Assembly (NCBI GenBank): GCA_023416335.1
Contig: JAEZHY010000053.1
Coordinates: forward strand, 49,546-113,545
Length of the DNA stretch: 64,000 nucleotides
Direction: 5' to 3'
Origin: Pseudomonadota bacterium
Lineage (GTDB): Bacteria; Desulfobacterota; Syntrophobacteria; Syntrophobacterales; Syntrophobacteraceae
This document shows, in pieces, positions 1-64,000 of this stretch (the stretch's first letter is position 1; each line of letters begins with the position of its first letter). The translations under genes were made by a program, and so were the position numbers. The notes under the pieces were generated by a model. The model made no database searches, was not told the DNA's origin, and saw only the letters and a list, made by a program, of their open reading frames with translations.

Positions 1-128
1 TCCGTCCAGAGATAGCGCCGCTGGGGATCGCCTGGGTTCAGGAGTCCGGTCCGGCGGGCGAATTCATTCATTAGTTCCTGTGCTGACGGAAAATTGGGGT
101 TATCCAAATCGGAGCGCCTTTCCTTCAT
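1..128 (-). CDS. Hypothetical protein, N-terminal fragment cut by the window edge
   Basis: An open frame starts with ATG at 128 on the minus strand and runs off the left edge without a stop, giving 42 complete codons. The peptide starts MKERRSDLDNPNFPSAQELM and ends RRYLWTD, with a natural mix of charged and hydrophobic residues. A weak GGGA lies about 13 bases upstream. The family is not recognised with certainty; the RRYLWTD ending resembles uncharacterised proteins in which a sugar-enzyme-like fold follows. Only the N-terminus is present, so no function is given. Confidence 0.6.
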   Translation of the reverse strand, partial: MKERRSDLDNPNFPSAQELMNEFARRTGLLNPGDPQRRYLWT

Positions 129-419
129 GATTTGTTGTTCCCAAATATAAGGAGTTTCTGTCTGGAACAGGAGGCTTGTCCCCTGCCGTCATTCCGGCGG
201 CTCTCGGAATCCCGGCAAAATGACGAATAGTCGAGAGCCCTGTAGGCGGTTAGGCACGCTCTGTATCCTCCCGAATCCGACCCCTCGTTGCCGTGCATGC
301 GCCAATCCGCTCGGAGAGCTGATCTTCACGGTTCTGATGCGCTGGTACGCCGTTTGCTTATTACGGTTGTCGGGGAATTTTTTCGTTATCGGTAAATCTG
401 AAAAAGGAGGTGAGTCTAA

Positions 420-899
420 ATGATGGCAGTCTTGAAAAAAAGCATTGGAGCGGAAACCCGGAGGAGTTTGCACTTGTGTGTCCTCGTGCTGTTCATCGCA
501 ATGGGGGCTGTGGCAGGCCTGACGTCGGATGCCTTTGCCGGAGGTGTTTACCTGGGCTTTGGAGTCGATGTCCCGTTGGGCTATACGCCTCCTCCTCCTC
601 CCGTTGTGGAATACCGGCCTCCGGTGGTAGTTGAACGGACGCCGGTACCGCCGGTAGTGGTAGAGCGCGTTGCGCCACCCGCGGTAGTAGTCGAGCGGAC
701 GGCGCCTCCGCCGGTGATGGTGAGACGGGTGGATCCGCCTCCGGCGGTTGTCTATGACGCGCCGGTAGTGGTCGAAAAGCGGACTACAACGTATTATTAT
801 CCCGCATCATCTTACCAGTACCGTTCCTATCACGAACAAACGGAACGGGAAACTTACAGGGAGAGATCTCATACATGGACAAGCGATGACGCATCCTGA
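420..899 (+). CDS. Exported Pro/Val-rich repeat protein, function unknown
   Basis: This 159-residue protein has an N-terminal signal sequence: a basic stretch, a hydrophobic run over about residues 18-34, and an AFAGG cleavage-like site near residue 40. The mature part is built from short degenerate repeats of the type PPVVVER between about residues 56 and 125. A Tyr/Arg/Glu-rich tail follows. A strong AAGGAGG lies nine bases before the first ATG; the second ATG at 423 is an alternative start. Proteins of this composition are usually periplasmic or envelope-associated, but no domain with known function is visible. It is probably transcribed alone, because both flanks are non-coding. Confidence 0.75.
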   Translation: MMAVLKKSIGAETRRSLHLCVLVLFIAMGAVAGLTSDAFAGGVYLGFGVDVPLGYTPPPPPVVEYRPPVVVERTPVPPVVVERVAPPAVVVERTAPPPVMVRRVDPPPAVVYDAPVVVEKRTTTYYYPASSYQYRSYHEQTERETYRERSHTWTSDDAS

Positions 900-900
900 T

Positions 901-1377
901 GAGACATGGTAAGAAAACGATCCGGCCGGGTTCCCGGGCGCGAGCCGGGGAACCCGAGAAGGGTGGGAGAGCTCAATCCGGACAAGGCGCGACGACCGAC
1001 CTTTCTTAGAGGTGAAAATAGCGTGGTTTGCCCCAACGCAACGGGCGTCGCTCACCGCTCTCCCCACCTGGCAGTTCTATCCGGAAGGTAAGTATGTTGG
1101 GGCGCGGTCTCCCGACCGTGCCCCGGCGCAATGCCGAAGGCGTGTCTCAATCGAAAAAGCCGGATGGGTGGGAGCGAAGCGGGAACCCATCGTTTTTTTG
1201 GTTCTTTCCCCTCTCAGCCGCCGGGAAGCTCAGGGACCGTCGAATACGACTTCTCTGTTTCCAGGCACCGACTTTGCCTCTCCGACCAATCATTTCCGAG
1301 CGTTCCGAAAAACGATGGGTTGTCACCCATCCTACGTCCATTGAAGGTAAGCAGGTCTCCCGACTGTGCCCCGCAGA
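901..1377. other. Intergenic region, mostly repeat
   Basis: No convincing gene is seen between the Pro/Val-rich protein and the end of the DUF350 gene. Several short frames exist but have no ribosome-binding site and a composition expected from GC-rich non-coding DNA. The right part is occupied by a MITE-like repeat that recurs inverted near 27.3 kb. Confidence 0.6.
1150..1345 (+). repeat. MITE-like repeat, copy 1 (about 190 bp)
   Basis: The segment starts with GGATGGGTGGGAGCGAAGCG and ends with ACGATGGGTTGTCACCCATC followed by CTACG. The same sequence, with several substitutions and a small insertion, occurs in the opposite orientation at about 27246-27470. The two ends are inverted versions of a CGTAGGATGGGT motif, and each end also contains its own small palindrome around ACCCATCGTTT. 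No reading frame inside is convincing, so this looks like a non-autonomous mobile or palindromic repeat. Confidence 0.7.
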
Positions 1378-2220
1378 TCAGAATGTCCCCGCGATTACCA
1401 GAGCCAGCCCCACCTGCACAAGAGAAGAAAGCACGGCGACCGGGAGGTTCCGGTCTTTGGCGATCTCCCGATCGAAGGAAACTTTGGGCACGAAGATCAG
1501 GTTTCCAAGAAAGCGAAAGATCAGAAGCGCAACGAGACCGGCGACAAAATACAGGACAAAACCCCCGAGGCCTGAGATCCACCCGGTAAACGGCCCGGCC
1601 ACTCCGGCGCGAAGAATGATCGCGAGCGCAATGAGCATTCCCGCGGCATCCATCCCCGCCGCCGTGTTTTGCTTCACTTCGATTTCTTCGCAGATGTTTC
1701 GCGGCGTAACCGCTTCAAGTATATAGAAAGCTGCCACGAGGGCTGCCTGGGCCAGGAGAAAGAAGACGCCCGCCGCCAGGATGCCTCCGCCTTCGCCGGA
1801 AAATGCCCCGTGCATTATTATCCCGCTTGCGACGTAGCTCGCGAATTCCATCAGTCCGACGGCGGAATTTCCTTCGCTGACCGCCTTGTCGCCGTCCACC
1901 TTGCAGAGAATTATTTTGTCGTTCACCACAAAGGCCAGAAAGAGAAGTACTATGAGAACGACGCCTCCTTCGATGAAGTTGATCAGGTCGTCTGCAAGCG
2001 CCTGGGACCGGCCGAACAGGGTTCCTGCCAGCCCGAATGCGAGACCCAGGTACATTCCGGATTTCCTCAGGCTCACGGCAAGGTTCCTGCCGCGGATCAT
2101 GAGTTCGTCCTCGTTGAACGGGGTGCGTTTGTCGTCCAGGAACTTGATTGCCCACATGAAGCCCAGGGCCAGAAGCGGATAAACGACGAACGGAACTGCG
2201 ATCTTCAGGATATCCTGCAT
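1378..2220 (-). CDS. DUF350 family inner-membrane protein (duplicated, YjfL-like)
   Basis: The 280-residue protein is almost entirely hydrophobic, with about eight predicted membrane segments. It consists of two similar halves (about residues 1-135 and 140-280), as expected for a tandem DUF350 protein; E. coli YjfL is about half this length. It is the last gene of a minus-strand operon, 27 bases after the ATP-grasp gene. In E. coli the same three kinds of gene (yjfM, yjfC, yjfL) lie together. The function of DUF350 is unknown. From its partners, it is inferred to be a membrane component of an envelope pathway that uses the ATP-grasp ligase. Confidence 0.8.
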   Translation of the reverse strand: MQDILKIAVPFVVYPLLALGFMWAIKFLDDKRTPFNEDELMIRGRNLAVSLRKSGMYLGLAFGLAGTLFGRSQALADDLINFIEGGVVLIVLLFLAFVVNDKIILCKVDGDKAVSEGNSAVGLMEFASYVASGIIMHGAFSGEGGGILAAGVFFLLAQAALVAAFYILEAVTPRNICEEIEVKQNTAAGMDAAGMLIALAIILRAGVAGPFTGWISGLGGFVLYFVAGLVALLIFRFLGNLIFVPKVSFDREIAKDRNLPVAVLSSLVQVGLALVIAGTF

Positions 2221-2247
2221 ATTGTTTCTCCTCGTTCTCCGGAAGTC

Positions 2248-3387
2248 CTATCGGAACAGGTGAGGTACAAAGCGGTCGCCTTTATATGTTATCGGTCCGG
2301 AAGTCTCCCGAATGCCCATGCCGGCCGAAAGGTCCCCGACAATCCAGCAGCCGAGAATCGGATAGTTCCCGTCGAAGCACGGTATGTCGGCAAGGGCCTG
2401 GTAGATAAACCCTTCTTCCCCGTAGGTCCCCGAGGTTTGAATCTCCCGGCTGTCCTTCACGATGGAGATATTGGAACCTTCGCGGGAGAGTTTGGGTTTG
2501 CGGACATAGTCTTTGAGACTAACGGGTCCGTCGAAATATGCTTCGAGCAGGTTCGGGTGGCCCGGGTTGAGTTCCCAGAGAATGGGCAAGATGCCTTTAT
2601 TGGACAGTATCATTTTCCAGATCGGCTCGATCCAGCACATCTCCTCGTAGGTTTCGAGAAGATATCCGCCGAACTGCTCGGCAATGAGCCATTCCCAGGG
2701 GTAGAGCTTGAAGATGTTCCGGATCGGGACTTCCCTGAGGTCGGCAAATCGACGGTTAGGATGGTCCCAGCCGATATCTTCCATGAGGATCCGCTCGGTC
2801 ATGAAACCCTGTTCGCCGGCCGTGTCCTGCAGATAGGTCGTCGTGACGAGGTCTTCCAGGTTGTCGGACACACAGGCAAAATGAATCCTTTCCCCTGCAT
2901 CCCTGTTGAAACCGAAATTCTGCCAGCACGCCCCCAGCTTTTCGTGGATGGAATTGAACTGGTCTGCGTCCCCGAACAGTTCCTGAAGCCAGAACCACTG
3001 CGTGACGGAGGCTTCGAGAAGGGACGTCGGGGTATCGGCGTTGTACTCCAGCATCCTGGGCGGATTTACCCCGTCGTAGGCAAAATCGAAGCGGCCGTAT
3101 AATGACGGTTGTCTTCTCTGCCAGGATTTCTTGATGACGGGAATGGCCGCGAACGGAATGGAAAGCTCTTCGAAACGATCGTTGTCGATGACATGCTGGA
3201 CGGCTGCAAGGCAGAGGGAGTGAAGCTCGTTTGCCGCGTCGTCGAGTTCGTCGATCTGGGCGGCATCGAATTCGTAGTACGCGCTCTCGTTCCACCAGAC
3301 ACCGTCCTCGGTATGGTGGAAGAGGAGTCCTGTTTCTTCGACCTTCCCCTGCCAGTTTCTGCGCGGTTTTATGGTAATCCGTTTCAT
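2248..3387 (-). CDS. Glutathionylspermidine synthase-like ATP-grasp ligase (YgiC/YjfC type)
   Basis: This 379-residue protein matches the preATP-grasp family of glutathionylspermidine synthetases. Landmarks include RRNWQGKVEETGLLFH near the N-terminus, YGRFDFAYDG and MLEYNADTPTSLLEAS in the middle, and YPWEWLIAEQFGG and LWELNPGHPNLLEAYF later; the NAD and ELNP motifs suit metal-ATP binding. It lacks the N-terminal amidase of bifunctional GspSA enzymes. The ATG at 3387 is chosen because CGGAG lies seven bases before it; an upstream GTG-type start at 3417 would overlap the preceding gene. Family members form an amide or peptide bond using ATP. The substrate is unknown; the adjacent lipoprotein is a candidate target or partner. 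Confidence 0.85.
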   Translation of the reverse strand: MKRITIKPRRNWQGKVEETGLLFHHTEDGVWWNESAYYEFDAAQIDELDDAANELHSLCLAAVQHVIDNDRFEELSIPFAAIPVIKKSWQRRQPSLYGRFDFAYDGVNPPRMLEYNADTPTSLLEASVTQWFWLQELFGDADQFNSIHEKLGACWQNFGFNRDAGERIHFACVSDNLEDLVTTTYLQDTAGEQGFMTERILMEDIGWDHPNRRFADLREVPIRNIFKLYPWEWLIAEQFGGYLLETYEEMCWIEPIWKMILSNKGILPILWELNPGHPNLLEAYFDGPVSLKDYVRKPKLSREGSNISIVKDSREIQTSGTYGEEGFIYQALADIPCFDGNYPILGCWIVGDLSAGMGIRETSGPITYKGDRFVPHLFR

Positions 3388-3400
3388 TTCGTGCTCCGTA

Positions 3401-3751
3401 TCAGCTGCCTGCGCCATGGGACGCGGCAGAGCTTCCGAAGCCGCCGCGGGCTACACCGCTCGATGATGCCAGGTGAGTCGATCCCGAACCGCGTGCCGGA
3501 GGAGTGTTGCTCCCACCGCTGACCCTGTCGCCCACGCGGTAGCCGGACCCCCCGTAATACCAATAGTGAGCACCGCCGTAAGTGCTCCGGGTCCCATCGG
3601 CGCAGTAGTAGCTCTCCACCACCTGTCCGGTTTTCGGATCGACGCATCGCCGCTGCCCGCCGTCGGAGCATCCGGATAAAACGAGCGCGGACATCGCCAC
3701 GCCCATTACAACTATTTCGGACCTGCGCTTCTTGCCCGACCTGAACTCCAT
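3401..3751 (-). CDS. Small lipoprotein, YgiB/YjfM-like position
   Basis: The 116-residue product has a basic N-terminus (KKRR), a hydrophobic stretch and a lipobox ending LVLSGC at about residues 23-28. The mature part starts with a Cys-containing segment (CVDPKTGQVVESYYC) and continues as a Gly/Ser-rich low-complexity tail. GGAG lies seven bases before the ATG. It is the first gene of the operon with the ATP-grasp and DUF350 genes; in E. coli the corresponding position is held by DUF1190 proteins (YgiB, YjfM), also small Ser/Gly-rich lipoproteins. Sequence relationship to DUF1190 is suggestive only. It is expected to be anchored in the envelope. Confidence 0.7.
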   Translation of the reverse strand: MEFRSGKKRRSEIVVMGVAMSALVLSGCSDGGQRRCVDPKTGQVVESYYCADGTRSTYGGAHYWYYGGSGYRVGDRVSGGSNTPPARGSGSTHLASSSGVARGGFGSSAASHGAGS

Positions 3752-4140
3752 CTCCCGTCTCCGCTGTCAGATTGAGAAAAAGATGAGTTTCCCCCGCTCA
3801 TTTTTGAATCGTACTTGTGAGCAAATGCCTTTAGGCGAAAATAGTCAATCGAATACTGGGGAGGGGGCAGGATTTTTGTGAGCGCGGCTCGGAGGGACGG
3901 TTGCCTATATACGGCAGGCCGGACGGTGGGCACGATGAAGCGTTGTGCCCACCCTACCTTGGCTCTCGCTTTACCGGCTGGAGCCCGGCTCAAAAGCACT
4001 GCCTGGATGACGGGATGGAGGCACCAGCGTTAACAATCTGTTGAACGTATGCTGATGTACGCAGGCGCACCGTAGAGTGGGTACGGCATTATCGTGCCCA
4101 CCGTCCGGCCTTCAGATAAAATCTTGGTTGCAGCGCGCGG
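3752..4140. repeat. Intergenic region with two A-type palindromes and one D-type repeat
   Basis: No gene is seen. A perfect hairpin GGTGGGCAC/GTGCCCACC lies at 3925-3957, a D-type repeat (CGGCTCAAAAGCACTGCC) at about 3987-4015, and a second, less perfect A-type palindrome at about 4072-4110. The same modules recur in most other intergenic spaces in this window. Confidence 0.7.
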
Positions 4141-5121
4141 TTACTGCTTAAAAACGATGACGACCTTTCCCACTGCCTTTCCTTTCCCCACATCCCCGTA
4201 GGCTTCGACGGCTTCTTCGGGGGTGCACGTCCGGGTGATTTCGGGAGGTGTCAGGCGACCCTCTTCAAAGGCGGGTCGAAGGGATTGGAGGACCTTGCCG
4301 CAGGCGACGGTATCCATAGCCGTCGTATCGAGTCCAAAAAGTGTGATCCTCCGGTGGTAGAAGTCGAGCAGGTCGAAGCAGACTCTTCTTTGGCCGACAG
4401 AGGTAATATTCACCTGCCGGCCTCCCGGCCCGAGCGAGTTTAACGCAGTCTCAAACAGCGGTCCTCCGACGCAGTCGAGAACCACGTCCGCGCCTTTTCC
4501 ATCGGTGAACTCCATTACCTGCTCAACGATGTCGTCGGATTCGCTGCCGAGCATCAGGTCGATTCCCATCAGCCGGGCTTCCTCGGGGCCGGCGCGGCGG
4601 CGGCCGACGCCTATCACACGCGCGGATTTCCACCTGGCGATTTTTACCGCCGAGCTGCCGACACCACCGGTTGCTCCCGTTACGAGCAGAGTTTCGCCGC
4701 TCTCAAGCTGCGCCTTTTCGATCAGTGCGGACCATGCGGTTATGTAGTTGATGCCGATCGAGGCCGCCTCGATCATCGAGAGGGATTCCGGTTTCGACTG
4801 TACGCCTTCCTTTGGCAGGACAATATACTCGGCGTGGCAGCCATCCCGGGTAAGGCCTATGTCTCCGCCCGCGCCCCAGACTTCACGGCCCGAGAGTTCC
4901 GGAGCCCCTGCCGCGACCACACCGGCAAAATCCCGGCCGGGTATTCGCGGAGGCAAGACCTTCCCGATTTTACCCTCTACGATTTTTACATCGCTCGGGT
5001 TTATGGATGTCGCATATACCTGGACCAGGACCTCTCCGGGCCCGGGGGAGGGAACTGGAAGCCGCTCCAGGCGGAGCACTTCCGCCGGGGGGCCAATGCT
5101 TTTGAACCGCAGCGCTTTCAT
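4141..5121 (-). CDS. Zinc-type alcohol dehydrogenase-like / quinone oxidoreductase (MDR superfamily)
   Basis: The 326-residue protein has the GroES-like N-terminal domain (PGPGEVLVQVYATSINPSD, then PGRDFAGVV) and a Rossmann domain with the NADPH-binding motif VTGATGGVGSSAVKIA near residues 145-160. It ends with the family's typical GKAVGKVVIVF. The cysteine ligands for catalytic zinc are missing, which places it with quinone-oxidoreductase-type reductases rather than zinc alcohol dehydrogenases. The start at 5121 has GGGAGAAG upstream; a longer frame to 5304 adds a non-conserved extension. It stands alone between repeats. The substrate cannot be assigned. Confidence 0.85.
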   Translation of the reverse strand: MKALRFKSIGPPAEVLRLERLPVPSPGPGEVLVQVYATSINPSDVKIVEGKIGKVLPPRIPGRDFAGVVAAGAPELSGREVWGAGGDIGLTRDGCHAEYIVLPKEGVQSKPESLSMIEAASIGINYITAWSALIEKAQLESGETLLVTGATGGVGSSAVKIARWKSARVIGVGRRRAGPEEARLMGIDLMLGSESDDIVEQVMEFTDGKGADVVLDCVGGPLFETALNSLGPGGRQVNITSVGQRRVCFDLLDFYHRRITLFGLDTTAMDTVACGKVLQSLRPAFEEGRLTPPEITRTCTPEEAVEAYGDVGKGKAVGKVVIVFKQ

Positions 5122-5446
5122 GAGACTTCTCCCAAAGTTCGGACGATCCAAACGCTTTCGTACTCCTACGCACGAAAACAGTAAGCACTGCCGGCTTGCA
5201 GACAATCTCTCACCATGACGGGCCGTACAGCCGATAGCGACTCCGCAGTTTAGATTGGAGTGACACACATATAAACAGGACATGGAAAGAAAATGCAGGA
5301 TCACTTATATTACTTTGCAGGCAACTGTCCTGGACCTATTCCCGGTTCATCAGCAATCGTGTCGACCTGGCGGAATACGAGCATCGGGAAGCCCAAGTGC
5401 CGATCCGATGCAGGGAGCTGAACCTTATCATTGCCGGAGGTGATCT
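5122..5446. other. Intergenic region, no supported gene
   Basis: This is the region upstream of the MDR reductase gene. A 42-codon frame starting at 5293 has only a weak ribosome-binding site and no recognisable product, so it is not called. Confidence 0.5.
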
Positions 5447-5653
5447 ATGGACGAAAGTTCGAGGTGGCAGATCCTCGATATGGAATGCCCCGATGAACAG
5501 CGGGTTGCAAGATTGCTTCTCGAGTGGAATTCCGAAGAGGGACGATTTCTGCTCAACAGCATCCACTGCGACCATCCCCGGCTGAAAGAAACCGACAACT
5601 GGGAGTGCAACTGGTCGTGCCTCGAAGGGATTGCGTCGGAAGAGCCATTTTGA
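5447..5653 (+). CDS. Small acidic hypothetical protein (68 aa)
   Basis: A 68-residue frame follows a good GGAGGTGAT at about seven bases before the ATG. The product is acidic, with four cysteines (MECPDE, IHCDHP, WECNWSC). No known domain is recognised. The next small gene lies about 130 bases downstream on the same strand and also codes a Cys-rich product, so the two may be co-transcribed. The strong ribosome-binding site and the non-random composition are the main support. Confidence 0.55.
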   Translation: MDESSRWQILDMECPDEQRVARLLLEWNSEEGRFLLNSIHCDHPRLKETDNWECNWSCLEGIASEEPF

Positions 5654-5780
5654 TTGCGAGTTGCAGCGGGCTTCATGGGATCGATTGAACTCTCCCGCCG
5701 CTAATCAGAAGCTCCGGTTCATTTCCTGGGGGGCGGGAGAAAGACAGGAATTTTCCCGAGGAGGCTAGGCTTAACCGAAA

Positions 5781-5948
5781 ATGGTATGCAAAATGTGCGG
5801 CGGCAAAGGCGTAATCTTCTGTATTACCTGCAAGAAAGGGAATGTGTCCCCTCCCTGGCTCTCCGGTGAGGCTGAAGGCAAGTGCTCCGTTTGCGAAAGT
5901 GGAAAACGGAAAAAATGCCCTGTCTGCGAGGGAACGGGCAGGGTCTGA
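5781..5948 (+). CDS. Free-standing DnaJ-type zinc-finger mini-protein (55 aa)
   Basis: A 55-residue frame encodes four CxxC pairs in the order and spacing of the DnaJ cysteine-rich domain: CKMCGGKG, CITCKKG, CSVCESG and CPVCEGTG. In DnaJ, four such motifs bind two zinc ions and contact unfolded protein. Here the zinc finger is the whole protein, with no J domain or substrate-binding domain. AGGAGG lies about 20 bases upstream, farther than ideal, so initiation may be weak. The gene sits between a small Cys-containing gene and the TauE/SafE gene on the same strand. Zinc binding is inferred from the motifs; a chaperone role is a guess. Confidence 0.65.
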   Translation: MVCKMCGGKGVIFCITCKKGNVSPPWLSGEAEGKCSVCESGKRKKCPVCEGTGRV

Positions 5949-5997
5949 TATTATCCGTCGCGAAGCCGAAGACCGTTTCCCCTGAACGGAAGTGTCC

Positions 5998-6834
5998 ATG
6001 GACATCTTTGAGTTTTGTTCCCTTACATTTCTTGGTTCTCTGACGGCCGGTTTCCTCGGCGCCCTGACCGGCCTCGGCGGCGGCGTGGTAATTGTTCCAC
6101 TGCTGACTCTTGCCTTCGGAGTGGATATCCGATACGCCATCGGCGCCTCACTCGTTTCGGTCATTGCAACGTCTTCGGGGGCGGCGGCGGCTTACGTGAA
6201 GGAGGGCTTCTCGAACATTCGCCTCGGGATGTTTCTCGAAATGGCGACTACTTTCGGTGCGCTCCTCGGGGCTGCCGTTGCCGGGATGATTTCGACGCAA
6301 TTCATAGCAGTGATATTCGGTCTTGTCCTGTTGTACTCGGCTTTTCTATCGGTTCGCGGCCATTCCGAAACTACCGGCGAAGATACTCCCGATTTTCTTT
6401 CAGACTCCCTCCACCTGGACGGCACCTATCCCGGCAGGCGCGGACTCGTTTCCTATCACGTACAGGCAATTCCGACCGGCTTCAGCCTGATGTTCCTGGC
6501 CGGTACTCTTTCCGGGCTGCTCGGGATCGGTTCGGGCGCGGTCAAGGTGCTGGCAATGGATAAGGCGATGCGCGTACCTTTCAAAGTCTCGACCACGACC
6601 AGCAATTTCATGATCGGTGTGACGGCTGCGGCAAGCGCCGGCGTCTATCTCAACCGGGGCTACATCGACCCGGGCGTGGCCATGCCGGTCATGTTGGGGG
6701 TGGTGCTGGGATCGCTTCTCGGCTCGAAGGTCCTTGTCTCTTCCAAAACCCGGCTGCTGCGGATCGTCTTTGCGGTCGTCATCCTGTTCCTGGGGCTGGA
6801 GATGATCTACAGCGGGATCGCGGGAAGGCTCTGA
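5998..6834 (+). CDS. TauE/SafE (TSUP) family sulfite/organosulfur exporter-like permease
   Basis: This 278-residue protein has about eight membrane segments in two homologous halves. Each half carries the family's Gly-rich signature: FLGALTGLGGGVVIVPLL near the N-terminus and LAGTLSGLLGIGSGAVKV in the middle. A hydrophilic loop of about 40 residues separates the halves. ATG at 5998 is preferred because of CGGAAG just upstream; a GTG at 5992 is an alternative. It is followed one base after its stop by a DUF1634 gene, the usual partner of this subfamily. TSUP proteins move sulfite, sulfoacetate or other small anions; the substrate here is unknown, although sulfur compounds fit the suspected lifestyle. 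Confidence 0.85.
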   Translation: MDIFEFCSLTFLGSLTAGFLGALTGLGGGVVIVPLLTLAFGVDIRYAIGASLVSVIATSSGAAAAYVKEGFSNIRLGMFLEMATTFGALLGAAVAGMISTQFIAVIFGLVLLYSAFLSVRGHSETTGEDTPDFLSDSLHLDGTYPGRRGLVSYHVQAIPTGFSLMFLAGTLSGLLGIGSGAVKVLAMDKAMRVPFKVSTTTSNFMIGVTAAASAGVYLNRGYIDPGVAMPVMLGVVLGSLLGSKVLVSSKTRLLRIVFAVVILFLGLEMIYSGIAGRL

Positions 6835-6835
6835 T

Positions 6836-7234
6836 ATGTTCGACAAGAAAGCGCGAATCTCAGACGAGAAGATCGATGAAGTAATCGGAAACCTGCTTCG
6901 GGTGGGAGTAATCGTCTCATCCATTATCGTGCTGATCGGAGGGGCCCTTTATCTTTTGAAGCACGGAACCGAGCCGCCTCGCTACCACATTTTCTACGGT
7001 GAGCCCTCGGAACTCCGGAGCTTGACGGGAATCATGAAGTCCGCTTCGGCCTTTTCCGGCCGGGGAGTTATCCAGTTCGGCCTTCTCCTGCTGATTGCGA
7101 CCCCTGTGCTCCGGGTCGCATTTACCGTCATTTCCTTTCTCATCCAGAGAGACAGAGTCTATGTCGGAGTGACGCTTATCGTTCTTTCAGTACTCCTTTT
7201 CAGCCTGGCGGGCGGTGGCAGCGGTGGCAGATGA
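6836..7234 (+). CDS. DUF1634 family membrane protein
   Basis: The 132-residue product has a short cytoplasmic start with acidic and basic residues, then three membrane segments (about residues 20-44, 78-100 and 108-127). The central loop contains the PPRYHIFYGEPSELRS motif typical of DUF1634 proteins. The ATG starts two bases after the TauE/SafE stop, so the two are co-translated in one operon. DUF1634 proteins nearly always lie beside TSUP permeases and are thought to be an accessory subunit; there is no direct biochemical assignment. Confidence 0.85.
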   Translation: MFDKKARISDEKIDEVIGNLLRVGVIVSSIIVLIGGALYLLKHGTEPPRYHIFYGEPSELRSLTGIMKSASAFSGRGVIQFGLLLLIATPVLRVAFTVISFLIQRDRVYVGVTLIVLSVLLFSLAGGGSGGR

Positions 7235-7245
7235 TCCGTAATCGC

Positions 7246-10200
7246 TTAAGAACGCATTCCGATTTTTATCTCCGCACTCTCCTTCCCGTACGCCATGAAA
7301 TAGACGAGGGGCACCACTACGAGCGTAAACACGGTTGAAACGGTGATCCCGAAGATGAGCGCCCAGGCCAGGCCGGAGAAGATCGGGTCGAGAGTGATCG
7401 GCCAGGCTGCGAGCATGGCGGCGAGCGAGGTGAGAAATATGGGCCGCGTGCGGAGTGCTCCCGCTTCGATGATCGAAGGTGCTATGGGCATTCCTGCCTT
7501 CTTCCGTTCTTCGAGGAATTCGATAAGAAGGATGGAATTCCTCGTCGCGATTCCTGCCAGCGCAATCATGCCGATCATTGCCGTGGCCGTGAAGTAGACC
7601 GGGTTTTCCCATCCGCCGACCTTTCCTCCTGCTGCAAGGTTGAGAATCCAGAACCCGGGCAGAATGCCGATCACCGAAAGAGGCAGCGCAATGAGCTGGA
7701 TTGCCGGCAGCAGGTAACTCTGGGTCTGATAGAGCAGGAGTATGTAAATACCGAGCACGGCTATGCCGAAGGCTATCCCGAGGTCCCTGAACACGCGCAG
7801 GGTGATGTCCCACTCTCCCTCGCCGGACCAGACGAGATCGAAGCCTTTGAGGGCCGGGTCGCTCGCGGTCTTGCTCTCCAGTTCGAAAATCGCTTCCGGT
7901 GGGGGCAGCCCCGCTGTTTCACCGAAGACGTAGACAACCGGTTTCAGGTTTTTGTGATAGATCGGCTGGTCTATCGTCTCCCACTCGAATTTCCCGAGAT
8001 CCGAAAGAAAAATGCCTCCATCCCTTCCCTGAACCATCAGCCCCTGCAGCCCGGCATCGAGCGCCCGTTCCTCCCTGGGAAGCTGAAGTTTGATGTAGAG
8101 CGGGAGTACCTGGTTGTCGAGCCGAAGCGAGCCGGGTGTTTTTCCGAAAACCATTCCCTGGAGCATGTCCGCAACGGCCTGATCCGCTACGCCGTTCAGG
8201 GCCGCCTTGGCGCGGTCGACTTTGAAGACTGCTTTCCGTTGCGCCGCGACCAGGGTGTCATCCACGTCCACGACGGCCGGGGTGCTTTCGAAATGCTTCC
8301 GCACCCGTTTTGCCGCCTCGGCCTGTTGGCTATAGGGCTGCCCGATCCGTCCGTAGACTTCCGCCACAAGGGTCGATATGACGGGCGGTCCCGGCGGAGG
8401 TTCGACAATTTTGATGTTTGCATCGAAGCGGGAGGCAATCTGAGTCAAATCGTTTCGAAGCCTCAATCCAATGGCATGGCTCTGTTGGCTGCGCTTTTTC
8501 TTTCCGACCAGGTTTACACGCAGGTCGGCCGTGAAAGGTCCCTGCCGCTGGTAATAGTGGCGCACGAGGCCGTTGAAATCCATGGGGCTCGCGGTCCCGG
8601 TATAAAGGGTTACATCAGTGACTTCGGGAACTCTTGCGAGATAGTCGGCCAGCGCGGAAGCCGCGGCTTCGGTCCCCTCCAGGGTTGTGCCTCTCGGCAT
8701 GTCTATTACCACCTGGAATTCGTTCTTGTTGTCGAATGGAAGCATTTTGAGCGGCACTCGCTTCGAGAGAACGAGCCACCCGGCAAAACCTAGCAGAACA
8801 ACGACTCCGCCGATGATACCCCACTGGAGTCTTCTTTCGGCGAAGATCCTGCGCATCATAGTGTCGTATATTTTGTAGAGGCGGGTATCTTCCAGGTTCG
8901 CAGTTTTCGCATGGCGCCGGCCGAAGGAGCCTCTCAGCATGTGCAGCGAAAGCCACGGCGTGATTGTAAAGGCAACGAGCAGGCTCATCAGCATGGCTAC
9001 CGGCACGTTCAGGGCCATGGGGGCCATATAGGGTCCCATCATGCCGGTTATAAAAAACATCGGGAGAAAAGAGATAATGACGGCCATCGTGGCCAGGATG
9101 ATCGGGGGCCGGACCTCGTTTACCGCGCTCACGACGGCCTTCTCCGGCGGCTCGTTCCCCGTCTCGAAATGGCGATGGATATTTTCGACATCGACGATAG
9201 GGTCGTCTACGACGAGCCCGAGAGACAGGATGAGCGCAAAAAGGGTCACCCTGTTGATGGTGAACCCAAGCAGCATATTCAGGAGCAGGGTGAAGCTGAA
9301 GGTGACCGGGACCGCAAGGGCGATGATGATTCCTTCCCTCCACCCGAGCGTATAGGCAAGGAGGAGCACGACGATCGCGATCGCTACCAGCAACGCTTCG
9401 ACAAGGTCGTTAACCTTCTCGTCCGCGGTCTTGCCGAAATCCCGCGTAACTCTCAGCCAGACGCCTTCCGGAAGCACCTCTCCGGCAAACCGCTCCCCCT
9501 CTTTCCGCACCTCCTCAGCCACTGTGACGGCATTGGTGCCCTTGCGCTTCGCCACGGCCACCGTAACCGCGGGGTAATCCCGGTGCCGTTCCACCCGGGA
9601 GGGAAGAGGGCTTCCGCCCTCCGGGTCGAAATGGGACCCGGCCGCATTCCCGAACATTATCCGCGTATAGTTCTCGGGCTCGGCCGGGCCGTCCGACACC
9701 GACGCCACTTCCCGGAGGTAAATCGACCGGTTGTCGCTCGTGCCGACGACGACATCCTCGACCTCGCGGGCAGACTGAAAAAATCGCCCGGCGTCCAGCC
9801 GGACCTCTTCATTGCCGGAGACCAGGCTGCCGGATGGAAAGGTGACATTTGCCGCCTTCAGGGCATTGGCGATCTGGTCCAGGCTTATTCCCCGTCCCGC
9901 CATCTGCTGAGGGGAAAGCTGAATCGTCAGCTGCCTCGGACGGCCGCCGACGATAAATGTGTGCCCGGCATTTTTCACCGCCTGGAGCTGGATCTCCAGT
10001 TCCTCGGCCATGCGCCGCAGTTCGTAATCGCTGTACCGGTCGCTGTAGAGGGTCAGGTTGGCAATCGGGACGTCGTCGATTTCGACCGGTTTGATTATCC
10101 AGTTGGCAACCCCCGGCGGGACTTCGTCGATATTGGCCTGGATCTTGTTGTGCAGCTTGACCCAGCTCCTCTCCCGGTCTTCGCCGACGTAGAAGCGCAC

Positions 10201-10509
10201 CGTTACGACAGCCTGAGAAGGGTGGCTGGTCGAGTATACGTACTCGACTCCGTCGATCTGGTAGAGGAGCTTTTCCAGGCGGGTGGAAACCTGGCGTTCC
10301 ACTTCGCGCGCGGATGCCCCGGGCATGGAGATGATCACGTCTGCAATCGGTACCACGATCTGGGGATCTTCCTCGCGCGGCGTGAGCATTAGGGCAATCG
10401 TTCCTGCTATCAGGCTTACCAGGATCAGCAGAACGGAGAAATTCCCCTTGAGGAAAGCCGTAACGAGGCGGGTCATCCAGTGATGGGAGTCGGATGCGGC
10501 GCCGCTCAT
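7246..10509 (-). CDS. RND efflux pump inner-membrane permease (AcrB/MexF superfamily)
   Basis: This 1087-residue protein has the full RND plan: a membrane helix at about residues 22-44, a large periplasmic porter domain, a block of helices at about 370-530, a second porter domain and a final helix block. Helix 4 contains LSLGLVVDDPIVDVENI, with the paired aspartates that relay protons in AcrB. The sequence ALAVPVTFSFTLLLNMLLGF is also typical. The length is normal. The gene is translationally coupled to the upstream adaptor gene through an ATGA overlap. No outer-membrane TolC-like gene lies nearby. The variant type (hydrophobic drugs versus metals) cannot be decided; the absence of CusA Met-triad motifs favours the drug or lipid type. 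Confidence 0.92.
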   Translation of the reverse strand: MSGAASDSHHWMTRLVTAFLKGNFSVLLILVSLIAGTIALMLTPREEDPQIVVPIADVIISMPGASAREVERQVSTRLEKLLYQIDGVEYVYSTSHPSQAVVTVRFYVGEDRERSWVKLHNKIQANIDEVPPGVANWIIKPVEIDDVPIANLTLYSDRYSDYELRRMAEELEIQLQAVKNAGHTFIVGGRPRQLTIQLSPQQMAGRGISLDQIANALKAANVTFPSGSLVSGNEEVRLDAGRFFQSAREVEDVVVGTSDNRSIYLREVASVSDGPAEPENYTRIMFGNAAGSHFDPEGGSPLPSRVERHRDYPAVTVAVAKRKGTNAVTVAEEVRKEGERFAGEVLPEGVWLRVTRDFGKTADEKVNDLVEALLVAIAIVVLLLAYTLGWREGIIIALAVPVTFSFTLLLNMLLGFTINRVTLFALILSLGLVVDDPIVDVENIHRHFETGNEPPEKAVVSAVNEVRPPIILATMAVIISFLPMFFITGMMGPYMAPMALNVPVAMLMSLLVAFTITPWLSLHMLRGSFGRRHAKTANLEDTRLYKIYDTMMRRIFAERRLQWGIIGGVVVLLGFAGWLVLSKRVPLKMLPFDNKNEFQVVIDMPRGTTLEGTEAAASALADYLARVPEVTDVTLYTGTASPMDFNGLVRHYYQRQGPFTADLRVNLVGKKKRSQQSHAIGLRLRNDLTQIASRFDANIKIVEPPPGPPVISTLVAEVYGRIGQPYSQQAEAAKRVRKHFESTPAVVDVDDTLVAAQRKAVFKVDRAKAALNGVADQAVADMLQGMVFGKTPGSLRLDNQVLPLYIKLQLPREERALDAGLQGLMVQGRDGGIFLSDLGKFEWETIDQPIYHKNLKPVVYVFGETAGLPPPEAIFELESKTASDPALKGFDLVWSGEGEWDITLRVFRDLGIAFGIAVLGIYILLLYQTQSYLLPAIQLIALPLSVIGILPGFWILNLAAGGKVGGWENPVYFTATAMIGMIALAGIATRNSILLIEFLEERKKAGMPIAPSIIEAGALRTRPIFLTSLAAMLAAWPITLDPIFSGLAWALIFGITVSTVFTLVVVPLVYFMAYGKESAEIKIGMRS

Positions 10510-11729
10510 CGGAGGACCACCTCCTCGTTTTCCCTGACCCCCGAGAGCACTTCGACTAATGAATCATGCCGCTGTCCGAGAGTGACGAATCTGCGTAAAA
10601 TACCGCCGCCGGCATCAGCGATTTCGACGGTGTGAAGCTGGCCCGTTTCCCGGACAGCCTCCGCCGGAACTACCAGGGTCTCATATTCTCCCCGGGGGAT
10701 CCTCAGCCTCCCAAAAAGGCCGTTTACAAGCTGTGGATCCGGAGGCAGGCTGACTTTCACGAGAATGGTCCGCGTGCCGGGGTCCGACTGCGGAACGATT
10801 TCCCTCAAGGTACCGGGAAAGGAGCGGTTTATGGCATCAATTCGTACTTCGAGTTCCTGGCCGGTTTTGAGGCCGGGCAAGAGAGATTCGGAAAGGAAGG
10901 CCTGCAGCTCCGGCTGCCGGTTCGTTTCAATGAGAAAAAGGGGCTGACCCGGTGAAGCCATGGTTCCGACATCGACCATCTTCTTCACCAGCTTACCGCC
11001 GAAGGGGGCATATATCCGGGTGAATGCCTGCCCTTGCTGTGCCTCCGCCACTGCTGCCCGCGCGGCATTACGCATGGCTTCCATGCGCTCGAACTCGCTC
11101 TGCGCGGCCTCGATGTCCCTGGAAGCCGCCTGCAACTGGGCGGTGGACGAATCGCGCTGCGCCCGGGCGTGATCGAACTGCTGCCCGGTGGATGCATTTT
11201 CCCGGGCAAGGGCTTCGAATCGTTTGAAATCCAGGGACGCTCTTTCGGCATTGGCGCGAGCGGAAGTCGCCTGCGCCCTTGTTGCCGAGAGCCTTGCCCT
11301 GGCGGTTTCAATTCCCTTCTCCGCGGCGGCGAGCTGTGATTCAGCCTGGCGCAGACGGGCTTGCGCATCCCGGTCGTCCAGTTCTGCAAGGAGCGTGGGC
11401 CGGCTTGCTCCTTCACCGCCTGAAACATCCTGACCTTCACGCACCAGGATTTCCTTCACCTGGGCCATTATGCGGCTCGAAACGCGTGCTTCGACCTCCC
11501 CCCTTATCGTTCCGGCCTGCTCAACCAGCAGAGGGTATCGGACTTTCAGAGCTTTCGTCGTTCTGAGGGTGACGGGTTTGCTCTTCTCGATCGCGGGGCC
11601 GGGATGGACTTTGCCGGCAAAGGTCCCGGAAAGCCACATCATAAGCAGGAGCAGGAGCAAAACCACTCCGAAGCCTTTTAAAATTTCACGCCCGGTTTTC
11701 GAGGAATCGGCCTTACCGCTGTTGTCCAT
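10506..11729 (-). CDS. RND efflux periplasmic adaptor (membrane fusion protein, HlyD/AcrA family)
   Basis: The 407-residue protein has an N-terminal membrane anchor (about residues 15-35), a lipoyl half-motif (SRIMAQVKEILVREGQDV), a long alpha-helical hairpin rich in Ala, Arg and Gln (about 100-190), the second lipoyl half (FTRIYAPFGGKLVKKMVDVG), and a beta-barrel with the motif PQSDPGTRTILVKV. It bridges the permease to an outer-membrane channel. ATG at 11729 follows GGGAGAGGTG; the longer frame upstream is non-conserved and Arg-rich. It is the first gene of the two-gene operon and its stop overlaps the start of the permease. Confidence 0.9.
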   Translation of the reverse strand: MDNSGKADSSKTGREILKGFGVVLLLLLLMMWLSGTFAGKVHPGPAIEKSKPVTLRTTKALKVRYPLLVEQAGTIRGEVEARVSSRIMAQVKEILVREGQDVSGGEGASRPTLLAELDDRDAQARLRQAESQLAAAEKGIETARARLSATRAQATSARANAERASLDFKRFEALARENASTGQQFDHARAQRDSSTAQLQAASRDIEAAQSEFERMEAMRNAARAAVAEAQQGQAFTRIYAPFGGKLVKKMVDVGTMASPGQPLFLIETNRQPELQAFLSESLLPGLKTGQELEVRIDAINRSFPGTLREIVPQSDPGTRTILVKVSLPPDPQLVNGLFGRLRIPRGEYETLVVPAEAVRETGQLHTVEIADAGGGILRRFVTLGQRHDSLVEVLSGVRENEEVVLR

Positions 11730-12069
11730 TGCACCTCTCCCAAAAGGGAATCGGTTTACGTGCGCGCTGACGGGCCGGAATCGGGAGGATGAGCTTCTGA
11801 ATCGGGAATTTCCGGGCCCTCCTCGAATCTCTTTGGTTTGAACACCGGATGCACCGATCAGTCGGTCCGCTCTTACGGTTGAGGACCAGCCGGGAGCCAA
11901 TGGCTCCGCACTGCACCCTGAAACTGTAATACTTCAAACCGATGTGCGAGTTCAAGTGTCATGCTTGGCGCGTGAACAGTGCACCTGAGGGGATCGGAGA
12001 AATTGCAATGCCGGTTCCCAAACTCCCTGGCTCAAAACTCTATTATGAAACTTCAATTGAGTGGACGGA

Positions 12070-12240
12070 AAGCGGAGTAGGGTGGGTACAAGCTTCACCG
12101 TGCCCGCCGTCCGTCCCCTTGGATCATGGTTCATCGGGATGGCCGGGGGCTGCGATAGAGTTGTCCTGAGCGGCACAGCACGTACAGGATACTATCCGGC
12201 CTGCCGGGGCGGGGTTCCCAAGGCGGACCTCATAGCTGTC
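12070..12240 (+). repeat. A+B composite repeat
   Basis: GTAGGGTGGGTACAAGC starts the A part; the B part contains AGGATACTATCCGGCCTGCC followed by GGGGTTCCCAAGGCGGACCT. The same two modules occur in the same order at 13585-13775, and B alone is found inverted at 22018-22100 and 36355-36470. Confidence 0.7.
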
Positions 12241-12289
12241 AACTTAAGCGAACCGAGTTGTTTCTTGCGCTGAAAGCGCTAATAATTTC

Positions 12290-12486
12290 AGCCCGGGGTC
12301 AGCGGAGCGCCACCCCGGGAGAGGACCGGCAGCATCTAACCACGTTTACCCTGAAAGGGTTAAATAGAATGTCTCCGATCAGCTGAGATCTGCGAAAAGG
12401 GAGCATCTTATGTAACCCTTTCAGGGTAAAGGGAAAAATTATCGGCGGCGCGGGCACCCAGGGTGGCGCTCCGCTGACCCTGGGCT
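12290..12486. repeat. Nested 197-bp palindrome
   Basis: The outer arms at 12290-12319 and 12457-12486 are inverted copies of a 30-base sequence containing GGTCAGCGGAGCGCCACCC, with a few mismatches. The inner arms at 12345-12362 and 12413-12430 are perfect 18-base inverted copies containing ACCCTGAAAGGGT, a motif that is itself palindromic. Together they could fold into a long cruciform or RNA stem-loop. The GGCGCTCCGCTGACCC motif is familiar from dispersed repeats in other bacterial genomes. Confidence 0.8.
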
Positions 12487-12604
12487 ATTCCTATTTTGCC
12501 CCTTCAGGGCAGGGAATCTCCCAATCGTTCCATCTCGAAGCTTTTCAGTCCCTTTTTGCTAAAGTCGACGCCAATGAGGCGGACCTTGGGAACCAGCGGC
12601 ACGA

Positions 12605-12738
12605 GAGTAAAACTTCGCTCGTGAGTGGAGAGCCCCGTTGAGCTGAGGCACGGTTTCCTGACCGTGCCGGCCGGGAGCCGTGAGAATGGCGCGGTCGGGA
12701 AACCGCGCCATAACCGAACGTGAATTAAAACCTTATAA
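12605..12738 (+). repeat. C-type repeat
   Basis: Two imperfect palindromes lie side by side: GGCACGGTTTCC...CCGTGCC and GCGCGGTCGGGAAACCGCGC. An almost identical copy lies at 32887-33019, including flanking TTCGCT and ATAAGA sequences; rearranged copies lie at about 36822-36922 and 54004-54090. Confidence 0.75.
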
Positions 12739-12994
12739 GAGGCCTTCAGGTGGATTACTTGTAAATTCCATACCTTAATAACTCTGAATCCCGACTAAAA
12801 AACAATGCCGAAGTGCCGGGCTGGAAGCATCCCAGAATGCCGGGAAAAAGGTTTGTCTCCGTTGGGCAATAGCCATTCCGGCTTGAGGATCCCATTGAAG
12901 GAGCCTCTTTCTCAGTTCACTGCCCAGCGTTCACTGTCCACTCACCCAGAGTGATTACTTTTTTAATAGATCTAAATACTTGAAAGGAGAGTCC

Positions 12995-13525
12995 ATGTTC
13001 TTCAAGAGGCATCTAAGGGTTCCGGCCGTGTTGTTGGCGGTCGTTATGGCGTCCTTACTTTCGGGGCAAGGCGCATATGCTCAAGCGCCCGGCGGAGGCG
13101 GCACAACGCCACCAGCCACACAGGCTGACCGTTTCTCCGGCTTCGGCACGGTAACCTCGGTTGACACGACTGCAAAGACGGTCACCGTCACGATAACGCG
13201 TGCAAGCAGACTTTTGAAGGGAGAAGTCGGGAATCCCGTTACCCTCCAGTTAAGCAGCACCGCAGTGATCACTCCGCTGACCGGACCGATGTGTGGGTGC
13301 CCGGGAGGCTGCGCCGGCATGGGTGGCCAAGGCGGCCAGGGCGGTATGGGAGGAATGGGTCGAAGGATGGGGCCCGGGGCAATGGGGCCTGGCGGTTGTA
13401 TGGGGAATCCACCTGTAATGCTGCAGCTGACTGATGTTCAGCAGGGCGATGAGGTCCATTTCATCGGCCACTTTGATGCCGCTGCGAAACAATATGTCGT
13501 GGAGCGCCTGATGGTCTGGCTATAG
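12995..13525 (+). CDS. Exported Gly/Met-rich protein, function unknown
   Basis: The 176-residue product has a signal peptide ending in GAYAQA at about residues 25-30. The first mature part (about 45-95) is a small beta-rich region, FSGFGTVTSVDTTAKTVTVT, resembling a single OB-like or DUF5666-type unit. A low-complexity centre rich in Gly, Met and Cys follows (CGCPGGCAGMGG and related). A second short beta segment ends the protein (LQLTDVQQGDEVHFIGHFDA). ATG at 12995 has AGGAGA five bases upstream. The Met/Cys/Gly-rich centre could bind soft metals such as copper; this is inference from composition only. It appears monocistronic. Confidence 0.75.
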   Translation: MFFKRHLRVPAVLLAVVMASLLSGQGAYAQAPGGGGTTPPATQADRFSGFGTVTSVDTTAKTVTVTITRASRLLKGEVGNPVTLQLSSTAVITPLTGPMCGCPGGCAGMGGQGGQGGMGGMGRRMGPGAMGPGGCMGNPPVMLQLTDVQQGDEVHFIGHFDAAAKQYVVERLMVWL

Positions 13526-13855
13526 TCCAGTCCCCCAATCCCGTCACCCCGTGTTTGAGTGCTTTTGAGCCGGGAACCAGTGGCGTAGGGTGGGCACAGT
13601 ACCATCGTGCCCACCGTCCGTCCCCTCGGATCGAGTCTCGTCGGGATGGCTGGGCAGTGGCGCCGCAGGCCCTCAAGTCGCCTACGGTCCCTATCCGGCC
13701 TGCCGGGGCGGGGTTCCCAAGGCGGACCTTGGGAACCAGCGGCGTATTTCCTTAAAGCAACAACATTGGGCTTTATCGAGCCCACCCTACCGTCGCTGCC
13801 GCATTTCCGAATCCGGGCTCCATTGTCCCCCAACCCATGGGTAGTCCACCTGCGG
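13526..13855 (+). repeat. D+A+B composite repeat filling the intergenic space
   Basis: A D element (TGCTTTTGAGCCGGGAACCA) at about 13558-13580 is followed by an A palindrome (GTAGGGTGGGCAC, 13585-13650), a B element with a perfect palindrome around TTCCCAAGGCGGACCTTGGG (13715-13742), and a half A element (GCCCACCCTAC) near 13785. No gene is present. Confidence 0.7.
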
Positions 13856-16324
13856 TTAATTCTCTCTCGGCGAATGGTTTCCCGAATCTGCTTTGGCCCG
13901 CTTTGGCAACCTCCAGGTCACCTTGACGCTTGTTCCCTCGTTGGGAGCGGATCTGATGGAGAACTTTCCTCCCGTCAACTGGGCTCTTTCCTTCATCCCC
14001 GCAAGTCCGAGACTCCTGGCGGTCATGGATTTGAGTATGTATCCAAGGTCCATTCCGACTCCGTCGTCGCACACCGAGAGTTCGAGCACTCCGCCTTCTT
14101 TTTTCAACGAAAGATCAACCCATTCGGCCCGGCTGTGTTTCGCGGTATTGTTCAATGCCTCCTGTGCGATGCGGAATATCGCTATGATCAGGTCGCGCGG
14201 AACTTCTTCTTCAGAGACGGTAATGGCGAGTTCGATGTGCCGGTTCGGGTGGAGCTTGAGGAGGTTTTCCCTGTACCACTTCAGGGTGGCGATTATCCCC
14301 AGTTCCTCAAGCATCTTGGGCCGCAGTCCCATGTAAATGGCCCTTGTCTCTTCGATGGAGCGCTGCAGGTCGGGGACCAGGGATTCAATGCTTTGTCGTG
14401 CTTTTTCCGGATCGTTGATCTTCAAGTGATGGTAGACGTGCTCGATGCGAAATTTCAGGGCGGCCAGGGTCTGCCCGACGCTGTCGTGCAATTCGCCCGC
14501 GAGCCTTTTCCTTTCTTCCTCCTGGGCTGCAATGAGTTTGGAGGGGAGGAGCCGCAGCAACCCGTTGGCCTTTTCCAGTTCGGCGGTCCTCTTTCTCACC
14601 CTGAGTTCGAGTTCGTCCCTTGTCTTTCGTAGTTCTTCGGTCATGTTCCTGCACTCTGAAATATCCTGCACCGATGCCATGGAATAGATCGGCTGTCCGT
14701 CGCCGTCGCGAACGATCCGCAGGGAAGTCGATGCCCAGACCTCAGCCCCGTCTTTTTTGACATAGCGTTTTTCGGTTCGGCACTGATCGATTTCGCCCCG
14801 CTCCAGTTTGTTCTGGATTGCCAGGTTATATTCAAGATCGTCCGGATGGCTTATGTCCTCCACGCGAAGCGACAGGAGTTCCTTTTCAGTGTATCCGAGC
14901 AACTGACAAAAGGACTCGTTCACACGCTTGAATCGGTGGTCGAATCCCGTCAGTGCTGCTCCGATCGGAGACTGGTCGAACGAGAGCCGGAAATGCTCTT
15001 CGCTGTTCCGCAACGCATTTTCTGCGTGCCTTCGTTCGGTTACATCATGAAACACGATAACGACACCAATAATTTTGCCGGCCGCGTCCTTGATCGGCGC
15101 GGCGCTGTCTTCAATAGGGAATTCCTTCCCGTTGCGATCTATGAGTGCTGTGTGGTTTGCAAGCGCAACGACTTTTCCCTCCCTCAAAACGCGTCTGACG
15201 ATGTCTTCCGCCGGCTGCCCGGTTTTTTCGTTGATTATCCGGAACACTTCCCCAACGTGTCTTCCCAGGGCTTCTTTTTCTTCCCACCCGGTCAGCTCCG
15301 CGGAAACCGGATTGAACAGGGTGATCCTTCCCGATGTATCCGTCGCAATTACCGCGTCACCTATGCTCGAAACGGTGATGCGCAACCATTCGCGCTGCCG
15401 GCGCGTTTCTTCCTCAGCGTGTTTGAGTTCGGTAAAATCAAGGAAAGCACCCACGGCGCCTCTCGGATTTCCGCTCCTGTCCTTTAGCGGCCTTGCGTTG
15501 CTGTATAGAGCGACCCAAGTTCCATCCCGGCGCAAAACATCCACCACCTTCCCGTCTACGATTTCACCGCGAACCGCCTGCTGCATCGGCAAGTCTTCAA
15601 CCCCCAATTCACGGTTATTCTGAAACATTCGAAAGGGTGCGGGAATCGGTGCATTCTTTGAGAGTTCGCTGCCCTGCGGTAGGCCTGCAAGCTCCTCGCT
15701 CATCCGGTTTCCCCGGATATGGAGCCCTTTCGGGTCATGCGTGATACACAACCCAATCGGGACAGTATCAAAGATAGTCTGCAACTCGGCCACACGGCGT
15801 TCCAGTTCCACATTCAGCCGCGCCATTTCCTTTCTCGCGGCCCGCCTTTCCGTGACGTCGTGGAATACGAGAACCACGCCTTCTATCTCACCACTGGAAG
15901 ACGTGATGGGAGCCGCGCTGTCTTCAATTGCAATCAAACGTCCGCTACGGCTGATAAGGGCGGAGTGATTGGCAAGCTCCAAGGTCATTCCGTATCGAAC
16001 CACCTGCTCGACGATGTTTTCTCCAGGCTCCCCGGTCTTTTCATTGATGATCTTGAAAACTTTATGAATCGGCTGTCCCAGTGCTTCCTCCGGCTTCCAG
16101 CCGGTCAAGTTCGCAGCCACCGGGTTCAGAAAGGTTATAAATCCCGCTTTATCCGTTGCCAGGACCGCATCTCCGATGCTGGTCAGGGTCACTCGGAACC
16201 ACTCGCGCTGCCTGAGCAGTTCCTTCCGGGCCGAGTCCCTGGACTCAATCTCTTCTGCGAGCTTTCGACGAAGTTCCTCGATCTCGATACTCAGTTCTTC
16301 CCGGGATTTCCATTCGTCCCGCAT
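13856..16324 (-). CDS. Multi-PAS sensor histidine kinase, NarX/UhpB-type (HisKA_3)
   Basis: The 822-residue kinase has no membrane helix and is probably cytoplasmic. After a coiled-coil start it has four PAS domains at about residues 42-155, 185-300, 310-425 and 435-555. The first and third are close duplicates (both contain SIGDAV, FNPV and LTGW signatures). The dimerisation domain carries the H-box AGELHDSVGQTLAALKFR near residue 610, followed by the HATPase with DDGVGMD and a Gly-rich LAGMKERA segment. ATG at 16324 follows AGGAAA; the longer frame is not conserved in style. Its response regulator may be the divergent gene at 16997, but HisKA_3 kinases usually pair with LuxR-type regulators. 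Confidence 0.9.
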   Translation of the reverse strand: MRDEWKSREELSIEIEELRRKLAEEIESRDSARKELLRQREWFRVTLTSIGDAVLATDKAGFITFLNPVAANLTGWKPEEALGQPIHKVFKIINEKTGEPGENIVEQVVRYGMTLELANHSALISRSGRLIAIEDSAAPITSSSGEIEGVVLVFHDVTERRAARKEMARLNVELERRVAELQTIFDTVPIGLCITHDPKGLHIRGNRMSEELAGLPQGSELSKNAPIPAPFRMFQNNRELGVEDLPMQQAVRGEIVDGKVVDVLRRDGTWVALYSNARPLKDRSGNPRGAVGAFLDFTELKHAEEETRRQREWLRITVSSIGDAVIATDTSGRITLFNPVSAELTGWEEKEALGRHVGEVFRIINEKTGQPAEDIVRRVLREGKVVALANHTALIDRNGKEFPIEDSAAPIKDAAGKIIGVVIVFHDVTERRHAENALRNSEEHFRLSFDQSPIGAALTGFDHRFKRVNESFCQLLGYTEKELLSLRVEDISHPDDLEYNLAIQNKLERGEIDQCRTEKRYVKKDGAEVWASTSLRIVRDGDGQPIYSMASVQDISECRNMTEELRKTRDELELRVRKRTAELEKANGLLRLLPSKLIAAQEEERKRLAGELHDSVGQTLAALKFRIEHVYHHLKINDPEKARQSIESLVPDLQRSIEETRAIYMGLRPKMLEELGIIATLKWYRENLLKLHPNRHIELAITVSEEEVPRDLIIAIFRIAQEALNNTAKHSRAEWVDLSLKKEGGVLELSVCDDGVGMDLGYILKSMTARSLGLAGMKERAQLTGGKFSIRSAPNEGTSVKVTWRLPKRAKADSGNHSPREN

Positions 16325-16996
16325 GACAATTTCCTTTTGGTGGTAAAGGGCGGAGCAACACAGGAAGAAATTCGTGAGCGGACAACACTTTGAGTGAAGC
16401 TCAATAGTACCAGATTTCGTAATTTGCAACAAGAAATGGATACAATTGGGAAATGCCTGGGATATTATTGACAATACCTCTATGTTTCGACTGGTTATGG
16501 ATTAATTCTCTCGAATGACTCTTCTAATAAGCCTTCTTGGATTTTAGTTGACTTCGATGTGAGAATAGATTGCTGATTCGTCTTTTACCGCTATAGAATG
16601 CGGATTCACGGGTTGATCTTATGTGTTCCGATCATTATTGATTGACTGGGGGAGTGGATGTGGATTTATCTGCTGTTCAGTTTCGAATCTCAGGCGCTTT
16701 GATGGGTATCCTTCCTACTGCTAAACCCTGCCGGTCTGTGTACGTGATGCTGTGAATGCCGGAATTTTCCTGCGTGTAAATGTTTCCAATTACATTCCGG
16801 CGTTACTTTATGTCCAACCGAAAGGTTGCTATAATTTCAGGCATTCCGTCTGGGTCACTGCCGGCCGAAAGTTATCCCGGACCAGCCTGAATATGCAAAT
16901 GGAACAAATGCCCAGACAAGATATCGGCCTTCGGAAATCTTCCGGCCTTGTTCGATGCTTGTCCAAAAGAAGATCCCGGAGCACAGGAGTGCCGAG
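16325..16996. other. Divergent promoter region between kinase and response regulator
   Basis: About 670 bases without a supported gene. The part next to the kinase is AT-rich and presumably contains promoters in both directions. An 82-codon frame at 16752-17000 lacks a ribosome-binding site and a recognisable product and is not called. No repeat of the common families was noticed. Confidence 0.5.
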
Positions 16997-17416
16997 TTGA
17001 AAAGGACTTCAGAACTTATCCTCATGGCGGATGACGATCCTGACGATTGTATGCTGGCGCAGCGTGCCCTTGAGGAAAGTGAAGCAGGAGGAAGTCTTGT
17101 TTGCGTGCCGGACGGGGTCGAGTTACTCGACTACCTCTCAGGCCGGGGACAATATAAGGGCAGCCGCCCGCCCGCACTTGTCCTGCTCGATCTCAACATG
17201 CCCAGAAAGGACGGCCGTCAGGCCCTCAAGGAGATCAGGGAAGATCCGGAGTTGAAGGATACGAGGATAGTTATCTTCACTACCTCCAGCGAGCCGAAGG
17301 ACATCGAACTGAGCCGCAGGTTGGGGGCGGACGAGTTTATAACGAAACCGTCCATGTTCGAAGATTGGGTCCAAATAATGAGATCGCTGGTCGAGAAAGT
17401 TTCCCCGCCGGACTGA
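16997..17416 (+). CDS. Single-domain response regulator (Rcp1/CheY-like)
   Basis: The 139-residue protein is a lone receiver domain. It has the acidic pair in MADDDPDD, the phosphoacceptor aspartate in LLDLNMPRKDG, the switch threonine in IVIFTTSS and the lysine in EFITKPSM. The sequence between the acidic pair and the phosphosite is typical of regulators that serve bacteriophytochromes and PAS kinases. A TTG at 16997 is chosen because AGGAG lies eight bases before it; an in-frame ATG at 16955 without a ribosome-binding site would add 14 residues. There is no output domain, so it must act by protein contact or phosphorelay. Confidence 0.88.
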   Translation: MKRTSELILMADDDPDDCMLAQRALEESEAGGSLVCVPDGVELLDYLSGRGQYKGSRPPALVLLDLNMPRKDGRQALKEIREDPELKDTRIVIFTTSSEPKDIELSRRLGADEFITKPSMFEDWVQIMRSLVEKVSPPD

Positions 17417-17528
17417 ATATTCCGAACATGCGTTGTGACGAGAATGATGGCTTGCTGCCGACGAGTGGCGGGAGTATAAATGCGCACTTGTGTCGAAGAA
17501 TTACGCTGCTGCTGAAAGTTCTCGTGCG

Positions 17529-18431
17529 ATGTCAACCGAAACAACCCCATCTGTTGCCCCGGGCCGATTGCGACTGCGAGCCGGATCGATCGGTCCCGCT
17601 CTTATGCTGGCCTCCGCTTTCATTTTCGCGGTTATGGACTGCCTGATAAAAGCCCTTGGCCCCCCCTTTCGTGTCTGGGACATCGCTTTCTACCGTTTCG
17701 GCATTGGAATGGCCGTCCTGCTTGCGATATTCGCCAGGAGGTGCAACCTCTTTTCGGCCGACAGCAAAAAGCTTCTGATCTTCAGGGGCATTGCGGGCTA
17801 CGCAGCTTTTCTGGCGCTCATTATAGCCATACGGCTCATCCCGATTTCCACCGCGCTTGTCCTCTTTTATGCCTATCCGGCGTTCGCCGCCCTGTTTTCC
17901 GTCTGGATTTACAAGGAAAAAAGACCGGCGCAGCTCATCTGGGCGTTTGTCGCCCTGGCAGGCGTGGCTGTTTTTCTCGATGCAAAACTCGAAGGCGGGT
18001 TGCTCGGGCAATGCATCAGCGTGCTGGGAGCGGCTTTCGCAGGGATTGCGGTCGCCACGCTGAAAAAGGTTCGGGAAAGCAACGGGACCGTGATGATTTA
18101 CCTCTACTTCTGCCTCACGGGGGCGATCGTTACCTCCATACCCTACTTTGCCGATCCGCAGATCCCGGCTACAGTCCAGGAATGGCTTATCGTTGGCGGA
18201 ATAGTGGGAACATCCGTTGTTGCCCAGCTTCTCATGAACGAAGGTTTTCGCTACTGCGGCAGCTGCGATGGAAGCATTCTTTTGACCACCGAAGTCTTCT
18301 TCGTTGCGGTCTATGGATTCCTGTTTTTGAACGAAGCCATTACCTGGCGTTTCTGGGTGGGAGGCATAATGATCCTGGGGAGCATCGTCGCGCTGAACAA
18401 CGGGAAAGCGTACAAGGCCAAGTGCGTATAA
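17529..18431 (+). CDS. EamA/DMT family transporter
   Basis: This protein of about 300 residues contains ten predicted membrane helices arranged as two EamA repeats (about residues 20-150 and 160-295). Typical motifs are FYRFGIGM in the first repeat, ALVLFYAYPAFAALFS around the fourth helix, and TTEVFFVAVYGFLFLNEAIT in the second repeat. Family members export or import small metabolites such as amino acids, nucleotides or purines; the substrate is unknown. The first residues are Ser/Thr/Pro-rich. A GTG at 17490 is an alternative start, and neither has a strong ribosome-binding site. The AbrB-like gene follows 63 bases later. Confidence 0.85.
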   Translation: MSTETTPSVAPGRLRLRAGSIGPALMLASAFIFAVMDCLIKALGPPFRVWDIAFYRFGIGMAVLLAIFARRCNLFSADSKKLLIFRGIAGYAAFLALIIAIRLIPISTALVLFYAYPAFAALFSVWIYKEKRPAQLIWAFVALAGVAVFLDAKLEGGLLGQCISVLGAAFAGIAVATLKKVRESNGTVMIYLYFCLTGAIVTSIPYFADPQIPATVQEWLIVGGIVGTSVVAQLLMNEGFRYCGSCDGSILLTTEVFFVAVYGFLFLNEAITWRFWVGGIMILGSIVALNNGKAYKAKCV

Positions 18432-18494
18432 GGTCACGCGGGCTGATATTGATGAAACCGCATACTGTGCTGATGAACTGGAAAAGAGTCTGAA

Positions 18495-19001
18495 ATGAAC
18501 GGATATCTGGGGTTCGGTCTGTATCTGTGCGTAGGGGTTGTTGGCGGGGTAATCGGTGCTAAGACGAAGCTTCCGGCGGGCGTGCTCACCGGTGCGATGA
18601 TAAGCGTCATCGTCTTCAAAATGCTTATGAAGCCTCAATACGAAATGCCTCAGAGCTTCAGCTTCATTACGCAGGTGCTGGTCGGAGTCATGGTGGCCTC
18701 AACCTTCCATCCGGCTATGCTAAAGTCGCTCAAGCTTATAGCTTTCCCCGTAATAATGTCCTCGCTGGTGCTCGTGGTCACAGGCGGCCTGCTTGCAATT
18801 CTTCTTGCCCGGTTCAATGTGCTGGATCCGGCCACCGCTTACATTGCAACAAGTCCAGGAGCCATGACGTCCATGGTCCCGCTGTCCATGGAAGGCAACG
18901 GAAACGCGTTGATTGTCACCTGTTTCCATTTCTTTCGCCTCATTTTCATCCTTTTCACGGCGCCGTGGATTCTGAAGGTGCTGGCGTCGTACATGCATTG
19001 A
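18495..19001 (+). CDS. AbrB-family membrane protein, single-repeat form
   Basis: The 168-residue product has five or six membrane helices and matches one half of the duplicated AbrB membrane family (sometimes mis-named ammonia monooxygenase). Landmarks are VGGVIGAKTKLPAGVLTGAM near the N-terminus and ATAYIATSPGAMTSMVPLSM, the conserved TSPGG/AM segment. Full-length relatives have two such repeats in about 350 residues; this gene has one and may act as a homodimer. It lies downstream of the EamA gene and converges on selD. Function is unproven; regulators of transport have been suggested. Confidence 0.8.
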   Translation: MNGYLGFGLYLCVGVVGGVIGAKTKLPAGVLTGAMISVIVFKMLMKPQYEMPQSFSFITQVLVGVMVASTFHPAMLKSLKLIAFPVIMSSLVLVVTGGLLAILLARFNVLDPATAYIATSPGAMTSMVPLSMEGNGNALIVTCFHFFRLIFILFTAPWILKVLASYMH

Positions 19002-19007
19002 GACGTT

Positions 19008-20054
19008 CTAGGAGAGTTCGATCACGCCTTCGGATGCACCGGTCGCAAGGCCGATGATCGCGGCATCCGGGACACCCTGCGCTTTGAGGGATTGCTCGAG
19101 TTCCGCGGCTCGCTCTTCGGGAAGGGAAATGATCAGGCCGCCCGAGGTTTGCGCGTCGGCGAGGATATCCAGGAGCATGGGATCGATCGGTTTTGCATGC
19201 ACGATCTGGTGGGAGCAGAAGTTGCGGTTGGCGAAGCTCCCGGCGGGCATGAGGCCCATTTGCACATAATCGAGGACTTCGGGAAGGAGCGGGACCTTTT
19301 CCGGAAACAGGGCTATTTTGACCTTACTTCCCGCTGCCATTTCCAGGATGTGGCCGAGAAGCCCGAACCCGGTCACATCGGTGCAGGCGTTCACGGGGAA
19401 GGCCGACATAACCTCGGCGGTTTTCCTGTTCAGGGTTGCCATGGATTCGACGGCACGCCTCCGGGCTTCCTGCGAAGCGAGGCCGGCTTTCATTGCAGTG
19501 GCCAAAATTCCGGTACCGAGGGGTTTTGTCAATATGAGGGCATCGCCGGGCTTCACTCCCGAGTTCGTGAGCACCCGGGCGGGGTGCACCACCCCGGTCA
19601 CAGACAGTCCGAATTTGATCTCCGGGTCCTCGACGCTGTGGCCTCCGATCAGTACCGCCCCGGCTTCGTGAACCTTCTCCAGACCTCCCCGGAGAATTTC
19701 CTTCAGGATCCCCTTGTCCATGGTTTTTACAGGGAAACAGACGACGTTCATGGCCGTAAGAGGCCGTCCTCCCATGGCGTAAACGTCACTCAGGGAATTG
19801 GCCGCCGCGATCCGTCCGAAATCGTAGGGGTCGTTCACAACCGGGGTAATGAAATCGACCGTCTGGACAAGGGCGACGTCGTTGTTCAGGCGGTATACTC
19901 CGGCGTCGTCCGAGGTCTCCCTCCCGACGAGAAGGTTGGGGTCGGCTTCAAGAGGTAAAGATTCCAGAATGTCGGCTAAGTCTCCCGGACCGATTTTGGC
20001 AGCTCAGCCGGCAGCACTGACCGTCTTGGTCAGTTCAATGCGGGAAGAGGTCAT
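19008..20054 (-). CDS. selD: Selenide, water dikinase (selenophosphate synthetase), selenocysteine-containing
   Basis: SelD makes selenophosphate from selenide and ATP, the donor for selenocysteine and selenouridine. The gene starts at ATG 20054 behind GGGGGAAAG. It reads through an in-frame TGA at codon 17 (20004-20006) in the context SAAG-U-AAKIGPG, exactly the active-site position held by Cys or Sec in SelD. Lys20 follows as in the family. Beyond this point the 348-residue protein is complete, with RETSDDAGVYRLNNDVALVQ, DVYAMGGRP, LIGGHSVEDPEIKFGLSVTG, TKPLGTG and FANR motifs. A caller that treats TGA as stop would report only 276 residues from 19838. It lies 75 bases after yedF in the same direction. 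A short hairpin (19979-19991) may serve as SECIS, but the fold is weak by eye. Confidence 0.93.
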
Positions 20055-20129
20055 TCTTTCCCCCTGAGATCTGAATTGCCCGAGTGAAATGCGTCCCGTC
20101 GTGAGTCCTGCGACAGCCGCCAAGCCGCA

Positions 20130-20738
20130 TCACGTCAGGCTGATCACTTTGTCCGCCAGTTGCAGGGCGGTTACGATATCCAGCATGTTGGTCGTTTCGC
20201 CCACCTGCTTCTTCTCAAGGAGCCTGAAATGGTTGAGGCAAGTGCCGCATACCATTACAGTAGTCCCGGCGGTTTCAAGCGCCTTGAGCGCAGGAACGCT
20301 ATCGGACCCTTCGGCGGTGAGTTTGACGCCTCCGTTGAGGAAGATCACCCGCCACAGCTCGGGTCCCATTTCTTTCAACGTGCCGATAAAATTAAATATA
20401 AGTTTTCCGCCGAGAGTGTCGTCCCCGGTTCCCAGGCGGTCGGTTCCGATGAGCACGGCTATCTTTCGCTCCCCACCCGGTATGACGGCTTCCTGCATGA
20501 CCTCGCATTCGGCGGGAGATTGGGTCCTGGTACCCGTCACCTCAAAATTCTCCCCCTGCTCGGAAATGCTCACCTCGTAGCCCATCCGGGAAAGAAAGCG
20601 GCCCACATTTTCCTTTGCGGCGGCATTGTCCACCAAAACACTCAGCTTGCCGACCCCACCGCGATCCACCAGCTCTTTTGCCCGCAGGACCGGATTGGGA
20701 CATGCCAGACCGCGGCAATCCAGTTTCTCCTCGACCAT
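20130..20738 (-). CDS. yedF: Selenium metabolism protein YedF (TusA + DsrE-like fusion)
   Basis: The 202-residue protein has an N-terminal TusA/SirA-like domain (about residues 1-75) with the conserved LDCRGLACPNPV motif. A C-terminal DsrE/F-like domain (about 95-200) follows and contains CGTCLNHF, which holds the cysteines of this subfamily. This domain pair is found almost only in selenium-using bacteria, commonly next to selD. It is thought to carry sulfur or selenium as a persulfide or perselenide to SelD; this is not proven. It lies directly upstream of selD on the same strand, supporting an operon. Confidence 0.92.
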   Translation of the reverse strand: MVEEKLDCRGLACPNPVLRAKELVDRGGVGKLSVLVDNAAAKENVGRFLSRMGYEVSISEQGENFEVTGTRTQSPAECEVMQEAVIPGGERKIAVLIGTDRLGTGDDTLGGKLIFNFIGTLKEMGPELWRVIFLNGGVKLTAEGSDSVPALKALETAGTTVMVCGTCLNHFRLLEKKQVGETTNMLDIVTALQLADKVISLT

Positions 20739-21286
20739 GTGTTTCTCCCTGGCAATTACAAATAAAAAAACTCAAGAACACACAAGGGATTGGGACCTGC
20801 GGTCCACACACCCCCAGGTAATGACGAAAAAGGCCCAGGCGTGCTGTGTATCAGCGCTCCGAGCCTCCCCTGCTTTATTGCTCAATCCCCATTTAGGCAG
20901 CTTAACAACTAAGGTTTTTCGCCGGATCAATCAAATTGATTATTTCAATGATAATGCTGACTTGTCATTGACATGCCCGATCATTCGCCCCGGTTTGTAG
21001 ATCGGGATGACCGGCTTGTCGGCTTCCAGGGAGCACTTCTTCATTTCCCATGAGGCGCGGCTTAGAGGAGACGGGTGCTCCGTGACGGGGATGTTGGAAT
21101 ATTTCGCAGTACATAATGCGCCGATAATTGCCGGGTATGGTTCACAGACAGATGGAATTCAGATCACTGGTATCGCGTGGAATCTTTTGTCATCAAAATC
21201 AAAGCCCCGGCCCCTTATGATGGAGGGTGCCGGGGCTTTTGATTCCCAGCCGATGCAGTAGACTGCCGGGCTGTCGAAGTTAACCG
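20739..21286. other. Intergenic region, no supported gene
   Basis: About 550 bases with short frames that lack ribosome-binding sites. The only clear structure is the terminator at 21197-21245. The yedF-selD promoter must lie in the left part. No selenoprotein frame with a UGA and flanking conservation was seen here. Confidence 0.5.
21197..21245. terminator. Rho-independent terminator, possibly bidirectional
   Basis: An 11-bp stem of AAAGCCCCGGC and GCCGGGGCTTT is flanked by AT-rich tails on both sides (ATCAAAATC and TTGATT). It lies just beyond the stop of the small exported protein encoded on the minus strand. Confidence 0.75.
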
Positions 21287-21535
21287 TTACCTGACGTCCG
21301 ACCAGTTGTCGAACAGTCCGTAGGTCTGGAAAGAAGGAGACGGGCTTTTGTCCCTGTCCGCGTTGGCTCCGAGTCTGTTTCCCGCCTCATCCACGCCGAT
21401 CATGTTGGCCTGATCGGGAGGAGAAACGTTGTAGCTGTCGGTGGAAGCCGCGTTTGTATTATTGATTGCTCCGAATCCGAAAACAACGGCGAGAGCAACT
21501 GCGACTACGAACGGGGTGAAAATCTTTGCGTTCAT
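21287..21535 (-). CDS. Small exported hypothetical protein (82 aa)
   Basis: The product has a typical signal peptide: MNAKIF, a hydrophobic core of Val and Ala, and a likely cleavage after NTNAA near residue 30. The mature chain of about 52 residues is hydrophilic, with Asp, Asn and Ser, and no cysteine. AAGGAG lies six bases upstream of the ATG. A terminator follows the stop, so this is a complete single-gene unit. No domain is recognised. Confidence 0.72.
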   Translation of the reverse strand: MNAKIFTPFVVAVALAVVFGFGAINNTNAASTDSYNVSPPDQANMIGVDEAGNRLGANADRDKSPSPSFQTYGLFDNWSDVR

Positions 21536-22210
21536 TGTAGACTCCTTATTATCAGAGTTTGGTTAGCTGGTTGTTTTCAATTCCCTAACTTCACTTTCCT
21601 TTGTGCACGGGAATGTAAATCTGACCCGAATGGTTGTCAACTGAGATTGAATCTTATGTGGTACGTCGAATCTTTTGTAGATTGAAAAACAGCAAATTGT
21701 GCGATGGGTTACGAGCAATCCAGGAATTCACAAGTTTCGAAAAAAATTTTTTCTGATTGCGATTCTTCGGGGAGTGCGGCCAAGGCGGGTGAAAGATTCC
21801 TTGAAATCAATCACTTATCCGTTTAACCTGAAGCAAGGCGATTGTCTGTTTTCCTCCCGTGCCGGCACGGTCAGCAAACTGCGCCTCAACATATCGGGAA
21901 TCGAAGTTTCAATTCCGGTTCGAGCCACATCCGCGGGACGTGGCGGTTCCCCTGGGTCCCGGCTCAAAAGCTCCCGGGATGACGATTTAGCGGCGTGCAG
22001 CATTATCGGGCGGCACGGATTCCAGTATCTCAAGGTCCGCCTTGGGAACCCCGCCCCCGTCAGGCCGGATAGTATCCGGTACGTGCTGTACATCTCAGGG
22101 CAACCCTATCACAGCCTTCAACAGCATTGAGGGTCAGTGGAGCGCTACCCTGTAGGATCTGGCCGACCACAATTTTTCTTTACCTTGTCTCGTTTTTTGC
22201 GGAGACCTCC
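21536..22210. repeat. Intergenic region with D and inverted B repeats
   Basis: The left half is AT-rich promoter-like DNA for the small exported protein. A D element (GGCTCAAAAGCTCCCGGGAT) lies at about 21960-21982 and an inverted B element (GGTCCGCCTTGGGAACCCCG, then GGCCGGATAGTATCCGGTAC) at about 22032-22086. A relic of the outer arm of the nested palindrome (GGGTCAGTGGAGCGCTACCC) lies at about 22131-22150. Confidence 0.65.
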
Positions 22211-22831
22211 ATGTGCGACTTTCCAAATGTGGAAAACAACGACTTCGAACTCGACGCGCTCGGTTCGATTTGCGACGACTGGAGCAGACGGATCGCGTCC
22301 CTTCAGGCGATGTTCGACCAAGGTTTCCAGGACGAGGCGCTGGTTCTCTGCGGCTGCTATATCGAAGCGATCGGGAGGTGGCTCTTCAAATCCGATCCGA
22401 GCGGAGAAGAGGCATTTGCGAAAGCCCTGGTCTGCCATGGAGGAAACGAGGTTTTCAGCAGGATAAATCCCAAGCGTTTGATGGAGTTCCTCCGGCGCGA
22501 CCGGGATGCGGACCGGCACATCATTTCGGCTTTATCTGAGGCTTTCGCTGGTTTTCAGGACGGCTTTCATCCTTTCCCGGAAATCATTTCCGTATGCGAA
22601 TCGGCATTATCGGATGAGCCCTTCGTCCCGGTGGACGAAATCTTCTGGCCCGGGACTCTTGCCTGCGCGGCGTACCGGATCACGAGGTGCGAGGGGATCC
22701 AAAACGGCTCCGTTGAGGTTAAGGATTACGAAGGGGCAGTCCTCGACTTCGAAGTGTTCCACCCCGCATTGAAAAGAATTTTCGAAAAGGCAAGGGCCAT
22801 GGTCGTGGCCGGAAGGCTTCGAATTTATTAA
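22211..22831 (+). CDS. Hypothetical protein (206 aa)
   Basis: The start at 22211 has GGAG six bases upstream; the frame can be extended to 22127 but the extra part is repeat-derived. The soluble, acidic product has a regular pattern of alternating helices (DWSRRIASLQAMFDQGFQDEALVLCGCYIEAIGRWL), then INPKRLMEFLRRDRDADRHI. The first part resembles helical HEPN-like or MAE_28990-type helper proteins in appearance only. No catalytic motif is identified. It is isolated between repeats, and no functional assignment is possible. Confidence 0.7.
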   Translation: MCDFPNVENNDFELDALGSICDDWSRRIASLQAMFDQGFQDEALVLCGCYIEAIGRWLFKSDPSGEEAFAKALVCHGGNEVFSRINPKRLMEFLRRDRDADRHIISALSEAFAGFQDGFHPFPEIISVCESALSDEPFVPVDEIFWPGTLACAAYRITRCEGIQNGSVEVKDYEGAVLDFEVFHPALKRIFEKARAMVVAGRLRIY

Positions 22832-22897
22832 TCCGGTCATCCTGATGTGGAAAATTGCCGGATGGGTCCGATACCGACCATTGTCCGCATGGCCGGG

Positions 22898-22930
22898 CGG
22901 TGGGCACGATGAATCTTGTGCCCACCCTAC
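22898..22930. repeat. A-type palindrome
   Basis: CGGTGGGCAC and GTGCCCACC flank a short loop (GATGAATCTT), followed by CTAC. It sits between two convergent genes and could act as a transcription terminator, although no U-run follows. Confidence 0.7.
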
Positions 22931-23014
22931 CCCGGTCCCGGCGATTCATAGCTATGGTGCCGTTTTCTTTCGTACTTTCTTGATTGGCGGTTTTTGTCTT
23001 TTGTTCTTTGCCTG

Positions 23015-23686
23015 TTACCCTGCGGCAACTGCCTCGAGGGCTTTTCGGTCGAGTACCCTGATTTTGCGCCCTTCCACCGCGATTATTTTCTGCTGGACCA
23101 GTTTTGCGAGAATTCGGGAGAGCGTTTCCGGAATGGTTCCCAGGAGGCTTGCCAGCTGGGCCTTCGTGATGTCCAGTTCGAGCGCTTCCGTGTTTCCGCT
23201 GCGCTCACCCAGGTAAATCAGGTGGGCCGCCAGCCTTCCCGGTACTTCTTTGAGGGAAAGGTCCTCTATCATGTGCGTGAACCGGCGTAACCGCTGACAA
23301 AGAATCGCCAGCAGGTTCAGCGCAATCAAAGGATGTCTTTCAATCAATTCCACGAAAGCCGGCCTCGGAAAGAATATCACCCGGCTCGGCTCGAGAGCTT
23401 CCGCATTCGCCGGGTAATTGCCTCCGGCAAATACGGGTACTTCCCCGAAGATCTCGCCCGGTCCGAATATGTGCAGGATCTGCTCCTTGCCGTCCAGGGA
23501 AAGCTTGAAGATTTTGATCTTTCCCGCCGCAAGCAGATAAAAGCCTTTCGCTCTTCCCCCTTCCGCAAAGAGAATCTGTCCCTTATCGAACTTCTGGTCC
23601 AGGCAGATTACGGCCAGTTCTTCCAGTTGATCGGCGGGCAGTTCATGAAAGAGTACCGCTTGTGCTATTTCTTCCGAAATTTTCAT
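23015..23686 (-). CDS. Crp/Fnr family regulator, HcpR-like
   Basis: The 223-residue regulator has a cyclic-nucleotide-binding-type beta-barrel (about residues 10-125, with GQILFAEG and FGPGEIFGE), a dimer helix (about 128-150) and a winged helix domain. The recognition helix reads GTIPETLSRIL, with the Glu, Ser and Arg positions that in Fnr contact TTGAT half-sites. The N-terminus lacks the cysteine set of oxygen-sensing Fnr. It is divergent from hcp, and a TTGAT-N4-GTCAA palindrome lies between them. In Desulfovibrio and relatives, HcpR controls hcp in response to nitric oxide; this gene probably does the same and may also regulate itself. GGACCGGAGA precedes the ATG. Confidence 0.85.
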   Translation of the reverse strand: MKISEEIAQAVLFHELPADQLEELAVICLDQKFDKGQILFAEGGRAKGFYLLAAGKIKIFKLSLDGKEQILHIFGPGEIFGEVPVFAGGNYPANAEALEPSRVIFFPRPAFVELIERHPLIALNLLAILCQRLRRFTHMIEDLSLKEVPGRLAAHLIYLGERSGNTEALELDITKAQLASLLGTIPETLSRILAKLVQQKIIAVEGRKIRVLDRKALEAVAAG

Positions 23687-23774
23687 TCTCCGGTCCTATT
23701 CATCTGTTTCGGAATGGTTAGTTTTACTCTTCATGCGAACGAAAATACCAGTTGAGATAAAAAATCAGGGCTTC

Positions 23775-23788
23775 TTGATCTAAGTCAA
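23775..23788. promoter_or_regulatory. Fnr/HcpR-type operator
   Basis: TTGATCTAAGTCAA is an inverted repeat with half-sites TTGAT and TTGAC separated by four bases. It lies 106 bases before the hcp start and 89 bases before the regulator start. The half-sites fit the recognition residues of the adjacent Crp/Fnr protein. No other match of this quality was seen in the spacer. Confidence 0.65.
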
Positions 23789-23893
23789 GGATTCTTTTCG
23801 GCCCGAGTATTAATTTCAGGCCGAAAGCGGATGGAGCGTTACAATTTACTTTAGATACTAATCATATAAGAAAAGATGAGGAGGTTCCGAAAA

Positions 23894-25522
23894 ATGTTTT
23901 GTTACCAATGCGAACAGACGGCGAAGGGCGAAGGTTGCACCAAAATCGGAGTATGCGGAAAGCAGCCCGAAGTGGCAGCGCTGCAGGACCTCCTGGTATA
24001 CGCTCTCCAGGGGCTGTCGCTCTACGCGACGGAAGCCCGCAAATTGGGAATAACAGACAGAGAGGCCAATGTATTTACCTGTGAAGCCCTCTTTTCGACC
24101 CTGACGAACGTCAATTTCGATCAGAAATATTTCCTCGAAACCATCCCGCGGGCGGTAAAGCTGCGCGAGAGGCTTCGTGAGAAGGTGGCGGCGGCGGGCG
24201 GGAAACCCGGTTTTGCGTCCCCGGCGGCTACTTTCGAGCCTGAATCGACCCTGGACGGCCTCCTTGCCCAGGCTGCGACCGTCGGCCTGCAAGCCGATCC
24301 TGACGAAAACGCCGATATTCGTTCCCTCAGGCATACAGTCCTGTTCGGACTGAAAGGCATTGCGGCCTACACAGACCACGCGCAGATCCTTGGCCAGGAA
24401 GACGATGCCGTTTACGGATTCGTCCAGGAAGCGCTGGCAGCCCTGACCGGGAAGGACCTGGGGGCGAACGAGCTGATTGGGCTCGTTTTGAAGACCGGCG
24501 AAACGAACCTCAGGGCTATGGAATTGCTCGATGCCGCAAACACCGGCACCTACGGACATCCCGTTCCGACGTCTGTACCGCTCGGGCACAAGAAAGGCAA
24601 AGCCATACTCATTTCGGGCCATGACCTGAAAGACCTGGAGTTCCTGCTGAAGCAGACCGAGGGCAAGGGCATCAATATTTACACGCACGGTGAAATGCTC
24701 CCCACTCACGGCTATCCGCAGCTGAAAAAATACCCCCACTTCTATGGACACTACGGAACGGCATGGCAGAACCAGCAGAAAGAGTTCCCGAACTTCCCCG
24801 GTTCTATTCTCATGACCACCAACTGCATCCAGAGGCCCGCACAGGTATACGGCGAGAATATATTTACCTGCGGATGCGTAGGATGGCCGGGCGTGACCCA
24901 CATCGAAAACCGCAACTTTGAGCCCGTCATCAGGAAGGCGCTCGAAATGCCCGGTTTTACAGAAGACTCCAACGGCAAGAATGTCATGGTCGGTTTTGCG
25001 CGGAATACGGTAATGAGCGTTGCCGATAAAGTGATCGAAGCCGTAAAGGGCAAGAAGATCCGGCACTTTTTCCTGGTGGCCGGCTGCGACGGCGCAAAAC
25101 CCGGACGCAACTACTACACGGAATTTGTCGAAAAGGTCCCCGAGGACTGTGTGGTTCTGACGCTGGCCTGTGGAAAATACCGTTTCTTCGACAAGGACCT
25201 TGGAACGATCGGCGGGCTCCCGCGCCTGATGGATGTCGGCCAGTGCAACGACGCCTATTCGGCAATCCAGATTGCAGTGGCCCTGGCAAAGGCGTTCAAC
25301 GTCGGAGTCAACGAACTGCCGCTCTCGCTCATCCTCTCCTGGTATGAACAGAAGGCAGTCGCGATCCTGCTGACCCTGTTCCACCTCGGCATCAAGAACA
25401 TCCGGCTCGGGCCGTCTCTGCCGGCATTTGTCAGCCCGGGCGTTCTGGACGTACTGGTGAAGAACTTCGAGATCAAACCGATCACGACCCCGGACGAGGA
25501 CCTGAAAGCGATCCTGGGTTAA
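23894..25522 (+). CDS. hcp: Hybrid-cluster protein (hydroxylamine / S-nitrosylation-linked reductase), class I
   Basis: The 542-residue protein starts with CYQCEQTAKGEGC and ends the cluster motif with IGVCG. The spacing CX2CX8CX5C is that of strict anaerobes rather than the enterobacterial type. Ligands of the hybrid Fe-S-O cluster are present: His and Glu in SGHDLKDLEFLL and YTHGEMLPTHGYP, cysteines in IFTCGCVGWPG, GCDGAKPGRNYY and LACGKYRF, and the motif RLMDVGQCNDAYSA. Hcp reduces nitric oxide and hydroxylamine in anaerobic nitrosative stress and acts in the cytoplasm. GAGGAGG lies nine bases before the ATG at 23894. It heads an operon with a zinc-ribbon protein and a ferredoxin. Confidence 0.95.
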   Translation: MFCYQCEQTAKGEGCTKIGVCGKQPEVAALQDLLVYALQGLSLYATEARKLGITDREANVFTCEALFSTLTNVNFDQKYFLETIPRAVKLRERLREKVAAAGGKPGFASPAATFEPESTLDGLLAQAATVGLQADPDENADIRSLRHTVLFGLKGIAAYTDHAQILGQEDDAVYGFVQEALAALTGKDLGANELIGLVLKTGETNLRAMELLDAANTGTYGHPVPTSVPLGHKKGKAILISGHDLKDLEFLLKQTEGKGINIYTHGEMLPTHGYPQLKKYPHFYGHYGTAWQNQQKEFPNFPGSILMTTNCIQRPAQVYGENIFTCGCVGWPGVTHIENRNFEPVIRKALEMPGFTEDSNGKNVMVGFARNTVMSVADKVIEAVKGKKIRHFFLVAGCDGAKPGRNYYTEFVEKVPEDCVVLTLACGKYRFFDKDLGTIGGLPRLMDVGQCNDAYSAIQIAVALAKAFNVGVNELPLSLILSWYEQKAVAILLTLFHLGIKNIRLGPSLPAFVSPGVLDVLVKNFEIKPITTPDEDLKAILG

Positions 25523-25535
25523 TCGTATGCTTGAA

Positions 25536-25570
25536 GGTTGGTGGGCACGGTCTCCGTGCTCATCAACCCG
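25536..25570. promoter_or_regulatory. Strong hairpin inside the hcp operon
   Basis: The RNA would fold GGTTGGTGGGCACGG with CCGTGCTCATCAACC around a three-base loop: 15 pairs, two of them G-U. No U-tract follows, so it is more likely an mRNA-stabilising or processing element at the 3' end of hcp than a terminator. The centre resembles the A-type repeat. Confidence 0.6.
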
Positions 25571-25590
25571 AATGAAAGAAGGAAAGTTCC

Positions 25591-26289
25591 ATGAAATGCC
25601 CTGGCCAGGACAGCCGGTTCTGGGGACCCGAAGCCATCTTCGACGCGCGCTGCCCCAATTGCGGGGGGCCGGTCGAATTCTTCAAGGACGAGAGTTCCAG
25701 GAAGTGCCGCAAGTGCGGCTACAGGGTTCTCAATCCCAAGATGGATTTCGGCTGCGCCGCATATTGCAAGTTCGCGACCCAGTGCCTGGGAGACTTGCCT
25801 CCCGAGCTTCTCGCCAAAAGGGCCGATCTGCTGAAGGACAGGGTTGCCGCGGCGGTCAAGATGCATCTCGGCCGCGACTTCAAACGAATCGGGCGGGCAC
25901 TCAAGGTCGCCGAACATGTTCAGACAATTGGCCGGGCAGAGGATGCAGATCCGGCCATAGCGACTCTTTCCGCGTATCTTTCGATGATCGCGGACGGAAC
26001 CGACGAGGGCGAAACGGCTGCCGGGAACATTCTTTCCAACGCCGGTGCTCCGCCCGACATTATCGCGGAGGTGCTCTCGACGCTGCGAAGCCTGCACAAG
26101 CCTGAGGAAGTAAGCGCGTCTGCCAATTCCAGAAGCGTTCTCGATGCGTACAGGGTTGCAGAGCTGGAGGAGAGAGCGAAAAGAGCAGCGGGTGCAGCGG
26201 ACGTTGGTGAGGCGGTCGAAAGTCTGCTCACGGAATCGGGCAGGGAGACCGCGCGCCGGGTGTTGAGCGAAATCGCGGACAATTCATAG
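25591..26289 (+). CDS. Zinc-ribbon protein with HD-like helical domain, hcp-associated
   Basis: The 232-residue protein starts CPGQDSRFWGPEAIFDARCP and has two CxxC pairs (CPNCGG, CRKCGY), then CAAYCKFATQC, consistent with a zinc ribbon over about residues 1-65. An alpha-helical stretch follows (about 75-175) containing GRALKVAEHVQTIG and ADPAIATLSAYLSMIADG. Its arrangement recalls HD-domain phosphohydrolases, but the metal-binding HD pair is not visible, so it may be inactive. Proteins of this kind often accompany hcp in sulfate reducers. It lies 68 bases after hcp. Its exact role is unknown; a protein-stabilising or regulatory task is possible. Confidence 0.75.
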   Translation: MKCPGQDSRFWGPEAIFDARCPNCGGPVEFFKDESSRKCRKCGYRVLNPKMDFGCAAYCKFATQCLGDLPPELLAKRADLLKDRVAAAVKMHLGRDFKRIGRALKVAEHVQTIGRAEDADPAIATLSAYLSMIADGTDEGETAAGNILSNAGAPPDIIAEVLSTLRSLHKPEEVSASANSRSVLDAYRVAELEERAKRAAGAADVGEAVESLLTESGRETARRVLSEIADNS

Positions 26290-26341
26290 GGCGAGAGTAG
26301 TTACTTTATGTGGATCGTGGACTCGATCCGGAGAAAAGAAA

Positions 26342-27109
26342 ATGGCAAAGATTCGGAAGATTGTCGAAATAGACGAGGAATTGTGCGACGGCTGCGGCAT
26401 GTGCGCAATCGCATGCGCCGAGGGAGCACTCGAGATAAAAGACGGAAAAGCGCGCCTGATCAAGGAATCCTATTGCGACGGACTGGGAGCATGCCTCTCA
26501 GGGTGTCCGCAGGGTGCGGTGCGGGTGATCGAGAGGGAGGCCGACGAATTCGACCCGGAAGCGGTCGAAGAGCATCTCGAAGCACAGAAACAAGCGGAGC
26601 CCGCGAAGACGCCCGCGGAAGAGTTCAAGTCCGCTTGCGGGTGCCCGTCGAGCCGGATCCAGACCTTTATCGGCGGTCCGCCTTCCTCTGCGAAGTCGAA
26701 GTCCGTGGAGGTGAGCGAGTCCGATTCGGAACTCACACACTGGCCTATACAGATCAGGCTCGTTCCTCCGAACGCCCCGTTCCTCAAGGACGCCGACCTC
26801 CTGGTCGTATCCGATTGCGCGCCGGTTGCCTATCCCAATTTCCACGGCAAGTTCGTCCGTGGAAAGGCGGTTCTTCTCGGCTGTCCCAAATTCGACAATT
26901 CTCAGGAATACGTTCAGAAATTCGCCCAGATCTTCCGCACGGCAGGTATCCGGAGCGTGACCGTAGTCGATATGGAAGTTCCCTGCTGCTCGGCGATGCC
27001 CGCAATTGTCCGTAAAGCAATGCAGGAAGCGGGAAAAGAAGTTCCGCTGGAAGAAGTGGTCATCAGTGTGCGGGGTGAGATTTTGCGGCGGAAAGAAAAC
27101 GCGGCGTGA
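26342..27109 (+). CDS. Ferredoxin-type 4Fe-4S protein, hcp-associated
   Basis: This 255-residue protein begins with two iron-sulfur cluster motifs: CDGCGMCAIACAEGAL (residues 15-30) and CDGLGACLSGCPQGAV (about 44-59). The second lacks one regular cysteine spacing (CX5CX3C). A Glu/Lys-rich linker with a CGCP motif follows. The C-terminal half contains further cysteines (VSDCAPVAYPNFHGKF, LLGCPKFDN and VPCCSAMPAIV), as found in dedicated Hcp electron donors of sulfate reducers. It is 52 bases after the zinc-ribbon gene. It probably delivers electrons to Hcp in the cytoplasm; this is inferred from the operon. Confidence 0.85.
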   Translation: MAKIRKIVEIDEELCDGCGMCAIACAEGALEIKDGKARLIKESYCDGLGACLSGCPQGAVRVIEREADEFDPEAVEEHLEAQKQAEPAKTPAEEFKSACGCPSSRIQTFIGGPPSSAKSKSVEVSESDSELTHWPIQIRLVPPNAPFLKDADLLVVSDCAPVAYPNFHGKFVRGKAVLLGCPKFDNSQEYVQKFAQIFRTAGIRSVTVVDMEVPCCSAMPAIVRKAMQEAGKEVPLEEVVISVRGEILRRKENAA

Positions 27110-27550
27110 TTCGCCGCAGAGAGTCCATGTCGGATTCCCCCCTTATCCGGCAAACGGCCTGGTTCCACCGCCTTTTAACGATCCCCGGTCGGTGGTTGGG
27201 CGCAAGCTTCATCGCGCCCACCTCCGGTTTTCACGCAACAGCACGAGGTGGGCGTAGGATGGGTGACAACCCATCGCTTTTCGGAACGCCTGGGAATGAT
27301 TGGCCGGAGAGGCATAAGTCGGTGCCTGGAAACACGGGAAAGTTGTCATACGGAAAAAAAGAAGTTGTATTCGACAGTCCCTGAGCTTCCTGGGGGGCTG
27401 GAAAGGGGAACAAACCCTAAGAAACGATGGGTTCCCGCTTCGCTCCCACCCATCCTACGGCTCTTCCGGTTGGTGCCCGCCTCTCAATGGGGGGTGCCGC
27501 CGCAGGCCCTTAAGCTGCCTACGCCTTTTCCGTGAATAACGAACCGGCCA
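27110..27550 (-). repeat. Intergenic region with A element and MITE-like repeat copy 2
   Basis: At 27186-27225 lies a degenerate A palindrome (GGTTGGGCGC, GCGCCCACC). The segment 27246-27470 is the inverted counterpart of 1150-1345: read on the minus strand, it begins CGTAGGATGGGTGGGAGCGA and ends CGATGGGTTGTCACCCATCC. It has an extra stretch of about 25 bases around GTCATACGG relative to copy 1. No gene is seen. Confidence 0.7.
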
Positions 27551-29482
27551 TCATCCCTCACCCCGGTACTCGACTACCAGGATGGTGATGTCGTCGGACT
27601 GGGGTTCTTCCTTCACGTAGGCCTGCACGCAGTCGTCCACGCCCGAGACAATCGCTTTTATGGATTTGCCCCGCAATCCGGACAGGCATTCCACGAGCCT
27701 CTCTTCGGAAAAAAGCTCGCTCTCGGCGTTCATCGCCTCAGTCACGCCGTCGGTATACATGAAGACCGCATCGCCTTTTCGCAGGATCAACGAATCGGTG
27801 GAATAGACGAATCCGTCGAGCGCTCCGACAACCAGCCCGGGAGGAGGGTTGATGAAAGAGATGCCTTCGTCTCTGCGTATGAGCAGCGGGGGATTGTGCC
27901 CGCCGTTTGCGAAGGTTACCTCCCCGGTCATGGTGTTCAAGATGCCTAGAAAAATGGTCACGAACATGCCGGAATCGTTGTCGCTGCTCAGTTCCTTATT
28001 AACCCGGGTCAATATCTCGCCGGGAGAAGACTCCTGCGAGGCCGTCGCCTTTATGAGCGTCTTCGTGACGGCCATGAAAAGGGATGCCGGTACACCCTTG
28101 CCGGAGACATCGGCGATCACGAAGCAGATGTGGTGCTCGTCCAACTGGAAGAAGTCGTAGAAATCGCCTCCGACTTCCTTTGCGGGCTTGATCACGGCGA
28201 AGATATCGAACTCCTTCCTGCTTGGGAAGGGCGGGAAAATCTTGGGCAAAATGCCCATTTGAATGTCATGGGCGATCTTTAGCTCGCTCTCCATGCGTTC
28301 CTTGGTAGCGGTCGTTTCGGTCAGCCGGGCAATGTATTCCTTTAGCGACTGTCTCATCAGGCGGAAGGCCTTCGAGAGTTTTCCGACCTCATCTCCGCGA
28401 TCCACCGACGGCAGTTCGACGTCAAAATGGCCCGAGCCGATTTCCACCGCCGCATGTACCATGGCCTTAAGAGGTCTTGTAATCGTCCCTGCTATCAGAA
28501 TTACCGCAATGGAGAGAAGCAGGAGGCCCGCGCCGCCGAGGACTACGATAATCCTGCTGATCCGGTCGATATCCTCCGTGAACTCGGCTTCCGGAAAAAC
28601 GACTCCCACCGACCACCCGTTCGACTTTATCGGCGCGTAGTAGATGAAAGACGGCCTGCCGGTCGAGATGCTCGCATAGCGGGCAAATCCGGTCTCGCCG
28701 CCCACCATCTTTCTCCCGATCTCTCTTAGGGACGGATTGTTGCGGGCTTCGGCGATCCCGAATATCGTCTCGTTCATGATGAGCTGCTTCACCCTGTGCG
28801 TGACGTAAGCACCGTTGCGGGAGATGAGGAACCCGTCTCCTGTCCGCAATATCTTGATCGAGGAAACGATCGCACTGAGGCTTTCAAGGGAGAGGTCGGC
28901 CGTTACCACGCCCATGAACACCTTTTTGCCGTCAACCGTCTTATAAAACGGGACCGAATAGGTGGCCATGATGATGCCGCCTCCGCCCTCATCGTAGTAG
29001 GGCTCGCTCCATTGCGGTAATCCGGTTTCCCTGGCTATCTGGTACCAGTCGGAATAAAAATACCGGTAGGTTTCGCCTCCAAGATAGGTGAACTCCGACT
29101 CGCCTTTCGACCTGTAGAAGTAAGGAGCGAAGTAGCGGGAGTCCCTTTCGAACGCATACGGTTCGTATGCTACAGCCATTCCGAAAATGTTTGGGTTCTG
29201 TTCGAAGACCTTGCGCAGAAGCCCGAGAAGCTCGTCCTGGTTTACGGGGTGCTCTTCCAGGAATGCGGCGAGGGATTCCGGGACTTTCCGGACCGGCTCG
29301 AGGACGCCGTCGATTTTGTTCACCGCGCTTTCTACGAGCGTCTTCGCGTTCTTCTCGATGTTTTCTTTGATGATGTCGCGCGAGAGGACGTAATTGAAGC
29401 CAAATATGCCAATGAGGATGATCGCGCTGAAGGTTATGGAGAGAACCGTCAGCTTGAATGCTATTCCGCTATTTCTTAGCAT
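27551..29482 (-). CDS. Membrane-bound SpoIIE/RsbU-type PP2C phosphatase with dCache sensor and HAMP
   Basis: The 643-residue protein has a membrane helix at about residues 12-35, a large periplasmic dCache domain (about 40-285, with FGMAVAYEPYAF and YYAPIKSNGWSVGVVFPE), a second helix (about 300-320), a HAMP domain (about 320-370), a short coiled coil and a SpoIIE phosphatase domain. The phosphatase motifs VGGDFYDFF, IADVSGKGVPASLFM and VFMYTDGVTEAMN, and the final SDDITILVVEY, carry the metal-binding aspartates. It should dephosphorylate a STAS anti-anti-sigma protein; a STAS gene heads the same operon. The start at 29482 overlaps the preceding gene by 14 bases; 29509 is an alternative. Confidence 0.92.
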   Translation of the reverse strand: MLRNSGIAFKLTVLSITFSAIILIGIFGFNYVLSRDIIKENIEKNAKTLVESAVNKIDGVLEPVRKVPESLAAFLEEHPVNQDELLGLLRKVFEQNPNIFGMAVAYEPYAFERDSRYFAPYFYRSKGESEFTYLGGETYRYFYSDWYQIARETGLPQWSEPYYDEGGGGIIMATYSVPFYKTVDGKKVFMGVVTADLSLESLSAIVSSIKILRTGDGFLISRNGAYVTHRVKQLIMNETIFGIAEARNNPSLREIGRKMVGGETGFARYASISTGRPSFIYYAPIKSNGWSVGVVFPEAEFTEDIDRISRIIVVLGGAGLLLLSIAVILIAGTITRPLKAMVHAAVEIGSGHFDVELPSVDRGDEVGKLSKAFRLMRQSLKEYIARLTETTATKERMESELKIAHDIQMGILPKIFPPFPSRKEFDIFAVIKPAKEVGGDFYDFFQLDEHHICFVIADVSGKGVPASLFMAVTKTLIKATASQESSPGEILTRVNKELSSDNDSGMFVTIFLGILNTMTGEVTFANGGHNPPLLIRRDEGISFINPPPGLVVGALDGFVYSTDSLILRKGDAVFMYTDGVTEAMNAESELFSEERLVECLSGLRGKSIKAIVSGVDDCVQAYVKEEPQSDDITILVVEYRGEG

Positions 29483-30497
29483 CGGCGTCACACGATCTGT
29501 AGAAAACATCGAACGGAATGAACTTTTCGATCAGTCCATCCTGAAAAAGTTGATCGGCCACATTTGCGAAATCGGACCGGTCGAGGGCCCCAACCTTCGC
29601 ACCCTGCTTCCGCGGCCTCATGATGTCCTGCATTCTTTCGAGCATCCACTTCTGATGGACCCGGTTTGCAGGAATTTTTGCGGCTTCCATGTACTTGAGC
29701 ACGATATCGAGGGCCTCATCCTGGTGGGAGAAAGCGTACTCCCAGCCCTCGAGGGAGGCTTTCACAAATGCACATACCATTTCGGGTTTTTCCCGAAGAG
29801 TCTCTTCCAGAGTGTATATGCCGTCTTCCGGAAAATTGAGGCCGTATTCGTCATAGAAAATTGTGGAGAGTTCGTCCGGATTTATCCCCGCGTTGATGAT
29901 CGTATGGTATTCGTTGTACCACATCGCCGAGGCAGCATCGACGCCTCCACGTAGAAACAGGTTCAGCGTATAGGCCTGGGGGATGATTTCGACGTTCAGG
30001 CGGTACTGTCTCAGGAATAGAAGCGGCTGGATCGAGAAATCGCCCTCCCAGAGGCTCACTTTTCGGCCGTTCAGGTCTGCGGGCTTCGTTATGCCGCTCG
30101 ATTTCCTGGTTACGAGCATGAGCGCCGACTTCTGGATAATCTGCGCGACGTTGACGAGTTGCAGTCCGTGAGAGCGGTTTTGCAGGGCGGTGCAAAGCCA
30201 CGCCGTGGCGAAATCGGCCTTCTGCTTCCGCAGCCAATCCAGGGCGGGCTTGTCCGGGCCTCCCGCGATCAGTTCCAGATCGATGCCGTGATTCTTGTAG
30301 AAGCCTTTTTCGTAAGCCGTGTAATATCCGGCGAATTGGGCCTGTGGGCTCCATTGCGGAATGAAGGAAGCTTTTTGGAGACTTTCAGCGGCTGCCCAAT
30401 CGACCGAGCAGAATACGAGAAACAGCAGGAGGGCTGCAACTGGTACCCATCTTCCGCGTATGACGGAATTGTACGGATTCATCGCGCAAGCACTCAT
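29469..30497 (-). CDS. NMT1/THI5-like periplasmic substrate-binding protein
   Basis: This 342-residue protein has a signal peptide ending in DWAAA near residue 36 and then the NMT1/THI5 fold. Landmarks are FIPQWSPQAQFAGYYTAYEKGFYKNHGIDLELI (positions about 46-78), LDWLRKQKADFATAWLCTAL, and ADLNGRKVSLWEGDFSI. Family members bind pyrimidine precursors of thiamine, taurine or nitrate-like ligands for ABC importers, but no permease or ATPase gene is present. It sits between a STAS gene and a dCache-SpoIIE gene, so a role as ligand sensor for the phosphatase is more likely than transport. ATG at 30497 is chosen; 30482 is possible. Confidence 0.85.
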   Translation of the reverse strand: MSACAMNPYNSVIRGRWVPVAALLLFLVFCSVDWAAAESLQKASFIPQWSPQAQFAGYYTAYEKGFYKNHGIDLELIAGGPDKPALDWLRKQKADFATAWLCTALQNRSHGLQLVNVAQIIQKSALMLVTRKSSGITKPADLNGRKVSLWEGDFSIQPLLFLRQYRLNVEIIPQAYTLNLFLRGGVDAASAMWYNEYHTIINAGINPDELSTIFYDEYGLNFPEDGIYTLEETLREKPEMVCAFVKASLEGWEYAFSHQDEALDIVLKYMEAAKIPANRVHQKWMLERMQDIMRPRKQGAKVGALDRSDFANVADQLFQDGLIEKFIPFDVFYRSCDADAKK

Positions 30498-30597
30498 TCG
30501 TCCTGACCGACGGGGTCCCCGAGCAGCAACCCGAAAGCGGGATGCGACAAGACCGATCGTGATTTGCGGGAACGATGATTCCGGAATCTCAGGGCAA

Positions 30598-30930
30598 TCA
30601 GAGTTTGTCGAGTGCCGCACTCTCGGAATCGACGATGTTCAGGATGGTATAGAACCCGGACATTTCGAAGACCCCTTTCACTGGTCCTTGCAAACCGGTA
30701 AAGAACAATTTCCCATCCGCGGCCTTGACGAGCCTGGCAAGTATGAGAACGCTCCTGAGCCCGGCGCTGCTCATATATTCGAGTTCGTTTAGATCGACGA
30801 TTATCCGGGTGTCCCCGCTTTCCAGCCATCCTTTGGACATTTTGTCGAATTCAGGAGCCGTTACGGCGTCGAGCCTGCCCTTGACTGCGGCGATGAGAGC
30901 GCCATTATTTTTCCTGGTTATGAGTTCCAT
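30598..30930 (-). CDS. STAS-domain anti-sigma factor antagonist
   Basis: The 110-residue protein is a single STAS domain. It has the core IIVDLNELEYMSSAGLRSVLIL; the serine pair in YMSSAGLR holds the phosphorylation site of SpoIIAA and RsbV proteins. A GGGGGACA ribosome-binding site precedes the ATG. It is the first gene of the operon with the NMT1-like and SpoIIE genes. Dephosphorylated by the phosphatase, it would bind an anti-sigma kinase and release a sigma factor or another partner. No such kinase is present nearby. Confidence 0.9.
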   Translation of the reverse strand: MELITRKNNGALIAAVKGRLDAVTAPEFDKMSKGWLESGDTRIIVDLNELEYMSSAGLRSVLILARLVKAADGKLFFTGLQGPVKGVFEMSGFYTILNIVDSESAALDKL

Positions 30931-31243
30931 TTGTCCCCCATGATTTTAAGAGCTAATAGCACATTCCGCTGAAAAATTAAACGGCTGCTTTCCCTGCCCG
31001 AGATGTTGTCGAACAGGGGGCGATGTCCCGTGCAAATAGGCGGAATAATGAGCAAATTTTTGTTTTTCCAAATACTTGTAAAGCACCCGAAAATAGATTG
31101 CTTTTCCATCGCGCCTCTGCTATCTGCCCCGGTTAGCCGAAAATACGTGCGCTCCTCCGAGGGAGTCACCAGGAGGGGTGCTGCTCCCATTTTCTGTAAA
31201 GAAATCGAGAGCGTGCGTTACACAACCGGAGATTGCGAGTTTT
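30931..31243. other. Divergent promoter region
   Basis: About 310 bases between the STAS operon and the PurD-like gene. It is moderately AT-rich near the STAS start. No frame, repeat or terminator is supported. Confidence 0.45.
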
Positions 31244-32641
31244 ATGAGAGTAGTTGTGGTCCTTTCCGAGGATGGAGATGCTCTTGACCTGGCATGCAGG
31301 CTGAGGCAGGAAGGCAACGAAGTAAGGATTGCGATTCAGGACAGGGAATATTCGAGCGTCGGCAACGGTTTCGGGCTCAAACGCGTCAAAAACTGGCGGG
31401 ACGAACTTTCCTGGGTGGGGAAGGACGGCCTGATAATCTTCGACCAATCCGGGTTCGGCAGAGATCAGGACGAACTTCGGGAAAAAGGCTACTCTGTTTT
31501 TGGCGGATCGGAGGGCGGCGACAGGCTCGAGTTCGAGCGGGCAAATGCCCAGGAGATCTTTGCCCGATATGGGATGAAAACGGTTCCCTCTCTCCATTTT
31601 TCATCAGTAGACGATGCAGGGGACTTCGTCAAAGAACATTGGGACAAGTGGGTTGTCAAGCAGAACGGCCATGCGGACAAATGCTTCTCGTACGACGGGA
31701 AGCTTGACGACTGCAGAGACGTCGTAAACCTGCTGGAAAACTATAAGAAGTACAATCGCGACGAATGCTATTCCATCGACCTGCAGCAGAGGGTCGAAGG
31801 GGTCGAACTGGCTGCCACCCGGTATTTCAACGGCACGGACTGGGTCGGCCCGATCATGATGAACATGGAACACAAGGAGCTGTTCCCGGGCGGGCTCGGG
31901 CCGAGGACCGACGAAATGGGAACGCTCATGTGGTTTGATGACGATGAAAACAACAAACTCTTCCAGGAAACCCTTTCGAAGATCACGTCCTATCTTCGGG
32001 AGATAAAATTCAGGGGATGCTTCGACATAAACTGCATCGTAAACGAGAAAGGGGCGGTGCCGCTCGAAGCGACGCCCCGCTTCGGCTATCCGACCATTCA
32101 CGTTGAAACCGCCCTCATGCTTTCGCCCTGGGGCGAGTTTCTGAAAGCCGTTGCCGACGGCGACCGATACGAGCCGAAATGGCGGAAGGGCTACGGTATA
32201 GTGCTTCTTCTGGCCGTTCCTCCGTTTCCATACCAGGGTATAAACAACAAATACAATCCCCACGGGCTGCGAATTTATTTTCGCGAGGACCCGAGTGCTC
32301 AGGAATGGCCGCATATCCATTTCTCGGAAGTTTCGAAGCGCCATGCGAAAGACAGCCCCGATGAGTGCGAATATGTCGTTTCGGGTTCCAGGGGATACGT
32401 GATGTGCATAAGCGGCTTCGGCAAAACGGTCCGCAAGGCGAGGGAGAATGCCCACACCCTTGCCAAGAAGGTCTTCGTCCCGAAGATGTTCTACCGGAAC
32501 GACATCGGGTTGAAGTTCATTGAAAAGGACCGGGCCCTGCTGGAGAAGTGGGGGTATATCCGGAACGGCTGCAGCGGTGCGGCAGCGACCGTGTGCACTG
32601 GGGTTGAAAGGCCGGGGCGTTCAAGAGCGAATACACTTTGA
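31244..32641 (+). CDS. PurD-like ATP-grasp protein, substrate unknown
   Basis: The 465-residue product resembles phosphoribosylamine-glycine ligase in plan. The N-terminal domain starts MRVVVVLSEDGDALDLA; then comes the ATP-grasp region with ERANAQEIFARYGMKTVP (about residues 95-112), WVVKQNGHADKC, DLQQRVEGVELAATRYF and the metal-binding CFDINCIVN plus PLEATPRFGYPT. It lacks the exact PurD signatures, and the product is not in a purine operon. Similar proteins appear beside peptide-modifying systems, so a different amide- or ester-forming reaction is possible. The start at 31244 excludes a non-conserved extension. The C-terminus (about 420-465) is Gly- and Arg-rich and probably unstructured. 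Confidence 0.78.
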   Translation: MRVVVVLSEDGDALDLACRLRQEGNEVRIAIQDREYSSVGNGFGLKRVKNWRDELSWVGKDGLIIFDQSGFGRDQDELREKGYSVFGGSEGGDRLEFERANAQEIFARYGMKTVPSLHFSSVDDAGDFVKEHWDKWVVKQNGHADKCFSYDGKLDDCRDVVNLLENYKKYNRDECYSIDLQQRVEGVELAATRYFNGTDWVGPIMMNMEHKELFPGGLGPRTDEMGTLMWFDDDENNKLFQETLSKITSYLREIKFRGCFDINCIVNEKGAVPLEATPRFGYPTIHVETALMLSPWGEFLKAVADGDRYEPKWRKGYGIVLLLAVPPFPYQGINNKYNPHGLRIYFREDPSAQEWPHIHFSEVSKRHAKDSPDECEYVVSGSRGYVMCISGFGKTVRKARENAHTLAKKVFVPKMFYRNDIGLKFIEKDRALLEKWGYIRNGCSGAAATVCTGVERPGRSRANTL

Positions 32642-33099
32642 GAGGCGTGGGAGCTGGAGCTTCAAAACCGGGGTTCCCAAGCCGAGCTTGGGAACCCCAT
32701 CCCGGTAGGCCGGGTAGCCGCAGGCTCGTGATCCGCCCCCTCCTGAACCTCTTCCGTTTGCCTCATGCGCTGTGCTCCCGGTTCGAGAATCCGGGCTATC
32801 CGAAAAGATTGTGTATCGCCAAACCGTCAGTGCTTTTGAGCCAGGATCCAGCCTGGCCGCCGCATCGCGGAAGCGGTTTGAATGAGAATGAAACTTCGCT
32901 TTTGAGTGGTGAGTCCCATTGAGTTGAGGCACGGTTTCCTGACCGTGCCGGCCGGGAGCCGCGAGAATGGTGCGGCCGGGAAACCGTGCCACAACCAACT
33001 CGAATTGAGAATTTCATAAGAGCACACTTACAAAGTATGGAGACCTGGAAGATTGGGACAGAATCCGAACCCCATCGGTTTATCCTGTGGAACGCCTCC
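32642..33099. repeat. Intergenic region with B, D and C repeats
   Basis: A B-like palindrome (GGTTCCCAAGCCGAGCTTGG) lies at about 32671-32697, a D element (CAGTGCTTTTGAGCCAGGAT) at about 32826-32848, and a nearly full-length C copy at 32887-33019. No gene is supported. Confidence 0.7.
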
Positions 33100-33693
33100 T
33101 CACTTCGACCTGTCATAAAAGGTCGTAAGAATCGAATCCGGCGGCTCCGTTCCCTGAACAATCCGGGCTATTTTCTCCCTGTACCCGGACGCAATGAGAT
33201 GCGCTAGCGGCTGTTCCACCCTGCCGAAATGCCGGAAGGCGTCGGCAACTTTTCGGTCGGCGTCCCTGTAGACACTTAGAAGGTCATCCAGTTTCACCTG
33301 CCTCCCCATATCCGGTCCCTCGCGCAGGGATTCGAGCGGGAAATCCAGGTTCAGTGTCCTGTAATCGCAGGTCAGTTCCTCCCCCGGAGCTATGTCTCTC
33401 ACAGCTAGTTCGATTCCGTACGGCGTGGTCGCCGTATTGGCATCGAAATCGTGGTTCATATACCGCCCGTGGTCCCAGAGCAGGACGTATGCGCCCAAAC
33501 TGTCGCGATAGGTATAAGTGAGGAATGCTTCCCTCCGGTTTTCGTCCATTGCTGCGACATGGGCGGCAGGGACGACCTGGTCCAGACTGTCCCGTGCCCA
33601 GGTGACGGTTCCTTTGGGGATGAATTCTGTTGCGAAAACGCCGAAGCCGAGAATGTTGTCGATAAATCCCAGCCTTGTGTGGGGATGCATCAT
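33100..33693 (-). CDS. SET-domain protein (putative lysine methyltransferase)
   Basis: The 197-residue protein is almost entirely a SET domain. The N-terminal SET-N motif GFGVFATEFIPKGTVTW, the pseudoknot half YMNHDFDANT and the final IAPGEELTCDY match the S-adenosyl-methionine and catalytic tyrosine motifs. No post-SET cysteine cluster is visible. Bacterial SET proteins methylate lysines of ribosomal or chromatin-like proteins or other substrates. The target here is unknown. The start at 33693 has AAAGGCG upstream; the alternative ATG at 33690 gives one residue less. The divergent neighbour is a GNAT protein. Confidence 0.85.
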   Translation of the reverse strand: MMHPHTRLGFIDNILGFGVFATEFIPKGTVTWARDSLDQVVPAAHVAAMDENRREAFLTYTYRDSLGAYVLLWDHGRYMNHDFDANTATTPYGIELAVRDIAPGEELTCDYRTLNLDFPLESLREGPDMGRQVKLDDLLSVYRDADRKVADAFRHFGRVEQPLAHLIASGYREKIARIVQGTEPPDSILTTFYDRSK

Positions 33694-33884
33694 TTTCTGA
33701 TCGCCTTTCTGTTCCTGGAAGCGTGAGGCGCAAAGATTATCCCCTGCGGAGTGTCCCGGCAAGCTCGAATACGGGCATTTCGCCAGGCTGAGCACAAAAC
33801 CGGAAATGGAAAAACGCCGTTCGAAAAACCTGAGGAATCCTTGCCTGGATGCGGCTATACTTATCCTCTCGAATGGAGAATTCT

Positions 33885-34340
33885 ATGGATCAAGCTCGAA
33901 TAATCCGGGCAGGCAGAGAACATCTCGACGATATTGTCAGGCTCGAAAAAATCATATTTCCCAAAGAGCCTTTTACGCGCGGTTCGTACAGGTACCTGCT
34001 GAAATCTCCCAATGCCGCCATCTTCCTGTGCGTTCTGGGAGGAGAAACCATAGGGCAGGGCACGGCGCTTGCCAATAGACTCAGGAATGGGAAAAGTAAG
34101 GGACGGATTTATTCCATCGGGGTGCTCGAACCCTTCCGCAGGAAAGGATACGCGGCAATGCTCCTGAATGCGATGGAAGAGTACCTGGAGGAGCGGACCG
34201 TCGCTTTCATCACACTCGAAACGCATCGACGGCATGAGAGTTCCGTGTCGTTTTACGTGAAACACGGCTACGTCAAAACAGGCGACCTCCCGGAATATTA
34301 CATCGACGGGGACGGGATCAGGATGCGGAAAGAGTGCTGA
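33885..34340 (+). CDS. GNAT family N-acetyltransferase
   Basis: The 151-residue protein has the GNAT core: IYSIGVLEPFRRKGYAAMLL holds the acetyl-CoA pyrophosphate-binding R/QxxGxG/A motif, and SVSFYVKHGYVKTGDLPEYY is the final strand-helix region. It resembles RimI-type enzymes in length, but the substrate is not predictable. GGAGA stands six bases before the chosen ATG; an ATG 12 bases upstream is possible. It is divergent from the SET-domain gene, with 191 bases between. Confidence 0.85.
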   Translation: MDQARIIRAGREHLDDIVRLEKIIFPKEPFTRGSYRYLLKSPNAAIFLCVLGGETIGQGTALANRLRNGKSKGRIYSIGVLEPFRRKGYAAMLLNAMEEYLEERTVAFITLETHRRHESSVSFYVKHGYVKTGDLPEYYIDGDGIRMRKEC

Positions 34341-34768
34341 GATTCACTGGGGCATTTGTTTTGGGTACGCAGAATTTGCCCTTGTTGGGAGTCCTCTGAT
34401 ACGGAGTTGCGTTCAAGGGAAGGATCCAAATAGCGTGGGGACCGGCGGCCCCCACACCCCCTGCGCCGCTCTGCGGCTTACCTGGCACTTGCTGTGGCGC
34501 CCCGCAAAGGGTACCGGGGCAGACACAGCAAGCGCCGAGCGATCGGCCCAAGAGGGCCGAAATCTGGTGCAAGTGCCATCGGGGGGGTAACCTCTTCCAC
34601 CTCGGCAGGGAATTAAATATCAACTTGAAAAGCAACTTAGTATGAGACTTCTTCATCGCTGATACGCATTGGACAAAACGAACTATTTTCTCCCCTCTCA
34701 TCCCGCAAAGTCTTTAATAATGCGCATCTCATGGACATGTGCTATCTTGTAAAATGGAGGTCTTGGCC
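34341..34768. other. Intergenic region with structured RNA-like core
   Basis: No supported protein gene. The central 34483-34578 part has several exact stem-forming segments, described separately. The final 100 bases are AT-rich and likely carry the promoter of the antitoxin-Fic pair. A 127-codon minus-strand frame over this region has unnatural composition (Pro/Gly/Cys-rich) and no ribosome-binding site. Confidence 0.5.
34483..34578 (+). ncRNA. Candidate structured RNA, function unknown
   Basis: CTTGCTGTG (34488-34496) pairs with CACAGCAAG (34524-34532); GCCCCG (34499-34504) pairs with CGGGGC (34515-34520); TCGGCCC (34543-34549) pairs with GGGCCGA (34554-34560); TGGCACTTG (34483-34491) can pair with CAAGTGCCA (34570-34578). 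All pairings are perfect. Together they form a branched fold with a closing stem that competes with the first hairpin for four bases. The strand is unknown. It does not match tmRNA, RNase P, SRP or 6S RNA signatures that I can recall. Confidence 0.4.
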
Positions 34769-34978
34769 ATGAATAAAGAGCAGAAAGTCAACAATAACTT
34801 AAAGGCCGTTGAAAACGCCATCGCCCAACAGCGTCTTGAGGGATTGGAAGTCCCGCCGGAGATTGTCGAAGAAATGAACCGGGCCGCCAGAGGTGAGATT
34901 GAGATTGAGGAAGGCATCCGCAATACAATCCGCAGGTTCACGAATGGCAAAGTACGAGGGGAACGACCATTACCTTGA
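34769..34978 (+). CDS. VbhA-like antitoxin of a Fic toxin
   Basis: The 69-residue, highly charged helical protein ends in RRFTNGKVRGERPLP. It lies directly before and overlaps the fic gene by 35 bases, as class I Fic antitoxins do. Class I antitoxins block the Fic ATP site with an inhibitory motif S/TxxxE(G/N). Here the matching segment reads QQRLEG, so Gln occupies the Ser/Thr position. The later GEIEIEEGI segment also matches VbhA-like helices. GGAGG precedes the ATG by about seven bases. Base composition is visibly more AT-rich than that of the neighbours, as expected for a mobile toxin-antitoxin module. Confidence 0.7.
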   Translation: MNKEQKVNNNLKAVENAIAQQRLEGLEVPPEIVEEMNRAARGEIEIEEGIRNTIRRFTNGKVRGERPLP

Positions 34979-35555
34979 TGCCGTAACCGGGGTTCTTAAG
35001 AACAAACTGGGCATCAGGGATGAGGAAGAACTCAATAAGGCAGAGGCCTCTTTGGTCGCTTGGAGAAGTTTTCAACTTTTCCAAACACCGATAAAGGGAC
35101 ATTTTGATCTTGCTCATTTGAGGGCTATTCACAGGCACTTATTCGGGGATGTATATGAATGGGCCGGTGAACTTCGGGACATCGATCTTGCCAAGGGCAA
35201 CAGCTATTTTGCCAATCACACGTACATTGTCGAAGCGGCGAAACCCATTTTTGAAAGACCAGCTCAAGAAAGCCACCTTCAAGGATTGCCTTCCGATTCA
35301 TTCAGCCAACGTGCAGCTCATTTTCTTGGAGAGATCAATGCACTGCATCCGTTTCGTGAGGGCAACGGCAGAGCGCAACGCGAATTCATCAACCATCTGG
35401 CTTACAGAAATGGCTATTTCATCGAATGGAAAAACGTTGGTCAAGCCGAAATGATTCAGGCCGCAATTGACTCATTTCAGCAAGGCGATAACACAAAATT
35501 TGCTTCTTTCATCCGGGACAGTCTTCGTGAACTCCCAGCTTCCACCCCTCAGTGA
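34944..35555 (+). CDS. fic: Fic-domain AMPylating toxin
   Basis: The 203-residue protein has the complete Fic motif HPFREGNGRAQR at residues 135-146 (HxFx[D/E]GNGRxxR), and the upstream Fic core with FDLAHLRAIHRHLFGDVYEWAG. Fic proteins transfer AMP from ATP to hydroxyl side chains of target proteins. His135 and the anion-hole residues are intact, so the enzyme should be active if not inhibited. The start at 34944 lies within the antitoxin gene in another frame. A longer frame to 34893 is less likely. Together with the antitoxin it forms a toxin-antitoxin pair, AT-richer than the flanks. Confidence 0.9.
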   Translation: MAKYEGNDHYLDAVTGVLKNKLGIRDEEELNKAEASLVAWRSFQLFQTPIKGHFDLAHLRAIHRHLFGDVYEWAGELRDIDLAKGNSYFANHTYIVEAAKPIFERPAQESHLQGLPSDSFSQRAAHFLGEINALHPFREGNGRAQREFINHLAYRNGYFIEWKNVGQAEMIQAAIDSFQQGDNTKFASFIRDSLRELPASTPQ

Positions 35556-35805
35556 GACCACCCCTAAGAAAAGAAACAATTCCTGATCGATTTGGATGCT
35601 CAAAATAATACGTCCATTTCCGGTGTTATTCACGCTGCTCCTATTTACTCGTTGCGGCGATGTTTTACTTTCCTCGAAAGTTTTGGAAGGAAAATACCGA
35701 CTATCTTCCGACCGGAGCCATTGCATGCGGTTCTTCGAAATGCCTTTAAAGGGACCCGCATGAGGTGATATAAGCTGACATCTGCAAACAATAAAGGAGG
35801 AGAAT

Positions 35806-36342
35806 ATGAAAGGGATTGTAAAAGGGGTGCTGCTTTCAGCTTTGGTACTCAGTGTTGCGCTGACCGGATGTTCCCGGAAGGGCGGCGAGACCGAGGCGGC
35901 CAAGGCGATGGCAATCATGAACCCGACTGAAGGAAGCAAGGTCAAAGGTGTTGTAAGCTTTGCAAAAGAGGGTGGAGGTGTGCGCATTATTGCCGACATC
36001 CAGGGCCTCGCACCCGGGCCTCATGGGTTCCACATCCACGAATTCGGAGACTGCAGTTCTCCTGACGCCGCCTCGGCCGGCGGTCACTTCAACCCCGGCG
36101 ATATGCCTCACGCAGCCCCCGGAGCCGACAAGCGCCATGCGGGAGACCTCGGGAACATCGAAGCGGACAAGAACGGCCACGCCAGACTTGAAGTTACCGA
36201 TAACAAGATCAGCTTTTCCGGGCCGAACTCTATAATCGGCCGCTCGATAATAGTCCATGCGCAGGCTGACGATTATAAGAGCCAGCCGACTGGGAATTCG
36301 GGCGCCCGAGTCGCATGTGGCGTCATCGGTATAGCAAAATAA
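35806..36342 (+). CDS. sodC: Copper/zinc superoxide dismutase, lipoprotein form
   Basis: The 178-residue protein starts with a lipoprotein signal (MKGIVKGVLLSALVLSVALTGC, lipobox at about 19-22), so it is anchored in the envelope. The SodC core has the Cu/Zn ligands in HGFHIHEFGDC, GGHFNP and HAGDLGN, and the active-site arginine in NSGARVACGVIG, with the paired cysteines for the intrachain disulfide. The Asp zinc ligand is in the NIEADKNG region. The enzyme removes periplasmic superoxide, an oxygen-defence trait that is useful to an aerotolerant anaerobe. AGGAGGAG lies five bases before the ATG. Confidence 0.93.
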   Translation: MKGIVKGVLLSALVLSVALTGCSRKGGETEAAKAMAIMNPTEGSKVKGVVSFAKEGGGVRIIADIQGLAPGPHGFHIHEFGDCSSPDAASAGGHFNPGDMPHAAPGADKRHAGDLGNIEADKNGHARLEVTDNKISFSGPNSIIGRSIIVHAQADDYKSQPTGNSGARVACGVIGIAK

Positions 36343-36993
36343 GATTTTCCAGTATTCAGGGAATGTTGTTGCTTTAAGGAAATACGCCACTGGTTCCCAA
36401 GGTCCGCCTTGGGAACCCCGCCCCGGCAGGCCGGATAGTATCCGGTACGTGCCGTGCCGCTCATCCACTCTATCGCAGCATCACGCGTTTCGCACCCGGA
36501 AACAATTACGGCCACCCAAGCCTCCTGGGCGGATTAATCGCGAATTCAAGACTTTAGAAACCCTGGATCCCGGCTCAAAAGCACGCCGGGATGACGACGA
36601 TGGGGAATGGACTCTGCCGCGGGCAGCCTGCAAACAGTCTCATCCAAATTGGAGGGAGCGCGGGTGACACGGGCAACATCCTTTTATTGCCCGTGCCGGA
36701 GGCAAGAGGGTTCGACAGGTGATTCCACTCCTGCAGCTCTTTGTATAGTTTTCAGTCCGCCCCCTCCTGTCCTTCGGACCCAGGCAGCAAAAAGACGCTG
36801 CCTGGGCCACCCTCCGCAGTTCCACACCGGCACGGTCAGGAAACCGTGCCCCAACTCAAAGGGGGAGTGTCTGCCGGGAGCCGTGAGAATGGCGCGGTCG
36901 GGAAACCGCGCCATAACAACTTATCTATCACCGGACTATAACGTGTACTCACACCGATAGGAGAACCCAAAACGCGCTTTTTCAGTTCACTGC
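36343..36993. repeat. Intergenic region with inverted B, D and rearranged C repeats
   Basis: An inverted B unit spans about 36355-36470 (it includes TTGTTGCTTTAAGGAAATAC, TTCCCAAGGTCCGCCTTGGG and GATAGTATCCGGTAC). A D element lies at about 36569-36598 and two halves of a C repeat at about 36828-36852 and 36878-36917. The rest shows nothing. No gene is supported. Confidence 0.7.
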
Positions 36994-37494
36994 TCACTGA
37001 TTCACTCCGCCCTTGTTTGCAAAAGCCAATTCCGTGGCCTGCAAATGGAATTCCTGCATCTTCAGGAGCATTTCCTCGGATTGGTCTTTTGCTGTCCTGA
37101 AGTCGATTCCATCGAATCGCGGATCGTCCGAGCGAAACGCTTCCATTGCTCTCCACATGCCTGCCTGGGCCTGGAGCCCCGCGAGGAGGGTCTCCAACTC
37201 CACTACCCGAGAAAGATCGGAATAGCGAAATAAAGCGTTGTTGAGCTTTAACCGGCCTACCTTTTCCAGTGCCCATCCGCCCAGCTTCTTGGCGACGGAT
37301 TCCGTTCCGCCGAGTCGCCTTATCAGCTTGCGGATGCGAACCTGTTCTTCCCGCAGAACCAGAAGAAGGTGTTCGAGAAATTTCCCAAGTTCCGAGTTCC
37401 TGTTGTTCGAAAGACATCTGTGGGTCAATTCGATACCTGCGACGGATGCGCCGAGATGGTCGTTGAGATAGGTGAGCAGATTTTCGTCCTGCAT
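36994..37494 (-). CDS. Helical (ferritin-like?) hypothetical protein
   Basis: The 166-residue protein is fully alpha-helical by pattern. It begins with the motif LTYLNDHLGASVAGIELTHR, followed by three more amphipathic helices. Such proteins with a TYLNDH start recur in bacterial genomes as uncharacterised four-helix-bundle proteins. They resemble ferritin-like folds, but a clear di-iron ExxH pair is not evident. GGGGGAGAA precedes the start. It lies upstream of a terminator of a separate gene, so it is not part of an operon with the HesB-like gene. Function unknown. Confidence 0.75.
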   Translation of the reverse strand: MQDENLLTYLNDHLGASVAGIELTHRCLSNNRNSELGKFLEHLLLVLREEQVRIRKLIRRLGGTESVAKKLGGWALEKVGRLKLNNALFRYSDLSRVVELETLLAGLQAQAGMWRAMEAFRSDDPRFDGIDFRTAKDQSEEMLLKMQEFHLQATELAFANKGGVNQ

Positions 37495-37611
37495 TGGCGT
37501 TCTCCCCCTGACGGTGCGTAAACGGAATCGACAGCCGAGTGTTAATTCCAGGGAATGGTTCTACTTGACGGGTGCAATAAACGCGGGCGGAAGGAAAACC
37601 CGGATGGAAAT

Positions 37612-37637
37612 AAAAAACGGGGACCGGAGTCCCCGCA
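37612..37637 (-). terminator. Rho-independent terminator of the HesB-like gene
   Basis: Read on the minus strand, a CGGGGAC/GTCCCCG hairpin with a four-base loop is followed by a run of six T residues. It lies 22 bases past the stop of the HesB-like selenoprotein gene. Confidence 0.85.
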
Positions 37638-37656
37638 ATTTATGCAAAAAGGAGTG

Positions 37657-37977
37657 TCAACAGCTGCAGGAAGGAGAACATCCGCCCCCGCCGCCGCCGA
37701 TCGGCATTTCGGAAGTCACACGGAAACCGGATCCCATTCCGTAGGAAACGTAATCTACGGTGACGTCCTTGGTTTTCTCATGCAGTTCTTTGTCGATCAG
37801 CATGGTGAAGCCGTTGATCTTGTATACATCGTCCGTTTCTTTAGGTTCGTCCAGAACCATCGCCAGGGATGGGCCCGCTCACCCGCCGGTCTGGAGAAAA
37901 ACTCTGATCGGAGTTATCTCCTTCTCCTTGAAATAGTCTTTCAGTACGGTTTCCGCTTTCTCGGAAATATTGATCAT
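37657..37977 (-). CDS. HesB/IscA-like selenoprotein (Sec at residue 33)
   Basis: The frame starts at ATG 37977 behind AAGGAGA and reads INISEKAETVLKDYF. At codon 33 it meets TGA (37879-37881) in the context FLQTGG-U-AGPSLAMVLDEP. Homologous A-type iron-sulfur carrier proteins have the first conserved cysteine at this place. After the UGA the frame continues for 73 residues with no stop until 37657. It ends in a Gly-run and CSPSCSC, which replaces the usual C-terminal CGCG pair. With UGA as Sec, the protein is 106 residues, the normal family length. A ribosome-binding site and a terminator frame the gene. Selenocysteine-containing HesB-like proteins are a known but rare family; iron-sulfur or selenium transfer is inferred. 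Confidence 0.88.
37857..37872 (-). promoter_or_regulatory. Candidate SECIS hairpin of the HesB-like gene
   Basis: Six bases after the UGA, CCATC pairs with GATGG around a six-base loop CCTGGC. Bacterial SECIS elements sit immediately 3' of the Sec codon with a small stem and a loop that contains G and U. The position fits; the stem is short, so this is tentative. Confidence 0.4.
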
Positions 37978-38393
37978 GAAACCCGTCTCCTTTCAAAATT
38001 TAAGGCCCCGCAATGCGGCACTGACTTCCCGACTTTATGTCCCTGTGATCCGGAACTGGCTCTGCTTGAGCTTGGAATGGAAGTTAACATAATTACTCGA
38101 CCCGGAAAAGACACTATCAAAAAAAGGGATAATTAAAAACAGCAAAGATTGGAAATCCCGATTAATGCGTCAAACCAGTTCGGGTTTCCTGATGCCCCGG
38201 TCTTATCGGTTGACATAAATGCGACTTCTTTCCATACTACCGTAACCTTAGATACTGATTCGCACCATTCCCGCTTCAAACATAGGATTCGGCCGTACTC
38301 CATTTTCAAGCGTTTGCACAACGGAACCGGCGGTCCGAACAATCGATTCACGGCCCGGCCGAATCTACCTTTATATAAAAACGAGGTGAACAG
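37978..38393. other. Divergent promoter region
   Basis: About 415 bases between the HesB-like gene and the UspA gene. The left part is AT-rich with runs of A (CAAAAAAAGGGA). A 72-codon minus-strand frame here lacks support. No repeat was noticed. Confidence 0.45.
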
Positions 38394-39335
38394 ATGAACG
38401 ACTCGCGGAAAAGGGTTCTGCTTGTGGTTGACGGTTCTTACCAGGCTTTCGAGACGGTCAACTATGTCAGCGAGACTTTACCTCCGGGCGAAACACAGAT
38501 CGTACTGCTGCATATCACAAGCAAGGTCCCCGAGGCTTTCTGGGATTTGGAGAAGGACCCGGTCTGGCAGCAGAAGGTAAAAACGGTCCGGGGGTGGGAG
38601 ATACAGCAGGAAAAGAAGATATCCGATTTCATGGACAGGGCTCGACAGGTCTTCAAGAACGCAAACTTTCCCGATTCGGCGGTGAAGGTCGATATACGGG
38701 AGAGGAAAGAGGGCATAGCCCGGGATATCGGTGCGGAATCCCACCGCGGCTACGATGCCGTGATATTGGGGAGAAGGGGGCTGAGCACGATCCAGGACCT
38801 TTCTTTGGGTGGGGTTGCCGGCAAGGTGGTACTGAAGAACACGGATATGGCCGTATGGCTTGTCGGAGGGCGTCCCGATCCCAACGGCATCGTTATTGGA
38901 ATGGATTCGTCAGGCTGGTCGCTCAAAGCCGTTGAACATACCGCGAAAATGATCGAGGGCCAAGGCAAGAAGATAGTGCTGCTCCATGTAGTTCGAAAAT
39001 TGAGTTCCGATCCGGAAGGTCTGGCCGATGCCGGCCTGGTGGAATTTCAACAGCAGCGGGAGGATCGGGCCGCCAGGGAAATCGAGCCCGTTTTTGACAA
39101 AGCGGTGGAAGCGCTGAAAGCCGTTGGCATCCCGGTCGGAGACATATCGATCAAGGTCATTACGGGGGCCGACAGCCGCGCGGGAACGATCCTCGAAGAG
39201 GCGAGGGCCGGCGGATACGGAACAATCGTTGTAGGCAGGCGTGGGCTTTCGACCGTGGAAGAATTCGACATGGGCAGAGTCAGCAACAAACTCGTGCAAG
39301 CGGCAAAAGACAGGGCTCTCTGGGTTATCGGGTAG
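38394..39335 (+). CDS. Tandem universal stress protein (UspA family)
   Basis: The 313-residue protein consists of two UspA domains (about residues 1-155 and 160-313). Each begins with a beta strand and ends with a nucleotide-binding Gly-rich loop: VILGRRGLSTIQDLSLGGVAGKVVLKN in the first and TIVVGRRGLSTVEEFDMGRVSNKLVQ in the second (GRRGLS repeated). Tandem forms behave like internal dimers of UspA. Expression under stress or energy limitation is typical of the family. A GAGGTGA ribosome-binding site precedes the ATG. The stop lies five bases before the convergent murJ stop. Confidence 0.9.
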   Translation: MNDSRKRVLLVVDGSYQAFETVNYVSETLPPGETQIVLLHITSKVPEAFWDLEKDPVWQQKVKTVRGWEIQQEKKISDFMDRARQVFKNANFPDSAVKVDIRERKEGIARDIGAESHRGYDAVILGRRGLSTIQDLSLGGVAGKVVLKNTDMAVWLVGGRPDPNGIVIGMDSSGWSLKAVEHTAKMIEGQGKKIVLLHVVRKLSSDPEGLADAGLVEFQQQREDRAAREIEPVFDKAVEALKAVGIPVGDISIKVITGADSRAGTILEEARAGGYGTIVVGRRGLSTVEEFDMGRVSNKLVQAAKDRALWVIG

Positions 39336-39340
39336 ATCTC

Positions 39341-40921
39341 TCAGCCTGCGGTTCTCCCCCTGAGAAGCCGCCTTCCTGCCGGACCGGTTCTCTCCAGAAA
39401 GGGCCGCGCCAGGTCCGGTACAAAATATCCGGAAAGAACGGCAAAGCATATTCCAAACACCATCCCGCTCGCCCCTATCTGGAAGATTGCCGAAAGGTAG
39501 GGAGCGGCCTCCCTCGCGAACGGATTCAGCAGTCCGGCGCCATAGGCGGGTATGGCCGAAATGATCGAAAGAAACAGGATTTTGGCGGAACCTGCGATCA
39601 AACCGCGGAAAGCCTCCCCGTCCGCTTTTTTCTTCCACCAGAAAGTCAGGGCCGCGCTGTAAAGAAGAATCGACGCAGCGCTTGCCCAGGCGACCCCCGC
39701 GACACCAAACCGTATGGTGAGAAAATAGTAAACGGGAATGGATAGAAGGGTCACAATGCTTCCGAGGACCGCCGGGCTGACCGTGTCGAGCCTGGCGTAG
39801 AAAGCCCGGCCCAGTACCTGCTGGTATCCCCAGAAGGAAACGGCCAGGAGAAGGATCTGCAGAAGTACCGCCGTTCGGGCCGTATCGGGCGGACTGAAGC
39901 GGCCCTGTTCGAATATGAGCCTGATGGTCGGCTCCGAGACGAGGACCATCCATACCGAAAGCGGTATCAGAAGAGTCATGACATTCTGCAGAGCGGCCCG
40001 GATTGTCTTCGCAAACCTCGTAAAATCCTTTTTGACAAAGAGTTCGGCGAGGAACGGATAGGATGCTACCCCGGCCGCCTGGGCCACAACGCTTACCGGA
40101 ACGAGCATAATCCTGCGGGCGTAGTTGAGCCAACTGATCGCTCCGACCCCGGCCAGAGATCCGAAAATCCTGACGAATTGCTCATCCAGCACCGTTATGG
40201 ACTGCCCGATCATGAGCGGCAGCGCGGTGAGAAAATACTTCTTGAGCCCCGGATGAGCAGTTGACCACCTGAGGCTCAGTCCTCCGGACCTCGCGGCAAG
40301 AAGCGGAAGCAGAAAATTCCCCAGAAACGAGCCTCCCAGCACGCCCCAGCAGAACCCTTCCATCCCTCGGCTCCGGAGAAGAACGCCTCCACCGATTATC
40401 GAGAGGTTGTAAACAATGGGAACCAGTGCGGGGACGAAGAACTGTTTGCGCATATAAAGCAGGGCACTGAGGCAGGAGCCGCACAGGAAAAAGACCTGAG
40501 AGGGCAGGATAACCCGCAGGAAGAAAGCCAGGCGCTCCATGGATTCCGTATCGAGTCCGGGAGCCGCCAGACGGGCGAGGGCGGGGGCAAAGATTTCGGC
40601 GCAGAAAGTCAGGGCGCAGATCGAAATGGAGATCCAGAAGAAGACGGTGGAAAAGAAACGCCATCCTTCTTCCCGGTCCTCATCGAAGTATTTTGTCAGA
40701 AAAGGAATGAGCGTTATGGAAAAATAGCCGCCTGCGAGCAGGTAGTTGATGAAATCCGGGATTACGAAAGCGGCAAAGTAAAGATCCGATTCCCTGGTTG
40801 CTCCGAAAAGAACCGAGATTAGTTTGTCCCGGAAAAGCCCCATGAAACGGGACAGCAATATGCCGGTCCCCATTATCAGTGCGGCCAGACCCATCTGGTG
40901 GCGCTTTTGCCAGAATGCCAT
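39341..40921 (-). CDS. murJ: Lipid II flippase MurJ
   Basis: The 526-residue protein has about 13-14 membrane helices. It starts with the MviN signature GTGILLSRFMGLFRDKLISVLFG, followed by the region FNYLLAGGYFSITLIPFL-like text (DFINYLLAGGYFSITLIPFL). Essential charged residues of the central cavity are present in the first helices (Arg in LSRFMGLFRD). It moves lipid-linked peptidoglycan precursors across the inner membrane. Length and helices agree with family members. GGGGAAA precedes the ATG. It is convergent with the UspA gene and does not lie in an operon. Confidence 0.9.
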   Translation of the reverse strand: MAFWQKRHQMGLAALIMGTGILLSRFMGLFRDKLISVLFGATRESDLYFAAFVIPDFINYLLAGGYFSITLIPFLTKYFDEDREEGWRFFSTVFFWISISICALTFCAEIFAPALARLAAPGLDTESMERLAFFLRVILPSQVFFLCGSCLSALLYMRKQFFVPALVPIVYNLSIIGGGVLLRSRGMEGFCWGVLGGSFLGNFLLPLLAARSGGLSLRWSTAHPGLKKYFLTALPLMIGQSITVLDEQFVRIFGSLAGVGAISWLNYARRIMLVPVSVVAQAAGVASYPFLAELFVKKDFTRFAKTIRAALQNVMTLLIPLSVWMVLVSEPTIRLIFEQGRFSPPDTARTAVLLQILLLAVSFWGYQQVLGRAFYARLDTVSPAVLGSIVTLLSIPVYYFLTIRFGVAGVAWASAASILLYSAALTFWWKKKADGEAFRGLIAGSAKILFLSIISAIPAYGAGLLNPFAREAAPYLSAIFQIGASGMVFGICFAVLSGYFVPDLARPFLERTGPAGRRLLRGRTAG

Positions 40922-41746
40922 TCGCTATTTCCCCGAGAGTGCTTATTACGTGATAAACGCGGCCAACGACTCCCGGCCACATTATGCGGGTAAGCATACT
41001 ACAACTGAAGTCGATTCCAAGTGGTTAAAGCGACTGCCGGGCCAACGCAGGGGAACCGCCGGCAATTTGGCCGAAAAATCGGACAAACTCCCTTTTCCTC
41101 TTATCCGGAATTCCGGAAAACAGCCGAGAGCGATAATCCCCGTCACCTGATTTGATCATTTCGCCCAAGTTCTATCCCGTTTGCCGATAAAGGATTCCGG
41201 GTTTTTTATCTGACGCCGAAGACAATAGTATCATAGCAGCACCGGTTGAAAAGGATAATTCCGAAGTCGGCATGGTTTTGAAATTTTTAATAATCTATTG
41301 AAGTTGTTAGTATTCATCTCGTTATGGCCGCCTCTTTCCTGAATGCTTTTGTGCCGGCATGGTTATTGCTTAGTTATCCGGACAGGAAAGATGACGGTAT
41401 GAACCACGGATGGAATCTCCGTAAGGTGTTGACCCCGAGTTCTCGAATACCTCGTTAAGTTGTCTCCACGCAGGTTCACATGCCAAAGAGGATGACTGAA
41501 GAAAAAAGTCACGCATTGGGCAAATCCAGAGGCCAGGTAAGTATCCGGCCGGTCGAACCCGGAAAATCATGAACGGGTCGTCAATCAACTGAAGAGTGGT
41601 TTTGGGGCTGAGAGGCAGATGAAGGTTTGAAGGCTCTGTTGCCTGACGGGGCGCTTGCGCGCGTTCGTTCAGGGCCGTAGCCGACCGGAATTGTTGCGCC
41701 TGTTCGCAGGCCTTTCCCAGGACCGTTGTGGAACCAGGATTTGACT
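40922..41746. other. Long divergent intergenic region, little content seen
   Basis: About 820 bases with no supported gene. An AT-rich core lies near 41260-41330. None of the repeat families A-D is clearly present, which is unusual for a gap of this size in this window. Promoters for murJ and for the downstream activator-like gene are presumably here. The sequence 41386-41460 has GC-rich patches, but no hairpin of note was recognised. Confidence 0.4.
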
Positions 41747-43282
41747 ATGAAACAAATCAGGGTCTTGCTCCTCAGCCTGGGGCCCGCCGGAAAGGTGGGC
41801 TCCGCTCTCAAGAATCTTCTGCAGTCCGCTCCCGGCATCAGTCTCAGCTGCATGCAGGAGAGTACGGATCTTCTGAAATCCGCCGGGAACCGTGTTCAGG
41901 ATATTACCCTGAGCCTGAGTCCCGATCTGCTGATCCTGACCACCTTGTCTTCAGAACTGGCCAGGTTTCAGCCCGTTTACGAATCACTCAGTCCCGAGGA
42001 CGACAGGCTCCCGGGAATTGCATTTCTCGAAACCAACGACCTTTCCAACATAACGGCTGTCGACCTCCAATCGGGCACGATAGTAATGATTCCCGACCAC
42101 CTGTCCTCAGTGGATATTTCGTTGCTCGTCACCCGTCTCGCGGACGGCTTCGAACCCGAGCAGCTGTTTTCGAACAGTGAAAAAGTTTCGTGGTCGAGAC
42201 AGCTTGTCGGCAGAAATTCCCTTTTTCTGGATGAGGTGAAGAAAATCCCGATAATAGCGAAATACAATTCGAGTGTTCTCATCTGGGGAGAGGTCGGCAC
42301 CGGAAAGGAAATCTGCGCCAGGTTGATTCACCAGCAGAGCCCGAGAGCCGGAAATCCGTTCATTATCGCGACCTGTGGGGCCATTCCGATCGATTTTGCC
42401 GATCACGAACTCTTCGGCCAGACAAGCGGCGCCCTCGGAGCCGTTTTCTCCAAGCCCGGCGTTTTTCGGCAGGCCGAGGACGGTACGCTTTTCCTCAATG
42501 AAATCGACTGCCTCCCGCCGCTCGTTCAAATCAAGGTCCTTCGCTTCCTGCAGGAAAAGACGTACCGGCCTACCGGTTCTGTCAGGAACCTGCGCGCGGA
42601 TGTCCGAGTGATAGCCGCCGTGAACATGGAACCCGAGCAGGCCGTGCGGTCCGGGCGCCTGCGGAAGGACCTGTATTACCGACTGAATGTAGTCTCGCTC
42701 TGGCTGCCTCCTTTGAGGGAAAGGAAAGACGATATTCCTCTGCTGGCCCGCCATTTTGCGGAGAAGAGCGCGATACGGGCCGCAAAGAGAATTGACGGAT
42801 TTTCAGCCCGCGCTTTGCAGAAATTGAACCAGCATGACTGGCCGGGCAATCTGCGTGAATTCGAATCGGTTATCGAACGGGCTGTGCTCTTCTGTCCGGG
42901 ACGAACGATCGAGGAACAGGATATCTTCGTGCAGGAGCGTGAGAAGGCCGGGGTCGGAATATCTTTGAAAGAGATGAAGGAGCGGTATGTAGAGCAGTTT
43001 GAAAAGACCTACATAGAGCGCTTGCTTCTCGTCAATCGCGGCAACATTTCCCGGGCCGCACAGGCGGCTAAAAAGCACCGACGGGCTTTCTACCAGCTCA
43101 TGCGCAAATATGAAATCGATGCGAGAAAATTCAAAGCCGAAAACCGGCAAGCCCACTGGCGGCTGAGTTCCCGCCGGGGAAACCCGGCCAGGCAGGTTGA
43201 GCCGCTGAGGATCGTGAATGCGTCCCGTGGTACGGCCCCCTCGGCCCCGCCCCTGGGCTCCGGCGAGCCGCTCGATAAATGA
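41747..43282 (+). CDS. Sigma-54-activator-like AAA+ protein with degenerate motifs
   Basis: The 511-residue protein has an N-terminal receiver-like region without a clear phospho-Asp (about residues 1-145), a AAA+ domain and a Fis-type helix-turn-helix (RGNISRAAQAAKKHRRAFYQLM, about 440-465). The Walker A motif GEVGTGKE (181-188) is intact. The sigma-54-contact loop GAFTGA is replaced by GALGAV (228-233), and the Walker B aspartate is replaced by Asn (LFLNE, 248-252). The sensor/arginine finger stretch RKDLYYRLNVVSLWLPPLRERKDDIP is normal. It may bind DNA and nucleotide but is unlikely to open sigma-54 promoters like a classical activator. It lies 66 bases before the hemopexin-type gene. AGGA precedes the ATG at 41747. 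Confidence 0.82.
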   Translation: MKQIRVLLLSLGPAGKVGSALKNLLQSAPGISLSCMQESTDLLKSAGNRVQDITLSLSPDLLILTTLSSELARFQPVYESLSPEDDRLPGIAFLETNDLSNITAVDLQSGTIVMIPDHLSSVDISLLVTRLADGFEPEQLFSNSEKVSWSRQLVGRNSLFLDEVKKIPIIAKYNSSVLIWGEVGTGKEICARLIHQQSPRAGNPFIIATCGAIPIDFADHELFGQTSGALGAVFSKPGVFRQAEDGTLFLNEIDCLPPLVQIKVLRFLQEKTYRPTGSVRNLRADVRVIAAVNMEPEQAVRSGRLRKDLYYRLNVVSLWLPPLRERKDDIPLLARHFAEKSAIRAAKRIDGFSARALQKLNQHDWPGNLREFESVIERAVLFCPGRTIEEQDIFVQEREKAGVGISLKEMKERYVEQFEKTYIERLLLVNRGNISRAAQAAKKHRRAFYQLMRKYEIDARKFKAENRQAHWRLSSRRGNPARQVEPLRIVNASRGTAPSAPPLGSGEPLDK

Positions 43283-43348
43283 GCCGTCAACAGCTTTTCC
43301 GCCATCCGCCGGGAAGCAGACCATCCATTTGTTTACCAGGAGAAATAA

Positions 43349-46300
43349 ATGTGCAACCAATGCCGGCTTGAAATCGACCTGTTTCGAGAAAGAACCGATC
43401 CCGGTCCGTGGAACCTGGACAGGCTCCAGATAGCGGACAGGCTCCAGGAAATAATGAACGACCCCGATTCGATTCAGCAGGGTGAAGCGGGATTTTGTGG
43501 ATGGGCGGCATTCCTGCGCGCCTGGGCCTTGCACGATCACGCCGGCCTCGCCAGGTTTGCCGTCCGCCTTTACGATTCCGGGGCCTCGGAGATCGGTGGA
43601 ATTGAGGTCAAGCCCGATACTGCACTGTTCGAGAAGTATGTGCCGGGGCAGCTCGCTCCCGCTGCGGACTGGATGCTGTTGAGGACCCTGCAGAACGTAG
43701 AGGAATGCATCTCCTGCGGACAGAGTCCGGGGAACATAGTGAAATGGCTCGATGCATCCGGCCTGTTCCATTCGGTTCTGGACGAGACCGCGGCCAATCC
43801 CGCATGTTTGCCCGTTGCACGGAAAGGGATGGACCACGCACTGGAGTTGAAACCCAACCGTTATGCGGAGGTGGTCCTCCACGTCAACGCGGACCTTATT
43901 CGACACCAGCTTGCAGACAGCGATATCCGGCCATGCATCGGCGAGCGGATCCCCGAGAATTCGACCCAGTATATCGGAATATGTTCCCCGATTGAAAAGA
44001 TCGGGATCTGGGAAGACGGAATCGACGCCGTGTTCGTGGACCCGGAAACCAACTTCGCGTATTTCTTCAAAAAAGATGAATGGCTCAGGTACGATCTTGT
44101 ATCGGAGAGATCGTCAAGCTGCTTCCCTGCGAAGATCGACGGCAGTTGGGCGGGCATATGGACTTCTGATATCGATGCCGTTTTTTATGATTCGATCATC
44201 AAGAAAGTCTATTTCTTCAAAGGTGAAGAATACATACGCTACGACTGCGCATCTGGCCGGGCGGACAGCGGATATCCCGCCAGGACCAAAAAAGGCTGGC
44301 CGGGCGTATGGGAAGAAGGCTTGGACGCCGCCTTCGTAAATACAGACACGAACATCGCCTACTTCTTCAGAGGCGACGAATACGTCAAGTACGATCTTGT
44401 TTCGGACCGGGCCTATAAGGGCTTTCCGTCAAAAATTGAAGCAAAATGGCAGGGGCTGTGGAATTCCAATATCGATACAGCCTTTTTCGATCCGGTTAAG
44501 AAGAAGATCTACTTCTTCAAAGGTGAGGAATACATCCGATTCGATGCTTTGACCGAACAGCCCGATGAAGGCTATCCGGTAACGCTGAGAAGCCGCTGGC
44601 CCGATATCAGCTTTTCCTACTACGCATGGGGCAGGGTATTCAAGAATGCCCGGTTCAGCCGTGAAGATTTCGACCGGAACTATTACGGAGCCATTATCGC
44701 CCAGGCGCGAGCCCCCAGAATCCATGCCCCCCTGCCTGCTCCACCGAATCCTCCGTTCGGGCTCTCAGCCGTGCTGGAAGACTCGACTGTAGTACTTTCC
44801 TGGAAATCGGGCAATCTCAACGATTCACACTATGTGGTCGAGCGAAAGAAAGGGTGTGGGGGAAACTTCAAGGCGAATTTCAAGAATAACGAATTGCAGG
44901 CAGTCCCCGCTTCACGACCGTCCACCCTTGGCGCCCGGTACAGGGATGAAATGGACCAGATGCCGAGTGATACTTACTTCTATCGTATTGCGGCTGTGAA
45001 CGGGAGCGGTACGAGTGAGTACTCGCAGGTGATCGGCATCGGCATCCCGTCGGGGAAGACCCGGGTTGCGGACCCCGACAGTCCCGAAATATGCCGTCCG
45101 CCGTCATACGTTCACCAGGTTGCGGTCATGCGCGGTCCGGCTGGGTTGGAGCCGATCGGGTATGCACGGTTTGAGAGCGATCCTTCCAGATACAATCAAC
45201 CGCACATCATTTACGATGCTCGCTGGGAGAAAAGCGGTCCGCACAAGATGAAACTGATCCGGGAGCAGAACGCGCGCTTCAAACCGGGTCGAACCGGCTA
45301 TGTTTTTGTCAGGTTTGGAAATGAGCTTGAAGAAGGCGGGGTCAAGATGGCCGAGGGCAGCGTTATCCTCAATCTAAACGGTAAAAAACCGGACGGCTCC
45401 TTAATCGAGTTCCCGGTAGAACTCTCAGCCCGTACCGACGGCCTTCCGGAGGGAACGTACTACTGGGGCTCTTTCGACCTGGAGGACAATCGGCAGGCAA
45501 ACTACAAACTCACTATCGCCATAAGCGGCAGGGATGCATTCGAGCGTTACCCTCTCCGAAAACCGTCGGGGTATGAGATCGATTCCGATCCGTCAACGGA
45601 GGCCTATCCGCTCTTGAATCTTCCTCCCTACTATCCTTTTACCAACTACACGCCGGGGACCGATCGGTCCCATGTCCTGGAAATCGGAACGATCGCCATT
45701 ACCCTTCCAGTCGATTCTCTCCCGGGCAACAACGACTTCCCTTCGGCCACTTCGATCCAATTGGAGCCGGACGGGGGAAAGAGCGGCATGCCCGTGGAGT
45801 TCGATCATCTGAGTTTAAGCCATGAAGGAGACGTGGACTGCTTTGCAATCACCTGCGGCAGTTCGGAAGAGGATGGAAAATGCTCCATCATGGAACCGGT
45901 CAGGAAGTCTTTGAGCCGGCTGATTGGGCTCTATGTCGTTCACAATCCGCCGGTGTTTTCAACCTGGGCATATACGGAAAACCAGGCATGCCTCGACATC
46001 GAGCTTTACAAATCCAATGCTTTCAACCGGGAGTTGACGCATCAAATTCCCCGATTCAACAGGGTAATCGTCCACAATCCGGCGAAGGCCTTCTTTCCGG
46101 ACAGCAAATTTTACGCAGTCGTAAAAAACAACGACTACGGCTCGCAGGGTGCGATCAGGTACAAAATCAGGTTTGCGTATAATCATGCGCGCGATGAGAT
46201 CGGGATCGATACGAACGCCCCGGCATTCCGTCCGAGAACTCGGGAAGGATGCGGTTTCCTTCAGAAAATCTACGACTGCACGGGCCTGCCCGGTCCGAGT

Positions 46301-46675
46301 GATGACTGGATCGCCAGGCAAGCGAGAGATGTTCGCGAGTTGGTCCGCAATATCGCCTCATTTGTGCTCGATCCGCAGACCGCCGTGGAACTCAGGGCCA
46401 TTATGGGCAGGGACATAGCGGTGGAACTCGCGGAAGATCTGGCAACACTGGGGAACACCGCGCAGGCTATGTTTCTGTGGGATGAAGCGGAACAACTCTA
46501 TCTCGAAAGCTACATCCGATTCACCGCCGCCGGCGACAGGAAGGCCCAACTCTGCGTTTTGAAAGAGATGCAGGCCCTTTATTCCGAGGCGGGGATGAAA
46601 TCCAAGTTGAAAAAAGTGGCGGCCGAGATCGAAAAGGTCCAGGACTCGCCGGTGCCGGCTTCGGAAGCAAATTAG
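43349..46675 (+). CDS. Large protein with papain-like N-terminus, four hemopexin repeats and Ig/FN3-like domains
   Basis: The 1108-residue product has no signal peptide. Residues about 38-60 contain QQGEAGFCGWAAFLRAWALH, which recalls the QG-x-GFCG cysteine region of papain-fold peptidases in bacterial effector proteins (Cys50), but a catalytic His is not identified. Residues 222-421 form four exactly 50-residue repeats, each with xIDAVFxD, a YFF(K/R)G(D/E)E motif, Y(I/V)(R/K)YD and a final W-PGxW; this is the hemopexin-type four-bladed propeller. An FN3-like segment follows (about 465-565), then further beta-rich domains and a helical C-terminus (about 1030-1108). AGGAG precedes the ATG. Hemopexin-repeat proteins are rare in bacteria; partner and function are unknown. 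Confidence 0.82.
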   Translation: MCNQCRLEIDLFRERTDPGPWNLDRLQIADRLQEIMNDPDSIQQGEAGFCGWAAFLRAWALHDHAGLARFAVRLYDSGASEIGGIEVKPDTALFEKYVPGQLAPAADWMLLRTLQNVEECISCGQSPGNIVKWLDASGLFHSVLDETAANPACLPVARKGMDHALELKPNRYAEVVLHVNADLIRHQLADSDIRPCIGERIPENSTQYIGICSPIEKIGIWEDGIDAVFVDPETNFAYFFKKDEWLRYDLVSERSSSCFPAKIDGSWAGIWTSDIDAVFYDSIIKKVYFFKGEEYIRYDCASGRADSGYPARTKKGWPGVWEEGLDAAFVNTDTNIAYFFRGDEYVKYDLVSDRAYKGFPSKIEAKWQGLWNSNIDTAFFDPVKKKIYFFKGEEYIRFDALTEQPDEGYPVTLRSRWPDISFSYYAWGRVFKNARFSREDFDRNYYGAIIAQARAPRIHAPLPAPPNPPFGLSAVLEDSTVVLSWKSGNLNDSHYVVERKKGCGGNFKANFKNNELQAVPASRPSTLGARYRDEMDQMPSDTYFYRIAAVNGSGTSEYSQVIGIGIPSGKTRVADPDSPEICRPPSYVHQVAVMRGPAGLEPIGYARFESDPSRYNQPHIIYDARWEKSGPHKMKLIREQNARFKPGRTGYVFVRFGNELEEGGVKMAEGSVILNLNGKKPDGSLIEFPVELSARTDGLPEGTYYWGSFDLEDNRQANYKLTIAISGRDAFERYPLRKPSGYEIDSDPSTEAYPLLNLPPYYPFTNYTPGTDRSHVLEIGTIAITLPVDSLPGNNDFPSATSIQLEPDGGKSGMPVEFDHLSLSHEGDVDCFAITCGSSEEDGKCSIMEPVRKSLSRLIGLYVVHNPPVFSTWAYTENQACLDIELYKSNAFNRELTHQIPRFNRVIVHNPAKAFFPDSKFYAVVKNNDYGSQGAIRYKIRFAYNHARDEIGIDTNAPAFRPRTREGCGFLQKIYDCTGLPGPSDDWIARQARDVRELVRNIASFVLDPQTAVELRAIMGRDIAVELAEDLATLGNTAQAMFLWDEAEQLYLESYIRFTAAGDRKAQLCVLKEMQALYSEAGMKSKLKKVAAEIEKVQDSPVPASEAN

Positions 46676-47017
46676 AGCGCTTTTGTGTCCGAGGCAATTG
46701 CTAGGGCAGGGCGGCCCGGATTCGCTATCCGGGCGCGAGCGGGATGCAAATTCAACATAGAGGAAGGGCGGCAGCCGTGTAGGGTGGGCACCCCCCGCTT
46801 TTGGGGGGTGCCCACCGCCCAGCCCCCCCGATGGTTGCCCATTTCCAGACCGGTGCGCGATGCGAAACAGTATTCCGAAGGATGGGCGATGGGCACGATG
46901 ATGCTGTGCCCATCCTACGCGGCTCTGGATCCCGGCTCAAAAGCACTGCCGGGATGACGGCTTTATCTGCGGCTTGCCTCAGGTGGCTATTCAGTACCAT
47001 ATTTCTTCCGCGCCTGC
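46676..47017. repeat. Intergenic region with two A elements and one D element
   Basis: A perfect A hairpin at 46779-46820 carries GTAGGGTGGGCACCCCCC and its complement around a short loop CGCTTTT. A second A element lies at 46883-46920 and a D element (GGCTCAAAAGCACTGCCGGG) at about 46934-46958. Confidence 0.75.
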
Positions 47018-47485
47018 TCAGGGGCCGTTTGCCCCGCGCCTCAACAGCTTCGTGAGTTCCCGGTCGAGGGTGTCCGCAAACCGTTGTTTGTCTTTCTGTC
47101 CGAACTGTTTCGGGCCGGAAGTGACGACTCCGGCTTCCCGGGCATCCTGCATGAAGTTGCGGATGGAAAGACGTTCCCCGATGTTTTGCTCGGTGAAGAG
47201 TTCTCCCCGGGTGCTTATGACCACGACTCCCCTGGCGACCAGAGTCGATGCCAGCGGGATGTCCTGGGTCACCGCTAGGTCGCCCGCCTGCGCCGCTTCG
47301 GCTATGTGTTGATCGACGGCTTCGGGGTCCATGCCGATGCGCAAATGCGAGACATAGCTCGAATCGGGTACACTGATATATTTATTGGCGACGAAAACCG
47401 CATTGATTTTGAGCCTTCTCGCCGCGCGGATTATCAGTTCCTTGATCGCGCCCGGACATGCGTCCGCATCCACCCATAGCTTCAT
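47018..47485 (-). CDS. DUF188 (YaiI/YqxD) family protein, PIN-like
   Basis: The 155-residue protein begins KLWVDADACPG, the family's fixed first motif, and continues with VFVANKYI, the conserved GDLAVTQDIPLA and STRGELFTEQNIGERL. The fold is PIN-like, with acidic residues suited to a nuclease, but no activity is proven. ATG at 47485 is preferred over 47491 because of the upstream AAGAG and the family start MKLWVDAD. It stands alone between repeats and the coiled-coil membrane protein. Confidence 0.88.
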   Translation of the reverse strand: MKLWVDADACPGAIKELIIRAARRLKINAVFVANKYISVPDSSYVSHLRIGMDPEAVDQHIAEAAQAGDLAVTQDIPLASTLVARGVVVISTRGELFTEQNIGERLSIRNFMQDAREAGVVTSGPKQFGQKDKQRFADTLDRELTKLLRRGANGP

Positions 47486-47566
47486 GAACATCTCTTTTCC
47501 GAATAAAATTATGATAACCGGCCGACCGTTTCCGTCGATTTAACAATTTCTCGTGACGACGGCAAC

Positions 47567-48853
47567 TTATCGGGGGAGCTGATCGAGGAAAGTGGCCACC
47601 TTGTGCAGATGATCCTTTGTGACCGCTGGTGTAAAGAACCGGTCGGCGTGTTTGACCAGGTTTTCCAGGAAGTATTTCATTTTTTCGTATGCTTCGAGTT
47701 TTTTCCGGCTTTCCGCACCGTTATACCTTTCCATGGCCTGGAGAGCGGATTCATATTCACTTCTTAATGTCGCCTCCGACGCTTCAAGCAATGCAAGCTC
47801 CTGCCTGAGCCCGGCATTTTTCGCGAAGATCTCGTCACGTTCGCGTTCAAGCGATTTTGTAATAGCGGCGATACTTTCCAATGCCTGCTTAAGAGATTCC
47901 GATTCGCACTTCAAGCGGTCCTCCGCTTCGTGCATCTCTTCCAGGGTTTGCCTGATCGCGGCATTTTCTTCGTAAATCTTATCGTGTTCCTGTTCGAGGG
48001 AGTGGGTGTAGGCTGAAAGCCTGTCGAACGCCGCCTTAAGGGATTCGTATTCCTGTCTTACTTTCTCATCTTCTCTGTCAGTCGGAGTTGGATGCGGGAT
48101 CGGCACGACACCCGCCTTCGTGCGGAAGACTTGAAGGCGTTCCTGCTGAGGAACTCCGGCATTTGCAACCAGATCGAACAATTCCTCTTCGATAGCTTCA
48201 GATTCGTCTTCAAGACGAACCTTTGCTTCTTCCGCGAGACCGATGGGTCCCGGATCTGTTTTTCCTCTTTCCTCTATCGTACTGTGTTCGATGGGGGGCC
48301 GGACACTTTCTGCCAAACCGACAGTCTCCGGCCCGGCTTCAACGTGCAGCCTGCAAGCTTCGGCGGACAACTCTTCCCTTACCGGTCCTTTCTCCATATG
48401 GCCGGGATTAGCGGCACCGGTACCGCTTTCCGGCGCAGCGGCCGACGGCCGGGCGGGCGCAGTCGATAGACCGGAAATCTGCATCAGCAGTGCTTTGTGT
48501 CTGTCCCGCAGGTAGCTTCTTACGATCAGGACCGACGAGAGCAGTGCCGCTATGCACACGAGTGCGGAGACTATCAGGATGGGATTGGCGGTCTCGTCCC
48601 TGAAGGATTCCGCAAAGATCAGCAAAGATATGAATTCAACCCCAATGAGTAAAAAGATAAGAATTATTCTTGCAATATTAATAGTTGGCCGCTTCCTCGG
48701 GTTTTCCATAAAGGCATCCTTCAGAATAGACGCAATCAGAAATTCTCTGTATTTTTCGATGTCGGAATTGTAAATGACGCGAGGTGAATCCATGTTCTGC
48801 CAAGTTAGCATTAAGAGTCGGCATCCGCACTGATTTTCTTGAGAATGTCGCAC
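47567..48853 (-). CDS. Membrane-anchored coiled-coil protein, function unknown
   Basis: The frame gives up to 428 residues. The N-terminal part ends with two membrane helices (about residues 59-80 and 92-112); then comes a Pro/Ala/Glu-rich linker (about 130-240). A long coiled coil with heptad-like LEQEHDKI and LERERDEI repeats follows (about 270-390) and ends in a helical tail. The start is uncertain: a GTG at 48853 has a distant AGGAGG, while ATGs at 48811 and 48793 are equally possible. The layout resembles membrane-tethered scaffold proteins. No catalytic domain is recognised. Confidence 0.72.
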   Translation of the reverse strand: MRHSQENQCGCRLLMLTWQNMDSPRVIYNSDIEKYREFLIASILKDAFMENPRKRPTINIARIILIFLLIGVEFISLLIFAESFRDETANPILIVSALVCIAALLSSVLIVRSYLRDRHKALLMQISGLSTAPARPSAAAPESGTGAANPGHMEKGPVREELSAEACRLHVEAGPETVGLAESVRPPIEHSTIEERGKTDPGPIGLAEEAKVRLEDESEAIEEELFDLVANAGVPQQERLQVFRTKAGVVPIPHPTPTDREDEKVRQEYESLKAAFDRLSAYTHSLEQEHDKIYEENAAIRQTLEEMHEAEDRLKCESESLKQALESIAAITKSLERERDEIFAKNAGLRQELALLEASEATLRSEYESALQAMERYNGAESRKKLEAYEKMKYFLENLVKHADRFFTPAVTKDHLHKVATFLDQLPR

Positions 48854-49066
48854 TAATTCGTGTATTCACCTCCTGGTTGTCGAAATTCATTTGGCGGAAA
48901 ATTGTGACCTGCGATAATTACACTTTCCAAAAGAGGTCCAAGCGCATAAATTCCGAATGAAATTTGCCCGGAAATGCGCGGATCCCTCTCTGAAGGAACT
49001 CCGCTTTCAATAATTTTGAATCAGACCGGTGGTGAACCGCCAGGAAAACATCAAAGGGAATATACA

Positions 49067-50104
49067 ATGAAACTCGGAATAGTAGGATTGGGGAGAGCCG
49101 GGAAAACCACTGTGTTCAACGCTCTTACCTCAGGTGAATCGGTTCCTCCGGGCGGGCAGGTCGTGCCTGCGCTTGGAGTCGTGTCGGTACCCGACCCCAG
49201 GGTTGACTGGCTGACCGAACTATATAAGCCCAAGAAGACCACCTATGCCCAGATAACCTACATGGACCTGCAGGGCATTCCGGGCATGGCCGACAACAAG
49301 CAGGAGTACATGTCCCTGCTGCTCAACCACATGCGCCCGATGGACGCTTTCATGATGGTAGTCCGGAACTTTCCCGACCCGGTGCTCGGCGCGCCGGACG
49401 TCGGCCGCGACTTCCGCGAACTCGAAGACGAGTTCCTCATATCCGACCTGGCGACCGTCGAAAAGCGGCTCGAAAAACTGGAGATGGAACTAAAAAGAGG
49501 AAAAAAACCGATCGGAGCGGAAAAGGAACTGCTGGAAGAATGCGCAAAGGTTCTCAATGCCGAGCAGCCGCTTAGGACCCGGCCCGAGCTTGCGAATGCC
49601 CAGGAACTCAGGGGATACACTTTTCTCTCGGCAAAACCGCTGCTCGTCATCGTCAACAATGCGGATGACGACGACGCCCTCCCGCCCGTTTCCTTCGGAC
49701 CGGTGGAAGCAATTGTCGTTCGCGGCAAGCTCGAAATGGAGCTTGCCCAGCTCGGCAGCGAGGAGGCTGAGGCATTCATGCAGGACTTCGGGATCACCGA
49801 GTCGGCCCTTGACAGAGTCATCAAGAATTCCTTCGCGCTGCTGAACCAGATCAGCTTCCTGACAGTTGGCGAAGATGAAGTGAAAGCCTGGACGGTGGTC
49901 AGGGATGCCCCCGCAATCGAAGCCGCCGGTGTGATTCATTCGGACATCCAGAGAGGGTTCATCCGTGCCGAAGTCGTCGCATACGAGGACCTCAAACGGG
50001 CCGGGGACTACGCCGCAGCACGGAAGCAGGGGACAGTCAGGCTCGAGGGCAAAACCTATCCGGTTCATGACGGGGACATAATCCATTTCCGGTTTAATGT
50101 CTAA
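49067..50104 (+). CDS. YchF/Obg-like GTPase or ATPase, variant
   Basis: The 345-residue protein shares the plan of YchF: an N-terminal P-loop domain (KLGIVGLGRAGKTTVFNALT), a helical domain (about residues 120-200), and a C-terminal TGS-like domain with FLTVGEDEVKAWTVVRDAPAIEAAG, IHSDIQRGFIRAEV and FRFNV. The usual GxPNVGKST motif reads GLGRAGKTT and the G4 region reads VIVNNADD, so it departs from the main YchF line. It is likely a paralogue, with the standard copy expected elsewhere. AAAGGGA precedes the ATG. It is followed by ileS in the same direction after about 195 bases. Confidence 0.85.
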   Translation: MKLGIVGLGRAGKTTVFNALTSGESVPPGGQVVPALGVVSVPDPRVDWLTELYKPKKTTYAQITYMDLQGIPGMADNKQEYMSLLLNHMRPMDAFMMVVRNFPDPVLGAPDVGRDFRELEDEFLISDLATVEKRLEKLEMELKRGKKPIGAEKELLEECAKVLNAEQPLRTRPELANAQELRGYTFLSAKPLLVIVNNADDDDALPPVSFGPVEAIVVRGKLEMELAQLGSEEAEAFMQDFGITESALDRVIKNSFALLNQISFLTVGEDEVKAWTVVRDAPAIEAAGVIHSDIQRGFIRAEVVAYEDLKRAGDYAAARKQGTVRLEGKTYPVHDGDIIHFRFNV

Positions 50105-50299
50105 AAGACAAAAGCTTTTCTTTTCCCTTTGCAGGTGCTACAAGAATTATTTTGCCATTTCCGGCCCCTTGCGCCGCCGCCGTTGCCGCAGAAGAGCCGG
50201 AAGGATATAAATATCGATTACGTACGTAACTGAGCAGGAAATGTCGTTCAGACCGCATTGCATTTCCCTCGATATATAAAAAAATCACCGGAGATCCCA

Positions 50300-53092
50300 A
50301 TGGATTACAAAAGCACGCTCAACCTCCCGCAGACCGACTTCCCCATGAAGGCGAGCCTGTCTGTACGGGAACCGGAAATCCTCAAGAAATGGGAAGAATC
50401 GGGCCTGTATGAAATGCTCCGCGAGATGAGCAAGGGCCGCCCGCGCTACGTGCTTCATGACGGACCGCCCTATGCGAACGGGCATATCCACCTTGGTACC
50501 GCGCTCAACAAGATTTTGAAGGACATGATCATTAAGTCGCGGCAGATGAGCGGGATGGACGCGAGCTACGTGCCGGGCTGGGACTGCCACGGGCTGCCGA
50601 TCGAACTCCAGGTGGACAAGGAACTCGGCAAAAAGAAAGAGACGATGTCCCTAGCCGAAGTTCGCCAGCATTGCAGAAGATACGCCGAGAAGTTCATCGA
50701 TATTCAGCGCAATGAATTCAAACGGCTTGGCGTCTTGGGGGAATGGAGCGATCCTTACCTGACCATGGCTTTCGCGTACGAGGCTTCGATCGCACGGGAA
50801 CTCGGGCGGTTCTTCCAGAACGGCGGGGTCATCCGCAGCAAGAAGCCCATTTACTGGTGCGCGAGCTGCATGACGGCGCTTGCCGAAGCGGAAGTGGAAT
50901 ACCACGATCACAAATCGCCGTCCATCTACGTCAAATTTCCGATGACGGGCGAAAGCCGGGCGAAATTCCCGGAACTCGCCGGAAAGCCGGTCTACGTCTT
51001 GATCTGGACGACGACTCCCTGGACGCTCCCGGCTAACCTTGCAATTGCGCTTCATCCCGATTTCGAATATGTCGCCGTTTCGGTTGGCGAAGAAATCTGG
51101 ATCCTGGCGCAGGGGCTGCTCGAAAACGTGATGGGGCTTGCCAAGGTACAGGACTACGAAGTTCTTCGTACCTTCGGGGCCGAGGAACTGAAAGGTCTGA
51201 AAGCACGCCATCCGTTCCTGGACCGTGACTCGGTGATCGTGCTCGGGTCCCATGTCACCCTGGAAGCCGGGACCGGCGCAGTCCATACGGCCCCCGGACA
51301 CGGCCGGGAAGACTACGAAATGGCGCTCGAATACGGCCTCGACGTCTACTCTCCGGTCGACGACAGGGGGCGTTTTACCAAGGACGTGCCCCTCTTCGCC
51401 GGACAATTCGTCTTCGATGCCAACAAGTCCGTCAATGCCAAGCTGCAGGAAGAAGGGAAGCTCCTGCTGCAAACCGATATCACCCACAGCTATCCCCACT
51501 GCTGGCGATGCAAGAACCCGGTAATCTTCCGCGCCACCCCGCAGTGGTTCATTTCGATGGAGAAAAACGACCTGCGCCAAAAAGCGCTCGACTGGATAGA
51601 CCGCGTTCAGTGGATTCCGAACTGGGGCCGGGAACGCATCTACAACATGGTTGCGAACCGTCCTGACTGGTGTATCTCGCGGCAGCGCTCCTGGGGCGTT
51701 CCCATCACCGTTTTCCGGTGTTCGGACTGCGGGGAGTACGTCAGCTCGAAAGAGGTTTTCGATCATGTTGTGGCCCTTTTCGAAAAGGAAGGCGCCGATG
51801 CGTGGTTCTCGCATCCGATCGAGGACCTGATACCGCCGGGCCTGACCTGTCCCAAGTGCAGCGGTTCGAAGTTCGAAAAGGAAATGGACATCCTGGACGT
51901 CTGGTTCGATTCGGGGACATCCTTTGCAGCCGTCGTGGAAAAAAGGCCCAATCTGAGATTCCCGGCGGACCTTTACCTGGAAGGCAGCGACCAGCACCGC
52001 GGTTGGTTCCATTCGTCACTGCTCGCTTCGGTCGGGACCAGGGATTTGGCCCCTTACAAGTCGGTCCTGACCCACGGCTTCGTCGTGGATGGGCAGGGAT
52101 ACAAGATGTCGAAATCTCTCGGGAACGTTATCGCCCCCGAAGAGATCATCAAACAATACGGAGCGGAAATCCTCAGACTATGGGTTTCCGCCGAGGACTA
52201 CCGGGACGATATCCGCATCTCCCAGGATATCCTGAAAAGACTGAGCGAGGCGTACCGCCGGATCCGAAACACCTGCAGGTTCCTGCTTGGAAACCTCTAC
52301 GATTTCGATCCCGCATCGGAAGCGCTCCCGTACGAGCAGATGGATGAACTCGACCGGTTTGCGCTCCTGCAGCTTCAGGATTTGATCCTGAAGATCAGGC
52401 AGGGATACGATCGTTTCGAATTCCACCGCGTCTACCATGCGCTACACAACTACTGCGTGGTGGATTTGAGTTCGTTCTATCTCGATATTCTGAAGGACCG
52501 GCTCTACACGTCGCCGGCCGGAAGTCAGGCCAGGAAGTCGGCCCAGACTGTAATTCACATTATTTTGCAGACCGTCCTGAAGCTGATGGCGCCGATTCTC
52601 TCCTTCACGGCGGAAGAGGCCTGGGAGCACATGCCGCACCGGCCCAGTCCGTCGGTGCACATGGAAGCTTTTCCGGAAATCGACGCAAAACTGCAGGATA
52701 AGGCTCTCAGTCAGCGATGGGAGAAGATCCTGGCCCTGAGAAACGAGGTCCAGCGTGTTCTCGAAGCGGCCCGGCGCGACAAGGTGATCGGACATCCTCT
52801 GGATGCGAAGGTCCGCATTGCCCTTCCTCCTGAAATGGTGGAAGAGTTTGGTGGAGAGGCCGAACTTTTCAGGACTGTTTTCATCGTTTCGCAGGTTACG
52901 ATCGAACCGGAATCGGCCCTTACCGATCCTTCCGAGGGAGTTGAGATGCCGGGGCTCAAAATTCAGGTGGAGAGTGCGACCGGCGAGAAGTGCGAGCGCT
53001 GCTGGGTCCGATCCGACAAAGTGGGGCAGTTTGCGGACCAGCCGAAGATCTGCGACCGCTGCCATGAGGCAATAACCGGCCACAGCGCCTGA
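50300..53092 (+). CDS. ileS: Isoleucyl-tRNA synthetase
   Basis: The 930-residue enzyme attaches isoleucine to its tRNA. Class I signatures are present: the HIGH-like [11 protein letters not shown] near residue 60 and KMSKSLGN near residue 600. The editing domain lies between them, with [12 protein letters not shown] and [12 protein letters not shown]. The C-terminal zinc finger has CERCW and CDRCH. Length and order are standard for a bacterial IleRS of the E. coli type. GGAG lies seven bases before the ATG at 50300; a longer frame to 50258 is unlikely. The lspA gene follows, an arrangement common in proteobacteria. Confidence 0.96.
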
Positions 53093-53182
53093 TTGTAAAT
53101 ATGAAGCAGGGCGGTGTCTAAAGCCGCTCTGCTCTTTTCATCCCGGCGGTCCTTCAGACCGACGACCTATCCTGGATTCGAC

Positions 53183-53665
53183 ATGCTGAACCTTAAAACC
53201 GGTAAAACGGCGCCGCTCATCATCTTTGCAGGCGCGATCATCCTGCTCGACCAGCTGACCAAGTATTGGATCGCGCAGTCAATTCCGCTCAATACCGGAT
53301 TCCCCGTGATTCCCGGCTTTTTCAATATCATCCACGTCCACAACACGGGCGGGGCGTTCAGCATCTTTGCCGCCGCCGGTTCCGCCTGGCGGAAGTGGGC
53401 TTTCATCGGACTAACTGTAGTGGTGGTTGCCGCGATCGTCTACGCCTATGGCAAGGTACACAGAAAAGACTGGTGGACGCGGGTGGCTTACATCTGCATA
53501 ACCGGCGGAGCTATCGGGAACCTGATTGACCGCGTCCGCATGGGGGAAGTGGTAGATTTTCTGGATTTCTATATCGGGAACTGGCACTGGCCGGCCTTCA
53601 ACGTCGCCGATAGCGCGATTTCCGCCGGAGCGGTGATGCTGTTGCTTTCGTTGATAAGGAAGTGA
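53183..53665 (+). CDS. lspA: Lipoprotein signal peptidase (signal peptidase II)
   Basis: The 160-residue inner-membrane aspartic protease has four membrane helices. The catalytic aspartates lie in GGAIGNLIDRVRMGEVVDFL and WPAFNVADSAIS. The motif HVHNTGGAFSIF in the periplasmic loop is also conserved. It removes signal peptides from prolipoproteins such as the ones at 3401 and 35806. A GTG at 53114 would add 23 residues, but the ATG at 53183 gives the normal length. It follows ileS by 90 bases. Confidence 0.95.
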   Translation: MLNLKTGKTAPLIIFAGAIILLDQLTKYWIAQSIPLNTGFPVIPGFFNIIHVHNTGGAFSIFAAAGSAWRKWAFIGLTVVVVAAIVYAYGKVHRKDWWTRVAYICITGGAIGNLIDRVRMGEVVDFLDFYIGNWHWPAFNVADSAISAGAVMLLLSLIRK

Positions 53666-54202
53666 TGGCTCAGTCTGAGCTGAGAGAGCGGAGCTTCCTG
53701 AGACGCTCTCTTTCATGAACTTCCTACCTGTGCCGCTCATCTCCCAAATGCGATAGGTTGTGCGCTCCGCTTTACCCAACCAACGCTCCTCCAGGGTTAA
53801 AGTATTTCAGGACTTTTGAAACACGCCGGTTCCTAAGCTCCGGGGGGGCCGTTGCCCAAATGGAGACGGGCCCGGTTTCCCGGGCATTTTTCGGCGGAGC
53901 CTCCAATCCCGTCATCCCGGCAGTGCTTTTGAGCCGGGAACCAGAGTTTCTAAGGTATTGAATTCAAGATTAATCCGCCCTAAAGCCCGGGTTGTGGTAT
54001 GAACTCGGTTATGGCGCGGTTTCCCGACCGCGCTATTCTCACGGCTCCCGGCAGTCACGGTCAGGAAACCGTGACTCAACTCGACGGGAAGGGAAGCATC
54101 CCAAACAACGTCCGGGATGCGGCGATCCATCTGGATTCCGGCAGAAGCGTTCCGGAGAGCATGGTGGATTGTGAGGCTTGTCTCAGGAGGCGGGAATTTG
54201 CC
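53666..54202. repeat. Intergenic region with D and inverted C repeats
   Basis: A D element lies at about 53915-53943 (CCCGGCAGTGCTTTTGAGCC). A C repeat in reverse order lies at about 54004-54090 (GGCGCGGTTTCCCGACCGCG, then CACGGTCAGGAAACCGTG). No gene is supported. Confidence 0.65.
53683..53711 (+). terminator. Hairpin after lspA, probable terminator
   Basis: AGAGAGCG and CGCTCTCT form an eight-bp stem around a 13-base loop, 18 bases past the lspA stop. Only TTTC follows, so termination may be partial. Confidence 0.55.
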
Positions 54203-55402
54203 TTATCGCCCGGAATGTGCCGTTCTGGACCGCAAATAGGCGTAAAATTCCTCGTTGTGGCTGTTTGGGTTGGTGTAATCCCGGAGCACTTTCTCCCTTG
54301 CCCTCTTGCCGATTTGCCGGCGCAGGCCGGCGTCCTGAATAAGCTTTCCGATCTGTTCGATCCACTCCGCGGTGTTGCCTGCCAATAATCCGTCCTCGCC
54401 ATCGTCGATGGCCTCGGAAAAGGTCCGGTTCCTCACTGCTACGGTTGGAATTTCAAGAATGCCGGGTTCGGTGAATTTGATCTCCGATTTGGCTTCACAG
54501 AAGGGATTGTCCAGTTCCAAAGGGGCGAGGTTTATATCGGATTTGTAGATGTTCCAAAAATATTGATCCCGTGGAACCCTCGGCAGGATTTCCAGCCTGT
54601 CCCGAAAAGCGTTGAGCCGATCTTCAACGGACAAAGGTCCGGCCAGAAGCAGCTTGACATTCTTATATCTGCCCAGGATTTCCATGAGTGCATCGGTTAT
54701 GCCTGCAAAGTCTTTATTGTGAGTATTCGTGCCGCTGTAGTAGCCAATTCGTATGTAACCGTCTTCAGGTTTTTTGCTGCTCTTAAGGATATCTTCTGCT
54801 AATGCCGACTCATGGTTTGAAATCTTGTTGGTCGATATGAATACCTGCTTTCCTTTTTCCCGTAGCTTCTCAGCGAGGTACGACGTGGATGTAATACAGG
54901 TGGTCACGTATGCGCCGTTCAGAATTTCGCCGCCCAGGCCGTTTTGATATTGCATCTTTTCCAGAGCGTTCAGCTCGCCGTAAAAGTCCATGAATTTCAA
55001 ATAGTAAGGATCATATATGAGATCATCTGTTTCGAACAGTATGTCTTTTCCCAACTTTTTTATGGAGTCGATGAATTTGGCAACATTCCTGTTGAAGAGA
55101 ACCCGGTGAAAGATGAATAGAGAAAATTTGTCGGCGTAGGTAGAAAGCCATGGGCTGTCCTGGGCCGTTACGGAACATTTCAGGCCGTGCAACTCGAGTT
55201 CTTCCTTCTGGTTGTGGACACGATAATATGTACTGTTGCCCATAGCCCCTCCGGCGACGTACAGAATGTCCCCGGGAGGTGCTTTTCGCATGAGATTTGC
55301 GAGTGTTTTGGCCGAATGAAATACCTTTCGTCCGCCGACGACCAAACCCTCGCGCCGGATTTCTTTTGCTATGCTGCCGATTTTGCTCAGGTATGATTTC
55401 AT
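54203..55402 (-). CDS. Glycosyltransferase, GT4-like
   Basis: The 399-residue protein has a two-lobed glycosyltransferase pattern. The N-lobe contains GAMGNSTYYRVHNQKEELELHG, a motif seen in GT4-type enzymes of surface-polysaccharide clusters; the middle has FETDDLIYDP. The C-lobe contains IRIGYYSGTNTHNKDF, LLLAGPLSVEDR and the donor-binding FTEPGILEIPTVAVRNRTFSEAIDDGEDGLL. The last motif includes the E-x7-E-type region of retaining GT4 enzymes. It is the most downstream gene of the minus-strand surface cluster. The start at 55402 has only a weak ribosome-binding site. Donor and acceptor sugars are unknown. Confidence 0.82.
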   Translation of the reverse strand: MKSYLSKIGSIAKEIRREGLVVGGRKVFHSAKTLANLMRKAPPGDILYVAGGAMGNSTYYRVHNQKEELELHGLKCSVTAQDSPWLSTYADKFSLFIFHRVLFNRNVAKFIDSIKKLGKDILFETDDLIYDPYYLKFMDFYGELNALEKMQYQNGLGGEILNGAYVTTCITSTSYLAEKLREKGKQVFISTNKISNHESALAEDILKSSKKPEDGYIRIGYYSGTNTHNKDFAGITDALMEILGRYKNVKLLLAGPLSVEDRLNAFRDRLEILPRVPRDQYFWNIYKSDINLAPLELDNPFCEAKSEIKFTEPGILEIPTVAVRNRTFSEAIDDGEDGLLAGNTAEWIEQIGKLIQDAGLRRQIGKRAREKVLRDYTNPNSHNEEFYAYLRSRTAHSGR

Positions 55403-55686
55403 TTTTTCATTCGATGAATCAATGGGACACAGGCTAACAGCCTCAACCGCCAGACTGCGACTATACAATTCCCCAATCCAGTCCGCAAATTATACGTGAT
55501 TCGGCAAATTGTGGGGGCATGGTTAACGCCCTCTGACCGAGTTCACCGTTCATGCTTATTGGATGTTCCTTAATGGGTTAAGGGTCCATCAGCGGCTGCG
55601 AAGCGACTCACATAACGTCTCAGGACGGGACAGCGGGTGTGTGGTGATGCTTATAGCATCCGATCGATGCAGACAAATAAAACAAG

Positions 55687-55716
55687 AAAAGCCGGTTCGA
55701 TGAAGAACCGGCTTTT
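55687..55716. terminator. Rho-independent terminator
   Basis: AAAAGCCGGTTC and GAACCGGCTTTT form a 12-bp stem around a six-base loop. It lies 32 bases past the stop of the PilP-like gene on the minus strand and could act in both directions. Confidence 0.85.
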
Positions 55717-55747
55717 CGACTTCATATGCCAAACATACGTCAAAAAT

Positions 55748-56596
55748 CTACATAGGCTTGTCGGCGGTTTTCTTGGGCAGCTTCACCACGACCTGCTGCG
55801 GCATTCTTTTTCTTGCCATCCTGTCCCAAATTTGTTGTTCAATAACAATTTGGTCATTCATGATTTCTTTTACTACGCCATTCCGATCGCAGGCAGGAGT
55901 CCCGACACTTACGATGTATCCCTTACCGGTCGCGTCCTCGATCATTGCCTTTTTCCCGAGATCTCCCCAGATGATGGCCTTTAGGCCCCGTTCGACTTCG
56001 CTTACCGTCATTTTTTGTAGCGGCGTCAATGGCTTGTCGCTGTCCGCTCTCGGCTCGTCTTCCCCATTATCGGCAAGCACAGGTGGAGCACTGCTTTCGG
56101 GGACAATGAAAGGAGCAAAAGGATCGATAGCCTTGCTCGGCGCGAAGGTGAAATTCTCCGCCATCACAGCTGCTGTCAACTTCTGGATGAGAGGGGCGTA
56201 TTCAGCCGGTGAGAGGGGCTCGCGAGACTCCTTGGCTGAAGCCGTGGGAGACGGAAGAGTTTCGCTCGCGGGGGCATCAGCTTTTTGCTCGGGTGCAGGC
56301 GTGTTGGCAACAGCCGGGAGAGTCTCCGCCGGCTTGGCCGCTTCCTGCGTTGCCGGCTGCGGTTCCTGTGGGACCGCAGCGGCTGCCGTTTCGGGTTTGG
56401 GGGAAGTCGGGGCTGCCGCCGTGGTCGGATCTGCCGCAGGTTGCGCTTTCGGTTGAGCGGGCGCCTGCGCGGATTCGGTTTGGGCAGGTTGTTGCTGGGC
56501 TGTGGCGACCGATAGGTTTCCGATCGAGACAAGAGCGATCAGAATCAAAGAAAAAAAGCATGTTTTCCCGACCGCTGTCAGAAGATGCGAGTTCAT
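55748..56596 (-). CDS. PilP-like type IV pilus biogenesis protein with long Pro/Ala-rich linker
   Basis: The 282-residue protein has a signal or membrane segment at about residues 12-32, then a disordered stretch of about 90 residues rich in Ala, Pro, Gln and Glu. A C-terminal domain (about 165-282) resembles PilP: AIDPFAPFIVP, then LTPLQKMTVSEVERGLKAIIWG and ATGKGYIVSVGT. In the pilus, PilP links the inner-membrane PilNO complex to the secretin. No pilMNOQ genes lie beside it, so it might be a specialised paralogue. GGGGGAG stands close before the ATG at 56596. A terminator follows. Confidence 0.72.
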   Translation of the reverse strand: MNSHLLTAVGKTCFFSLILIALVSIGNLSVATAQQQPAQTESAQAPAQPKAQPAADPTTAAAPTSPKPETAAAAVPQEPQPATQEAAKPAETLPAVANTPAPEQKADAPASETLPSPTASAKESREPLSPAEYAPLIQKLTAAVMAENFTFAPSKAIDPFAPFIVPESSAPPVLADNGEDEPRADSDKPLTPLQKMTVSEVERGLKAIIWGDLGKKAMIEDATGKGYIVSVGTPACDRNGVVKEIMNDQIVIEQQIWDRMARKRMPQQVVVKLPKKTADKPM

Positions 56597-56706
56597 TACT
56601 CCCCCCATTGTGTTGATTTTTTGCAGAGTTTTTCCAGTACTTATATATTTTTCTCTTTCAACCACAAGCAAGAAAGAAGGAAACAGTCATTTTTGTTTGC
56701 CCTATT

Positions 56707-59160
56707 TCAAGATGTGGGGATAGCTGAAAGACTTGCATTAATCGTGCCTTCATTGGCGGCCGAGCTTGAGGGCTCGATATTTTCGCCTTTCCTCAGCTTG
56801 GCGGTCAAAGTTTCGAGAACAGACCGCCGGGAATATCCCGGATAAATCTCGATGACTTTTGTGAATGCCGAAGCCGCCTCGCTGAATTCCCCTGTTTTTG
56901 CGAGGAAAAATCCGAGCCCGAGCCAAACCCTTGCATTTTCGGAATCCTGTTTGAGGGCCTTGCGCGCCCAGGCAACGGCATCTTCCGCACGATCCTCCTG
57001 GAACGCATACCATCCCGCCAGGAGCAAAGCGTCGGGAGAATTCGGTTCGAGTTGCAAGGCCCACTTCAAAAATCGTTCGCCGATTCTCGAATAGAATTCA
57101 GACATGTGCTGCGACTGTACTGTGAATGCCACTGCCATGCAAAAATTGAACCTGGAGAATGGCCGTCGAATGTATCTACCGGAAAAATCAAAGCGTTCAG
57201 CCTGTGCCCGGTTCAGGGAATCCTGCTTCGCTGTTTCCGCAACCAGTTCGGCTAGCTGCACATTGTCCGGGTCTTTCGCGTGTTCCGTTTCGAGCATCAG
57301 CTTTGCGAATCCAATGTCTCCGACCCTTTCCAGGTCCCGGTATATCCACAGGCCGATCGGTACCTCGCCGGGATCCGGCACTCCGTCTCCGTTCAGATCA
57401 ATCTTCTTGGAACGGCATATTTCCAACAATGTCCGAAGCGAATGGTAGGCATTTTCTTTCTTATAAAGCCCGTTGTCGGTTTGCCGAATGTACTCGAACG
57501 CACGTAAAATCTTGGTATATGCTTCAGTTTCTCTGCCCTGATTCATGTAGCCACTGGCCATCGTCAGGCACAAGGCCGGCATGGCGTCGCCGTCAACAGT
57601 TTTGGGATGATTTGACAGCAACTCTTCTCCGCGTGCGAGAGCTTCGTCATGTTTGCCCATCTGGAAAAGGGAGCCGACGATGGCGTTTGAAGAAACTGCA
57701 TAGCACTCGAGGCCGGGTTTGCCAAGTCTCATGGCTTCTTCGGCATATTTCAGCGCCTCCTCGTTTTGGCCGAACTCTATTAGAACATTGGCGAAATTTG
57801 CGTTCGTTCTCGGAAGCTGGGGCGCTTTGAGCACGCCATCGTACAGCAATGTAAATCTATTATGCCAGTCCTCATTGCGAACAAATGTCAGGATCGCCGA
57901 GCCGGATGCGAGAACCAGGAGAAAGCAGCAGAGGATCTTAGCGAAATCGACCTCCGGGAGAGTCTTCAGAATATAGCGAGAGCCTGCGGCAAGGATTGCG
58001 ACCGCGGAAAGGAATAGACCAAAGGAAGGCACGTATAGCCTGTGCTCAAAGATCAGCTCAAGGGGCCAGATAGTTGATTCGCTTGCCAGATTGAGGAAAT
58101 ACCACATAATCCCGAACGTTATGATGGGGTATTTTCTCCGCATGCAAATTGAACCGCCAATAAGCGCCAATATCGTGATCAGCGATAAAAGCGTCGAGAA
58201 CGGATTCAGGAGTGAAGTCGAAATATCCACATAATGTTCGAGAGCCAACCGTTCCGGAACGGGCCAGAAGAGCAGCGAGATGTACCATATAACTATTCTC
58301 CATTCCGTCATGACACGTTCCGAAAGCGTAAAAGCTCTTTTCGCGTAACCCGCGGCCAGTTTGGATGAAAGGACGCCAAAGGCGAAAAACAGAATTACAG
58401 CCGCGGCCAGTCCCACTATCACCCATGTCAGCCGGCTTCTTCTTCGGGCAAATGACCAGAGTTTTCGGAGATATTCGGCATCGAAAAACCAGATTTCGGC
58501 TAGTGCGATACTGAACGGGAGGAGAACGGAGTTCTCCTTCGAGAATAATGCGCAAAGTGCGCAAAATGCAAGTCCCGTAAAGCATGCCGAGCGTTTTCGC
58601 CTGCTGGTTTCGATACGGCCTTTCAGATAAAAACCAACAGCCAAAAAATAGAGCAGAGCCTGGATGGAGGCCATCCGTTGTACGAGGTAGGTAACCGCGT
58701 TCGTCTGGAGCGGATTGAGTGCCCACAGTGCAGCAACACATATTGGAAGCCATCCCGCAAGTTCCGCTGAGAATGCATCGGGATGGCGCTTTTTTGCGAC
58801 GGAAAGAATTTGTTTGGCGAGAAACAGAACAGCCAGGAATGCAAGGACGTGTATGGTTATGTTTGTCACATGAAAATGAATGAGACTCCCCTGGCCTAGC
58901 TTGTGATTCAAGGCAAAAGTTGCCATCGGTATGAAACGGGTGAGACCAAATTCAGTATCAGCCAAGGCAAGAATGCTGGATAATGAAAAGTCCTCAAGAT
59001 ACAGTTTCTTCTCAAAAATGAAAGAATGAAAGTCGTCGAGGCAGGGAGGCGAGGTGAAGGTGTTGGAATAGGCCGCAAAAATTATAAAAATAAAGATGAA
59101 AGGAAGCAAACGTCTAATGTAGAATCTTACTGTCGGCCGCTGCTGTACCGCGTCTTCCAT
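56707..59160 (-). CDS. TMTC-like multi-pass membrane protein with TPR domain
   Basis: The 817-residue protein has about ten membrane helices in the first 430 residues. These contain CLDDFHSFIFEKKL, RFIPMATFALNHKLGQGSLIHFH and LNPLQTNAVTYLVQRMASIQALLYFLAVG, the motifs of GT-C-type mannosyltransferase-like proteins with TPRs. The rest is a TPR-type solenoid (about residues 480-800). An EF-hand-like loop DLNGDGVPDPGE at about residue 618 matches the calcium-binding pattern DxNxDGxxDxxE. Relatives attach sugars to surface proteins or pilins, and the pilin gene is directly upstream. The start codon lies 84 bases after the pilin stop, with a terminator between. Confidence 0.85.
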   Translation of the reverse strand: MEDAVQQRPTVRFYIRRLLPFIFIFIIFAAYSNTFTSPPCLDDFHSFIFEKKLYLEDFSLSSILALADTEFGLTRFIPMATFALNHKLGQGSLIHFHVTNITIHVLAFLAVLFLAKQILSVAKKRHPDAFSAELAGWLPICVAALWALNPLQTNAVTYLVQRMASIQALLYFLAVGFYLKGRIETSRRKRSACFTGLAFCALCALFSKENSVLLPFSIALAEIWFFDAEYLRKLWSFARRRSRLTWVIVGLAAAVILFFAFGVLSSKLAAGYAKRAFTLSERVMTEWRIVIWYISLLFWPVPERLALEHYVDISTSLLNPFSTLLSLITILALIGGSICMRRKYPIITFGIMWYFLNLASESTIWPLELIFEHRLYVPSFGLFLSAVAILAAGSRYILKTLPEVDFAKILCCFLLVLASGSAILTFVRNEDWHNRFTLLYDGVLKAPQLPRTNANFANVLIEFGQNEEALKYAEEAMRLGKPGLECYAVSSNAIVGSLFQMGKHDEALARGEELLSNHPKTVDGDAMPALCLTMASGYMNQGRETEAYTKILRAFEYIRQTDNGLYKKENAYHSLRTLLEICRSKKIDLNGDGVPDPGEVPIGLWIYRDLERVGDIGFAKLMLETEHAKDPDNVQLAELVAETAKQDSLNRAQAERFDFSGRYIRRPFSRFNFCMAVAFTVQSQHMSEFYSRIGERFLKWALQLEPNSPDALLLAGWYAFQEDRAEDAVAWARKALKQDSENARVWLGLGFFLAKTGEFSEAASAFTKVIEIYPGYSRRSVLETLTAKLRKGENIEPSSSAANEGTINASLSAIPTS

Positions 59161-59185
59161 CTCTCTACCCCGCGCAAACTTAAAT

Positions 59186-59214
59186 AAGGGATGCCGACCG
59201 GGTCGGCATCCCTT
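59186..59214 (-). terminator. Terminator after the pilin gene
   Basis: AAGGGATGCCGA and TCGGCATCCCTT form a 12-bp stem with a short loop; in the minus direction a TTATTT tail follows. It lies between the pilin and the TMTC-like gene and would let the pilin message be made in excess. Confidence 0.85.
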
Positions 59215-59244
59215 CTTGAAATTTCTCGAAACGGTTGTTCCGGT

Positions 59245-59688
59245 TTATTTTTCTCCGGATAGACCAAGCTGGACTGCAAGATCGCCTCCGAGCAGCCAGC
59301 CTGTAATCTTGCTGCTTGACACCTGGGCTGAGGCCGTCAATATTCTCCCATTTAACGCTGCCAATTCAGTGCAGTTGCCGGTGCCATTAATAGTGATGGT
59401 CAGTGTCGAATTGCCGGCAAGGGTGGGAGTGAAGCATACGGTGGAAGCATCAGAATACATTTGAGTAGCGGAAGCGCCGGAAGGAAACGCATTCTGAAAG
59501 CTGTAGAAGGTTCCTATGTTCGTTTCAATGGCATGCATACCCGGGAAAACCTTGCTGGTAAGACGCGACTTCTGGATGTATTTCTGATAGAAAGGAACTG
59601 CTACTGCCGCGAGGATGCCGATGATTGCGACGACGATCATCAATTCAACCAGGGTAAAACCTTTGCTTTCTCTCATCTTGATAAACAT
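59245..59688 (-). CDS. pilA: Type IV pilin (PilA-like major pilin)
   Basis: The 147-residue prepilin has a short leader ([10 protein letters not shown]) and the classical cleavage site [19 protein letters not shown], with Glu5 of the mature chain. A hydrophobic helix of about 25 residues follows, and a C-terminal globular domain with two cysteines (TVCFTPT and GNCTELAA) that could form the disulfide loop. The length suits a major pilin of the PilA type. AAGGAG lies about eight bases before the ATG. It is the first gene of a minus-strand group with the TMTC-like and PilP-like genes. Confidence 0.93.
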
Positions 59689-60124
59689 CTTGTTTCTCCT
59701 TGGGTTGGTATTTTATTTGTGGACTCGAAACTCAGTTGGTTTCCCATGTAATTAAACTATCGTCAGGTTTATGCCTCCTCTTTAAGTTTTTCCTGCAAGG
59801 GGTTGGCAGATCTCTACAGCAAAATCAGTGCCTGAAACGAAAACCGCGAAACATTTCTGCAAAATTTCCGATAAAGCCGCATGTGGTTTTGATATGGCTG
59901 GATTGAGGGATGGACTTGGAAATCACCCAAATCAGAGCTTAGGTGCCGAGTTTGGGTATCGAGTGACAAAAATTGTCAGATACTGTGCCGTGAATTGTCA
60001 GTTGGGTGGGAAAATCTGATCCTGTGGGCACAAATGTTGTCGTTTTTGAGACGAGGTGGGGAACTCAGCATAGTCGGTTGTGGGGGATGGTGCGGAAGAA
60101 TAAAGTGGGAGGTGCGCGGGTGTC
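59689..60124. other. Upstream region of pilA, no gene seen
   Basis: About 435 bases between the pilin start and the end of the glycosyltransferase pseudogene. It holds the pilA promoter region. No repeat of families A-D was noticed. Small frames here have no ribosome-binding site. Confidence 0.45.
59793..59810 (-). promoter_or_regulatory. Possible sigma-54-like promoter of pilA
   Basis: In the minus direction the stretch reads TCTGCCAACCCCTTGCAG. It has TTGC at the -12 position and TG rather than GG at -24, with the ten-base spacing right. Pilin genes of related bacteria often use sigma-54. One base of the essential GG is wrong, so this is only tentative. It lies about 105 bases before the start codon. 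Confidence 0.25.
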
Positions 60125-61880
60125 TTATTTAGTTGCCTGAGTCTCGTCGGTAACCTGGTATATCCTGAATACTGCAAGAGGGCTCTTGGTGAAGTTCCAA
60201 GGCAGCTGATCGATCGATGAAGCGTAAAATCTTGCCTTTCGCGAGGTGGAAAACATGGTCCAGCCGGATCCGGGAATGACAATCTCTCGTACCATCTTGA
60301 AGCGCTCTGTACCATTTATTTTCTGCTGGCTGACCAGCAAGGGATAGAGCAGGGTGTCGCCGACTTTCAATTCCGATTTTGTATCTATTTGCGTCATTCC
60401 GTTCTGCTCAGCATACCACATCCAGCCCCAATGTCCGGAAAACCTTATCTTCCGCCAAGGCGCGCGCACTTTGGCGGTAAACATCGGCGCATTGCCAGTC
60501 GGAGACTCCCAACAAGAGCGACAGCGAAAGCGTGAGCAGGAGAGAGAGCACGGCATAGGTCCTTGAAACCTGAGTCTGGAAAGTGTTTGCCAGAATTAAC
60601 AGGAGAGGGGGCATGATGGGGAGTATATGCCTGGTGGCCTGGAAGGGTGCCAGAAAAATAATGAAGGCTGCTCCTGAGAAGAGCCAGTAAAAGAGCAGGA
60701 TGTCTTCATCCCGGAATGATTTCAAATCAGTCGCATGTTTGCCTAAGTGAGACAAGGCCATCACCAACGGCCAGGTTCCGTTGACTATGAAGAGAATAAA
60801 AAGAACCGCGTTAGCTTGCCCTTCCGTCACGATGTTCAAGGCAAAAGCAATGGGGAGGCAAACCGAAAGAGCAAAGATCAGCAGTATGCCAATTCGGGCA
60901 GGCATGCGCAATTTCGGTGACAGCGACTCGATCCACCGTCCGGCAAACCAGATCGAAAAAGGGGTGATCGCTCCAAGACACAGTGTCCAGGCAATAGTAT
61001 TTTCAAATAAGATTGCGCTGGAAAGGGGATTGCGTGGACGTCCAAGGATATTAATGCCCCCGTAGTCTATATAATTGAATATCGACCAGAGTAATAGAGT
61101 CAGGATGGGAATGAAACCCAGGAACAACAACCTATACCGGCGCTTCAGGAAAATGGCCAGGAAGAGTGCGGGAATCAGTGTAAGGCTGTAGTATTTCACC
61201 AATAGAGCCGCGGATGCGATGATTCCGGCCAGAAGGTATCGTCGGAAATCCGAGCTTATAGCCGGAGTTAACAGCGCGTAGTAAAAGCAGATCCAAAGAG
61301 AAACAAGCGGAACATCCACCATGAGATTTTGGCCGACGAAAAATGCCGGGCCCAGTATGAAAAAACAGGTCAAAAGGCCAGCAGACTTTTTGGCCTTCAA
61401 TTCAGCCAGTGAATAGAAACCGTAGATGCAGATCAGCACGAAAAGGGATTGCAATAGATGGGTTGATGTTTCGCTTTCGCCGAATAAGGACATCTGCAGC
61501 GCCAGCAGATAGGAATAAAGGGGAGGCTGGTTCATGAAATGAATCGGTTCCGGATCGTCTCTCCAGTTCACTAGTCCGCTCATGGGAGAGAGCGGGTGTT
61601 GGCTTATCCATTTGGCCGTTTCCAGGTAGGACGTGTCGTCGATATGGTGAGGCTTGTCCAGGTTGTAAGCAGTTGCGGCCAACCACAGGATCACCATCAG
61701 GGCCAAAGGTGCCCACCTAGTTCTCGATTCTGCCGCAGGCCCTGCAGAGGGAACATGCTGGTACTGTGGGCCGATGGCTTCAGAGAGAGGCTTCAGACTC
61801 AGATCTTTAACCGACAAGATTTCTCTCCAGCGAATCGGTCCTGTCGTCCTGTTGCGTCGACAGGTTGACGTCTTCTCCAC
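60125..61880 (-). pseudogene. GT39-like membrane glycosyltransferase with a frameshift near its 3' end
   Basis: The main frame (61880 to 60408) encodes a multi-pass protein with the acidic catalytic motif HHIDDTSYLETAKW in its first loop and about ten membrane helices, typical of dolichol-phosphate-mannose-type transferases. It ends abruptly in LGLDVVC. A second frame continues from about 60470 to 60125 with KIRFSGHWGWMWYAEQNGM, the conserved GHWGW stretch of the family's C-terminal periplasmic domain. The frames join near GAAGATAAGG if one base is skipped. Either the gene is decayed or the assembly has an extra base. A TTG at 61817 with GGAGAG before it may be the real start. Confidence 0.78.
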
Positions 61881-62104
61881 CTAGGCAGCGTTCTCAGGCC
61901 GCCATCGAATAAGGAAAGAGTCTGTCCGCGTCTTCGTGTCCGAGGCAATTGCCCACCAGTTGGCTACGTTCACAGCCTTGTGCTTCCGGCACATCCATTG
62001 CGGAACCTTTTGTACTGCGCACGTGCAAAATGATCCCCCACCATTGTTCCGTTTAGACAGCCAGCGGTTCTTTAAAAGCAACATGCCTTTGTCAGGGCAA
62101 CCGA

Positions 62105-63304
62105 TCATTTCTCAACCGGCTTTGACGGGCCTCTGCAAGTCCGATCAACCTCCATCTCTTTCCCGGGGCCACCGGCATTATGCTTCCACGTCCACCTGGA
62201 ATTGATTAAGTAGTTGATCAGTGTCCCTCCGGCGATGCCGATCAGGTTTGAAAGGATATCCCAAATCCCGAACGCTTTCGCAAAAACCAGCAGAAGCACA
62301 TAATTGACAATACCGGCAGCCAACGCGGCCGTATGAAAGCGGAAAAGGCGCTTGAGAAAGCCGGTTTCGACTTTTCGTCCTCTGAAAGTGAATGCGTTAT
62401 TCAGGGAGAAATTCGACAGGATGGAACATTCAATCGCAATTGGGGATGCATACTCCAGGGGGAGCAGGAGTTTACGAGTCAGCAGATAGTAGATTCCGAG
62501 ATTTACCAGGATTCCGCTGATTCCAACCACGCAGAAGGTGATGAACTCTTCCGATTTTCTGAACCGGATTTTGAAAATGTTCAGGAGGAATTCCACCTGG
62601 TCGGCAAAACCGAGCTTCGATTTGCCCTGCATGCGGTCCGGAAAGGTGATCGGGACCTCTATCACTCTCCCTCCGTTCCCTATCAGTTCGAACAGCAGGG
62701 ATGACTGGAACGAATATCCTTTGGTCGAGAGAAAAGACAAATCGCATTTTTGGAGAATATCAGTCTTAATGCAGCGAAAACCCGAGGTATAATCCCTTAT
62801 GGGCGGCATCCCGCCGACGAAGCGCAGCATCCAGTTGGCGGTAAGGCTGAGTGCGCGGCGGTGCAGAGAAAAATTCGGCGTACTGCCTCCAAAAGCAAAC
62901 CGCGAGCCTATGATTACGCTGAAGCCGTGATCCGCAAGATTGAGGAATAAAGGAATCATATTCGGATCATGCTGCAGGTCGGCGTCCATCTCGATTATGA
63001 AATCGGGATTGAGCAGTCCAATCGCAAAAGCCATCCCTCGCTTGTATGCTTCCCCAAGCCCGCGCTTTTCTCCGGTTACCAGATGGAGATTGGGGAACTT
63101 CGTTTCCAGGTCTTGAACAATCCTGGCCGTTCCGTCCGGCGAGTTATCGTCTACTACCAGCACGTGCAGTTCGTAGCCCGAAATCTTTTCAGCCTGGGCA
63201 AAAATGGCCGGCAGGAGTTTCTGAACATTTCCGGCTTCATTATAAGTCGGCAAGACTATGCAAGCACGCTTCGCCGGAGGAGCGAGATCGTTGTTCTTTT
63301 CCAT
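62105..63304 (-). CDS. Polyprenol-phosphate mannose synthase-like GT2 fused to GtrA domain
   Basis: The 399-residue protein has an N-terminal GT2 domain (about residues 10-240): CIVLPTYNEAGNV, VVDDNSPDGTA, and MDADLQHDP, the metal-binding DxD-like motif. It resembles dolichol-phosphate mannosyltransferase (DPM1). The C-terminal part (about 255-385) is a GtrA-like four-helix membrane domain with FCVVGISGILVNLGIYYLL and NNAFTFRGRKV. It would charge a polyprenol phosphate with a sugar for later use by GT-C enzymes, such as the frameshifted neighbour. GGGGAA precedes the ATG. Confidence 0.92.
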   Translation of the reverse strand: MEKNNDLAPPAKRACIVLPTYNEAGNVQKLLPAIFAQAEKISGYELHVLVVDDNSPDGTARIVQDLETKFPNLHLVTGEKRGLGEAYKRGMAFAIGLLNPDFIIEMDADLQHDPNMIPLFLNLADHGFSVIIGSRFAFGGSTPNFSLHRRALSLTANWMLRFVGGMPPIRDYTSGFRCIKTDILQKCDLSFLSTKGYSFQSSLLFELIGNGGRVIEVPITFPDRMQGKSKLGFADQVEFLLNIFKIRFRKSEEFITFCVVGISGILVNLGIYYLLTRKLLLPLEYASPIAIECSILSNFSLNNAFTFRGRKVETGFLKRLFRFHTAALAAGIVNYVLLLVFAKAFGIWDILSNLIGIAGGTLINYLINSRWTWKHNAGGPGKEMEVDRTCRGPSKPVEK

Positions 63305-63496
63305 TTATTCCCCTGTACTCAGCGGAGTACCGTAAGTCAATCGACAACCGGATCGGTTTAAGGTGTTATTAGCTATATAGAGAACTTTCATCCCCCCCCA
63401 AACCCGACATTCCATACAACATATTGGCCCCAAGCGCCACGGCAATTGTAGCCGGGATACGTAAACCCTTCAAATTTCGTCCACTTGGCATGCATG

Positions 63497-64000
63497 TCAC
63501 CTGTCCGCGGCCGAAAGGGGAGCGTCATTATTTGCCTCCGAAATCGGAACGGCTGAGCGGAGCTGTTTCTTTATATGGATGAATGCGTAGCAGGCCAGCA
63601 GGGCCAAAATAACGGAACCGATCGTGCGGTCTAGAAGAGAAACCGCCAGGGCTTGCGAGGGAGAAATACCAAGAAACTGGGAGCTGACCATAAGCAGGCC
63701 CTCACGGATTCCAAGGCCGGACGGCGTGATGCTTACCAAAAGGGAAAGAACCGCGATGGATGTGTAGATCGAAGACTGGAAAAAGCCGATGGCATTGCCG
63801 GAGGCATCTTCCATGTGAAAAGCGGCAAACTCCAGCCAGGTAGTGAGCGAGGCAAGAAAGAGGTACAGAAAAGTCAGCCCCAGCAGGTTCGAGACGGTTT
63901 TGCGGGAGTTCCGGATTTGAAGCCAACCTGAAAGGATCCGGTTAAGCGACTCTCCAGCCCACTTGAATGGAATCCAGTTGAGTGAGGCGGGAGGAAAGAA
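63497..64000 (-). CDS. Flippase-like / lysylphosphatidylglycerol synthase TM-family protein, C-terminal part
   Basis: The frame is open from the right edge of the window to the stop at 63497. The visible 167 residues contain three or four membrane helices and the signature TPSGLGIREGLLMVSSQFLG, seen in the UPF0104/AglD-like family (PF03706). The stretch DASGNAIGFFQSSIYTSIAVLS precedes it. Family members are membrane proteins of lipid or glycolipid movement near glycosyltransferases. The N-terminal part lies outside the window. An internal ATG at 63814 should not be taken as the start. Confidence 0.82.
   Translation of the reverse strand, partial: FFPPASLNWIPFKWAGESLNRILSGWLQIRNSRKTVSNLLGLTFLYLFLASLTTWLEFAAFHMEDASGNAIGFFQSSIYTSIAVLSLLVSITPSGLGIREGLLMVSSQFLGISPSQALAVSLLDRTIGSVILALLACYAFIHIKKQLRSAVPISEANNDAPLSAADR

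Follow-up and report, generated by a model that had tools for sequence, protein, structure and literature searches.

A HesB/IscA-like selenoprotein gene with a conserved in-frame UGA and its possible place among A-type carriers

On the minus strand of the 64-kb stretch of DNA analysed here (64,000 nucleotides, hereafter the window), a short frame related to the HesB/IscA family runs through a TGA at its codon 33, in the context QTGG-U-AGPSLAM. This locus raises two questions: is the TGA read as selenocysteine (Sec) and, if so, what would a HesB-like protein do with Sec at this position? A preliminary description of the DNA had proposed a HesB/IscA-like selenoprotein with Sec in place of the first conserved Cys, encoded by one gene spanning the UGA. 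The features discussed below are collected in Table 1.

Table 1. Coordinates of the HesB-like gene, its signals and other genes of the window.
Feature	Position	Strand	Remarks
HesB-like selenoprotein gene	37657..37977	-	106 residues, Sec33; stop TGA 37657-37659 included
In-frame TGA, codon 33, predicted to be read as Sec	37879..37881	-	same TGA in 18/22 related loci, Cys in 4/22
Ribosome-binding-like AAGGAGA	37986..37992	-	8 bases 5' of ATG; from sequence
Likely SECIS hairpin GGUUC-UGGAC-GAACC	37844..37858	-	21-35 nt after UGA; comparative pairing
Terminator-like hairpin, then T run	37617..37636	-	1 found, 1.2 expected by chance
ORF after the HesB-like gene, 166 residues	36994..37494	-	no Pfam/NCBIfam match at E 1e-5
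Cu/Zn superoxide dismutase gene	35806..36342	+	
Universal stress protein gene	38394..39335	+	
murJ	39341..40921		
selD	19008..20054	-	TIGR00476 393 bits, cut-off 125; start ATG inferred
yedF, selenium metabolism protein gene, before selD	20130..20738	-	TIGR03527 208.8 bits, cut-off 110

The coding span without its stop (37660-37977) amounts to 106 codons, and the ATG at 37977, the AAGGAGA upstream of it and the frame open through the TGA were found in the sequence as first described. When every TGA of the window was scanned on both strands for coding-like codon usage on both of its sides, the TGA at 37879-37881 was the sole return; the scan missed the internal TGA of selD (see below), meaning that it is specific rather than sensitive. 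Downstream of the gene, the hairpin (37636-37617) and T run that had been called an ideal terminator are indeed present, but one such structure was found where shuffled sequences lead us to expect 1.2, which taken alone is weak evidence.

Looking at codon 33 in 22 related loci, we found TGA in 18 and a Cys codon in the remaining four (L013 and L020-L022). The preliminary description had named a stop codon in homologues, rather than Cys or Sec, as the outcome that would speak against it, and this outcome was absent. On a larger scale, a match to the family profile NF038090 (IscA_HesB_Se) over its cut-off was obtained in 125 of 297 genomes sampled from the phylum of genome G001; among the 150 matches listed, 117 contained one TGA, one contained two and 32 had none. 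If the TGA were a true stop, the locus would be a pseudogene or would consist of two unconnected short ORFs, and this is indeed how automatic annotation treats such genes: out of 114 database relatives, 93 have their start beyond the UGA site and 2 have their end at it, with W entered at the site in 7 and Cys in 12. The HesB-Se family, as we call these TGA-bearing HesB-like proteins, is widely misannotated at UGA. Against a true stop stand the coding-like sequence on both sides and the retention of the TGA, or of Cys, in relatives, two observations that also bear out the claim of a single gene spanning the UGA, as well as a downstream hairpin maintained through paired changes, described below; we consider a true stop extremely improbable.

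The hairpin that had been noticed after the UGA is located within the codons for MVLDEP, and its support comes from comparison. In the first set of 48 Sec genes (the window gene, 18 related loci and 29 of 30 loci of the phylum sample, which are related sequences and not independent events), all five pairs were present in 47 genes and 239 of the 240 pair cells were standard; when one arm was slid by 1-3 nt as a control, the number of standard cells fell to between 17 and 114 of 240. The seven Cys genes of this set behaved differently, with five pairs in only one of them (L013) and pairing in 23 of 35 cells. The first set excluded L020-L022 and also L057, which the search pattern had missed and which was scored in the second set (five of five pairs). 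This second set, which was not used for defining the hairpin, does not include L061, which occupies the place of L049, or the L067 Cys copy, which the pattern did not catch; it gave five pairs in 11/11 Sec genes and 0/7 Cys genes. At the middle pair, 18 genes of the first set have U-A (Val GTT with Glu GAA) and 29 have C-G (Ala GCT with Glu GAG), the one exception being C-A in L017; at the level of sequence, an amino-acid change is matched here by a synonymous change.

Folding of single sequences was less telling: a 56-nt segment of the window folded no better than its shuffles (z 0.38), and of the 19 Sec sequences folded as 48 nt at minimum energy, 16 showed the hairpin and three (the window, L002 and L017) did not. 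The window's own 48-nt fold contained an alternative hairpin, CCAUC/GAUGG, which was set aside and is absent from the majority of the 19. As for L013, a Cys gene that is a close relative, its intact hairpin is perhaps a SECIS remnant; the legend of Figure 4 in PMC1794560 mentions, for a Cys form, the remnant of a SECIS-like structure. Two marks of a bacterial selenoprotein gene, an in-frame UGA at a position where homologues have Sec or Cys and a hairpin shortly downstream that selection has maintained, were both found here, the latter by comparison. Altogether, the comparative data strongly support the reading of the UGA as selenocysteine with the help of the downstream hairpin, and we regard it as almost certain, on sequence grounds, that this is a recoded selenoprotein gene.

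The selenium machinery was searched for in 20 genomes of relatives, of which 17 have the TGA form and the other 3 only Cys forms, and in 14 control genomes. selA was found in 17/17 TGA-form genomes, 0/3 Cys-only genomes and 1/14 controls, and selB in 16/17 (missing from G004), 0/3 and 2/14, respectively. A tRNA-Sec over the Rfam cut-off was detected in 14 of the 17 TGA-form genomes (scores of 59.8-75.4 bits; missing from G014, G015 and G016) and in none of the three Cys-only genomes, with a cut-off that was also reached in 5 of the 14 controls and is therefore not fully specific. A lack of selA, selB and selC, the other result that the preliminary description had said would count against it, is not what the TGA-form relatives show. 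Rfam and ARAGORN searches of the whole 64-kb window returned nothing, that is, no tRNA gene and no selC. The window does carry selD, as previously claimed, with yedF before it (Table 1). selD has itself an in-frame TGA (20004-20006, context SAAG-U-AAK), which makes it a second likely selenoprotein gene in this DNA. The proposal that TGA stands for tryptophan in the host organism, with W written at the site in 7 of the 114 database relatives, receives almost no credence from us, since 7 of 12 long window ORFs checked end in TGA as an ordinary stop, the loci lacking the TGA carry Cys codons and not TGG, and the relatives have the Sec machinery.

We then considered the family to which the protein belongs. 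It scored 121.1 bits against NF038090 (curated cut-off 85), its residues 1-101 aligning on positions 1-100 of the 101 of the profile, the Sec/Cys site included, and 34.2 bits against PF01521 (Fe-S_biosyn; gathering cut-off 26.3). Scores remained under the curated cut-offs for TIGR01911 (HesB_rel_seleno; 49.6 bits, cut-off 66.35) and for TIGR00049, the canonical A-type carrier family (50.9 bits, cut-off 58.8). A structure model built from a 30-sequence alignment had a mean pLDDT of 82.0 and a pTM of 0.69, the tail (residues 95-106) being under 50. Among its best PDB matches were IscA with a [2Fe-2S] cluster (1x0g), IscA (1r94/1s98), SufA (2d2a) and AQ_1857 (1nwb), and a profile search returned the same entries plus HI1723. 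The model and the alignments thus support an A-type carrier fold with a predicted Sec33 at the position of the first ligand of IscA. With the NF038090 score over the cut-off and TGA or Cys at the site in relatives, the original assignment as a HesB/IscA-like selenoprotein stood; judged by its sequence, the gene is an ordinary member of a known selenoprotein family.

Canonical A-type carriers have three Cys ligands, the last two of which lie in a CGC motif. This arrangement is not found in the window protein, which would have Sec33 and, instead of CGC, a Gly run followed by CSPSCSC (C-terminal end, GGGGGGCSPSCSC). The tail had been taken for unusual, a view that we do not retain: CSPSCSC is exact in 4 of the 22 loci (L001, L002, L009 and L012), and an alignment of 30 proteins shows no variation at G99 and C100 and hardly any at C106. 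Sec members that are further removed have ends of the type CGTSCSC, CGSSCSC or CSSGSCGGSCG, and a CGCG end occurs among the aligned rows in the distant Cys-type L020-L022. These alignments show that members of the subfamily commonly combine a Gly run and a Cys-rich end, and the tail is normal there; we gave up the idea that CSPSCSC forms a new metal site, given that relatives share the tail. Sequence and model together support the view that a mobile Gly/Cys tail stands in place of the CGC motif. In L014 (a second copy in the genome of L004) and in L059 (genome G244), the tail runs into a second in-frame TGA (CSCS-TGA and GGGCC-TGA, respectively), for which an ordinary stop seems a simpler reading than a second Sec.

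The distribution of A-type carriers and of Fe-S scaffolds was examined in the same genomes. A U-type Fe-S scaffold domain was present in all 17 TGA-form genomes and SufB/D in 4 of them. PF01521 proved poor for presence or absence, matching 6 of the 17 genomes though all carry the gene, and TIGR00049 was used for that reason. No canonical A-type carrier scored over the TIGR00049 cut-off in these 17 genomes, which are possibly incomplete; the same search picked up the TGA-bearing HesB-Se proteins, which score 30.3-48.0 bits, and would be expected to reveal a canonical carrier. One further hit, in G005 (C164; 53.3 bits), lies below the cut-off and has one TAA inside. In the phylum sample, the TIGR00049 cut-off was reached in 14 of 297 genomes; once G313 is set aside, where the hit is to the TGA-bearing protein, 13 remain. 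A canonical carrier and an NF038090 match occurred together in G108 only (13 versus 125 genomes, n=297), an exclusion for which Fisher's test gives p 0.009 with kinship ignored. Neither was found over its cut-off in 160 of the 297 genomes, meaning that neither the NF038090 protein nor a canonical carrier is indispensable. As far as these searches go, HesB-Se may be the only A-type carrier of the 17 TGA-form genomes, which is possibly a new point. A broader version, put forward tentatively, strikes us as rather unlikely: in much of the phylum, a system built on a U-type scaffold would have HesB-Se as its sole A-type carrier, a selenolate would serve as cluster ligand, and annotation at the UGA would have caused the protein to be overlooked.

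What might the protein do? In the mechanism that we propose, Sec33 would replace the first ligand of IscA and the mobile tail would supply the others; a cluster or iron would be held between the selenolate and the tail cysteines and handed to apo-proteins, and in an anaerobe that has a U-type scaffold and lacks canonical IscA, ErpA or SufA, HesB-Se would play the part of A-type Fe-S carrier. We hold it somewhat more likely than not that Sec is a direct metal or cluster ligand; for the carrier role, the arguments for and against seem to us of equal weight, and identity and carrier mechanism taken as a whole have an even chance of being right. Counting against this mechanism, PMC11097638 mentions, as a result unpublished there, that a mutant disrupted in an archaeal HesB-like selenoprotein fixes nitrogen normally.

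The main rival accepts the selenoprotein and denies the carrier: Sec33 would be a redox selenol cycling with a tail Cys, or the protein would bind soft metals or metalloids. Sec is mostly found in redox sites, according to reviews, and the tail is Cys-rich and mobile. The surroundings can be read the same way, since the genes for Cu/Zn superoxide dismutase and universal stress protein are near, as are their relatives in L002, L007 and L012, and none of the neighbouring ORFs examined was recognised as an Fe-S assembly gene. Set against this, fold and Sec position match those of A-type carriers, and the Sec-type genomes are otherwise devoid of an A-type carrier over the cut-off. We give this rival a serious chance, if somewhat less than an even one.

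More generally, relatives of some flanking genes also occur near the gene in L001, L002, L007, L009 and L012, and the ORF at 36994-37494 keeps its adjoining position in L001 and L009. The window further contains, on the plus strand, a gene for a Fic-domain protein (34893-35555; 60 bits with PF02661; among NCBIfam profiles VbhT matches best, at 232.7 bits where the cut-off is 800) and, at 23876-27109, a hydroxylamine reductase gene (839 bits; hybrid cluster protein), after which come an ORF with no family match and a ferredoxin-like gene. In 14 of the 125 genomes, by a count made by eye among the matches listed, a TGA-bearing and a Cys copy of HesB are adjacent, within about 1.4 kb (genomes G034, G060, G096, G108, G137, G158, G185, G191, G210, G233, G255, G276, G297 and G312; sequences L031-L033, L039, L046, L049 and L062-L069). 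Such pairs could form a heterodimer or a selenium-dependent switch. The window HesB-like gene has no Cys copy as a neighbour, and we did not find tandem Sec/Cys HesB pairs stated in the titles and abstract openings that a search of openly licensed literature returned.

The literature has known HesB-like selenoproteins since 2005 at the latest, and the window gene adds one member. HesB figures among the known selenoproteins of 2005 (PMC1242214), 11 HesB-like selenoproteins are counted, with Syntrophobacter fumaroxidans named and one listed for Desulfovibrio vulgaris (PMC1794560), and the family is tabulated in PMC9312934 and, with the motif UxGP, in PMC13188914. The HesB-like selenoprotein of Methanococcus maripaludis was identified by mutagenesis and 75Se labelling (PMC11097638), and PMC2682760 has A-type carriers as its subject. 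The rarity once claimed for Sec-containing HesB proteins was not borne out, given that the table of bacterial selenoprotein families in PMC5029168 places them sixth by number of organisms (90 proteins, 86 organisms) and given the frequency of NF038090 matches in the phylum sample. The idea of HesB-Se as an only A-type carrier was not found stated in the titles and abstract openings that searches of openly licensed literature returned, and this possible role is the part worth following. With 95 of the 114 database relatives starting after or ending at the UGA, such anaerobes can appear to be without any A-type carrier; if HesB-Se were their sole one, selenium supply would be tied to Fe-S cluster biogenesis, and the protein would be a natural selenolate-ligated cluster carrier.

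Compared with known systems, nothing sets the window protein apart from the NF038090 family, whose profile stops before CSPSCSC, an end that is common to relatives. The HesB-like selenoproteins described in published reports (Syntrophobacter fumaroxidans, Desulfovibrio and Methanococcus; TIGR01911) likewise have Sec in UxGP, and the window protein differs from the TIGR01911 family in scoring under its cut-off. Finally, with respect to IscA, SufA and ErpA (TIGR00049), it would have Sec where they have their first Cys, it lacks CGC at the C-terminus and it scores below the cut-off, but its predicted fold and the position of its first ligand are alike.
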